From: Albula goreensis
Lineage: Eukaryota; Chordata; Actinopteri; Albuliformes; Albulidae
Length of the DNA stretch: 64,000 nt
Assembly (NCBI GenBank): GCA_022829145.1
Contig: CM040742.1
Location: 19,183,131-19,247,130, forward strand
Reading direction: 5' to 3'
The notes beneath the pieces were generated by a model. The model was not told the DNA's origin. It was given only the letters and a program-made list of their open reading frames with translations, and made no database searches. Position numbers and translations under genes: made by a program. Shown here in pieces: positions 1-64,000 of the stretch (position 1 is its first letter; each line of letters starts with the position of its first letter).

Positions 1-3000
1 CGGCAATGTTTTCCCTCTTTAATGGGTTGATTTGGGACGCGGAACATCTGCTTTTGGCCCCCCGTAACAATTTTGTATAGTGGTGAATCCCTGGCTATCT
101 GGCTCTGTAGAACACAGATACTGCGTTTGACAGGTGTTATGATTCAGGCTAAATTGGATGCCGAGGAATTTCTGTAAAAGGCTTATCTCCTCTAGGTCTA
201 TTTTTTATGTGACGGACTGTCAGCATGCAGTTTTTTTAGGGAGGGTTCTTTCCGGGTTCCTCTTTTTCACCAGAAGTCGATCTACATGATTGGCCCACCT
301 ACAGATTTTTTTACCTGCACAGAAAGCAAAGCAATTGCAAGGGTACCAACCTGGGTGTAGTTTTGCCCTAAAAACAGCAACAAATTCAGACCCAAGAAAC
401 CAGATGATGTGAGTTATTTGTGTAAATAGGTTGCTTAGATTGAGAAATGAAACTCTGAGTAACAATGAAAACCTGCTTGAAAAGGACCTTGGTACCAGGA
501 TTGCAGAACCCTGAGTTAGAGGATGACAAAGCCTGACGAGTTAATCTTAGCTTTTTCAGAATGTACTTCACCATTCATTTTTAATGTGCAGTCATCAAAA
601 TTCTCATCAGAAAGGTTAAGTAGGGTAAGATAATGTGAAGTGATTGCAGTAGGCCTTCTTCATGTAAAATGCCACCTCTCATTTTGAGGTGAAGCATGGT
701 TTTGTACTTTGTGCATAAATAACTGCGGTATCAGTTTCCTGTTATGTAAAAAGAAGAAAAAAGGCTGTGATTGGCTCAGGTGCTGCGGAGTTGGTCAAAT
801 GACAGGCCTGTGTGGGGGCTGCTTTGTCTGTGTGATTTGTCAGGGAAGAAGGTGGTAACTCAGAACTTAATGACCAATTAAAACAGTTGATTACAAAGGG
901 GGGTGTTGGGGGGTTGAAATTAACTCAGCACAGCCCCAGGGAAGCCCCAGTTCCAGAATATTCCTTCAGAAAGGCTTATCTGCAGTGTCCATTGGGCAGA
1001 GGTCATTACCCCACTGTCATGGCGCCGTGGGTCACCAACAGCCTCCTTCGTGGTTCAACACCCTCCTTGTGCCCCCATTGACTTTGCCTTCAGGGAACAG
1101 AGGTGTGACACAGCACTGAGGGTGCTGACATGTCCAGGAGTTTGTAGGTTTAAAATCGAGGCATGACACTGCAATTGCACCCCAGAGAAATACACCTTTA
1201 GGTCTAGGACTTGAAAATATGAAGATATAATTATCTGAACCTTGATAATTAGGGGGAACTTTGTATTTCAGGGTTATCAAGGTCTGTGTTACTAGGCATA
1301 CCATTCCTTGAAGAAAAAAGAAAAAAAGCAAGCTGTATTTCAACTTAATTTAGCTACTTATCCCAAACTGCTAGGTCTATGTGCAATGCAGTCTGTTCTT
1401 CGTTATATATATATAAGATTGTTTGACAGGTTGTTGTTGTTGTTAATACAATGCTTGGTGCCATTTCAGCATTTTATTTTTTCACAGGTTTTGTTGAGCA
1501 TTTTACTTTTTTCCAGGCTTTTTTTTTTACTGAACTAAGTAAATGCAATACATAATACAGCAGACAGTCACTTGGTTTCCTGTCATGAGGCTAAGCACAC
1601 AAGGTTGAAACAAGGACATTGAGACAGCCAGCAGTGAATACCTGCTTTCCTCTGCTTTTCCTCTGACTTCTCAGTCTCCAGAATTTCTCTGTAGTAAAGC
1701 TTCCAATATCGTTATACCCAAAATACACTGTGATATTATTTTTAGGCCATATCGTCCATAGCAGCCTGAATTGCCTCAGTGAATGTCCACCTACAGCGTA
1801 TGAATATATTTATATGTCACCCAGAATAAGGACATCTGCAGAGTGAAATAAATAATGCAAAATTGCCTCTGCCTTTTTCATCATCAGCCCGCGTCCATCA
1901 GTGTGTCGCTCAGGGCATGCTGGTTCCAAACCCCTCCCCGTTAACATTCGCTTGGCTTAGCAGCAGCCAGGCTATTAAGCAAAGCACATTTTGATAAATA
2001 GCTTGTAAATTGCCCAGTTGTTCATTTTGTTTGTTGACAATGGAAAGATTCCTGCAGACCAGTGACATGATCATTGGCGTCATTTGTGAAAACGTGAAGT
2101 GCAGTGGGTAAAATTCATCTGAGCCTCTTTTTTGTGGGCTCTAAAATCTTACTGTTACTGTATGTGGTGCCCGTTTCCAGCAGAGAGAAGGGAAAAAGCA
2201 CCATATGTAGTTCTGTCAGGCCTCTAGCACCATTTCAAAATTTCATTATGTCATTCTGTCCATTCTGTGGTACTTTAAGCCTCAGTGGACAGGAAGATTG
2301 TCATTTGGGTAAAGGTACACTGTCCCCTATGGGATACTGGAAGCCTTGCATGAACTGCAAGCTGGAAAAAAAGTCCATAGTTTTGGCAGTGGTGCTCCTG
2401 CTCCACAGAGGAAAGGCTAAAGTGAACCTTAACTTTGCATCCACAAAGCCCACGCAATATGGGCATTGTAATTGTGGTTATTGCTCATTGAAATAATGGC
2501 CATATTTCCAGATGGTTCCAGGATTTATGGTTCAGTCTGTTTGAGGATGTATATAGCATGGGTTTTGGACCGGCGGGATCATTTACTGAGCTCACACAAG
2601 CTGAAAAGAATTGGGCTGGGAAATATAGTAGAGATATTGGGAGGAACTGTGAAACTGTGGAACCATAAATTCTTGGATTTGTGGGAATCCCAGGATCTCT
2701 TGTGCAAATGTCTCACGGGCCGCATATCAAGGGGGGGCAGCTGCAGGAGCACAGCTTGTTCTCTGGCCTCGGGAGAATTATAACTAAGTCAGAGTTTGAC
2801 ACCGCTCCTTGTCAGCTCAATATATATTCGCTGTAGCTTCCCCAGTATTTCACAATATTTCCAGAATAATCTAATCCCTAGTTATATTTTGAAGTGTTTT
2901 CCTGGAAAAAGAGATTGATGGATTTAATAGCATAGACACTGGTGCTTTGCAGACTCTTCTTACTGATCATCAATTTCAAATGCATTAAAAACTGTGTACC

Positions 3001-5839
3001 AGTTGACATTTCTGGTAAATTCCAAATACTGCTGCTATTTCAGAGAGCTTAGATACCATCAATTATAATTTAAATATAGTAAAATATATAATGTCCATAT
3101 TTTAGTTGTATTTGCATGTGCATTTAGTTTCACAGCCATTTTCTATATCTATTAAAATTCCTTTGTAGATTAACTGTAGGCAAAGGCACTTGATTTAGTG
3201 ATCTCAAATGGTATTCCCTATGCATCATATGTGTTCTTTCCTCTCATTGATTTGTGGCAGTTATTCCTAAGGCATTTTCTCCACTCAAGTGATCCTGACA
3301 CTTCTGGAGCTATTGCAAGATAAAAAGAAACCTTTTTTTCTCACTGCCAAAAAACACTCCAAAGTGTACTTGCCACTTTGCTCCTCATTATGCCTGTTAT
3401 TCTGAAAAGGATTTTGGTAACGTGTGTCATGATAAAATGTACTCAGTGTCATGTTCCACCCAAAATGTATCTTCATTCTTGAATAATCACATGTAAAATG
3501 ACCACAACTGTGGTCCTGGAATGCCGCACGTGTCTCAGGTTTTTGCTCAACTTTAACAACTAGTGACATGCTTTTAAAAATTACAAGGTATTCATCATGT
3601 TATTGAAGTATGTAGTGACTATGTACTGAAGAGCATCAACAGTTAGACTCTTAATCGACCAGCTCAGATAATGACTTAGTAATGGCTTAGGCTGTCATGA
3701 AGAGCTCAGATGGACCAAAAAGCAGCAGTGTTATTAGAATTCCAGGACCAGGAGTGTTCTAGACCCTAGGCAAGTGATGGGTTAAACTGGGTCGAATGGC
3801 CCCATTCTTATAGTTACTGTATTTTGTGCTTTATTTTATGAAATTTTGGTCCAGAGCACAACTTCACGTTAGTATCTATGCTGGGTTGAATGGCCCCAAT
3901 CTTATAGTTACTTTATTTTGTGCTTTATTTTATGAAATTTTGGTCCAGAGCACAACTTCACGTCAGTATCTATGCTGGGTTGAATGGCCCCATTCTTATA
4001 GTTACTTTATTTTGTGCTTTATTTTATGAAATTTTCATCCAGAGCACAACTTCACGTTAGTATCTATGTTCCCACTTTTCGGTCCACATCAAGAGCATTT
4101 TCTCAATTCAAGTTTGACATTTTAAGGAGAGGGGTGGGGTGGGGTGGAGTGACGGGGAGCCATGGTCGCTGTGGGGAAAATGGATATGACTTGTCTTCAA
4201 ACTGGATACGACTTGTCTGCAGAGCACATGACAGGGCATGTTTTTTGGAGATCTAGATTGTGTGCAGGACTGAATTCCCCCTCCCCAAACATGCATGGAT
4301 AAAACATGCCAGTCTGTCGTTTCTTTTTCACAAAAGTGAAGAACTGCAAAGGTAACCAAAATCAAAGTGACAATTTCTCAGAAAGAGTGGCAAGCGGCAA
4401 CTGGTGATGTAGTGTTCTATAAATACCCTCCGACTGTTATTTATACTGTGCTTTCTTGCCCTAATTTCTCTGCGCATCCTGTGGCGCTGTAGTGATTGAA
4501 TTGTCAAGCAGGGGGAGCCGCAGTTAGCCTGGCATTGGCAAGGTGATTTAAAGAAGGCATAAACTAGGACATGGATTGGATTCTATGTTTTAATCCACAG
4601 GCACTGTGTGCCCACTAACTCAGAGTTATGTAAGACCCCTTCAGTGGCAAGAGGTGCAAGGCTAATTTATCCTCTCTGTGTGAAGTCACCGGAGCTGGTG
4701 GCGGGGTGGAATAGAAAGACCACATGGTTGTATTGCACATTTTCAAGGTCCTGTAATTCCTTTCTCTTCTTTGCGTTCGGTTCAAAGGAAGAAGAGAAAC
4801 AGTTTCTCTCGTATTAGGGAGGAACGTGACAGATATCAACCCATTCTGCAAGTCATTAAAATGTGGGATCAAGGTATTGCATTACTTTGTCAGCAAGCTC
4901 ACAGGTCTAAGAGGAAGTGACACATTGTGATTACAACCACGTTTCTGTCTGCAGAGCTCTTAATTAACTAGAAAACTAATATTCTTCCATGGTTCAGTGT
5001 TAACCTCATAATATTTTCTTGAGACTCTAATGATGCAGCTGCTTGCTGAAGTAGACACTAGAGTTCTCTCTCCCATGTTAATTATATTAGAAATCTTTAC
5101 CAGCCAGCTTTATCATTAACCATATCACATTATTAGCTTTATCTGAATCATGACAAAGACTTCAAAAGAATGAATTGTACAGATCTCCTCTAAAGTGGTT
5201 ACAGCACGCAGTGTCATTAAGTTGCATTATATGCACTTAGATTTGGGATACTACAGCTATCTGATAGGCGTTTACTTGAGAATCTGACGTTAGATTTTGA
5301 TTGCAAGTATAATTTGCTTAATGAAGGCCCACACAAGGGTGGGTTTTCATTAAGTAGGGAAAGGAGTCTTTGTCTGTGTTGGAGTAGGGATTTACTGAAG
5401 CAATTTCAGAAGAGATTATGGACCTCAACAATGATGTAAGGCCAACCCTGGTGCTGAGGATTGATTTCCGGCAAAAATCTTATTGGTTATCACTATAACT
5501 TTAATTCAGACAGTAATTCAATAATACAATTATGTTTTTTTTTTATTTTCCATTTCTTATCTAGTATCTTCATAGCATCTTCATATGCAGTACTAAATTT
5601 GTTGTTGGACATCATATCATTCATCAAGTACATTGTTATTCCATTGGCGGTTAATTTTGCGAATTGAACGGAATGTTTCTTAAATTTTGTATAATTTTCT
5701 TAAGTTGCATTTTTATAGCAGTGGTCACTACTGATACAGGACACCAACCCCATGCTATAGTCATGCTCTGAAACAGGATCCCAAGTGTTTGACCAGGGCT
5801 AGAAGTTCCCGAACTGAACCTATTCTCTACCACTTTCAG
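1..5839 (+). other. Intron 4 of gabrb2 (partial), non-coding
   Basis: No exon could be recognised in this stretch. I looked for the beta-subunit exon that precedes ITTTAAC (the 221-bp family exon encoding the early ligand-binding strands) and did not find it, so at least 5.8 kb of intron lies before exon 5. The sequence is AT-rich, with a 94-bp tandem triplication at 3787-4069. The open frames here are short, lack family motifs and overlap on opposite strands, as expected by chance. Confidence 0.7.
3787..4069. repeat. 94-bp tandem repeat, three copies
   Basis: Anchors TGGCCCC occur at 3797, 3891 and 3985, exactly 94 bp apart. The unit runs through TTATAGTTACT, TTTGTGCTTTATTTTATGAA and CAGAGCACAACTTCACG. 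Copies differ by only a few substitutions, so the expansion looks recent. It lies inside an intron and the frames it opens are a by-product of the repeat. Confidence 0.9.
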
Positions 5840-5922
5840 GATCACCACCACTGCAGCTTGCATGATGGACCTCAGACGCTACCCACTGGATGAGCAGAAC
5901 TGCACTCTGGAGATTGAAAGCT
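5840..5922 (+). CDS. gabrb2: gabrb2 exon 5: Cys-loop of the ligand-binding domain
   Basis: This 83-bp exon encodes (R)[20 protein letters not shown] followed by CTLEIES. The first base completes an arginine codon and the last base starts the tyrosine codon finished by exon 6. It is bounded by CCACTTTCAG before and GTGAGT after. The two cysteines 14 residues apart are the signature Cys-loop disulfide that couples agonist binding to channel gating. The N-C-T sequon within it is the family N-glycosylation site next to the second cysteine. The length equals that of the corresponding exon in vertebrate GABA-A beta genes. The sequence alone does not separate beta-2 from beta-3. The assignment comes from later exons in the same order and strand. 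Confidence 0.96.
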
Positions 5923-7668
5923 GTGAGTTTGCCACCACCTCCACCATTCACCTGTCAGATCTGGGAAAACTTAAAGAAACAGAAGTACCACCTTGTGTTT
6001 GTTCCACCAGTGCACTAAACTAGCTTACACAAGTGAGCTTTTACCAGGATAAAGAGTTGTGCTAATTTGTGAGTTCAGCTACTTTTATTCATGGGTTGAA
6101 CATATACAGGGTAGTAATTCTACTTTCTGAAGCAAGGGTTTTAAAACACTGCCTCATCTTATGCTGGGTGTACACCTCACAATTTTACCTTTACAAAGCC
6201 CCAAAAACTCTTTTCCACAAACTTCAAATCTTCAGCAAAGAATGATCGGCATGTCATCATCTATTTTGAGTGAGGGAAAGATGCCTCAATGAAAAGATCG
6301 AACTCCCAGTCTCTGGGATGCTAACATCCTTCTCTGTGTTTTGGCCAGGGCTTGCCTAGTTTGAATAGTATTGCAAGACGATGTGGCAAAAACTGCTGTT
6401 AGCAGTCAGTGGTGTTGGGTGGACATTTCTCTGAAACAAAAACAAGGGAGGAAAAATACATGCTTAATACTCTTGGCATGGACTCAAACTCAAGATATCA
6501 AGAGAGATCTTGGGCAGTCACAGGGCCATCTCCTGTAACCATTGATCAAGTAGTCTGAGCACACTCAAAGCAACACAATGATTTTAACCAGTGAAATGTT
6601 GTAATGCAAGAAGTTTCCCACAGTCAGGATTTTTAAAGTCATGTAGCGTATCCCTATAAATTATGCAATCATCCATCCAAATGGTCCAGAGAGGGGTCTT
6701 GTTTCACTCTGTTCCCTGAACAACCATGAATGTCCTCCAAGACCACATGGTCTTTCTTTATTTGGTTTCATCGGGGTTTGTTCTTTGGTTGCATCCTTAA
6801 ATTATAATGAGGCTACTCTTCCTCTGATGACATGAACATCATCAACACAAAGAACTTAAATGGAGGGAAACACAGTGTACAAGAACATGTAGTAGCAAGA
6901 GATAGTATTAACGATGTTGCATTTTACCCAGTCTGACACTAATTCCTAAGGCATGGAAATCAAATATATTCAGCTTCAACTCTTTTTTGTAGAGGAAGCA
7001 TTGTTGCTGGAGAATAAAAAGAATGTGGACAAAGAGAATTTTGTACTGTTGGATGGCAGGGTCTTCTGTTTATCTGCCTTATTAAACATCAATCCACGGT
7101 ATTATCCTATTCAAATTATGTCAATTTTCTCATATCTGGTTGATAAGCATTGTTTATAGAGGAAGTAATTAGTGTGCATGCGACTTTGCTGAAACCATGA
7201 ATAATTTCCTATTGTGGGGCATTATTTGCATGGAGCAGGAACTCAAGATAACTGTAAGGTGTTCTCACATCAATTTGCCATCAGCACGGTCAGCGTGCAG
7301 CAGAACCCTCTCCTTTTTCCCTCAGTGGCAAGGTCAGAGGGGTGGAGCCCATCTCTTTGTCTGCGTGTTGATTGCAGGTACAGTAAGAGTGAAACACGTA
7401 ACCACCTCATGACCAAGGACGAATAGCACTGTACAACACAGCAGCACCTGCACATCAAAAGGGATTACAGTCAAAAGCTGTGTCTGGAGTCAGAATTACT
7501 TGACCTACAACAGTATATGCATTTATTTCATGTAAATCTGAAATCTATCATGAAAAACAAAATGGACTTATTTTCAGTTTTTTTTTTCCACTTTTTCCAA
7601 AATTCCAACTCTGATTGACTCTTGCCTCAATAGTTGACTCTCTCAATAGTTTGATAATTAGTTGTAAT

Positions 7669-7703
7669 CATGGAAATCCATGTTTTGTTCATGGAAATCC
7701 ATG
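7669..7703. repeat. Two copies of the palindrome CATGGAAATCCATG
   Basis: The 14-nt sequence CATGGAAATCCATG, itself an inverted repeat around a central AA, occurs at 7669-7682 and again at 7690-7703. It could be a dimeric protein-binding site or chance. There is no other context to decide. Confidence 0.6.
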
Positions 7704-10110
7704 GAAATGTTCAGTGTTTGGTTTGGTATACCAACTGTACTGGCACAAAATGGCATCACACGAAAGCACACTTCCATAAATCTGTGGTTCTTTATCTTAT
7801 TGTGCTGAATCAGTCTAAAGACTTCAATAATTATATTGATTATAATCATTCAAATTAATTTCTTCACATTACCAAGCCAGAATTAAATCCAATAGTTTGC
7901 GTGACTGACAGTTATCACCTATTCTTCATCTGCCACAACAGCTCAGTAAACCTGCATGTCTCTGTATATATGTCCAATCACTGTGAATATACCACACCAC
8001 ACTTTTCTCAGTGTTCATCTTTTATGATGGAACTCCATATTTATACAGCAAGGTGATCTTTCTAGGAGGGTACCTTGAAGGGAAGGTGATTCTTTGCTCC
8101 AACAAATACATTCATTTACTGCCTTCCTGCAATTGAAAGAATATATGTTGCAACTGGGTGGCTGAGTATTGTCAGGAGTCCAAGGAGAGTGGTTCAGAAT
8201 ACCTTCAGAAACAAGTCTCAAATACTGTGGTGTAGAAACTGAGTAAGTAGTGCCATGCTTGTAGGTCCCTAACAACCACAAACGATAAAAAATATTTTTA
8301 ATGGAAGGACAGGACACAAGATTCACCAAGGCCACATATTCCAAAAAGTGACTCAAGGGAAAACATATAATCAAACCTAATTGGACCTAAAAGGATTCTG
8401 TCAAGTATATAAAGCATGGCTATGAAGGTTAGTTAAATGAAGGTCGTCCAAAACCACTGTGTACAGAAGAAGGGAAAAGCCGTTACATCTGTAACGAAAA
8501 AGTACAGAAATTCCTGTGAGGAGGGATGGAGGAGCACCAAAAAATGATGGAATGCATGGTAACTCTGCGCAAATCCTGCTCCCTAAGTCAGTGACTGGGG
8601 GATTGCTTACTTCAGCATCAGCTGTGTGGAGCAAATTTTTAATGTGGCTCCTAATAAAAGTTGAAAACCACACAAGGCCCTCTCCGTTTTATCTTTGTTC
8701 CTGTAGTCATGACTCGTGGAATGGCAATGTGAGGGTTGCTCCACCACAGATTGGTTCTGTTTGATCTGAGAGCCGGCTGTCAGTCTTGCAGCCCTCGCCA
8801 AGGTTTCTATGGAGATCCTTCTCACGTCACAACTTTCGTCTCTGGCTCCCCTCTCCTCCTTTCTATCTCACTTCTCTCCAGTGAACAAGGTTTGTTTGAT
8901 CCACCCGGATCTTGCTACAAATCTGTGCAACAAACCCGGAGAATACAGTAAAAGGGAACATATGAGTTTTGACTATATCATGTCATCCAAAGACAGAATT
9001 ATTGGTGGGATTTGCCTGCTGCGTACTTACTTCAAAGCTGCAAGCTCCACGACCAGTGGACACTTCCCATTGCTTTGGATTCCATTCTTCTTTCTTTTGT
9101 TAAAATTATAACTTGTTCATAAAATACCAAATACCTGAAAAGAACTATGAAGAGCAACAGTAGAAATATCAATATCAAGGGGCATAATGAAAATCATAAT
9201 TTGAATCTCTTCTGCAAAGGAATGTTGAAAAGTTAAATTGCGTACTGATGGAGACACTCCTCTGCAATGCTAATAGATTCAGAACCCACATGGAGGGTGA
9301 GAGGTTGACCAGACAGGCTGATGTGTCACTGCCTCTACTGGTACAATTGCCTCTGGTGTCCACAGAGGATGACAAACATGTTTTTAAGCTACAGTCTGCC
9401 CCCCGGGAGTCTGTTTTGTATGTCCACTGTCTTCTTCTGGCATGACTCACACAGAGTGAAAGAGGGAGATGTGAAATTGCACAGTATATCAGTAGGTTGG
9501 GTATGTGGCAGCTTTCAATTTATCATATTCAGACCTAATGGAGGACTACCCAAGAGAATAATATTGATATATTATGGCATAAGAATATTTATAGCAGGGG
9601 ACAATTCAACATAATCTAGCATTATCATTTGTCCTCCTTGACTTGTATTTGGGACTGGCCAAAATAGTTGACAATATCACTTTTTGTCAAATTTTATTGA
9701 ATTATCCCTGAAAGTGATATAAAAGAATACCATGTAATGTCTAAATTCCTGAAGTGTCTTCACTTTTCACTGGTTTTCCATTCCCATGGAAACCTTTTCC
9801 CCTCCATTGTAAGTCTGGTATGGAATTGCACTACATAGGCTGTATTCATTTTACAAACTGAAACCGTGAGGTGTGCAATCTAGTACGTCCTGCAAGATGA
9901 TCTCATTCAAACATCAATTATCAAGAAATGTTTTTTGCTTTCCCTTGTTACATAGATGGTGAGTAAGGTTTACTCTTTTTTGTTTTAAAAGTATTCTCAG
10001 TTGGTTGTCTCCAGGCTGCTGCTTTCATCTTTGCCATTCCATCATAAGCTCTCTGTACAGACCTAGCCCTATCAGCAATGTATCATCTGTCAAACATTAA
10101 GAAATGCTTT

Positions 10111-10174
10111 GGGTGTGGGTGTGTGGGTATGTAGAAGTATGTGTGTGAATGTATATGTACATATGTGAGTGTTT

Positions 10175-10205
<31 letters not shown>
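10111..10205. repeat. GT-rich microsatellite
   Basis: A GT-rich degenerate tract ends in a pure (GT) run from about 10181 to 10205. It is intronic. The open frames on both strands here translate as alternating Val/Cys or Thr/His and are not genes. Confidence 0.95.
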
Positions 10206-10752
10206 AACATGCACCAGTGGTTGTGCATATGCTTGCATGTAACACATATGGGCATGCATGCATGTATACATGTGTATGTGTTTACCCGTTTGATTTGATT
10301 AACTATAATAGTGTTTTTCATCAGTTCCACCATTCCGAACCAAGAGTTAGTTTCCATGCCTACGGTGGGATTCACCACCGTACTCCATCCACGTCGGTTG
10401 ACAACGTGAACATATAAGGAACGTGGCTCATTTTTCTGGGCCACATTGGAGGGCTCACCACACTAAATGTGTGGGTGTGTAGGAGGTTTTATTTCTGACA
10501 CTGTCCCTGACTCACTCATCATTCAGTACCACCTCCCCCACTTCCTGCTGTGGCAAAGCCAGTTCTTATGCACTTAATATGTAGGCATCATTTAAAAAAA
10601 TAATACTGAACACAGTCAACCTCTACACTGATGCTGTCACTCATCAGTGTCTTTCAAACAACAGTGGCATTGGGACGAGTCGATGACTGTATGTTGCATC
10701 CTGAACTTGAAAACCTGAATCTGCTTTGTATCATTGCTGGTTTCCTGTCATG

Positions 10753-10836
10753 TACACAGAGATGCAAGAAGTAAATAGACAGTCTTAGCTTTATCAAACA
10801 CTGTTGGTGTCTATTTACTTCCTGCATGTCTCTGTA
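10753..10836. repeat. Imperfect 28-bp inverted repeat
   Basis: The arm at 10753-10780 (TACACAGAGATGCAAGAAGT followed by AAATAGAC) is matched in reverse complement by 10809-10836 with only a few mismatches. The loop is 28 nt. The intron transcript could fold into a hairpin of roughly 28 bp. It may be a remnant of a small inverted-repeat element. No target-site duplication was identified. Confidence 0.75.
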
Positions 10837-11459
10837 TGTAGCTCAGTACAACCTGTATCAATGTCACAGAGTTGCAGCCAGAGTATTCATGACATGGTGA
10901 ACCAAATCCGTCAACAAGAGGGGTATTTGACTCCACTCAATGGTGCCCTAGATAGCTGGTCCAAAAAGGGGTTGAAACCTGAATATTGTGAGGGAATTCA
11001 CATTCAATGGAAGACTCTGTGGATCCAAGGAAAGGCGCATCAAAGTTAGGTGTAGCTGTCTATGGTGCAATGCATCACATTTCAAATTGTTAAAATTGTT
11101 AAAAATTACACACGGTTTCTGTAAAATGAATAAAAAAATAAGTATCTCTCCCTTCCATCTGAGGCCTGCATGAATTGGGGCAGTTGGGGAGGGTTTGTGG
11201 GAGGGAGGGGGCTTGGGGATGGTGTTTTTCTAGCTCTGTCCATGAAAGCCTCACAATGCGGAAATGCCCTCAGGGGGCCAGAGATCAGCTGTATGTGTGA
11301 CTTCAGACCCCTTGTGTCACAGCCAGAATGGCCATTCAGAGACTGAGAGCACACTCTGTACTCTGAAGAATTAAAACACCTGCCCAGTTTCTAGCCTGTG
11401 AGGTTTTTTTTTACTGAAAGACTCTTTTTTTCCCCCATGACAGCTTTTGAAAGAGATTG

Positions 11460-11770
11460 CCTTAAAATATATCTTTCTTTTTTAGGGCAGCAGAAAACAT
11501 TAGCCGCCATTATATCAGACATAATTACGCCACTGGCTGTGGTTTTGTTTGTTGGTGCAGATGCTTTTTAGCCGTTTTTACAAGGTTTGTCAAGGGTAGA
11601 GTCACAGTGATGGGCCAAAAGTAGCTATTATCGCCATGGTTGCTGCTCCCCTTTGGTGCGCAATAAATGTATGCCTTCAAACAGTGGCAAGAAAAATTAA
11701 TGAAATCTGGATTGATTAAGGTTACTTAGACACAGCTGTTAATATTTTCAGTGTAATAATTGCACTCTTA
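11460..11770. promoter_or_regulatory. Possible conserved non-coding element in intron 5
   Basis: This unique-looking stretch has balanced composition and many short AT-core motifs (ATAATTACGCC, TAGCCGCCATTATA, CGCCATGGTTGC). It differs in texture from the AT-rich and simple-repeat sequence around it. The call rests on texture alone. No function can be read from the sequence. Confidence 0.25.
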
Positions 11771-13970
11771 CATAACCTGCCCACAGCGGCCAGTATTTCC
11801 TTCGCAGGCAGTCACCGAGCATGGAAATGAGCAACTACTGGGAACTTTTTTTGCCAGTATGGATCTGTAAAATGGGAGTAAAATAGGTCTGAGCAGTTTG
11901 TATATTTCCTTCCGGAGAAAAGATCCCTTTGATTGTACTTTCCTCATTCAGATCAGATGGGAAGATCATAGCATGTACTGCTGGACTGTAAGATGGTTTA
12001 ATTGGACAACCAGAAACGAGATTAAAGGAACTTCAAACCGCCAATATCAAAAATTAATTTGCGCTGCGTATAACAGAGACATATGGAGCACATGATGGGG
12101 AATAGACGGATGCTGTCGAGTGCTCCACACACAGGGCTTCACTCTGTTGGTTGAATTCATCAGACACATTTGAAATTCCCACAGTATGCATCTTTAAGTG
12201 CGCAGCTCATACAACACAAACACAGAGTGGACCTCAGAATAACTGTCGTGTCCTGAGAAGTTAGCCTGTACAAGTACATTATGTTTTCTGTAATTGTTGT
12301 GGAAGCTTAGTGGGCTTATCAGGGGGAAGTGTCAGGTGGCTGTGGTGCTCTGATGATATGTTGTGGTCACGGTGTTTTGCATCCATTCATGCATCATATA
12401 ACATGTGTAATAATTCATCATGTGTCTTTCCTTTGATAATTATATAAAAGGGAGTTTCCACATTCTGAATTTCCTCTCCAACTTCTAAAACAAGACTTGT
12501 CTATTTATATCTCATGCCTGGATGGTTTTTTCATGGATAATTTCATTTGACAAAAAAGTTTGATAAAATCCACTGTTTTATATTTGTTTTTTGAACATTG
12601 GTCTGCTTTATGGACAGACTGGAAAGATGAAGATCAGAACATTTTCCAGTTGTTAATGTACTTATGCACTTTTCAGTATGTCAGTGTTTAACTGTTGTGT
12701 TTTAGAGCCTGCCATAAAAGACCCACCGATCTGGAGGTAAATTATTTACTCTGGCACAGTGGGGTTTTTTTTTCGTTCAGTTCAGGCAGAAGTCAGTTCA
12801 GGGCATGAGTTCTGGGTCTGTCTTATGACCTTTTGCATCCTGAGGAGGATTTGGCTGACTGAAGGGTGTAGTTATCGATTTTTTACCATTTTCTTCCCTT
12901 CCCTTCGAGTTGAAGTCAACATGGAGTCCCAGGGATTCTGCCCGGATCCAGCACAGTGATGTAAGAGGGATGACAGCTATGGAGGTGAAGGATAATGTAT
13001 AAAGTCAGGCTCAATGGCACAGAAACAATGGAGTTAATGGTATCTGAGAGTCAGGCAGACATGACGACTAAATGTGAGGCTTTTCTCGCAGCAATCAAAG
13101 TGTGCTTGTTACATATCCTCTTCGGTAATGCTTCCTCTGAACCGTGCAATGAGACAAACCCTTGCAAGAGATACTGACCACAGGTTAAATCTGTACAGTA
13201 AGACAATGCACCATTACAATGTAGATTGGCAGGGTCATGATTGTTCATCACTTTATTGCAATCACCATGACAACACTGACAAATGAACTGAAATAAAGTT
13301 GCTGGGGTGGGTTTGTCAGATATTCATTCTGTAGGAACTGTTCTGGCTTTTTTTACATTACAGTAGAAAAACCTCAAAGGGCCAGACTCAATAAATTTAA
13401 GGATATTCCCTGTTCTGTGGAGCTGAACGAAGTGAGAATAAAAGAGAAGGTACTCTTTGAAATTGAAGAAAAAAAGTATTTTCTTTCATGATGCTGCTTG
13501 GAATTTATTTCACTGCAGATGAACAGATAATCTCAACCATAAAGAAAAAAGAAGGCAAAAACATTTGCAGTCATTGATTATCTCCTATCAGTTAGTAGAA
13601 ACTATGCTGTTCTGTGAGATACCAGAGAGCACTATGATAAGAAAATGACAAAATGGTGGTCTTTGCACAGCATTGAGACAATTCAAGATGCAACATACCT
13701 CTCTGCATCGAAGAAACTGTCATTTCTCACTTTGTAATTTTCCACAAAGGAGTGTATGCATATGGAATATTAAAAACCAGTTACTGGAAAAATAAAACTT
13801 AATTATTCATAGCATGTAGGCTAAATAGGTCACTGGCTCTAATTATAAGATGCAGGCAGAGGCAGAGGGAGAGGTAGAGGAGAAAAGCCCATGTGGAGTG
13901 GATCAGTGATGCTGAGGGAAAACTTGCCAGGAACCAGCAGTGTATCTACTGGTTAAAAGGCCCTGATGTA

Positions 13971-14181
13971 GGCCCACACACACACACACAAATGCACACA
14001 CACACGTGCACGCTTACACACATTACAATACACAAGCTTGCTCTTGCACATACACATACAGGGTCACATATATAATAAAACACTAGCACTCCCTTGCCCA
14101 CGCAAATCCACATATATAGAGACACATTTCATTATTAGACAAGCACAGTTTTGCACACACACACACACGCACACACACACT
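13971..14181. repeat. CA microsatellite tracts
   Basis: Two CA-rich runs, about 13971-14070 (interrupted) and 14153-14181, are separated by unique sequence. They are intronic simple repeats. Confidence 0.9.
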
Positions 14182-15463
14182 CGATCTGTCTTGTGATCAC
14201 GCGCAACCATCCGATCTGTGCAGCAGCACCCTGATTGGTCCCCTCCGTGTGCCCTCAAGTACTTGACAACTACATGGGGACGGCATTGGATTATGCAAGC
14301 AAAAGTTTCATGGTCTGCTGGAAAATCACTATTTGCTGGCATTCTTAAAAATGTTACTCAATCATTTATAGCTGAGTCCAGGGGCTTGCTGCTCACAGCT
14401 CCATCAGTTTTAGTGTTTGACCACTGAGGCAGACAAAACAACAGCGCTTTTTAATACTGCTTTTCACTGTCAGCCCCCCACCACGCATCAAGGTCGGTAA
14501 TAAGATCACTTTTGAAAGGGAGGACTCTCCCTGTATCCCTGTACTGTGTATGAATACAACTGCAGTATTCATGTGTAATGTTTATTTCTGCAGTGCTGTA
14601 CTATGGCAGTCGGTGCTTTACATAAGTGTTACATGAGAATACTCCATTTGCACATGCACACGCCATAGGAATTAGTCATTGTTATTAATATACGTGATAA
14701 CAACAGACAATAGGCTCTGTGTGTGTACTTAACTACAAGAATAAAACTGGTAAAGACACAACTTTTTCAAGTCCTTGTGAAGAGTGGTACCTGTGTCTCT
14801 ATTTTGAATTTTTTTAATGAATACAATAATAATAGTGCTGTTTTGGACTGCCTCTATGCTAGAGAGTAAGAATGCTATAAAATGGCTGTTTGGCTTGGCC
14901 ACTGAAAAAAGCGTCATAAAGATTTCCATCAAACTGAACTGCGCTGTAAATCTGTTTGCAAGCTAGTTAACCTCACAACTTTATTATGTGTTCATAATTT
15001 ATCATTCTGCCCATCTTTTGTGCCATAAATAATGAAGCACTCATTAATAATGGAAAATAATCCAAAGTTTTTGAGTCCACTGTGCTGCACTTGAGTCTGA
15101 GAAGTTCCCCAAGTTTTTTTTGTTTTTTCTTGATGATAGCATAACCTTAATGACATTGTTATAAATGTGTTCGAAACCCATGAGTTCCCCTTGGAAGGAT
15201 GTCAGCGATATTGTTGAGAAGGCACATTTGAACGCTGATAATTGAGTGCAATACATCATGGAACACTGTGTTAAACAGCTTTATATAGGGAGTGTATAAT
15301 AAAATTAATTCAAATAATTTCATAGAAATGTGAAACTGGGGTACTGTTTTTGGCTCAGGGTAGGCCCACATGGAGTGTAGAGGATATGCAATGCAATTTT
15401 AAGCGTAACTTTTTAAAAAGCGACTGTCCCCTGAGATGAGAAGGTTAAAACACCACTCCATCT

Positions 15464-15521
15464 GTATTTACTTGAGGAAATACCTACATCCTTGAAGGTA
15501 TTTACTTGAGGAAATACCTAC
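15464..15521. repeat. 24-bp direct repeat, each copy partly palindromic
   Basis: GTATTTACTTGAGGAAATAC plus CTAC occurs at 15464-15487 and 15498-15521 (34-bp period). The second copy sits in an AGGTATTT...AAATACCT inverted repeat. It lies about 380 bp upstream of exon 6. Confidence 0.8.
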
Positions 15522-15903
15522 AAAATGGAGGCAGAGAGTGTCGATGTAGGAGTTCACAAAGCCAGTTGGGATGTGACATCTAATTTATTCAGAAACACAA
15601 TGAAAAGGATAAAAGCTAAGTCACATCTGCAATAAGCAAGATCAACATCACAACATATAAGAAATTCAGGTTCAGAAAGCAAAATTGACATCAATTTTCA
15701 GGTAATTTCAAATATATGCAGCTGAAAAACAACGAAAAACAAACAAGTTGGTCTTTAAGGAGTGGCTGTTTGATTCCATTTTATTATTAATAAAGCATAG
15801 CAGCATTTAAGTCATGTGTGCCTGGCCATTAGTATACACTCTGTAGTCTCTATTCTTTGCCCCATCACAAAAATCTACATTTGTTTCTTCTCCTCATTTC
15901 CAG

Positions 15904-16041
15904 ATGGCTACACCACAGATGACATCGAGTTCTACTGGCGAGGGGGCGACCACGCAGTGACTGGGGTGGAACGAATAGAGCTTCCACAGTTTTCCATTGT
16001 GGACTACAAGCTCATCTCAAAAAACGTGGTCTTCTCCACAG
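15904..16041 (+). CDS. gabrb2: gabrb2 exon 6: loops B to C of the GABA site
   Basis: This 138-bp exon encodes [20 protein letters not shown] followed by [20 protein letters not shown] and VVFSTG. The first two bases complete the tyrosine begun in exon 5, so the loop B sequence Glu-Ser-Tyr-Gly-Tyr spans the junction. The acceptor is CTCATTTCCAG and the donor is GTAAAA. The exon ends inside loop C (FSTG|SYPR), whose Thr and Tyr line the GABA pocket on the beta face in family members. [13 protein letters not shown] is closer to beta-2 than to the beta-3 version (EHRLVSRNVVFAT). The segment [15 protein letters not shown] is beta-3-like, a mixture plausible for a fish beta-2. The length equals that of the family exon. 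Confidence 0.96.
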
Positions 16042-18258
16042 GTAAAATGCACTCTTGTCAGTGTTTGCCAATTCACCAGACATTGAATAAAGTGGCTAGA
16101 CTTATTAAAGAATGCTAGCAGTCTTTCATAACCAGAATATGTTTGTAATCTAATCTACTGCATGTTGGATGACTGTACTCCCAGTTAGTGTTGACACATC
16201 TGTTTTTCCCTCTCACCATACTGGGAGAATGGCAACAGGGCATGTTACCACATTTTTAAAAAAAATGATGGATGCTACCCGAACAAGGCAAGAAAAGGTT
16301 TATGTCAGACCAGAGGCACAGGAACAAATCAAATTGTTTTCTGAGCTCCAGGGGAAACCCCTGCACCCCTGGTGCTGAACCCAACAGCTGCCACACAGCT
16401 GCCTTAGTTTGCACTCTGACAAATACCACTCAGCAGAGTAGGAGAGGCAAGCCATCACCCTGCCACTGTCTCAACATCCTGATCTCAGCACTGGGAAAAG
16501 AAGGTTCTCACAGACACACGCTTGTGTCAAAGGAAGTCATTGGGGTTCATCCTAAAGTTACTCATTGTTGGTCAGGGTGATGTGGGGCTAAGGTAACATG
16601 TAGAGATAACAGGAATGCTTCCAGGGTACACAGCTGGAGTCGCTGTCGCTCAATGCTACGTTGATCCCTGTGGTCTGGATCTGGTAAGCTTTCCCAGAAC
16701 TCACTGCACTAACGTGCTAATGAGCGAATGCAAATTCCACAGAGGAGGAGCTGAGAAACAGTCCCCGATCAGACTCATACAGGACTGTTGGGGAGGGCGA
16801 GAATCATAAGTACAGACTATAAATTGGACCTCCCACATCAAGACTTGCACAGCAAAGACCAGGGGTAAGGAGCTAAAATGCTCTTGCTTTGAAAGGTCAA
16901 TGGAACTTGCCCTAGCATTACATTGAAGAGCTATGTAGACACTGTGTTTCAGTATATGCTAGTGTTTTCCACACCGCTGGGCAGGCAGGGATGAGAAAGC
17001 GTAACCTTGTACAGTAAAGAGAGAGAGAACCCTTACTGTTGCCAGGGTGACACCGTGGGACCGTACCCCTCCATCAGCCCTGTAGGGGTTTGAAGGGTGG
17101 ATGGGGGGCCTTCCCTGCTCTAGAATGCAGAGCACATTTCATGAGTTATTTAACAATGTTGTTTGAAATCATGACTTATTCATGAACTACATTTTCATAT
17201 TCATGAATTTGTCATGCCAGTGTTCAGAAAGAGAGAAGTAGAATAAGTGCTTTTGAAACAACTTTGCGAAATTAAGAACTTAAAAGGAGGGAACCGTCTA
17301 GGGTGTGTTGTATAATTATGTTTATTATAGACCAACAATTTCAGACCTGAAACTCCATGTTGTTCAAGGCTTAATAAAGCTGCTCATAGGTTTGGAGTCT
17401 GCAGTGTATTTTTAAATAGATGACAGATACACTTTTATGATTCACAGAAGGAATAGAGTAATAGTTGAGTACATTTACCTCTGATGGGTGTATTACATTA
17501 TTGGATTACATTATTTCTTTTCTCATCTGACGCCCTTAGCTTACATTTTATTCACTATGCTCTCATGTAGTCAAAAATTTACACTTGCAATCCAAGTCTG
17601 AGTACCTTTACTTGAAGGTGCAACTCTAGTGCTCTTAGTGCCTGAGCCAGCAACATCTGGCTACAAACCCATGGTCACTAATTACAGCCTCACCCTGACA
17701 GAGATAGGGATACTTGATCAAGGCATTGTGATAATGGGCTTCAGGCCAGGTGTCAGGAAGTGGCTGGACAAGCAAAAGCAGTTGGCTTTTCAAAGAGTAA
17801 CACCTCTGCACTCAGGACAGGGGGTGCTTATGGTTTGGAAGCATTCGCTGTTTGGGCCTCCTTACTCATGTAAAAAGCACAACTATACCCCTTTGCAACA
17901 GGTCCGCAATCTCCATGAGGGCGAAATCAGTGGTGTTATGTGTCTTAACCCGGAGAGGATAAGGAGTGAAAATTGCTCAAACACAGCTGTCAGTTGCATT
18001 TGGACTGATTGGAGACCTGATCCCTCATTGCTCCTCCAAGTCCTCTTTCTCCTTAGACTAATGGTTGTGTATTGGCTGTTACATCTAGACTGGGCAAGGG
18101 GTTTTGATCTCTTCTGGCCCCAGGATCCATCTTACCAGGACACCCCTATGAGTCTGTGCGCTTTAATTAAATTGTTAAACATCTGCTTGCATCTTCTGCT
18201 GCTTTAGTATCGGCCAATGCCAAGGAATACAATTATGTCCTGAATTTGTATATACCAC

Positions 18259-18327
18259 CCACATCGCAGGGGTTAGGGGCTCAGCCTCCCTGCGATGTGG
18301 AAAAGAATTCTTACTGCATAAGAATTC
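18259..18327. repeat. Two adjacent perfect hairpins
   Basis: Hairpin one has 13-bp arms CCACATCGCAGGG (18259-18271) and CCCTGCGATGTGG (18288-18300) with a 16-nt loop. Hairpin two follows at once with 9-bp arms GAATTCTTA (18305-18313) and TAAGAATTC (18319-18327) and a 5-nt loop. They may be part of a small non-autonomous element or a structured intronic RNA. Confidence 0.8.
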
Positions 18328-18844
18328 CCCCCTAGACAAGCAAAGCGAGAATGTGAGCGTAGCAAAGTGAGCACCTCCAGCTATGGGTTTCGCAGGGGCG
18401 CTCTGAGCTTTTTAAACCAGACTGGAGTTGTCTAGTGCTCAGATGATTAGTCAGTTTCAAGTGGTAATTACATTTTAAAGGGAGTCATCACATAACTTCA
18501 TTGTTTGGAGCCAAATCGAAGCTGCGATATGGAAAGCCGCAATGAGGGAAGATCACTTGTACACTGCTCAAGGTTCACAAGGTTAACTCAAATGCAAATG
18601 CAAGTTTTTCTTTCACTCATCCTGGGCAGTTTGATTTTCACAGACAGTTTAAAGAAAGCAAAAAAAGAAGACAGAGGGACATTATCTACCGCTGACTTTG
18701 CTTTTTCTGCACACAAATTGGCCATCTGTATGGAGGGTTGGAGTTAAGGGGAATCACATGTCATAAAAAAAAAAAAAAAAACATGACCCAGCAGGGCAAC
18801 ATAGCTGGCTTGAGAAACAGGGAACCCAAGATCCTTCAACCTAT

Positions 18845-20590
<1,746 letters not shown>

Positions 20591-20835
20591 GAATCACCAC
20601 TGTGCTGACCATGACCACAATCAACACGCACTTGCGGGAGACCCTCCCCAAGATCCCCTATGTCAAAGCCATCGACATGTACCTGATGGGCTGCTTCGTT
20701 TTCGTCTTTCTGGCCCTGCTTGAGTATGCCCTGGTCAACTACATCTTCTTTGGCCGGGGGCCACAACGGCAGAAGAAGGCGGCCGAGAAGTCCGCCACTG
20801 CCAACAACGAGAAGATGAGGATGGAAGCCAACAAG
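20591..20835 (+). CDS. gabrb2: gabrb2 exon 8: TM2, TM3 and start of cytoplasmic loop
   Basis: This 245-bp exon encodes (G)[19 protein letters not shown], then [40 protein letters not shown] and [22 protein letters not shown]. The acceptor is CTTCCTTCCAG and the donor is GTATGC. It ends in phase 0. TM2 carries the 9' leucine gate and the asparagine (TTIN, residue 265 in mature mammalian numbering) that marks etomidate-sensitive beta-2/beta-3 subunits, where beta-1 has serine. The TM3 methionine (DMYLM, 286) of the same anaesthetic pocket is present. The loop start AAEK-ANNEKMR is beta-2-specific. The next coding segment is either 22904-23044 or 24362. Confidence 0.97.
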
Positions 20836-22903
20836 GTATGCCCTATGTGGCTGGAGGTACTGAGCAGTGTAGACCGTAGAGCTAAGAGCGTACTCCAGCC
20901 TCAGTCTCATTCAGTAGCAGTAGATTAATCTTGTATTTTTATTCCAATGCTAGTCTAACTATTTAGAATATTACTTATAACTGTTAGAGTACTTATGTTT
21001 AATTAATTGCTAATTATTGTGTAGTTACACCAGATGTCTCTGACTAGGAAGTGTATAGCGCCTGGAATGATCTGAAATGATACTTTGTTACTAACATTTA
21101 TTGTATGTGCATTAATGGCATTGGTAATGTGATGAGAAATATTTGTTAACTGTTTTCTAATCACCCAAAGTGCTTTTGATGTAGGTGTGTGTTAGAGTCT
21201 GCTCCTGAATGACAGAGACTCCAATGCGTAAACTGTTTTTGTATTGTGAATCGCCGTATTTCTTGTGCCTGTCTGGTCTGTTCTCATGTCTTCACTGTGA
21301 TCTCACTGTTTGACTTTTGATTTCTGTGATGCGGCCTAGGTGCACCGTAACTCACATCTTCAGCATAAATGTCAGAATAAACCAGTGTTTCAAATTGAAT
21401 GCACTCATCATTCACACATATGCTAAGCAAAAGCATTTTCCAGCCACAGCAAACACATTTTTCAGCCACCACAATATTATATTCTCATATTTCTATGTAA
21501 ATCAAGGGCCTGTGTAGACAAGGGGGAAATCATTGTCGAGAGTACGTGTTGCATCTTCAAGCTAAGTAGTAATCTGGTTTTATGTCTATTTAATTAATAT
21601 TTCTAATGTTACTTTTCCTTACTCTACCCACATCTACCTTACACAGAATCTAAATGGCTTTGCATTATAAAGCAGAAGACCAACAAAAGAAATGTGCAGC
21701 TGTGACAGTAATTCAAGAATGTTACATAGATGGGAAAGTAAAAGGTTTTTACTGTCAGAGAAAATTAGTTCAGATGATTATCACTGTTTTGTGCAGAGTG
21801 CCAAGAGCTTTCTTTGTTTTGCTGAAATTCTCCAAATCTTCTATTTTGTGTATCAGTCACAGTCTGACTTGAAAAAGAAGAAAGCTATTAATTACATACA
21901 TTATTTGAAAATTAAGGTTTTTTTGTAATGAATAGAGTAAAATATCTTAAAAGCTACCCCCTTTTTCAATCTTGCAGTAATGAGTGAGCTCCAACCATTA
22001 TTACAGATTATAGGAACTTAATAAAAGTTCATTTCGATGCAAGTAAATCTAGTTTAGACCTTGATTTCTGAACTTAATATTTTTAATGGAAGGTGTTTAA
22101 TTGAACAGAACAAACACACCACACAACAATGTCAGTCTCTCAGTCTCTGAGCTAAATTATAGGTACTATGTATGTCTTAAATGTAGTTTACTAAGCTATC
22201 CGAGGAGTCATTACATACTCATGGAGACTAAATATCGGAGGAGCAAAAGAGAGAGAATGTACAAATATTTCCTTTGATTTTTATCTATGTACACGTGAAC
22301 ATGAGGTTTGCAATATGTGCAAAACTAACGTAGAATTTGGTGAACTAATGGACCAGTGGTAGTTTCAGCTTTGAGCATTTCAGACATATTCTCATTCAAG
22401 AATTTACTTTCCCAATGCTGACACTGACTTTGCTGCATTTTTCTTCCCTCACAATTTATAGGAGCATTAGGATTCTGCACAAAAGTGTAGGCAGGGATGA
22501 GGGGGGTATGGTTTCAGGAAATTTAACTTTGGAAAAAAACTTAAGCATCTTTCACTTGGTGCAGCAGAGACCTGAAAAATCAAACAAAGCCAAGCAAAGA
22601 AAGATGTTTTAAACTGCATGCTTTCTCCGGAAAAACCTGAAGCTGTAGCGGGTCTCTCACAGGTGAGAGGCCATCTTGGAGGAATGCTTTGGGGGATTTG
22701 TATGACTCCATTTTGAGGTTGAAATCCCAAAATGGCAGCAATTCCTCAAACCCTCTCAGTTTATGTAGTGTACTGTGAACATTTTAAACATTTCCCTTTT
22801 ATTATCACGACTAAAGTGAATTCTCCATTTATTTATTTTATTTATTTCTTTATTTGGGTTACACCTACCGGCAACTGATGGTGATGATTTTGTATGCTTT
22901 CAG
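20836..22903 (+). other. Intron between exon 8 and candidate cassette exon
   Basis: About 2.1 kb of AT-rich intron. An RBFOX-type TGCATG lies at 22615-22620, about 285 nt before the cassette acceptor. A long T-rich run (TTATTTATTTTATTTATTTC region, 22826-22858) lies just upstream and could bind polypyrimidine-tract proteins. No exon resembling the mammalian 38-residue beta-2 long insert was recognised here by eye. Confidence 0.8.
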
Positions 22904-23044
22904 TGGTTGGTGGGAAATGTAGTTCAGAGAGACGATGCTCTGTATGCCAGAATGAAACAGAGGGATATTGACGCTCATGACTCGATGTGGGAACCAATCT
23001 TTGTGGAGGATGCAGCAATAGGACTAGGCGAGCAAAAGAATAAG
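22904..23044 (+). CDS. gabrb2: Candidate alternative cassette exon of gabrb2 (47 residues, TM3-TM4 loop)
   Basis: This 141-bp segment is preceded by TGTATGCTTTCAG and followed by GTACTG. It is open in exactly the frame needed to join exon 8 (phase 0) to the last exon (phase 0). It encodes WLVGNVVQRDDALYARMKQR, then DIDAHDSMWEPIFVEDAAIG and LGEQKNK, without a stop. Inclusion would lengthen the cytoplasmic loop between TM3 and TM4, which controls trafficking, clustering and phosphorylation. The peptide is hydrophilic, with nine acidic and six basic residues, two tryptophans, one tyrosine and a serine in an S-x-x-E (minimal CK2) context. Mammalian beta-2 has an alternative 38-residue insert at this junction. 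The short resemblance S-L/M-W-D/E-P suggests, weakly, that they may be related. Use of the exon is inferred, not shown. Confidence 0.72.
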
Positions 23045-24361
23045 GTACTGGATTAACAGTTGAAAGTGATGAATTACAATGCGATAAATATTCATTAATA
23101 CCCAACCAGAGCCAAATGTCTAGTTATTTTTCTCTTTTTTTGCCTTATTGGTTTACTGATTTATTTGTAACTTGAAAGTAATAGCCATCTCCATCACCAC
23201 CATTTCCTTCCCTTGTATTCCACAAGTTACAGAATGAGTCTATATCCAAGACACAAAAGTGGCAGGTTGGCAGTTGTGTCATTGTGATTATTTTCAACTG
23301 CATTTCAAGTTCTGGTGATTTCACAACACACAACTCTGAATAGTGTGGTGTGTAATGAAACTGTATTAATGTTGCTGTTATGTTTGGAATTATTTCTGAC
23401 TGAATGAAATGTATATCTCCTCAAAGACAATGCATAAACTTAAGAAAAGAAGGGGAAAGGAATAAGCTCTGCAGTTCCAGAGCAGAGAATGAAGAGGGAC
23501 AGAAAATAGGATTAGAGCATGATTATGCTGCAACTGACAGATACCAAAGACTTACCATTTTGTTGAGTAGCTTTGTGTGAGAGGCTTTACTGCAGACTAA
23601 GCTACATGATTTAAACACTTATTAGTATTGATTTAGGGAGTAACTAAGATTTATTAGACAAAGAAAACCTTTGAAGTTTTTTTTTCTTGTTGGACAATGT
23701 AAATAACAAGCATCTGTACGGATACGAAAATCCAACACCAGAACATACAGTAACATTCACCTTGTCTATGCTGCCCTATCTTCTCCTTTCATCAAAACTA
23801 CACATACTGTTACTGTTTATACAATTTCTGTGTTCTCATGTTTTTTTGTTTGTTTTTATGTTTATTTAACTGTTAGTCTGGATGCTATATAAGTGGATGA
23901 AATTTGGAATCAGTGTGGATTCCAAGGTGTGTTTTGACAAAAGAAATCAGCAATCGCATTAGTCAAATCTGTATTACAACTTTAAATACTGTGCAGACTG
24001 ACAAATGATATGCTGGCGTGCCCCTGACCTTGAAAAGCATATGTTAAGCAATATGGTTGCTCCAAGTTCTGCATTTTAATGAATCACTGTATTGAACATT
24101 AAAAAGTATGAATTCAACATTTAACCAGTTGGGAATAGGTTTCACTTAACATTGAATCTAGTATGACCATATAACTGAAGAATATGAAGAGTAGAAGCAA
24201 GGAACAGGATGAACACTTACGCATAAATTCATTAAGTCTAGCTAGGTATCAATCAGTCAGCAGGTTTTTTTTTTCAGAGAACAAAAAGCTTTTTTTAAAA
24301 AATATGTATCCTATTGCTACTGTTTATGCAACTAAGAAGCACACCCATCTGTTGCTTTTAG
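23045..24361 (+). other. Intron before the last exon of gabrb2
   Basis: About 1.3 kb of AT-rich sequence from GTACTG to GTTGCTTTTAG. The acceptor tract is TCTGTTGCTTTTAG. Nothing else was recognised in it. Confidence 0.85.
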
Positions 24362-24709
24362 ATGGATCCCCATGAAAACATCCTACTGAGTACTCTGGAG
24401 ATCAAAAATGAGATGGGGGCATCGGAGCTCACTCTGGGCCTGGGCGACCCGCGGAGTACCATGCTGGCCTACGACAGCTCCACTCTGCAGTATCGCAAGG
24501 CAGGCCTGGCCAGGCACAACTTCGGACGCAATGCGCTGGAGCGACACGTCGCGCAGAAGAAGAGCCGGCTACGGAGACGCGCCTCGCAGCTGAAAATCAC
24601 CATCCCCGACTTGACTGACGTAAACTCTATCGACAAATGGTCGAGGATGATCTTCCCCACCGTCTTCTCCTTCTTCAACATCGTCTACTGGCTCTATTAC
24701 GTCAATTAA
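24362..24709 (+). CDS. gabrb2: gabrb2 last coding exon: cytoplasmic loop and TM4
   Basis: The acceptor GCTTTTAG is followed by 115 codons and TAA at 24707-24709. The start codon-like ATG at 24362 is an internal methionine. The protein begins [18 protein letters not shown] and continues with [20 protein letters not shown], then [40 protein letters not shown] and the TM4 end [13 protein letters not shown]. The RRRAS serine corresponds to the conserved PKA/PKC phosphorylation site of beta subunits (Ser410 in beta-2). The residues before and after the GASE/LTL region vary among vertebrates. The TM4 entry [12 protein letters not shown] differs modestly from mammalian DRWSRIFFPVVF. The exon is GC-richer than its surroundings, as expected for coding sequence. 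Confidence 0.98.
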
Positions 24710-27700
24710 GAGGACAAAGTCAAAAAGGGCAAAAGAGAAAAAAAATGCCGCTCCTCTTTTTTCTGATTAATTTTACAACACAAACAAGACTTTGAATTAT
24801 TCCATCCAAACTAAAATCAGGACTGACTCCATTCGACCCTGGAACACCTTAATTGCTGGCTAACACATAAAAACCTTAGAAGTGAGAGAGAACAAAATAT
24901 TCCTGGTGCCTGTTCAAGAATTTCAGTTTGTTATCTATAGTTTACACAGTGGATCGTGTACTTGCAGTTTGTGTGCATATTTTAATGTTTTATTTTGTTG
25001 AATACAGATAATTTTGTAGCCGTGGTTGAATATAGTTAAACAATTGCAAGATGACCAATAGAATGATTTAAAGTAAATCATCCTACAAAATTAATTATAT
25101 ATGCACATATCAAACTCTGATAAATTATGTCTGTGGTTCAGAAAAAAAAATGAACACAGATGAAATTTTAGAAATCTTAGTGAAGACATTTGTCTTTATA
25201 TTGCCAAAATTTACATTTTATCTAAATGTTATGTTTGAAATCTTAAAAGAAATACATTCAAATGATATTATCTCTTCTAGTTCAGTACAATTTGTCTAAA
25301 ACATGATATCAAATATCTATTATGCTAGTCATTATTTCAATTCAAAGAAATGTTTAGATGATTTATTACCTTATGTGTTTACTTTTTCACATAGCCTTTT
25401 TTGCCAAACCCCCTGAGTTGACAGGAACAGATTGTAAAATCAGAACACTTATAAGGGCACCAAAGTGCTACGCTCTCCCCTCTGGGAACCAGTATGAAGC
25501 TAGAGAACAAACACTATTAGAATAATTGCAGGTCACATAGGGCTTTTGTAACCCAGTCAGGAAGAAGTTTTTTTCCAGATGTACTAGATGATGGTGGAAA
25601 TTACATCAAGGAAAGAAGAAACAATATGCTTAATTTCTCCAAATTCAAAATTAAAAACTAAATGAATACAATTTCATTGCATTAGTTTGAAGGCCATTTC
25701 TAAGCCACATTAAAAAAATAAATGATGTATGATTATGTAAAGTATGTTATATACATGCTGTCTTTGCAGGCTCTAGCTTTACTTGATATGAATAATCTGA
25801 AATATTTTATCTCTCAGTTGAGTGTAGGACTATAAATGTAGGGAATGAAACAGGGAATGCACTGATTTGCTTTGTGATGAAGCATCAGATTTCTTTACCG
25901 AATGACACCTGACATTGAGCCAGCAGTTAAGGCGTCTGAAATAGACATTTCACTATAAATTACCAGTCATAGCAAGCTAACACTTTCAACATTACCTTTC
26001 ACAATGGTCTGTAAATATCTCTTGTATATGATTGTTTAAAGTTATGATATGTATTTCAATTTAAGTGAGGATTCATCCAGCATATTTTTGTGTTTACATA
26101 AGGAATGGTATGTTTCTATTTAGTATTTCAGGGAGCTGGACGGGGGAGCCGAGAATGGCTAATGCCTTTTAAACGAATAAGTTCAGACGCATGTCTTTTA
26201 AAAAAAACCGTGTGTGAGAATTATAGCCACATGGAGAAAATCTGAATCATTTTCACCCTTCTTTGCCACCTCAGAATAGACACGGAGTTGGACGAAGACT
26301 CAACATCGAAAGGATTTTTAGTTTTTTGACACTCATGTTATACTGTCATCAAAAAGCAAACAGTACTCATGAGAAACTTTTCCTTCCTACATGCATCTGA
26401 GTGTCAGCACTTATATAGCTCACGTTTATGTGTCCTGCTTCCTGTTTGCAGGCGGTTATGTTTAAAAAAGCAAACTGGTCAAACTGGAGACTAGAATGCT
26501 AAAAAGCACAATGCTCTGAGTCTCGACTGGAAGAGGAACTTGAAGTTGTTTCGTTGTTTTTGAAGTTGTTGAGTTGTTTCACTGTTTTGTTTTTTTTTTA
26601 TTTTTGGTCACATTTTCTGGTCAGTATTGCATTTCATTAACATTTAAATTGAGAATTTTAACATTTTGTTGAATTTTTAGTTGTCTGAATATTTAGAGAA
26701 TATTTGCTCAAAGGTTGGCAAATCCTAGGCTCTTGTACTTTTCGGATTCCAACTAACTTCTGAAGAACCCTTTCTATGACAAATTTACTTTATATGAAAT
26801 GTCGGTAGAAATTAATTTGAAATGTTGACAAATAATAAATGTTGTACATGAGGAAATATCATAGATACATAATCACAGATTTATTCATACAAAGCAATAT
26901 TGTATTTTAGACATTTCCAGATGGGAATCAAGTACAATAGTGTAGGTGGCATCTTGGACTGCAGTTGCCATACACCAAACATTTGCACACAAAAAGTTAC
27001 AAAAGCCATAGTGCTCCAACAGCAGGCTCAAATGTTAGGCCTAAAGCAAACTGTGCCCTCAGAATGGTGACTAGCAGTGTTATAAACTAAGAGAAACTGT
27101 AATTACATGAAAAAAACTTTTATCTTTATTTTTTTTTTGAAAACTTATCAAATGCTAAAAACATAAAACAGGGATGTTAAATGCACAAAATGTAGAAAAT
27201 ATTTGACACAGTAATTTCTGCTATAATTTACTTTGTATATTCAGTGACCCTTAGACGATTGGTAACAGCTCAATGTAGAATGTCATTAAAAACATCATTA
27301 GTTATTTTCGCAAACATTAAAGCAGAGGTCAACAGTCTTTGCATGTTATTAATAAAATCAATATCACACATGATAAGCATACCTAATTACTGTTGCCATC
27401 ATCTACACAATTGAACATTTGTATACAGTTATGTCTCTCTTACGAATAACACAAGTAAATGAGGTGTGTTGTGTGTATTTATGGATTAATTTGGTGTTCA
27501 ACACTACTCCACCACTCTCAGTGGTCCTAATTATAAAAGTATCATTTTAAAAACGTCAGTATTAACAGAGACCCGACATGAAACAACATGGAAGAGTATC
27601 TAGCCAGTTTAACTCAAGTGTGTATCTAGATAAAAAACTGTGTTTGGAATCAGATTCAGTAGTTACTGACGGCACAAAAAATAAAAAAGTTTGCAATTAC

Positions 27701-30440
27701 TTTGCATAAAATTTAATGGTGCATTTTTGTTACGTTGTTTCATATATATATTTACAAATAAATAACCTTTATTATTGTTCTATTTTTTATTCATTTGTAG
27801 CAGTAGTATAAGTGATAGAAGTAGATGTAGTCTTATTGAAGTTATTTTATATGAAAACAACAATGATACACAAAACTGGTTGATAGTGTACCATAGGAAA
27901 AAAATCTAATCTGATTCGACATCTGTCATATCTGTTAATGCGTTTCACACTCATATGTATATATTTGTATATGTATACATACATTTTTTTTTGTTAGAAA
28001 ATCCACCACTCTATTTTAAGATGTTACCAGATCATCTAAGTTCGTAGATGCGCTAATATGATTTCATAGCTTACATGAGTAAAAAAAAATGATCTTAATA
28101 TTCGTGTTGTACATTTTTCAGGGGGGGAGTTAGGGCTTTAACTACTGTGTTCCAAATGTTGCTAGTTGTATATATGAAATAATTAAGAGTAACCATCGAT
28201 TGGAACAGTATATTCTTGTAAATATTAGCAGATTTCTTAAAAAAAACATTTTTAAACTTCCTAATTTGTACTTTACTGTAAGGAGAATGCTGACGTGACG
28301 GGACAATAATGTAAATATTTATGAGTGTCACTTGAAGACTTAGTAAAACAATCGTTCCTTGTTTTTTTTGTTTTCCTCATTGCAGTAAAATAATGAGTTA
28401 AACCATATGTTTTTTGGCAACCATCAACTTACACAGTAGAATGTAGTTTGCACACACTCATACATACACATGATCATAGTACACAGCTGCATATGTACAC
28501 ATAAATATAAGACATGCTTGGAAACCATCACACAGACACCCAAAAACATACACAAGAATTCATTTAATCTCCATCACAAAGCAGGAAGCTAATGTCTGAC
28601 AAATTCAGGACTTGCAGATAATTTCTGCATCTGAAGTTAGATGTTTGAGGTCATATCATACATTCATGTATTTTATAAATAAACACACAGGCACCCACAT
28701 ATGTGTATAAATAAAGAGTTCAGGGGCAAAAGATCAAAGTCAATTGACTTGAAGATGATATGATAGATTTTTATGACAATGTTAATATGACTGCACAATT
28801 TAAAAATACATCTGGTATTTATTCAAATGTGATGCTAAAGCATTTATATACCAAATTACATTTATGCTGTCTTTTTTTCTCTGTAAGGGAGGAACCTGAC
28901 TTTGATTAGTCTGCCCATGGACACTATACCTTACTTGTGAGTGTCTGTGTGAATATTTGTGTGTATGTGTGTATGAATTTGTGAGAAAGAGAGCTGAGAG
29001 TGTGAGAGGGAGAGAGCGTGTGTGTATGTGTGTGTGTGTGTCATAAATGCACATCTGTGACAAATGCCTGCTTCAGAAATGCTTCACTTTTGAATATATT
29101 TTGTTTGTAACACACATTAATGTCTTTGCCAATGTTTGCCAATATTCCTGGCAATATCAGTTTTCTTGCTAAAGAGAATGAATACCCTTGATGAATTATG
29201 AGGAGGGAGTGACATCGTCGGCCAAAAAGATGCATCTTGGTGACAGTGTGTTTTTACACCGATGTTTACAGATGAAGCCTTAGCCCTCCGCCCTAGCACA
29301 GTTCCCATAGTGACAGAAGTGTCACTAGTCATAGTTTAAAGGTAATCGACTCCTTCCTTACACAGAAGAGAAACAAGAAAATGCTCATGTATCAATTGAC
29401 AAAGTCAAGTTCATGTAGGGACAAGATTTGTCAATAAATGTTGTATATAGTTTTTAATCACTGAATCCACATGTTTGTTGTTGCTGCATTTCAGAACATT
29501 TTATGAAGCACAGCGATGGTTTCATCTCACCTACGGTCTTTAACATCATTTCCAAAGGAATTCTGTGTCTCATTTCCTCAAGTCTATTGGTATTCAAAAT
29601 ATTATGTTTAGGATAATGAACTCATAAGTGAAGATACATGTGCTGGAGATGATCATGAATTTTTTTTTAAAAAGCTTCTCCCTCAAAGCTGATAAAGAGG
29701 GTCTCGGTACTTTCATTGTTTAATGAATGCAGAGCGATACAGTATGTCCCCCCCTAGAGGGCCAGCCATTGGTATTCACATGTCCTGTGCCACGCCCCCC
29801 AGCACTCTCTAGATCACGCCCTCGCCCCATCAAAATCAATTCCCTCCCACTGTCACCCCAGATGCTTGCTCAGCTTCTGCATAGATGCAACTTCAGACAT
29901 GTGGATGAATGGGAACCTTAAGCTCATGTAGTTTGTAGCACATTATACACCCATTTCTATCTGAATATAAGTAACATTCATACACAAATTGTTTAATCTG
30001 ATACTGATATGAGTTTTTTTTATTTTGTTTCATTTTTTTCATTCTGTATTTAGTACTTTTAAAACTGTAGTTTTCATTAGCCTTATAAAAGGATACCTTG
30101 TAGCCTTTCTTGTATGCGCTTAATGCAACTCGTTTTTGAAGACAATTGAAAGAAAATGAAAGAGGGTGCCACCACACTGGAATTTATGTCCTCCTGGAGT
30201 TGACAAGGGCTGGAAGCTAAGGAGTAGGGGAAGTGTTGACTGTAAATGAGTCATGACATGAGAAATATTTTCTGAAATACAACAAAAAAATATATAAAAT
30301 TATATATATAAATAAATTACATATACAAACCTATATTGCAGCCAATTTCTGCATGTAAATACGAAACAACTGTCGACTAGTGTGTAATTCTTGAAATTGA
30401 AATAATGCAATATAAATAAAAGATATTTAACTGAACTTGT
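24710..30440 (+). other. Probable long 3'UTR of gabrb2
   Basis: After the stop codon the sequence stays AT-rich and free of meaningful reading frames for several kb, as is usual for neuronal receptor genes. AATAAA signals occur at several places (for example 26834-26839, 29433-29438 and 30415-30420). The one at 29433 is followed by a TG/T-rich tract (TTGTATATAGTTTTT), and so is the last one (AACTTGTTTTTAAG). TGTAAATA, the Pumilio element, occurs at 26010, 28217, 28310 and 30354. A TG/GA-rich simple tract sits at about 28937-29041. The true end, and use of proximal versus distal sites, cannot be decided from sequence. Confidence 0.55.
30415..30420 (+). terminator. Candidate distal polyadenylation signal AATAAA
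   Basis: AATAAA is followed 15-30 nt later by a T-rich stretch (CTTGTTTTTAAGTC). It is the last well-placed signal before the sequence changes texture. An earlier equally good candidate lies at 29433-29438. Confidence 0.4.
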
Positions 30441-33400
30441 TTTTAAGTCTTAGAACTTTTTAACTGCAGGTCGGTATTGGGAAAATGCAATCAATGCTTT
30501 TGGTTATTTCATGGAACAGGGCAAGAAAGAGCTTGTCTCTGTGAGATGTGTATTGTAAAATGTTTGTGTTTGCACAGAGGGGTATCCTGGTGTCTGGAAG
30601 AAGCTGTTTCCTTTAAATTAGACATCCCTTTTGGCCTGTATAAAAAGGAAGTTTCAAATCAATAATAAAGTTCTTGACAGCAACAACACCAACAATAATG
30701 GTAATGGTAATTGAAAGCATTTATATGCTGCCCTTCACAATTTTCACAAAGTCTTTCACCTACTATCAATGTGCTAGCACCCACCTTGGTAATACATGGC
30801 AGCCATTTTGTGTCAAAATGGCCACCACACCTGAACTGAGATGGACAGGGCTTAAATAATAAGCCAGTTAAACAAAGTATAATTGTGTGTCCCAAATTGA
30901 GAGGATAAGGTTGGGAATTTATCCAAGACACAGGGGGTGTATCTGATCTGTTTGATATTGGTACAGGATCTTGAAAGACATCACAAAGGGTGGAGCTCAG
31001 CTTTATGTTCCTTCTGAAAAATGCTGCTTCCTACAGTACAGAGTCCCCATTGTTACATTGCATCATTGTTTTTTTTCCATGTTGTGGTATAGAGGGAAGA
31101 CTGCCCCCTACAGCACCACAAAAACCACTTTCAGCATCAACTGGGCAGCATAATGAGAGCCTCAGCAATGTAATGCTTTGAATTCAGTATGTGCCACAGC
31201 TCTTCATTTTTTAGTCTCAAATGTCTTTACAGAGTGTTGTGCAGAGTCTAACAGTAAATTTATTGAACTGGGACTGTTCTCAACTCACAGTTTCAGAGCA
31301 GTCATGTTTTCAAACTCGAGAGCTGCACAGAGACTGCTCCTTTGGAGGTATTCTCTTCCTTTATAAAGTATTAATGCTGGCTAATTAACAGGTCCGAGAA
31401 GGCTTCCAAACATATGGCTGCATCCCTGGTTTCAACAGGTAAATTGTTTATTGACAGAAGTGTTTATACTGACATGTTAGATGTCATTCTAAAGCTTAAT
31501 TACATTATGATTTGGGAATTGTAGTGCCACGGTTGGATCAAACCAGTTGTACTGGCATAATGGAAGGCCATTTTCCTGGCTCAACATAAGACAATGCTGC
31601 CCTGTTCCCAACATTAAATTAAAGAACAGCAGGAATCTATTTGTGTACTATGTTTCAGAGGAGAGGGAGGTGTCATTTAGAGTGCAGAAAGGTAGATTGC
31701 TGGTTCTTTTCCCTCACTTCAATTTCTCTGTAGTGCCACTAATTCATGAACTGTGGGCATTCTCTGACTGAACATTTTGCCCAGCATGCTGCTTCCTCCT
31801 TTTCCTGACTTGTACCCCACATAGCAAGTGATTTTCTGTCTGACAATGGAGTCTGTAAAATATTGCCACAAGGAAACTGACAAAAGTCACAGGTGCACAA
31901 CTGGAGTGTATTCAAAAAAAGCAGGATGGATTATTGAGACATAGATCTTTTGTTTAAACACATTTGTTTAGTTTGTGGTAACAAACATTTATTTTAGTCA
32001 CATTCAAATAAATAGCACTTTGGATGGAAGAACTGTCAAGTGTTTAAACAGTACACACATAGCCTGCCCGGCTGTGTAAATGTTAAACCAAGTGGGCTAC
32101 AATTTTTTAGCATGTCAGTTAGGCTACTATTAACAATAAACACTTCAAAAGGATGGCAATTTTACTTTTAAGCGCATTAATCTGTTACCATTGTTTCTGA
32201 AGTCAGGGTCAGAAATGTTAAGAGATGTAGCTGTGTTAGCAACTGTGTTTAAAAGGAATGCAATGTTGAGACAGTTGATATTATTAAACAACAACAGCAT
32301 TGTATCAGTAATGATGAGCGTGACACTGACCAACAATCAATCAGGACTGCAACTGTTTAGAAACATCAGTGTGTTTCTGGATCAAAATGGGAAGTGACTT
32401 CGATCTCAAGCTTTTAAAAAGCTATTAAAAACTGGTAAATGATCAGACATCCCCAGTAAATGTAATCCCTATATAGTAAGACATTTTAGCCCCTTATTAG
32501 CCCTATTTCATTTTCTAAGCATGCATACTTTCACCATTATAGCATAATTGTATTTCCATAATAACAGAGAGTTTCTTCTGGAGCTGAATAGCCTTTGACC
32601 TGTGTTTATTAAAGAAATTTCATAACTGAGGAAAGTGTCTGTTTTTTAATTGGCCTACTTTGGAATCAATATGGTGAATACTCTAATAACCGGGCAGGCC
32701 TACGCGCAATAAAGCTTTGAGGGGGGTAAAGAAGCTTTGCTCACATGCTCTGCTCACTGTACAATGTGGATATTAGTCCATAATTTAAGCATTCAAGTAC
32801 ATTCTTATTGCTAATTTCAATTAACTCTCCTATTCAAAATGTCTGTACAACAAATGGTCAACTGCTGGAAGCTCTACTGAAAGGTAGCTTCTGTAGTTAT
32901 TTTTCCACACTGCTTGATATTTCCTCAAAACAATTTTGCATTAATATATAATTTTATGACACAAAAATATATGTTGTCAATTATAAAAGCATTTCAGAGT
33001 TATGAAGTCTAATGCTGTATAAAAATTATACAGCCAGTTATAATAAAGGGACATTGCCCTGACATCATAATCTTATCAATGGTCAGGTCACACAAGCAAA
33101 GAGTAAGAAATGCCCCGGGTGTAACTTATCCATCAGATGTTGTCCAGTCTCTCTTAGACCTGTTTTATTCCTCAGGTTAAAACGTTGTCCGAACATTAGG
33201 TGGCAGATGAATGTTTCAGCTTATCGGTTTGGTGCTGCTCGGGGGAAATCCGACTCAGCTTTTTGAAACAGCGTGTTTTCTAATCGATACAACAACCTGC
33301 TGTCATCTCTGGAACATCTTTGCAGGGTATCACAGGGTGTGAACAGTTCACAGTCTGAAGCATGCTTCACAGCGGGTACTGCCTGATTTGGAAAGCAATT

Positions 33401-36400
33401 TGCACTTTGGTCACGGCATTGCACCAGCTACAAAACTCAACCTCTGTCAATGTTTTCTCATCAAATATAGAAAGATTCAAACACATTTTGGGAGACAAGG
33501 TCATGCAGTTGTCAGTTTATCACTATTTTTATGAAGGGCCTGAACACTTCCTGCCTGCGTCATGGACGCCTTATTCAGAAAAGGTAATTAGAAAATCACT
33601 TTTTTCAGATTTTCTTTCCCCAGACTATTTTTTGGTTATATACTTTTGGTTATAGGTATATCAGTATATCGTGTGCTGTTCGTCAAAATACAGTACTACT
33701 TTTTCTCAATATTTCAAAAGACTTGTTTTTGCTGCCAGAAAATTTTGACTCAAAAATAATGTTCTTTAGAAAAACATTCTCTTGTGAGCATGTTAATGTG
33801 TGGTTTACACACAGTGACAGTTTTAATTGGTGAGAAATTGAATGGGGTTCAGCAATTGTTTGTTCTATAAGTCCTTCCCCATTGACAACACTTGTGAACG
33901 TTCGCTCTGTCTTTGCTGCACCTTTTTTTTTTTTTTACATTTCCAGCCATTCACTCGCTCTCTAAATAAACAAATTTGCTGGTTAACACACTGAAATGCT
34001 TTGACAGTTGGTAAGGCTAACTTGCGTCGTCAATTTGAGAAGCCAGACAAAAACAATCACAGAAAAGGGGTTGTCCTTGACTTGTTGCTTTCATGATATA
34101 CAAAAAGGTATGGACAGTTTCTGAGGCATATTTGTTCTTTTTTTTTTAATAATTAATAAAAATCTAGAATTAATTTTCAGCCATTCATTATTCTGGGGTT
34201 TGCCTGGATTTAATTCACTTTCATATCCCGTGTTCGGATATCTTCCTGACACACAAGGTGGCCTAGCAGTTTTGAGAGGAAGGACTTTCTTTGAGTGATG
34301 CTTTGAGTAATGACCCCATTCCCAACTTTAGATCCTCGAAATATGAAATTAATGACAGACACGTCTGAATCATGTACACTCCAGATATCTCAATTATCCA
34401 TAAATGTAAAGACCAAGACACAATATACTCTGAACCCTGTTCCTAGTGGTGTGGCCAGGACTGTAGGGCACTTAATTACACATTAATTTATAGACTTACG
34501 ACATGCTGTATTATGAAGCAGATCTCATGAACACATTGTTCCAGTAACAGGATATTGCAATACATTCCTCTGATATTACAGGTGTTCTGAATTGAATGTG
34601 CACTCTTTTATTCATAGGATATCTTCACAATAATTAACTGCTCTTTCACACACACACACCCACTTATCTGAAGGGATTACATGTAACAAGCAAGTGAGCC
34701 ACTGTTGGTTGAAATCCTCTCTGTAAAACCATTGGTGAAGCATATTATATGAAGCATATTATATTTCCAATCCATACACTGAAGTCCAGTTGAGAGGTGA
34801 ATTCAACGACATGCTTGTGGTTAGAGAACCAAGTCACCTACTCTGTGAGATAGAGCTTCATCTAATGATGTTACAGCAATGGCCTCTTTAAAGCCTAAAA
34901 TTCCACTAATATATAACATCAGTCACAAACAAGGCTGCCTTGGTGAGTGACAGCTAACCCCTAACAATTCCAAATCCCCCCTGTCGTCCAGGGCCGCCCC
35001 CATAATGAGAACCAACACCAGCCAGGAGCAATGTTACAGAAGAGACAGAGCTACTTCAGGAGCCACTTTACAGGGACGCTGTCTGGGTACTCACCCAAAA
35101 CGTGCTACTACTCATTCAGCAGTCTTACTAGTACACTTCACATCCCCAACGGAATCATTTCTAGTAAAACGACAAGCAGGGCGTTCTGTACATTTTCAGT
35201 CTGAATGGAAAAATGATGTAGAGTTTATATATATTTCAGCATTTACTGGGAGATGCACTGAGGTGGAATCCCTGTGAGAGTTTGCAGTATTTTGTCGGAA
35301 TGCAATAGATTTGAATCTGACCAAGGTGATACATTTACACCGAAACTAAGGGAAGCTCTCTCTCCCTCAGCGATAAGAATCAATTAATCAGTTAATCAAA
35401 TTCCACTTAACATACCTGTAGCAGCTATCACAACAGGACCATAGCAGTGGGATTTGCAAAGCAGAAAATGGAAAGAAGATTGCATGGAGCAAAGTACAAT
35501 CCAAATGCAATTACAGATTAAGAAAATGAGATATCAAGGCACTGCTAAGAACAGGGATTTATGTTACAGAGTAGGCAGATGGAAACAGAGCAAGAGAAGC
35601 AAACTGAGAATCCAATGGAAAAATAATGATATAATTATAGAAATGATATGGTAAGAGGTAAATAATGTCACATGAGGCCATAGCAATAATCAACAATAGA
35701 AATAAAAAGGAGTAAACACTCCATCAGCTGTGACTGTTCTAAAACCTTGCTAAATGTTGTAGTAACAACTCAGTCTGTCTTACTCAGTCACTAACCCAAT
35801 CATTCACTCACTCAGACAATGAATCAGTCAGTCAGTGGGTGGGTGGACCCATCTCTAGATTCTCTCTCTGTCACTCACCTAGCTGGAAAGGAGTGACAGT
35901 TTGTGACATAGGCCTCCTGATATCTGATTGGTTATAACAAGTTTCATCCAGCATTATAACAAGTTTCAACTAGCATTATTTCACCCCAGCATTATTATAT
36001 ATTCATGATTCCATAGAGGAAAAAGCTGATCAAAGCATTTGTGTATTAGCAGGGCATTCCATAGAAGGTACAAATAAGACTGCCAACCTGCCCAGGGTAA
36101 TGGCACCATAAGGTTGTATGTCTGATGTGTGAAGGTATGTTGTGTGAAAAAATTTCAACAGACTCTTGAAACAGGAAGGGACAAATTAACCAAAATGATT
36201 CAAATTCAAATGAATGAAAATGTGATACTAAATTGCAGAGATTCCCTCTATTGGTCTCTGGTAAGTTTTGGAATACATCTACAAAATACAGAAGTTTCTT
36301 ACACATTCCATTTTACCTCATTTTTTATCCATTTAAACTGAAACAATGTTTTTCTATTTTATTTTATCTTCATATTTATGGTCATCATTCCCTGTAGAAA

Positions 36401-37009
36401 CAGGCCTTAAAAGGGTAACAAGATAATTTCCCCTTTGGGACTCTGTCCCGAGAGAGGTACAAACAACATGTCAGGATCCAGATGAATGGAAAAAAAAGTG
36501 AGCTTACTAAATTGTCCCATTTGGGAGATCTGTTTAACAAAAACATAATTTTGTGATAAGGATGGACATAAATGCCTCCCTACTTAGTAACACAGCCTAC
36601 ATCACAGGTACAGAATAGATCTGCCTCCCTCTCCAGCTTATCTGTAATACTTCAATATTGGCTAGAGAGGACATGCATAGAAGGTGACACAGCAGTTTAA
36701 TCTTGAAGGGTGGGAATAAAATAAAAAGGGTTACTTTCACACACAAGCAATTTCTACAACAGAGCAAAGGCTAACCGTTTTCTTCTTCCACATTTCAAAA
36801 CAGTTTCTTTGAGTAAATGTCAAAACCTTCATTAATTCTCATTTCTCATTTTTGAACAAGCCATCCACCAAATGTATGAATTTTTTAAACGTCACCTCCG
36901 AGAACATCAAGTCTGAATTGGTTTTGCTATATTAAAGGTATCAGAACTAAAACCACAATGTGTCTCTTGTCTTATCACCAGTTTCTCCCCTTGTGTAAGC
37001 TCTGTGCTG
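30441..37009. other. Intergenic, no gene recognised
   Basis: AT-rich unique sequence. I looked for exons of ATP10B, the gene that lies beyond the GABRB2 3' end in mammals, and recognised none. Open frames are short and without motifs. Small direct repeats occur (for example GAAGCATATTATAT twice near 34.74 kb). Confidence 0.6.

Positions 37010-37035
<26 letters not shown>
37010..37035. repeat. CA microsatellite
   Basis: Pure (CA) run of about 13 units. The frame reading Val/Cys on the minus strand is a repeat translation. Confidence 0.95.
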
Positions 37036-37040
<5 letters not shown>

Positions 37041-39761
37041 ACAGGCGCAAAGAGCATAGCAAATTAAGCATACGCAATCCTAAAAGGCAGTCACTCAAAA
37101 GCCCGAAAAAAACCTCAGGAGAAGGAACACAAAATGGAGGACAGGCATGTTGTTTCTCTTGCTGAGCACAACTGGCAGCCTGTGGGCACCTGGCATGTCA
37201 TTGAGAGGAAGTGAGGTGGCAGTGACCTGGCACATAAAACTACTCTGGCTGTTGCATCACAAACCCAAAATGCATTGTGCTTCTGCAGTCCCAGTGGTAG
37301 ATGGGTAATGATACATCCCAGGCCAGGGTGTGAATTGTAATGGAGGGTCTTCCACTCCTGCCCTCCCCCCCTCCTCAACTGTCCTACAGACCAACAATAT
37401 GAGTTCATTCCAGATGCTTGTATTTCATGTGGTTGGTATGAATTGTTAAGGAGATATTTAAATCACAAAACTTTGGTGGTACAATCAAAATGCTGATTTA
37501 TTTATTAATTAATTTATTTATTTGGCACACAACCACAAACTTTCACTTCAAGAACATCTTTTCTCATTTTGGGATATTGGTTTGTCAGATTCCCATGTTA
37601 TTCATATCCTGTCCTGGGCTATAATCTGAGCATCGTTAGGTATTGATGAGATCTCTCTCTCCCCTTATTTCTCTCTCTCTCTCTACATTTTTCCAGGAGA
37701 GAGACAAAAATGTATATACATATCTATATTCCTTCCAGTGACATTATATTATCTGCATTTAAAAAAAAAATGTCTCCATACTCTGGTAAAGAAGTCCTTG
37801 ATACATTTTCTCTGTGTCAGACATATGTGAGCAGTGCAGTATTGTGTCGGATAGCTTCAGGGAGCTGTGCTGAAATGTGCTGGAAGAGAGCTTTTCAGTT
37901 CCAATGGCTGGAATGATTCCCGAGTGAAAGAAGGCCCATGTGTTCTCCACTTCTGGACCCCTGGTGTTCACCAGAGCACTCCTAATTGAACATTCTACTG
38001 CAGCATGGCAGTGAACTTCTGTTGACTCAATTACATAAACGCATCTGAGTCTCAGTTAACATTATCAACACCTTGTACCCATTTAGACATTTTATTGTGC
38101 AGTTCTCTCAGTGCATTACAGATTTAACAAGTAAATAGACATTCACCAAATTAGAGAAAACTAATTAGAGGTAAACTAGGAGTCAGAGAGATGGGCTTGG
38201 GCATAGGGTTAGGGTTGCTCTGATATAATGAAAGTATAGAATAAAAAAATAAAAACATTTCAGTCAAGATTTACCAAAGTACATGTTAAAACTTTGGCAC
38301 ATGCAACTTCAGTGACATGCTTTTGATTGGAACAAATAATATAGCTCAACCAATCACATGCTCTTGTAATCTTCTTGCACAAGCAAGTTTTGCATGTTTT
38401 AAATGCTTTGGCAAACATAATGGAACATTCCCTTATCTGGTGAGTCATTTCTAATCCAGTTGTAATTAGACAATACTAATGCCAATCAACGTATGTATGC
38501 TGTGATTGGATCATATATTTCTGGTCTGCTTGCTCTACCTTAACACATCTTCAGAGTGGCATGCTATTAACGCATGTCAAAACAACCTGTGTATATTATG
38601 TAACACTGACACTACAGCAGCAAAGTTAATATAACTAGTGTATTATGATGTAAATGTCTTCGGAAAGTATGTAATATTTGGGTGCTTTTTTCCACTCACC
38701 TAAATCCCGCACAAACCTAGCAGTGGGTCCTGCCATATGGTTTTTGCTCTAGAATACACCTACACCAGCTCCGCTGCCGATGATGTATGAGTTTGATTCC
38801 TCTCAAATATCATATCATTACCTTGCTTGTCCAGCCCCATGTTCCGGAAATCATAGCAATTTTTTTTTTTTTTCTTGCACTGCCAATATTTTTTTCTGAT
38901 CCAATTACGCCTGTATTAGACTGTAATGTCACAAACAGGGAATACATCAGGTATTACATCTAAAGCGTGGTCAGCACACCCCTAATATATGATAAGAGAA
39001 AAACATTTTGACTGCCAAATTAATTAAATAGGAGTTGCATATGCATATTACTTAGCACCCAGTGAATTATCTTATACAGTATAAAACACCCTCACACAGT
39101 CTTTTTACACTTATGAAAGCCGTGGAAGGCAGGGTACGGGGTATGTGCATGCTAGGTGCTAATCTCATTTTCACAGCATGAAAATATAAACATTTGGATT
39201 TGAAAACAGGAGGTGTTCTTTTTTTTTAATAATTTGGTAGAAGAAAATGGAAACCAAGAGCTCCCAATGAGAGACAGAGACTTGAGGACAGCGCACACAG
39301 GGGTGTTTATTGTTCCACTGTCCGTGAAAATTACCATTAAGGAAATTTCACAAGCTTCAAAGAATTTCTGTATGCTGGAGATCAAAGTCTCGAGCTGTGG
39401 AGAGAGCCAGCTTCACACGTGTGACTTCTGTGTGGCGGTTCATACATGTGACTTCAGGAATTGGGTACGCCAGATCAGAGAGCGGGACAGCACAGCACAT
39501 CTGTCATCAACACATGTAAGGTATTTGTCTGGCACCATCAAATGCCTTCATAGAAATCAAGGATTGGTAACGTGGGGTTGAAAGGGAGACGTGACTGGAG
39601 CCCTTACGTGGGAAGCCTTGGCTGAGACACAAAAGAGTGGATGGAAACGCGACAAGAGGATGCATCCCGTGCTTCAGACGGACCGTTTGCTCCAGGATTG
39701 CAGAGCATGGAGCGTAATACATGGGGGGAGGTTGGCTCGCCTGGGAACTTAATTGTGCGGA

Positions 39762-39813
39762 CTGAGCGTCTGACGCTCAGGGAGATTAGAGCTTGGATCT
39801 GGCTTGATCCAAG
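39762..39813. repeat. Two adjacent perfect hairpins
   Basis: CTGAGCGTC (39762-39770) and GACGCTCAG (39772-39780) flank a single T. CTTGGATC (39792-39799) and GATCCAAG (39806-39813) flank TGGCTT. The pair sits 11 nt apart in a locally GC-rich stretch. The near-continuous palindromes suggest dimeric protein-binding sites rather than RNA, but this is inference. Confidence 0.75.
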
Positions 39814-42279
39814 GATGCACAAAATGATAAAAAGGGGCTCCCTCACCCCCTGCTAACCTTACCCAGGAACCATTTGTGTGTAGTGTTTCTTGCCCGGGGT
39901 AGAGCACCACCTTCAGCAACATGGAGCAAAACCAGTGTTAGTGCTGGTGTAGGCCACCCTGATCCTGGAATGCCATTGTCAATTGTAGTTTTTCCTCCAT
40001 TTCAACCCATAATTACATTATCTTACATATTATTAGACTCAATGAATGATGGTGACCATGTGTTGGAGATGGATGAAGAGATTCATCACTCAAACTGTAT
40101 TATAAGTATTTAGGCTCAGAAACCTCACAAATATTAAAACCATAATCGAGAGGTCCGATTAAACAAAACCCAGAAATTTCTCTGGCACTCTAGGACCAGG
40201 GATTTTCTACCCCTTCATTATTGCTTGCATTATGAGCTCTCCAAAGAAATTAGTGGACAAGCAGCAGAGTTCTCAAAACCACAGAGCAGAGAATCTTGTT
40301 CTGTCAAGTAACACTAATGTCTTTTCCTAATCAGCTATATCCATACCCACGGCTAACACACTCCAACTTCTACACTATATAACATTCATCTGTACTCTGT
40401 ATAACACTGACTTGGCCAGACTTTAGATTTAACACAATGCGCCAGAGAGTTGGATGCAAACGTAAAGTTGTTGGAGCTGGGACCCAAATCCTGATGGACC
40501 ATCAGCCTCCTCTGTCCTTGAGCTCCTTCTTTCTTCTCATTTTACCCTCATAACCATATCCATCTCTGACAGAAAAAAAACCCATAGCACTCTCACTGCC
40601 CTAAATGCCAGAAAAAAATGTCAGGGCTGTTTTTTTTTCTGATTGATCTCATTACCGTCTGCAGAAAGTTTTTTTTAATGATAAGTAAGCAGGGTATTTT
40701 AGAAGTGGCTTGTATTGATTGCTTGAGGCAACATATTTTCCAACTGACAAACCACCTGAAAAGTTTTGAAAGAAAATAAATCATGCAGTGTATAATATTT
40801 TCTCACTGGGGACTTGAAATACCTCCAAAAGTTACAGACTAAAATTGAATACATATCCAATTTTGCTGTGATTTTTGTGTGAAACATTAAGCACTTCCAA
40901 GGGGCACATCACATAATCCTTGGTCTTGTTGGCCTGCAGAGTAATATGTCTTAGAGGCAGGCAAAGTCATACTCAGCTGAAGTTGGCAAGTGCAAGGTTT
41001 ATGTTTCAGTTCATGGTTCAGTTTTTGCCTGGAATCCCTCTTAGGAACATGGAGGGAATTCGTTATTATTCAGTTGCCATTATTCCTTCAATGAATATTT
41101 CATGGGGTATATACCTTAGTGAGATGTTTTGAAAAAGGAGAACACCTTTATCAATAACATAAAAAGTCTTGCTAAATCTTTGCTGTGATTTAGCTGGGTA
41201 TCAGATGCTGCCTTGCTGCCTTCAATGGATAGCAGATGACTAATCTAACTCATTATAAGGACAACAAAATGTACCTTAGTTCCTTTCACTCCATATTGGC
41301 GGTACTGGTAAGTAAGGATCTTCAGGGGATCGAGACCAAAACAGCAGTGTTCATCTTGGGATTTGAGTTGATGAACACTGATGTTGTGGCTTTGACTCTA
41401 AAGTAAATACCCAGCTATATAAGATGCTATTGATATAAGTATCTCCAAGCAATAAAACCACAGATTTTGTTTAACTTTAGAAGCCAGCTTGGTTTTTTTC
41501 AATTTAGTTCCAACCCCAGTAAGGCGAAACTCAATTGTATAAGCAGTACATTTCATATGAAAACATGGACGGACCATCAACCGCCCCTCCCCCCCAACAC
41601 CCCTCCTGGCACCAGGGCACTCATGGCATCTGGTGAATCTTTGGTATTGCAGTGTGCAGATTTGGACTACTTACCAACAGAGTACTTGCAAATTCTTGTT
41701 TGATCAGAACACACACTTGCACAGATGTGCCTGTTTGTTGAGGACAGATAGAAATGAAAGAAGAGCTCCCAGATTCTCCAGGTCCGGTGGAAAGACAGGT
41801 TTGCAAGGAGAACTCCCCAATTCTCCAGTACTGGCAGAGCTTTTTCCCCTTCTGTAAAAGAACATCAAGCAGCATCTTTTCTTTCCTCAGTCGCCATCTA
41901 ATTAAAGAGAATACATGTTAATGGGATGCCTCTGGCGGAATAATTAAAATTCTGATTAGGGAACAGAAATTGTCAACCACAACATTTCTCAAGCTGCAGC
42001 AGGGACTGAGCCTTTGACATTTGCAGGAGAAACATGAGGTGCAAGATCAGGGGTCCCCAAAGGTTCTTGTTGTCTGTTTTGTTTAGTCTTTTTTTGTTTG
42101 TTTTGTCTGCATTACATTCAGATTGGGATCGTTCTGTCTTCCTCACCCACCCCCCACCCTCCCCCAAAAAATGGAGACAGTACTGGCTGAACTAAATTAA
42201 GATTAAATGGATATGTAATTTGTAAGTACACGAGAAATGATATTCATCAACATCCGAGTGATTATGAATGTGTGGCACC

Positions 42280-42450
42280 TCAGGCGAGGCTTGTTAAAAT
42301 AACAGGATATTACATAAGCGATCACCATCGTCACGGAGACCGGCTCCTCTGCCTGGCCTGATAATGAGGTGTAGCTACCTCAGTCACATTGCTGAGGCTG
42401 TTGCCGCATCGCCAAGCGCAATGTGCAGGCGGGCCACGTTTTCTCACTGG
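42280..42450. promoter_or_regulatory. Possible conserved non-coding block
   Basis: Contains ATTACATAAGCGATCACCATCG, ACGGAGACCGGCTCC and TTGCCGCATCGCCAAGCGC pieces with several CpGs in an otherwise CpG-poor region. It is called on texture only. Confidence 0.2.
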
Positions 42451-43149
42451 TACAAAATCAAAAAGGTTTTTTTTTTCCCCTTCTCCCTGATGTTTTTTTG
42501 GAGCCCGCATACAGCAGTGGGTTGAAAAGGAAGAGGGGAAAAATAATCTGCATTAGCTTCTCTCTCTCTTTCACACTGCGCTCGGCTGTCTTTTGTTTCA
42601 AGCCTTCCCTCTTGTCGGAGACACGTCTCATCCTTTCGTTTCCTTATTTGGAGTCTAGTCAAACTTGCCGCGTGCCTTGACACGTGTCCATGTTTGAGGT
42701 GGTCTTCTGGGGCTCCTCCCACCTGACAGGCCCTCACTCACTTAAAGCAGCGGAGTGACTTCTACAACACCGTGGAGACGGAGGACAGTAGAGTTTGCTT
42801 CTTTCAAATGAGCATACTTTTCATTTATTTATTTTTTTTTACTTAGCAGTGACATCACGCAGGAGAACCCTGACAGCGCATTAATGAATATAATAACAGA
42901 GTACTGGAGACACATTTATGACTGCAGGAACAGCCTGTGCGATGTGATCTATTTAAAGACGTCCATAGTTACAGCACACCACTGCAAGACAGGAGCCCAG
43001 AGAGACTGAGCTAAAGTTCTTCCTGTCATCTCTAATGAAGAACCCAGACCTGGAAGGAAAGACACAGGAGAAGTATTGATAAACAATAGATGCATATGTA
43101 GAACATGATAAGGGTAATAATGAAAGCTTAATGGTAAGGGAAAAAGATG

Positions 43150-43330
43150 AGCTTCAGCCCTGACATCTTTGGAGCCAGATGATCATAGGTTTGGGTCCCG
43201 GCTGAGGCTCAGCTTGAAGTACCTTTTGAGTGAGTCATTCAATTGAATCATATGAACTGATTCTGGATCAGTAAATATCCAATGAATGATGATTGGATAA
43301 GGGCCTCTGCCCTTATATATCACAATGGCA
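43150..43330 (+). mobile_element. Possible degraded tRNA-derived SINE
   Basis: GGTTTGGGTCCCGGCTGAGG resembles a pol III B-box region. About 110 bp later TTGGATAAGGGCCTCTGCC resembles the common fish SINE 3' core TTGGATAAAAGCGTCTGCT. Neither end is clear and the A box is not convincing. Confidence 0.35.
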
Positions 43331-44727
43331 GAGAGCCCAAGAGGGGAGAGGAAGAGATTGACAGAGGGAGGCAGAAAGAAGGATGAGAGCACACTTGAGA
43401 GATGAATGAAAACTAAAGAAATTAGTTATTCTGCAGAAACATGACAGTCATGAATCACGATGCAGGTGTGATCAGGAGATATGAGAAAACCTATATTCTT
43501 TCCGCAAATCACCGACACAAAGCATAGAGACCATCTCGTGTCAAGATGGCAACTCTATGCAGCAGGAATGGCCTATAATAGGTACGCCTATTGCTAAAAT
43601 GACCAGAAGTTAAATGTGGCCCAATCCGAATTGTGTTTGACCATTCAAACACTTAACAAAGTGAGTTACAGTTAAGAGGTGACTGTGAAAATAAAACACT
43701 TCACTTCTCTGAAATACTCAAAAAGAATATGTCTCACCCACACAAGGTTCCTCAAAAAGTATAGGTCTCTCAGCTGTGCTTTTTACCTTTTTTGGTGCTA
43801 TGAAAAGGCACTTTGCATGACCTGGCCTTTATCGAGTGAGTTGGCTCTAGTGTCAAGAACAGTCAGGCTAGCCTGATTAAGTGCACAAACTGTTTTCCCA
43901 CAAAGCTCTCTCACTCCTGTTGTACTTATTGTCAGAACTGAATAATGAATGGGAAAAGTCTTCTGACTGGCTTTGCTCCTGTTTCCTTAGGCAAGAAAAC
44001 AAACACAGACCACAGCAATCTGATGGTTGGGGGGTGGGTGGGGGGGATGGGGCTGCGGTACGTAGCTGTATGGTCAGAAATGGTTTTTAAGATTAGTTAT
44101 CATTATCATTGGTGGTTGATAATGATCAAAATTGGCATTTAGCAGACAGTATTATGCTGTTTATTCTGTGTAAGTTCTACACAGTACCCGTTGGATTCAG
44201 CTGGATTTTTTTGCCGAATCAATCTAATGTAAATGTATTTACAAAACAACAATACATGAACAATTATGCATGTCTGAATTATTTCTCTTAAGCAATTAAT
44301 GGGGGATACATATATTGATTTTGCTTATTTTTGTGGCATAAATGTGAGTTATACCTTATTGCATTGCAGGTAAGGGCTATCTTATTATTATTTCTACAAT
44401 ATGAGTTATGGTAAGCTTGGTTTAAGACATAAAAATATGCATACACATTAAGACACAGATAAATGGGAATCACCATATTTATGCTAAACATGGCTACAGT
44501 TTCATCCATTAATCCTTTTACTTAGTGGCAGAAAACAAATTTTAAATGATACTCTGGTGACATGAATATATTGTAAAGACTGCATTTTGAATTAGATAAA
44601 TCTATAATTTATATAAAGCTTCTTTCACAAATATAAAACAAACAAAGGGATGATAAATCAAAATGACAATGTATAAAGACAACAAAGTAATACATTCATA
44701 GATCCATGCTATCACCTGCATGGATAC

Positions 44728-44892
44728 ATGCACACTGGCACACGCATACACACACAAAAACACACATGCATAGACACTCACAAGCACACGCACATACAAA
44801 CACATGTATACGGACACACATAAATACACATACAGGCGCATACTCTCATACACTAGAGTGCAAACAAACACATGCAGGCATACTCACACAAA
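44728..44892. repeat. Degenerate CA-rich tract
   Basis: Interrupted (CA) repeat with ATGCA, ATACA and CGCA variants. Long frames over it are Thr/His or Cys/Val repeat translations. Confidence 0.85.
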
Positions 44893-45141
44893 GTATGCAT
44901 TTTTAAATCTGCAATGTATTTCACTTATCTCTGAAGAATTAATCACATTTCTCATGAGATCCATGTCAATTAGAAGGTGTTTGTAGAAGCGTTTTAAGGA
45001 ATATTTATAGAGCATTCTCCTTAACACCCTGACATTTCCAGCTGCCTGACACAGCCACCAATCACACCACTGAACTCAAAAATACATCACCATCTGTTTT
45101 ATCAGTAGAGGCTGAGAAACCTCAACTGTTTAGGAAAAAAG

Positions 45142-45279
45142 AACACACACACATGCGCACACACACACACACACACAGACACGTACATGCATGCACACAG
45201 GTGCACACACACACCATACGAACACAAGACACATGTATGCACACAAGTGCACACAAGTGCACACACACACACACACACA

Positions 45280-45310
<31 letters not shown>

Positions 45311-45345
45311 CACACAAACACAATACACATGCATGCACACACCAC
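45142..45345. repeat. CA microsatellite, compound
   Basis: Long (CA) runs interrupted by ATGCATGC, GTGC and GACACG variants, ending near ACACCACAC. Confidence 0.95.
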
Positions 45346-45537
45346 ACTCTCGTCTTACCACTCTCCTAAATAAAAAATAATAAAATATTAGGGAACCCAA
45401 GATCAATTATTTTGGGTATGAGTCTTTAATTTTATCAGCTCATTTCTGTGTTGCCGATATTATAATATATTATAATAATGCACATTTTTTTCTAAATATC
45501 TTATATTCAGAAGTTGTACCATGCATGTATGCATGTT

Positions 45538-45556
45538 TGTGTGTGTGTGTGTGTGT
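45538..45556. repeat. GT microsatellite
   Basis: Short pure (GT) run preceded by ATGCATGTATGCATG. Confidence 0.9.
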
Positions 45557-46050
45557 CCTTTCAATGATACAATGAATGGTTGCCCCATTACTATGGAGAT
45601 TTATGGACTCAGTGTGTCTCTTTAATAAAGTAGGCACAGAAAACATTGACATGTCAACATCACTGATTTGAAATCAAATTTGCACTAATTGGTCAGTCAT
45701 GACTATTGTGGTATGAGCATGGCTCGATTTGAGGGGGGATGTGGGGGGATGCCATCCACCTTCGAAAAAATCTTGAACACAACCATCCCCTTGTAAAATT
45801 CTCTTCTCCCTTGCCATCCTCTTTGCTTTAATGGAATTAGCTATGCTATTTATCGCCTAATCGTGAAAATATGAAACCTCAGCTATATCTAAATGTTGAT
45901 CTTACGTTATTTGAGCTCCAATCTGTGTTGTTTTGTAGCCTCTGTGCCTTTGTGGCTTTTGATTGCTTATTGCTTGTTTGATTGGAGCCAGCAAATTCAT
46001 GCATCTCTGAGTTTTTCTTTGGATGCGAATTGCACATGCTCCAAGTTAAA

Positions 46051-46152
46051 ATGGCTAAGCGACTGGTTCAGCAGGACCTTAGAAGTTTCTTAGTGAAGAA
46101 GAAAGCAACAGGTGAGAGCTTTGGCAACAGCTCAGCTAATGATCTTGACTGA
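46051..46152 (+). other. Short ORF resembling the N-terminus of a transposon-derived protein
   Basis: ATG opens 33 codons, MAKRLVQQDLRSFLVKKKAT then GESFGNSSANDLD and TGA. The basic start and the Q-x-x-L-x-x-F-L core look like the PIP-box-like 'LxSFF' leader seen at the N-terminus of many hAT and ZMYM-like transposon-derived proteins. The serine-rich continuation fits too. The sequence AACAGGTGAGA after the basic segment could also be a splice donor. No downstream part of such a protein is in the window. It may be a 5' relic or chance. Confidence 0.25.
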
Positions 46153-46165
46153 GACCATCACAGAT

Positions 46166-46191
46166 TATAACATGTTCATGAACATGTTATA
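46166..46191. repeat. 26-bp perfect palindrome at the Tc1 insertion point
   Basis: The half-site TATAACATGTTCA is followed directly by its reverse complement TGAACATGTTATA with no spacer. Its last base abuts the TA target dinucleotide of the Tc1-like element. Confidence 0.95.
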
Positions 46192-46193
46192 TA

Positions 46194-46383
46194 CAGTGGG
46201 GGAAATAAGTATTGAACACATCAACAATCTTTCAATTCAACATATTTCCATTGCAGCCATTCACTTGAAATTTAGACCAGATATTGGTATTAACTCAACA
46301 AAACTACATAGCTAAAGAAATTGTAACATTCCAATCCAAAAAAAGGTTATGTGCAATAAAGGTGAATGACACAGGAAAAAAGT
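46194..46383. repeat. Left terminal inverted repeat of the Tc1-like element
   Basis: About 190 bp, near-identical in reverse complement to 47513-47702. It reads through AACATTTCCATTGCAGCC-like and TGACACAGGAAAAAAGT sequence at its inner edge. Differences are single substitutions or 1-2 bp indels. Confidence 0.92.
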
Positions 46384-47369
46384 TTTCAGGTGGGATTTTG
46401 GCCCATTCTTCAACACAGATGGTCTTTAAATCTTGAAGATTCCGAGGGACCCACTGGTGAATCTTGATCTTCAGTTCCTTCCACAAATTTTCTATTGGAT
46501 TTAAGTCTGGAGATTGACTAGGCCAGTCCAACACCTTTATTTTCTTCCTCTTGAGTCTCCTTTGCAGTATGTTTTGGATCGTTGTCCTGTTGGAAGATCC
46601 ACCCACGTCTCATCCTCATCATTCGGGTGGATGGCAACAGATTCTTCTCAAGAATTTCCCAGTACACGGCTCCATTCATCTTCCCTTCGATAATTTGGAT
46701 TCCACAAGCACCATGAGAAGAGAAACAGCCCCATACCATGATGATTCCTCCTCCAAACTTCACTGTAGGTATGGTATTTTTAGGATCATATGCGGGGCCA
46801 TTTCTCCTCCAAACACGACGCGTTGTATTGTTGCCAAAAAGGTTGATTTTTGTCTCGTCTGACCAGACTACATTCTCCCAGTAATCTACAGGCTTCTCCA
46901 AATGTTCTCTAGCAAACTTCAAATGAGCTTCAACATGCCTTTTCTTCAGTAATGGAGTCTTCTGGGGTGATCGTGAATGGAGGCCATGGTGGTGGAGTGC
47001 ATTGCCAATTGTTTTCTTCGTGACAACTGTACCCACTGCTTCTAGGTCTTTCTGGAGCTCAGCTCGAGTGGTCCTTGGCTCTTGGGCTACTCTTCTGACT
47101 AACTTTCTGACTGTCCGGTCAGAAATCTTGAGAGGAGCTCCTGTGCATGGTCGAGTGATGGTCGAGTGATGTTCCTTCCACTTACGTATAATGGCCCCAA
47201 TGGTACTTATAGGAACATTTAGGAGTTTAGAAATCTGTCGGTAAACAGTGCCATTACTGCACTGCTTAACAATCTTGTTGCGAAGGTCTTGGGAGAGCTC
47301 TTTGCCTCTACCCATCATGAGATGTTTCTCACAAGACTGCTTGGTGACAAATGATTCTTTTACTTCCAT
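46384..47369 (-). pseudogene. Tc1-like DD34E transposase, frameshifted and 3'-truncated
   Basis: The minus strand encodes a long open stretch from 47369 with two N-terminal helix-turn-helix regions ([12 protein letters not shown]..., [13 protein letters not shown]). A basic GAP-like region and the catalytic core follow: first Asp in WSDETKI, second Asp in [12 protein letters not shown]. After KETQ the frame is broken near 46550. The third catalytic residue (Glu in [11 protein letters not shown]) continues in another frame. The protein then runs directly into the left terminal repeat after EEWAKIPPE, so about 30 residues of the usual C-terminus are missing. No function is expected. The ATG at 47369 may be upstream of the usual MGRGKE start. 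Confidence 0.93.
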
Positions 47370-47512
47370 TCAGAGGTGGGAAATGCTTTTTCAAAGAGTG
47401 GAAGTACTTATACCCACCACCATGCACTAACCCAGCTGATTCTAATTAGCACAGGTGGGAGAATTTATTAGTGGCATCAGCTGGTTAAGTTTTTTTTCTA
47501 ACTGTGTTCAAT

Positions 47513-47702
47513 ACTTTTTTCCTGTGTCATTCCCCTTTATTGCACATAACTTATTTATGGATTGGAATGTTACAATTTCTTTAGCTATGTAGTTTTGTTG
47601 AGTTAATACCAATATCTGGTCTAAATTTCAAGTGAATGTCTGCAATGGAAATATGTTGAATTGAAAAATTGTTGATGTGTTCAATACTTATTTCCCCCAC
47701 TG
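47513..47702. repeat. Right terminal inverted repeat of the Tc1-like element
   Basis: Reverse-complement partner of the left repeat. Just inside it TGTGTTCAATACTTTTTTCC (47503-47522) is a second copy of the tip motif, giving the IR/DR organisation known from fish Tc1-like elements. Confidence 0.92.
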
Positions 47703-47704
47703 TA

Positions 47705-50700
47705 TATATTGGCACCTAACCTGTATACTTGTGAGCAAACGAACATGTGAGCTATCTAACATATTTATAAGCTTGAAATAACACGACCGGTTTAGATTCT
47801 AATGAGTGGGTGACGTATTGAGTTCAAAAGGTATATATATTAAGCAGTAACTTGTATGCAGTTGTGATAGTGCAGAGGTCTGTTTTTGAAAACCCATGCT
47901 ATCATTGTTGCTATAATATAAATAAAAAAAAAATCTATTGTAAATAATTAAATGGTTTTTGATACTTTTTGTATTAATAATACAAGTTACAAAAAAAGAA
48001 GGCATATACCATCATCCTTCCACTCTGAGGCTGACTGTCCTCCTTGAATGTTTTTTTACAAATCAAACACTGGACATGAGACATGTGTACTTAATTTCTA
48101 GGACTGACAGGAAAAATTCTCAGATTGCCTGTATGACGCGGTCAAGCAGGGTCATCCATTAGCCATTCTCTTTACCACTGTGCTGGTAAAGAGACATATG
48201 GCATCAGTGACTCATTGGCCATAACAAATCTGCTTTGCTGCGGAGAGCAAAACCAGTTTGATTGGTTCAAATGAGTCAGTGATTGACAGCTGACTGTAGC
48301 TCAGCCCACTGTTGGGTTCATGAAGCCTCACTCTCCCATCACTAATTGATTTAAGTCATTCTGAATGCATGTGTCTCCCTCTGAGATATTGCAGGCACAA
48401 ATGCAGAGTTATCTCCATAGGCATTTGCATGGAGTTCATGGGATCTTGCACCTTGACAGAGTAAAGAACGCCCATCCCAAACAACAGACATGAACACTCT
48501 CCAGTGTGACACCTGCCACTGGTTTTCAAGGACGGTCACCATATTTAATGGCATTGTCTCTCTACCATTGCTCTAATTTTTCTAAATACAACATAATGAT
48601 GGTGCAATTCAGTTTAATTTGTTTAGTGTCATTCCCACTGTACAGTCATTGTGCTGTAATTTTGTATTTTAATTAGCTATTTTATTCAAAATTTCTGTGC
48701 TTTATATGTATTTGTTGGAAACATTGTAATAAAAAAACATTAAGTGCTATTGTGGCAGAGCTATGTAGTTAAAATCCAGGACTGCAAGAGAACCTCTCAA
48801 CCTCCCTTTACACCACAGATCTACACATACCTTACCTTGTGCTGGGCTCAAATGAGATTATCACTGAGTCATGCAAGGGTTTTCTGAAGTGGAGCACCTT
48901 AGGATGACACATGCAGATATTCCTGGATAGATATGAGAACCTGGCGCATGTACATGATTCCTCAGCGTTCATATTTGACCTTGCATTTATTCCCTTGTGC
49001 TTGATCGCTACCTGTAATTTCTGCAGAATTCAGTTGTGGTAATTGTAGTTCTTAGTTAAAGAATGCAGGAGAGAATTGCTGGCCTTCAGCTTTAAGTTGC
49101 TGTTGGAACACACTGGAAAAGGCACAAAATTACTAACCTGGGCCTTGTGTCTGGATGAGACAGTTAGAACTGTGTAATTGTATTCAATCTGAAGCTGCGA
49201 AAAATGTTAACACAGACTGCTTGTGGATGTATTTGTTTGTTTGTATAATTTGCATGACAATTGGCCAATTGACCTTATCCTACCTGCACTCTAACTCTTC
49301 TCCACCAAAGAGTGGTAATGAAAACCTACATTATGGAATGTTTTGGGAGTTTTACATCTAATCTGTCCTCCATAACTGTTCAATTATAGTGATTTATAAA
49401 TTGGCAAAGTGTCAGTCTTCTTCTCCTCAGATAACCTTCCAAAATGGCAGAGCCTTTTCTTGTTCTGCAGCCCTACCTAATATATTGTGACCAGTGCAGT
49501 TCCCTCAATCCAACTCACAAACCACAACACCCAAAATGAACACCCCTAAATTTTATACTTTCACTTGTTTGTTAGACGACAAACAGCCAGCCCTGTTACA
49601 TGTTATATATGATGATAAAGTTTTTATGTGTAAAGGTCTGGCCCGGCCTTGTTGTGCATGTGTAAGTAAGAACATTGAACAGACTGTGTTCAATGAATAG
49701 ACTCTGTAAGGGCATATGCTATTCAATTTTAGAGACAACACTTTCCAAAGGTTAGAATCGCTTGTCTCCAATAAAATATAACAACATATGCAAAGAGAAG
49801 TGTGTTGTAGTGTAAAGTCTGTTTTTATTGAATCGTACATGCATGCCCTCCAAGTGCATTTGATTGACTCCAGCCCCACATATCTCTTGATTGTTTCATT
49901 GCACAATAGTCAGAAGAAGCCTTTATTGGATCTCAGCATTCTTGTTATCGTAAGGCTTTGAGATTCTGAGAAAAGGGTGCATTCATTATTGTTGCGGGTC
50001 AATAATAATTTGCTTGTCCCTGATTATTTTTTCATATTCCTTTCCAAATGTTGCTGGTTTACAAGTGAGCACAACAAGCCCACAGCTATATAACATCAAT
50101 AACACTATGCCAAATTAATATGCAAATTTTCAGTGTGCAGCAGTTAATTTGCTACCTTAATTAGTAAACAACGCTTTTTTTCCTCCTGTTGTATGCAAAT
50201 TGGCTATCCATTTGATAAATGTTAAAGTAAAATTAGGGACAATTCAGGTTTCTATACAATGCTATGCTTTTCATAATTCAAAATATATTCATCATAGCCA
50301 GCAAAACATAATTTTGATTTCAGGAAACCTGGAAACTGTATAAAAGCCTATGTGTAATATGTATCACAAAGTAATTTATGGGAAATGTGAGGCAAGCTGA
50401 ATATGTGTAGTATTTATAAAAATGAAACAAAAAAACATACAAGCAGTATGGCAATGTTTTTGGCTCTTTCAGAGGATTCCCTTAAATTCAATCCCCTGCC
50501 AAATTCAAGATGTTGAGCAAAATACATAAAAACCCATCTATATTTCACAAATGAAATATCTGCACTTCACCGGGTGAGCAGATCTAAGATTAGACAGATA
50601 TTTATCCTGCTAATGTTATCTAAGTAGCTAGTTAAAGTACATCATGTTTTAATTATCAATAATGTAACAAGAAACAGTTGGTTCAGAAAGAGTCAACAGA

Positions 50701-51139
50701 TGAATTCAGTTCACAAATCAGCTTTTATTTCATTTCTGTAATGTACCAGACTGAAAAGTGTTGCTTGTTTGAAATGTCTCATGCACTCATAAATGTAAAA
50801 AAGGTGCAGAATCATCTGTACTTGCAGCTGTGTCAACCAAATGAAAATGAACATTAGTACTCATGGTCATTAGTACTCAACAATTATACTTGGTTGTTAT
50901 AGTCTTCAATAATAAAATATTATGCTTATGGACAGATAGATAAAAGTTGAAGGAAAAGGAAAAAATATTTCCCTTGGTCAACCTGTGAATCCCAAACTGG
51001 GAGGGTTTTAGGGGTTGTATTTTTTTTTAGAGATTGGGCTCTGTTTCTGCAGGACTTTGTTAGACTATGCTGGAGAGGAGCCATGCTGTGCATTCTCTAC
51101 CACAATATTTCTCATGCAAGGAACCACCAAAAACAGAAA
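47705..51139. other. Intergenic, with a possible regulatory block
   Basis: AT-rich sequence without recognisable exons. The block at 49,980-50,205 is listed separately. Confidence 0.6.
49980..50205. promoter_or_regulatory. Possible enhancer with two POU octamers and homeobox sites
   Basis: ATGCAAAT occurs at 50120-50127 and 50193-50200 on the plus strand, 73 bp apart. Between them lie TAATTTGC and CCTTAATTAG homeodomain-type cores. Before them are AATAATAATTTGCTTG and CCAAATTAAT. The second octamer is preceded by CCTGTTGT, a SOX-like half-site in the spacing of SOX-POU composites. The density of such sites is typical of vertebrate developmental or neural enhancers. Activity is inference. Confidence 0.35.
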
Positions 51140-51445
<306 letters not shown>

Positions 51446-54182
51446 ATTTTATTGTGGCCTGGAAAATAATGATACAAGCACACAAAATGAGAAAATCACT
51501 AAAACAGAAAATGCATTATCTAGTGATTCATCCTCTATTTAGCGTGACAAAGGTCAAATGTAACCTACTGAGTGGAAAGTGCAGAGGACTGTCTCTTGAG
51601 AAGCTGCCAGAGGCAATATAGTTTAAAGCATGTGCTATCTATTTTTCCTGTGAAAAAGTAACACTGTAACCGACTGTTCCCTCCACAGCCAGTAAAAGGA
51701 AACTTATTCTGACGTGCGTTTGAAATTCTATATTACGGTTAAATGTTGGCTACGAACGATATTGGAGGGCCATGAGAAGTTTCCAAGCTCTTATCTGTTT
51801 ATAGTACCTCAATGTTGGTAACAAAATAAGGCAGATAGGTGAATAAAGTTTTTTTCAGTGAATGTAATTTCTTTAAGCTGTATCTTTGTTACATTTGCTA
51901 TGAAATATGGACTGTCTGAGTAATGTACAAGAGCAAGACGCCAGCATCTATGATGAAAAGCATATTGCCTAATGTCTCCACACCTTTTTTCATTTTTCTC
52001 TAGTGACTCAAATAGATTTTTAGAAACCTAGCCCATCAGACTACATGATGCACTCAGTAGGGAAAATTACAAGCCTAAATGGGCTAAATGACTGGTTTTC
52101 ATCAGTGTTCCAATGTTCTTACTGTTTTGCGGCACTAGGAGAGGAAGAGACCCCTCTGCTCCTCTCATTGGACTGTTGACAGGAGTGCCCCATTTATTTT
52201 CTTTGTAGTAGACTTCTAATCAGCCTAGGTGTCAGCCATTGCCTTCATTAGGCCGTCCAGCATTTTTTAATCTGCCTCTCATGTGTTATGTTCTCATTCT
52301 TGGCTCTGCTGAGTTTCTGTTTTCTTGTTTGCCTCTTTTTGAAAATTATATGTTCTTTATTTTAGGTGTTTTCCCTCCATTTCGTTCCCAGAAAAGGGGC
52401 ACAATAAATCTCCTTAGCCTTTGACTGTTTCTGGGTTGATTGAGTTCTTTTTATTCCTCTCTACACCCCGCCCAGTGGCCACTTCTGCTGCTGCACAGCA
52501 GTCCCCACCCTATGCCTTTTATTCAGTTACAAGTTTCATGTCTGCTACAGACAGGCTTAAAATTACAATGACCCTGAACTAGTATCAGTTTTCTGCTGTG
52601 CATGGTGAAGCTAGTATAAGGTCAAATTTGTGTGAAGGTACAAAACATGTCATTTTTATGTTAGAGACATGTTACAGTTTTTTGTACAACTTTGAATGAT
52701 ATACATTCATTAGGACACTACTTGTGTCCCACTGAATTTCTGTGCCTTTTTTCCATTGCATGACCAGAAAGTGATTATTTACTGGATCATTTGGCCATAA
52801 TTGTAACAGCAACAGTATTTGCTTGCACAAAATAATGTTATACATTTATGGATTTTGGCACCAGTTTTCATTAAGGACGAAATGTAGATTTGTAATTATT
52901 TTGTAACTACTGTAAAGCTAATATGTAACCAGCTATATCTTGTTACAAATGAATGTGGACTATGTGCTTACTATTGAATTACATTGAAGGTGACATACTT
53001 AGTGAAAATATGGAGGAAAATCAACACAAACATGTGTGTTATTACATTTCTTTGATGCAATGGCTATTCTCATTGAGCAATACAATGACGTACTCTCTCT
53101 GTTAAGATCTGTAGGCATTGGCTGTCACTTCTAAGTTTTGATTTCTGCCCTATAAATGGCTTTAAGTCTGTTTGCTGAAATGGCAGAATGGAAGGAAGAG
53201 GAAGCTTGCCGCTGTATGTCAAACATAAATTATATTTATTTTACTCTAGCTGGCAAAACAGAGCAAGAATAAGAATGAAGTGTTTTGGCTTATTATACCA
53301 TTAGGTATTCAGCACGTACCTAAGGTTTTATTGGTTTGTATGCCAACTCACACCCCATATCCAGGGCTGTCTTGGTGGTGTGACATTTTAAGCAATACAC
53401 CTACAAAACTCAGGGTTGTACATGTTAGTTTTATTCATGAGTTCAGAGGAATGAAACGGAAGTGCAGAAGCATGATGACTGGATGGGTTTTCAAAGAAAT
53501 CCTTGGTTAGTGTGTATTTTTTTGTAAGACCATTGTTTCTGACATGGCTCAGTGCTGTCCATCCAGACAGGCAAGATTCTCAACATAGGGTAACATGGTT
53601 TCCTGGGTTATTTGTCAGCTCTTGAGGTTGTGATTTTTAAACAAAAAAAGGGGACCAATGTTCTATGATCAGCTAGCAGTCGCATCTCATTTTTACAACA
53701 TAAATACCAACCACCCCAGTGAGACATGAATGAGGCAGAACCCTCAGTTCCTCTCTAACAGAAGATTTATAACCTCTCAGGTTTGTACCCAAGAGTGCTC
53801 ATTCTCAGTGAAGCACAGAAACTGTCTTGTTTTTGGGAAGAGGCCTCAGCATCACCCTGGAGCCATACCGATGCCACGCATTGTAGCCTGTTGTACGCTA
53901 GCTTGGGTTATGAAGCCATGGGAAGACACCCTGGGTCTGTTTCTGCTACCAGTGAAGGACCTGATAAATCAAGCATGTGTGAAAGGTAGGGGCCAACCAG
54001 TGCCCCAGGCACCTGGCCAGTCGCCCTCCTGCAGAGAAAGTACCCCTTTAGCGCTAGTTATTTTTCATTGTTTTCGGCCCCATTTATTTTCTTTTGTCTT
54101 AGTGCCCCACAGGCTGGCTGCCTGCCCCACCTGTATGGGGGATTGTGGGCTAACATCCTGCCCTTACACAAGTCTGTGAATG

Positions 54183-54222
54183 CACTGCTGGTGACTGCCC
54201 CTTTCAGCAGTCACCAGCAGTG
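54183..54222. repeat. Perfect 16-bp hairpin with 8-nt loop
   Basis: CACTGCTGGTGACTGC (54183-54198) pairs without mismatch with GCAGTCACCAGCAGTG (54207-54222) around CCCTTTCA. It is too short for a usual pre-miRNA. It could be a structured RNA, a small element end or a dimeric binding site. Confidence 0.9.
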
Positions 54223-56114
54223 AAGCATCCTTTCCTTTCAGGTAATGTTCGATTTTATTCTGAGGCCACAACAGAAGACAAATCCAAATATTGAGTAAAC
54301 AATGCACATTATTTTAAAAATGGTGTTAATTCCAAATGTAAGATCATGTGCCTCATGTTCCAAAACCTTCACTCATTTCCTTGAACTATCATAATAGTAA
54401 CAGTGATGGTGGCATCTTGTTAGAGTGATCAGACATCTCATTTTTTAATGAGACAGCATTGTATTTCAGACCCTTTTTGGATCCCAGAATCTTTGGGAAA
54501 AAAGGGAACAATCCCATATTTTCTACAATTTATAAAACCATTTATATTGGTTTGCATCTTAAGTGTCAGATAAAAATTCATAAAGTAGTTTTTTTGGACC
54601 TAACGCCCCTGCACAACATTTTCATCAGTGACCCCCAAACAACCACCCAACCAACCTCACACTTCAGAAATCTTCTGCTCAACAGATTTCTCATGCAAAG
54701 GGCTCACTGCCTATGGCTATGGCATTATTCATTGTGAGCCGTGTCTCGAATTAAGCCCTGGGCAATGTGGTAACCCTGTGTATTTCAGACCCAAGGCAGG
54801 GGAGATCAGCCGCCTGGAATATGAAGTTTGCAAGATGTCAGCAGTATTCAGCACTGCATGCTGATATTAGCCACGTAATGCAGCACTGAATGCATTCTAG
54901 TGGCTGCAGAATTGCATGGCTTCCTGCTGTGTTTGCCTTCCCTTCATTACAAGAACACTCTTTCCTGTCACAGCTGAACCCTAAACTAACACTTCCACTA
55001 AAAACAACTAGATAAATACCAAGATCTGAAGGATACTATTAACAGGAAATCAGTAATGGTGCTTAAAAAATTATGGTCAGTTAATTGCTATAATATTTTT
55101 GTCGTTTCTGTGTTGGCCCATCAGTGCAGAGTCACAAAGATGTGTTCCTATGGGGGGAAAAGAATGGCATAATGATCAAATGGAGCAAAAACATCAAACA
55201 GAGGGACATTAAATGATTTGTAACAAATGTGGTTTGGCGGTGTTGAAGTGACATACCAGGCGTACTAGGATGATGGGCACTCTCATTTGATGAAAAGATT
55301 GGGTGTTTTTGTTCAGGCCGGTGGGCCGTCTACGAATGGCAAATCTGCCCCTGTGAAGAGACAGCAGTAGACTTATTCATTTGGACATCAAAGTGGATAT
55401 GAAAAAGTGAAAGCGGGAGGGACATGCTGGGTCTTCAGCCAGATCAATTTCTAACATCCACACCGTCTCCCCCCACCACCCCGCCTCATCCCTGGCATGG
55501 ATGACCAGATTGCTCTCAATGTCAATCTATCTTCCAGCGCCCCATGACCTTGAAGTGTGAGCCAAAATGTGCACTGAAACACTGAAAGTTACACCTGGAC
55601 AGGGCACCCTGGGAAGGACTGTCACATCTCATCACCTTCAGGTGACTTCTGTGCCTCTCACCTAAGCTCTTATTCTCATATTATGGCATACAAGAACATA
55701 CAACGTTAATATATCACCAATCTTTACAGATATTTGAAAAAATCAATACCATGGAAATGTTTGAGAATTAAACAGTTTTGGTATAATTAATTGCCATCAG
55801 TTGAAGGGATATCTTTCTCTTTTTAGAAGGGCAAATATTAATTGTTTATTCTGGTTTGTTTATTATTAATGAATTATTTTTGGTTTTATTCTGATTTAAG
55901 CCGCCATGTATGGGTCAGACATGTGGGAAAGAGGAGATTTAAGTCAAGGCCTGGATTCTGGAATGTGCTATGCTTTCAATATCTGGCAGCAGAAGGAAGA
56001 GAATAACATTATTGCCTGTTGTCTTTCATGATCACTGATGAAATACATTTCTTTTGATGTCTAATGAGTTTTGGTGTGCATGCATGTGTGTTTTTGGGCT
56101 TGCATGTCCACATT

Positions 56115-56116
<2 letters not shown>

Positions 56117-56147
<31 letters not shown>

Positions 56148-56148
56148 A
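56117..56148. repeat. GT microsatellite
   Basis: Pure (TG) run of about 16 units, preceded by degenerate TG-rich sequence. Confidence 0.95.
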
Positions 56149-59100
56149 TGCAGTAATTTATGGAAATAGCTTTACTGATGGAAGTTTGTCAGTGTTCCCA
56201 GTTTATGGAAATGCTCACCATCCTTCATGAGGAAGTACACGGACCAGTGAAAAAATGTAGTTTTTGGAATTTTGTCATCTGTGTCGCATAGAAACACTTC
56301 CAGCAACTGACAGGTTCACCCATCTCTGTGTGCTTTTATTGAGGCAACATGAATGTCATTTCATTTTTTTACCTTCATACTGTGAATTACTCAATATCTG
56401 CTAGAGTCCCCACTGTGTTCTTCCGGGATAATTTCAACCTTTTTCTCTAATATTGCTGCTCAAAAAATAAAGACTTTACCAGTGTCTGTGTCACTGAGGC
56501 TTTGGAAAATTTCAACAGCCACCTCAGTACTTGTGGAGGGCAGCTCCTGTGTGAAAGCATTAGCCATATGTGAATCAAGGGACATCAACGAAAGGGAAAA
56601 CCTTGGTGGAGGAAAAAAATCAGCTCTAATGGGAATCGAATATGGTACATGCAGCTGCAATGCCAGAATATGCTGTATTAGAGTGTAGCGACAATAAAGG
56701 TATTGTACTAATAATTAATCACATATGTCCACACAAAGTGCTAATTCCAACTGAGGTCAAATGGAGGGGAGAAAAAGAGGTATGGGTATTTGCACATGCA
56801 TGACTATTTGTGTATGTTTTGACTGAGCTTATTTGCATTGTAAAGGGTAAGGATGTCCCGGCAGAGTCCCTATTCAGGGAACAATTCAGGGGGAATATTT
56901 TCCCAACCTCCATTTACCAGAAGTGAAGGTGAAAAATACCGGAGGACTCACTATCATTGAAGCAGGCACAGCAGGAAAACCAAACTTGTTATCAACTTAT
57001 CAACTTTTTTTTCTTCCATTAATTAATTGAATACAGTATATCAGTATAAACATGCAAACTAACCTAGGACTCATTATCCTTAGGGAGGGAACACCTACCA
57101 GTAATGAATTATACTGCAGTATCAACACATCATCTTCCAGGAGCGTTGACACATTATCTAGATGAAACCGTATCTCAGATAAGCAGGAGGGTAGTGAGGC
57201 TGCCTGGGGGTCGGGGGGTGCAGGACCTGGCTCCAGCACCCCCTGCAGGCAGAGACATGTGACATCATCACAGAGAATGGCTCGCAGTCATGGTGCAGCC
57301 CTGGCATCAGCCTTCCGATCGGAGCATGTGGAAGGAAGCGAGCTACTGAGCATGCTTGCTGTGCACAAATGTTCTATAATTATGTGGGAATCTGCCGAAG
57401 CAGATAGGAGCCACAGAAATTTAACTAACAATCTGGGAAAGGCCAGAAGCCAGCCAATGTGCCCATTGTTGTGGCTGCAGTTCCAATATGGAAAATCTGC
57501 ATGGAATAATATCTAAAAATATCCCCTCTCCCCTGTCCCAGAGCCCAAGGCTAAGCTTGCCTAGTTGCTCTTGTTCTTATACAATTTTAAGTTCTTTTTT
57601 TTTGTTGGAAAAATGCTGAATGCACACAGAAACTGAACTATCAAATTCAAATATAATTAGACATTTGACAAAAAAGTATACCAGCTGAAATCATCAGGTT
57701 ATCATTTCTGATGGCTAAAATGACCATCAAGGCCACCAATGTATGCATTATTACCATGATGAGAATTGTTCCTTTCATTTCTTTATGGCTATTTTTATGA
57801 ATATATTTTTAATTAAATTTTTGTTTTTTGTACTTGGCAAAATAGTCACATACTTCAACATTTAAGAATGGGAATGATAGAGAAAAATTGAGAGTTAATA
57901 CACAAACATATGGAGACACAATACATAAACATGTGCAAGCACACATACCTCATATATACCATGTCATATTGATTTTCAGCAAATTTTTAATAAAGTGTAT
58001 ACTGCTCAGACATTTATGTAAATATTTTTGACATCTGTATATATATGACTTGATTCAGGAATAGATTGCAGTAACCGTTCTTTTGATTTATAATGCAGTA
58101 ATTGCTACAAATCTTGGTCATGTGTTATTAACGGTTAAAAGATAAGCTCATGGCGCATTGGCTCTGTAATCCAGAACTGTCAGAAACCTACAATTCAGCA
58201 TCCTTTGGATGAAAGGTGTCCTTCCTCACTCACATTATCCAGTGTTTCTGAATTCCAGTCTCTATGACAATGTCCAAGTGGGGGAAACGAGAGAAGAATA
58301 GAAGCACAAGTGCATTATTTAGAAAATGTGTGGGAGGTAATCTAAGCAATGTTATGCAATGTTATGCATTACCAGAAGGTACACATATACACACACACTC
58401 ATAATCAATCAAGCAATGTTTTATTGTAGGTCTTCCGTGAAAAACAGGATGTGCGCGATACTGCCCAGTACTGCACCATCACCTTCTTAGCTACACTCTT
58501 CCTAGACTGCTGTTAGCTGGGCCCTTGACATTGCTGGTACTGCGTCATTTTAGACAGACTATGCTAATTAAGATTCTAAATTTCCCTGGATACTGTGCTG
58601 GGATCAAGGCCTACCCTCTTTACTGCCTGGCAGGCAGGACACATGTTTTGTGTCCATTAAAGGAGAGCTAAATTACCATACAGAAAGCCATTTTGGTGCA
58701 CATAGCCATCCTAGGTTTTGCTTCAGTCCCAATGCATAGCAAAGCTGATAGTTATTTATCATTTAAATGCAAATTCAAACATCTATGGTCCCTTTGGGAA
58801 TATATACATGCTTTCAGTTGTTTTATCAATTGGGAATCAACTTTAGGGTTTGTTGTATATTTTTATGATGGTATGATCATAAAGATTTGCATCTCCAATG
58901 CCGAATTACTTGCAAACACACTACACTTGCAAACATACTACAAAGTTACTGTATGTAGGCAAATACACACTCAGCACGGATTGAAAATCCTGACGAAAAT
59001 AACAAATATTTTACTTACTACTAATATTTACAACTGTTTAGAATAAAGTAGCACACTGGAAATTTCACCAGCATCAAGTCCTATACATTGAATTTCTTAA

Positions 59101-59233
59101 CCAAATTGCAGCATTCTGTGATGGCTGGACTAATCTTGCATCACTGACATATGTACTCCATTAGTTATATGTCGTGTTTTTAACACTTACACAATATGAC
59201 ATAGTCATCATAGATGGGCAGCATACTCCAATC

Positions 59234-61140
59234 TCAAACAAAAATCTCTTGATTTTGCAATTGAATTGGATTTAATTTTGAATGTAAAAAGAAGTTGAAA
59301 AGCAACTTTGTTTTTGGTGTTGTAATGAACAAATGTGTTTTTTTATTGTCAATTTGATTTTTTTTTTTTTTACTTTTTTTGTGTAAACTGGCTACAATAC
59401 AAAGACAACCACCCCTTCTCCCCTGTCCAAAACAGCAGTCCCAAAATAAACAAACAACCGACTCAACTTCTTCTCGACAGACTCTACACAAATGTATATA
59501 TTAGTAACAGAAAAAGTCTTATAGATGAATCAATTGTTGCTCTATTTATGCTTGTCTTTTTAATCAATTTCAAATTTTTCATGTGTGGTTGGTAGACTAG
59601 CTCCTGGCCATTTCCTTTGCCAATTCCTTTTTTCCATTTCTGTGGCATGGCTTAATTGTGGTATAACTTTGGTAAAGGGCAAACCTCACCGTAAATGTTG
59701 GTAAACTTTTTGTGGGACATTAGTTTACCTTCCTTATTTACACTACCATTTACAAAAATACCACCAGTATCAGACACATTTTTCCAAAAAATGAACTTTC
59801 CACCTATCAGGATATTAGAATTATACCATAGGATTTGTTGTAAAATTTGTTCTGTACTTTCTGGAGGATAGAATTGGAATTGCAGCCAGTTTTGTATAGC
59901 TTCTTTCAAAAAGGGGGATGTATTAGAGAGAATATCCTCATTAAGCTATGAGTGCTGGAGGTGTTTTATCTATAGAAAGGGAAATAGACCCTTTTTGAAC
60001 ATTGGGTAGACATTTTCTGATAGTCTCCTGGAAAACCATTGTGGGTTTATAAAACGTTTTTGAATGAAGGAGGCTTTAAGTGAGAGGGTCAAGGCCCTTA
60101 GATTGAATAACTTTAGGCCACCTGATCTGTATTCATTGTAGAGATACATACATTTAACTCCATCCAGTTTACCATTCCATATAAATTTTAAGATTTTTTG
60201 CTCATATAGTTTGGAAAATGATTCACTTGGTGCAGATTATGTCATAAACAAATATGGAAATTGAGATACGACTAAGGAATAAATCAAGGTGATCTTGCCA
60301 TAAATTTTCAAATATTTCCCTCTCCATGGCTGCAGAATTTTGTCTATTTTAATGAGTTTATTATTGAAATTACCTTCTGAGAGATTACCTGTAGTTTCAG
60401 GAATGTAAATTCTGAGTATATCAACTGATCCATCCTTCCATTTTATGGGTAAATGCCATGATAAGGTGAATGCTGTATTTTTAAGAGACCCAATCCTACG
60501 TATTGTAAATTTGTCATAATTTGGTTTGATACCTGATAAATTGGAGAAATAATCAAGGTCTTGTGTTAGACTTTGCAAGAATGAACACTGGGGGGTCAAC
60601 AGGAAGCTCTTATCATCAGCATACATTGAAACCTTTGAATGTAGTCCCTTGAATTCTAACCCTTTGATTTTCACTTGACCTTACCTGTAAAACAAGTTTT
60701 TCATTTGAAATTATAAACAGATATGGTGATAAAGGACAACCTTGTTTTACCCCTCTTGATAATGAAATATTACATGAAATATGACCATTATTCATAGCTG
60801 TACATTTGAGTTTGCTTTGCATAACATTAACATTACATTACAGTCATTTAGCAGATGCTTTTATCCAAGGCGACTTATAGTGGATTGGGCTAACCAAGAG
60901 CCAATCCCCCCTGGGAACAATTTTGGGTTGGGGGCCTTGCTCAAGGGCCCAAAATGGTGTACTTGCTGTGGCTTGAACAACCTCTGGGGTGCCAGTCATA
61001 TACCTTAGCCACTAGAGAACAGGCTGCCCTCATTAACCAGTTTTATTACAGATTCACCAAAGTTGAAAACATCAGACCTAATCAAACTTAATTTGATCAT
61101 TAAAAATCATGAAATCGTTCTCTATCAGAGTTAGCATGTT
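59234..61140 (-). mobile_element. Degenerate L1-clade LINE fragment (reverse transcriptase and C-terminus)
   Basis: On the minus strand, reading from high to low coordinates, the pieces follow the order of an L1-type ORF2. First comes FNFGESVIKLVN (about 61.04-61.08 kb), interrupted by a SINE. Then come the RT motif SRGVKQGCPLSPYLF (about 60.72-60.77 kb), the YADD catalytic motif (about 60.61-60.62 kb), IYGKITLIYSLVVSQFPY, IWNGKLDGVK and GGLKLFNLRALTLSLKASFI. Near the end is CRVCREEVESVVCLFWDC, which matches the C-terminal CCHC-type motif with Cys in place of His. Frameshifts (for example near 60,675) and stops break it, so it is dead and 5'-truncated. Both edges are approximate. Confidence 0.85.
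60832..61030 (-). mobile_element. tRNA-derived SINE inserted in the LINE
   Basis: Read on the minus strand it starts GGGCAGCCTGTTCTCTAGTG with GTGGCTAAGGTA (A-box region) and GTTGTTCAAGCC (B-box region). It continues with GGGCCCTTGAGCAAGGCCCC, has the fish SINE 3' core TCGCCTTGGATAAAAGCATC and ends in GTAATGTAATG tail repeats. CATTAAC flanks it at 60825-60831 and 61031-61037 as a 7-bp target-site duplication. Removing the SINE and one copy restores a continuous LINE frame. Confidence 0.88.
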
Positions 61141-62927
61141 AGTTTTTGAAAGAGCGCTTTTCCTCAGTTCTTGCCTATCTCTGAGGTTCAGCTGTATTTA
61201 TAAAAGCGTATGAATATATTACAATATATTTTAGATACTGTAGCTATATTTTGTGAAGTCATTACTTTTCAATGTAGATTTTTCAGGTTCCACTGCATGA
61301 GAATAATTATGGGTTTTTTTCACATCTGAACTTCACACACACGGTGATTAGCAGTAGGCCTGGATTCAGGACGACGCCCCTCATTTTGTATTCATATCCT
61401 CCCCGGCTGCCTAAAACTTGCTGAGTCTGGAGTGGAGGTCATGCAGAGGTTCCTCCAGCTCCTCACTACAAGCTCCAGTAGCATGAGCAGCCATTTTGGG
61501 GAAGCTGCTGTTTCCCACTCAAATGGCTCAGTATGCTGTGTGAAACAGGTCACTAACAAGAGCTCAGTTTGCCTCCATGATGGTCTGCTGCATTTCTATG
61601 CATCTCATTAGCAGTAAAATGTCAGGAGATGTTTTCATTGTATAAGCAGAGAGTGGTGATGTAGAAGTTCACAGAACTGGTTTGGAAAAGTACCAGCCCC
61701 CTCATTTGCACACAGGAAATCACTTTTGCTGGAAGATGTACTTTTACAGCCAAAGTACTCCTCATACTAACTTGAATTTTTCTGACTTATCATTGTGCAA
61801 CACCATTTCAAACAACAGGCTATGATGTATTGCTAAAAAAAAACATTAGGAATTAAATGGGCCTTTAAATTCAGCACAAAGTCTTCAATGTTATCTTCCA
61901 ATAGAACACATCTGGTGATGTCAGCAGTCCGGTTCAAGTTTTCCCCGCACTACAGTCACAATCCTCATCCTTGGATGGAGCTTCTGTGATATTGCATTGA
62001 CAGCTTTGCTTAGGATCTTATATTTTGATCCAATTTTCCTGTGACATTTTATTTATACATTTAAAATATAGTGGTTTGCTCTTGCCAGTTTAAGCTTGTT
62101 TGATCCGAGTGCAAACAAGAGTTTCATTTTTAAGTGGGTTGACACTTTAAAAATCACCAAACAAAGAGTGACAAATGAGCAGAGCTGAACAGCTGAAATG
62201 ATCATATTGAGTTTTTTTTACACTACTTAAAGACTACTCTGTCCCCAGGACTACTGTGTCCTCAGGAGCAGACATAATGAAACCTAAGTTAAAATCTTTT
62301 GTCTGTTCTGATTCAATCACTGAAATGTATATCACCTCAAGCTGATAATGTTGCATGTCAATTGTTTGTCATATTTATCAAATTAATTAAATTTGACATA
62401 ATCAACAGCAGACAATCTATAGTTATGTTGCCAGAGGAATCATCAGAACAATGCTGACCCAACACATCTTTTTTGAATATTAAAACAGCATGTTAATAAA
62501 ATGTATTTTTCTGGACAATGAACACATATGTACATTCAATAATGCACAGATACACCAACAACACACATGCACATAAACATACATACAGTAGAAGGAACTA
62601 TGAAAATGGAACACTTAACATTCTTATTTGAAATGGAGGAAACCGCCATTAACGGGGTGCTCTGTCATTACATGATGCTCGTAGCTCAAACTGGTGAAAT
62701 GAAACCCCCGGATATGTTTAGCTTTCCCAGCACGACACTTCTCTTCATGTGGATTAGCAGCTCATCCTCACACTCATGAATAAACACTCTCATTTTCAGC
62801 GACTGCAGCTTGACCTTTTCACCAAGTGCATGGATAGCTGCGTCTTCCTGTGTCTACGTTACTCACCAGAGAAAATCTGATCACGTGCATCACTAATGCT
62901 ACAGTCAGTGAATGAGGGCCTTCAGGT
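61141..62927. other. Intergenic, no gene recognised
   Basis: AT-rich unique sequence with no visible repeats or motifs beyond a short CA-rich piece near 62.55 kb. Confidence 0.6.
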
Positions 62928-63087
62928 GCGCTACCCACCCTTTTCTCCTTCAGAAGCACTACCCATCCTTTTCTCCTTCAGGAGCTCTACCCATCCTTTT
63001 CTCCTTCAGGAGCGCTACCCATCCTTTTCTCCTTCAGGAGCTCTACCCATCCTTTTCTCCTTCAGGAGCACTTCCCATCCTTTTCTT
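62928..63087. repeat. 28-bp minisatellite, about 5.7 copies
   Basis: Unit GCTCTACCCATCCTTTTCTC plus CTTCAGGA. Starts fall at 62928, 62956, 62984, 63012, 63040 and 63068. The first copies carry ACCCACCC and CAGAAG variants. Since 28 is not a multiple of three, successive copies read in rotating frames, which produces the Ser/Phe/Pro-rich open frames seen across it. Confidence 0.95.
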
Positions 63088-64000
63088 GGGAGGAACATTT
63101 ACAGCAAAGGGAGGTGTTTAGCTAAACTAGAACAAAAGGTCAGGGAACTGCAATCACACTCATGCCTGAATTACCACCCCTGTCTGGGAGGAAACCCTGT
63201 GTTACTTACTCTTTTGTGCTACTGTCAGGAGATACCCATAACATATAGAATCCATATAGGAGTAGAGGAAGTGCTTAAGTGCCTTGTATGTAGATGCTGT
63301 GGAAAATGAGCTGTTCATGCTCACCTTCACCAAGCTGCAGGTTGAACATTCACACTTACCTCTCCCTTTGTTCATTTAAGGTTCAGTCGTATCTTCGATA
63401 ACAAGAGAGTTTTTGTGGAGAGAGTGGTGTGTCTTAAATCCACCTCCCCTGGTCTCGCAGAACATCACAAAAGCCTCCAGATCGTATGGTCAAGTAAAAT
63501 CTAATTATATCTCACCAATGAGCCTTGAATGAGAACCGAAGTGTGTATGAGAATATAAAGGTGGATTGTGGAGACCATGACCATTTTAACAAAGGGATCA
63601 TAACTGGTCTTTTTCCTTATTAAGAAGCCATAATATTTATAAAATTATGATTGAACAAAGAAGTGTAAACATTTGAATGAAACATAGATTATGGGCTTGG
63701 AATTTTTGCCAACACCTTTGATTATTTAAACAGATACATGTTTATGGGTACAAGATCATATCGTGTTCCTATTTTTGCCTAGGCCATCAATAAACACTCT
63801 GTAGTGATTTAGTCATTCTTGGCACTAGTTTCAGAACATTTGGTGCTTTTGCCTGGCCATTTGGCTGTCCACAGTGTCACTGTGGAAACAGCTCCTATGT
63901 GGTATGTTGGCTTCTCATCGCAATCTACTTTTTTCTCCCATTTGCCTTGAAGATTTCCCTGTTCAGAAGGAAATGACATTGCTTACATTTTATATGGCAC
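63088..64000. other. Intergenic, no gene recognised
   Basis: AT-rich sequence up to the window edge. Nothing could be supported. Confidence 0.55.

Follow-up and report, generated by a model that had tools for sequence, protein, structure and literature searches.

The window analysed here, that is, the whole stretch of 64,000 nucleotides from contig C2 of Albula goreensis, contains at 19–24.7 kb the gene gabrb2, whose exon 8 finds its best match in the beta-2 chains of the PDB. The parts of this gene that frame the present study are as follows.

19012–19164, plus strand: upstream exon stretch of gabrb2, from pre-TM1 to TM2 (a beta-subunit motif of 51 residues matched at 100% in tblastn; these are coordinates of the match and not exon borders)
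20591–20835, plus strand: gabrb2 exon 8, covering TM2-TM3 and the start of the TM3-TM4 loop, ending in ...EANK, with the 3' end in phase 0 (1e-47 to PDB beta-2 chains, query taken from 20590)
24362–24709, plus strand: last exon of gabrb2, with the remaining TM3-TM4 loop, TM4 and the stop, beginning with MDPHENILL (comparison with PDB beta-2)

Exon 8 ends at 20835 with the donor AACAAG/GTATGC, the last exon follows the acceptor TTTTAG/ATGGATCCC, both of these junctions are in phase 0, and intron 8 between them is 3.5 kb long. The original prediction placed in this intron an open segment of 141 bases, 22904–23044, in phase 0 on both sides, and the sequence agrees with it in this respect. When exon 8, the candidate and the last exon were joined, the resulting query had its best matches in the long PDB beta-2 chains (1e-112), with beta-1 and beta-3 following behind; the score was 378.6 bits versus 374.4 for the 474-residue chain without an insert, so that the candidate contributes little to it.

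Further receptor-subunit matches were found on contig C2 at 18.99, 19.07 and 19.13 Mb, on the strand opposite to gabrb2, and this layout resembles the mammalian GABRB2-A6-A1-G2 cluster. Other elements of the window include a transposase frame of the Tc1/Sleeping Beauty type downstream of gabrb2 (46518–47369, minus strand; Pfam HTH_SB 2e-22, HTH_Tnp_Tc3_2 1.5e-20) and an open frame at 60237–60680 (minus strand), which by eye looks like a part of a LINE reverse transcriptase and has no Pfam match at E<=0.01. Tandem repeats lie at 62919–63086 (28-bp unit, six copies), 3787–4068 (94-bp unit, three copies) and 51140–51444 (a long AC array).

Anatomy, composition and coding signals of the candidate

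22875–22879, plus strand: branch-point-like pentamer CTGAT, whose A (22878) precedes the candidate by 26 bases (pattern scan; putative function)
22904–23044, plus strand: candidate cassette exon of 141 nt and 47 codons, phase 0/0, with a weak acceptor and a weak donor (frame and splice-site scan)

Frame 0 of the candidate is open and gives the translation WLVGNVVQRDDALYARMKQRDIDAHDSMWEPIFVEDAAIGLGEQKNK, and the remaining two frames have 4 and 3 stops; the flanks are TATGCTTTCAG before it and GTACTG after it. Among the 47 residues of the peptide there are 9 D/E and 6 K/R; YARM in it is a YxxPhi tetrapeptide, and its SMWEP contains an S-x-x-E site. Purines make up 90 of the 141 bases. The acceptor and donor had been described as good, a judgement that did not survive scoring with consensus frequencies: the value of the acceptor is 1.5, below the 3.1 of the last exon and the 8.1 of exon 8, and the donor, with its poor C at +4 and T at +5, scores -0.2 versus 4.2 for exon 8. 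Inside intron 8, the acceptor ranks 13th of 235 AGs and the donor 18th of 213 GTs, and the candidate is the only open phase-0 segment of 60–240 nt there with sites this good (1 on the plus strand, 0 on the minus strand). An alternative acceptor at 22928, leading to 39 residues, scored -5.7 and was rejected.

The suggested RBFOX/PTB control was dropped as overstated: the TGCATG at 22615, upstream of the candidate, is indeed present, but it is the single one in intron 8, where about 2.6 are predicted from the density of this element in the window (47 on the plus strand, several inside TG/CA arrays), and there is no enrichment. Structured RNAs gave 0 Rfam matches at gathering scores across the window, and a Pfam search with the 78-residue open frame around the candidate gave a single match below the cut-off (12.4 bits versus 25.5, E 0.13).

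Controls matched by splice sites were collected from 255 kb (strand-counted), consisting of the minus strand of the window, its plus strand downstream of the gene, and both strands of four paralogue introns and six arbitrary 10-kb stretches; the antisense of real exons is thus a part of the minus strand, and the six stretches may contain exons as well. Open phase-0 segments of 60–240 nt with sites at least as good as those of the candidate numbered 61, which corresponds to 0.84 expected per length of intron 8, so that splice sites and an open frame taken alone are at the level of chance. None of these 61 controls is as acidic as the candidate, none as purine-rich, two match the mammalian beta-2L insert as well, and none has any two of these three properties, acidity and purine content being mutually dependent measures. 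When the sites were relaxed by 1 bit, the corresponding counts among 118 controls were 1 for acidity, 0 for purines, 2 for the insert match and 0 for any two; at 2 bits they were 2, 4, 3 and 1 among 208.

Coding signals were compared with those of 2603 noncoding open windows and 112 real coding windows, which overlap, so that the counts are not independent. The open-window sets were formed without windows of 40 or fewer distinct trimers, and from the downstream set the final 4 kb, the AC array and the transposase stretch were also removed. A generic codon-position score, adopted after the G-first codon pattern had been noticed, reached the value of the candidate in 11 of 2603 noncoding and 64 of 112 coding windows; among the 61 site-matched controls one start reaches it, and this is the antisense of exon 8. 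The score is driven by G at the first position, which is too extreme for real exons, because 0 of 112 coding windows reach the first-position part.

Third positions give the opposite picture. GC3 of the candidate is 22/47 (0.47), the flanking exons having 0.77 and 0.83, and values at or above it occur in all 112 real coding windows and in 1126 of 2603 noncoding ones. The third-position score looks noncoding, being equalled or exceeded in 1821/2603 noncoding and 112/112 real windows, and parameter-free phase information equal to that of the candidate was found in 360 of the 2603 noncoding windows. Two models trained on the GABA-receptor exons of this genome did not call the candidate coding, and all 112 real windows equal it in both of them. 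In the positional model, it is equalled by 388/2603 noncoding windows (6/56 in the rest of intron 8), and in the codon model by about 750/2603 (67/342, 1/56 in the rest of intron 8, 566/1503 and 116/702). The training set consists mostly of transmembrane exons with C-rich third positions, yet the flanking exons of gabrb2 have high GC3 as well. It may be concluded that the match with the mammalian insert, together with acidity and purine richness, raises the candidate above chance and that the composition of third codon positions argues against it; if it is an exon, it is probably young or lightly constrained.

Comparison with the mammalian beta-2L insert and with beta paralogues

At the junction where the candidate lies, a 38-residue insert is seen in the PDB beta-2 chains with 512, 488 and 487 residues. 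The original prediction of an insertion at the beta-2L site that keeps the frame holds. The insert exists in two forms, labelled here as human and mouse, one of them beginning with M and having D in place of one N. The short S-hydrophobic-W-acidic-P resemblance noticed earlier also holds and extends to a longer, though weak, local match.

22943–22996, plus strand: part of the candidate resembling the mammalian beta-2L insert, YARMKQRDIDAHDSMWEP versus a 17-residue stretch of the insert (18-column local alignment, score 28)

The common pattern is [LF]YxxPhi-KQ...S[LM]W[DE]P, and the score of 28 corresponds to shuffle p values of 0.017 and 0.021 for the two insert forms; aligned end to end, the candidate and the insert show no significant similarity (p 0.25 and 0.28). 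The same score against the insert is reached by 37 of the 1717 open 47-mers in the window, by 37 of 2264 AG..GT decoys and by 4% of the 625 decoys of at least 47 residues, where the plus-strand decoys exclude the gabrb2 stretch 20836–24719 and the paralogue stretches are whole, real exons included. Within the intron, which has 30 open AG..GT segments, the candidate gives the best match (28), tied with a shorter segment of the same donor, and an unrelated intron segment at 22252–22329 scores 27, one point below. In the joined phmmer alignment SMWEP is paired with SLWDP at modest confidence, the flanks forcing the alignment there, and phmmer with the 47 residues alone gave nothing at E<=10 in the PDB set. 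Both aligned cores have a YxxPhi motif, YARM in the candidate and YKDI in the mammalian insert; such a motif occurs in 33% of decoys of 40–60 residues and is weak evidence taken alone.

Like mammalian GABRB2 exon 10, which encodes the beta-2L insert, the candidate lies in the same gene at the same junction (after ...NK and before MDPHEN) in phase 0/0, the mammalian junction being derived from protein only, and both have [LF]YxxPhi-KQ and S[LM]W[DE]P. They differ in length (47 versus 38 residues), and their C-terminal halves are dissimilar. The 47 residues of the candidate have no R..[ST], whereas the mammalian insert has the CaMKII-type RxxT site RRTT, whose final T, counted on the 488-residue chain, is Thr365 of PMC2741204. 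No second genome copy of the candidate was found, while human exon 10 is reported inside a candidate LINE3 element (PMC2741204).

Five beta genes were found in the genome, each with a separate exon 8 and last exon, and only one gabrb2 was found; the further four are on C18, C23, C21 and C2 (38.09 Mb). The last exon of the C18 gene has beta-1 as its best match. The last exons of the C18 and C23 genes start identically, with VDAHGNILLTNLEI, and these two genes are a possible teleost duplicate pair. Tblastn of the candidate on the matching introns of these four paralogues (the intron border of the C2 38-Mb gene being approximate) gave a best E of 0.57 on the opposite strand, and no recognisable counterpart was found there. 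A repeat origin was also tried: in the genome of 932 Mb and 208 contigs, 751 bases around the candidate match only themselves, and the protein likewise, in a search that skips common words and would miss old diverged repeats. A search of viral_contigs and genome_contigs with the last exon confirmed no relative.

Possible nature, origin and role of the candidate

Splice variability at this junction has been described in other vertebrates. According to PMC2741204, the region of human exon 10 is a splicing hotspot in minigenes, exon 10 with its flanks is annotated as candidate LINE3, and alignment did not reveal this exon in chicken, frog and fishes, the corresponding intron being shorter than 3 kb in the fishes examined. 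An optional beta-2 exon has also been reported in chicken; it is expressed at this junction, consists of 51 nt (17 residues) with a putative PKC site, bears little resemblance to the mammalian exon and is treated in the paper as chicken exon 10. It is shorter than the candidate, the comparison being by description only. Beta-2L shows more current run-down, which depends on Thr365, and GABRB2 variants are associated with schizophrenia (both from PMC2741204). The main text of a zebrafish study with cloned gabrb2 cDNA (PMC7973766), in the passages covered, contains neither "splic" nor "insert", and among the matches listed in literature searches on the splicing of GABRB2, on gabrb2 of fishes and on strings from the peptide there was no report of the candidate exon. 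The string SMWEP gave a single match in the literature, a CaV2.3 paper.

In our opinion, the segment 22904–23044 is, with a probability of about 0.6, a weakly spliced and usually skipped exon of the TM3-TM4 loop, specific for beta-2 and representing a fish counterpart of beta-2L. The main rival, to which we give a sizeable minority of the probability, is an open segment that arose by chance between an intronic AG and GT and is never spliced. An expectation of 0.84 such segments per intron of this length, the weakness of both sites, noncoding-like third codon positions and family-trained codon scores and a peptide with no match in the PDB set are all in accordance with chance, but the combination of an acidic and purine-rich segment with a mammalian match is absent from the 61 controls, and its position coincides with a junction known as splice-variable (PMC2741204).

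If the optional exon is real, its origin may be of two kinds. An independent origin in fishes, in parallel with the chicken 51-nt exon, described as different from that of mammals, is a rather tentative choice taken by itself; the report of dissimilar chicken and mammalian exons at this junction (PMC2741204), a fish peptide mostly unlike the mammalian insert and the absence of a repeat source in the genome search agree with it, and the local match with the insert does not. This match (p about 0.02), together with the identity of gene, junction and phase and the lack of a counterpart in the other four beta introns, would fit instead a descent of the fish exon and mammalian exon 10 from one beta-2L exon of the bony-vertebrate ancestor, with YxxPhi-KQ...S-W-P as a putative conserved trafficking module and the CaMKII site added later. 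We consider such descent possible and give it about half of the probability of a real exon. Against it, the end-to-end alignment gives p values of 0.25 and 0.28, the second half of the insert including RRTT is unmatched, and PMC2741204 describes exon 10 as a candidate LINE3 stretch that alignment did not identify in chicken, frog and fishes. If the LINE3 annotation is right, mammalian exon 10 is younger than the split between fishes and mammals, and the two exons are independent in origin; if the local match results from descent, this annotation is misleading.

Under the preferred reading of an optional exon, skipping would join exon 8 to the last exon and give the beta-2S form. Its inclusion would lengthen the cytoplasmic TM3-TM4 loop by 47 residues close to its start, with the frame kept, giving a fish beta-2L form. 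The most likely effect would concern surface residence or run-down of the receptor through binding of adaptors or scaffolds, and not the affinity for GABA.

A beta-2L exon inherited from a common ancestor, if true, would overturn the notion that exon 10 is confined to mammals and a lizard and is derived from a LINE. A fish counterpart would offer an experimentally easy model of beta-2L, would tell whether splicing at this junction has been variable since ancient times and would separate a possible ancestral role in trafficking from the mammalian kinase site.
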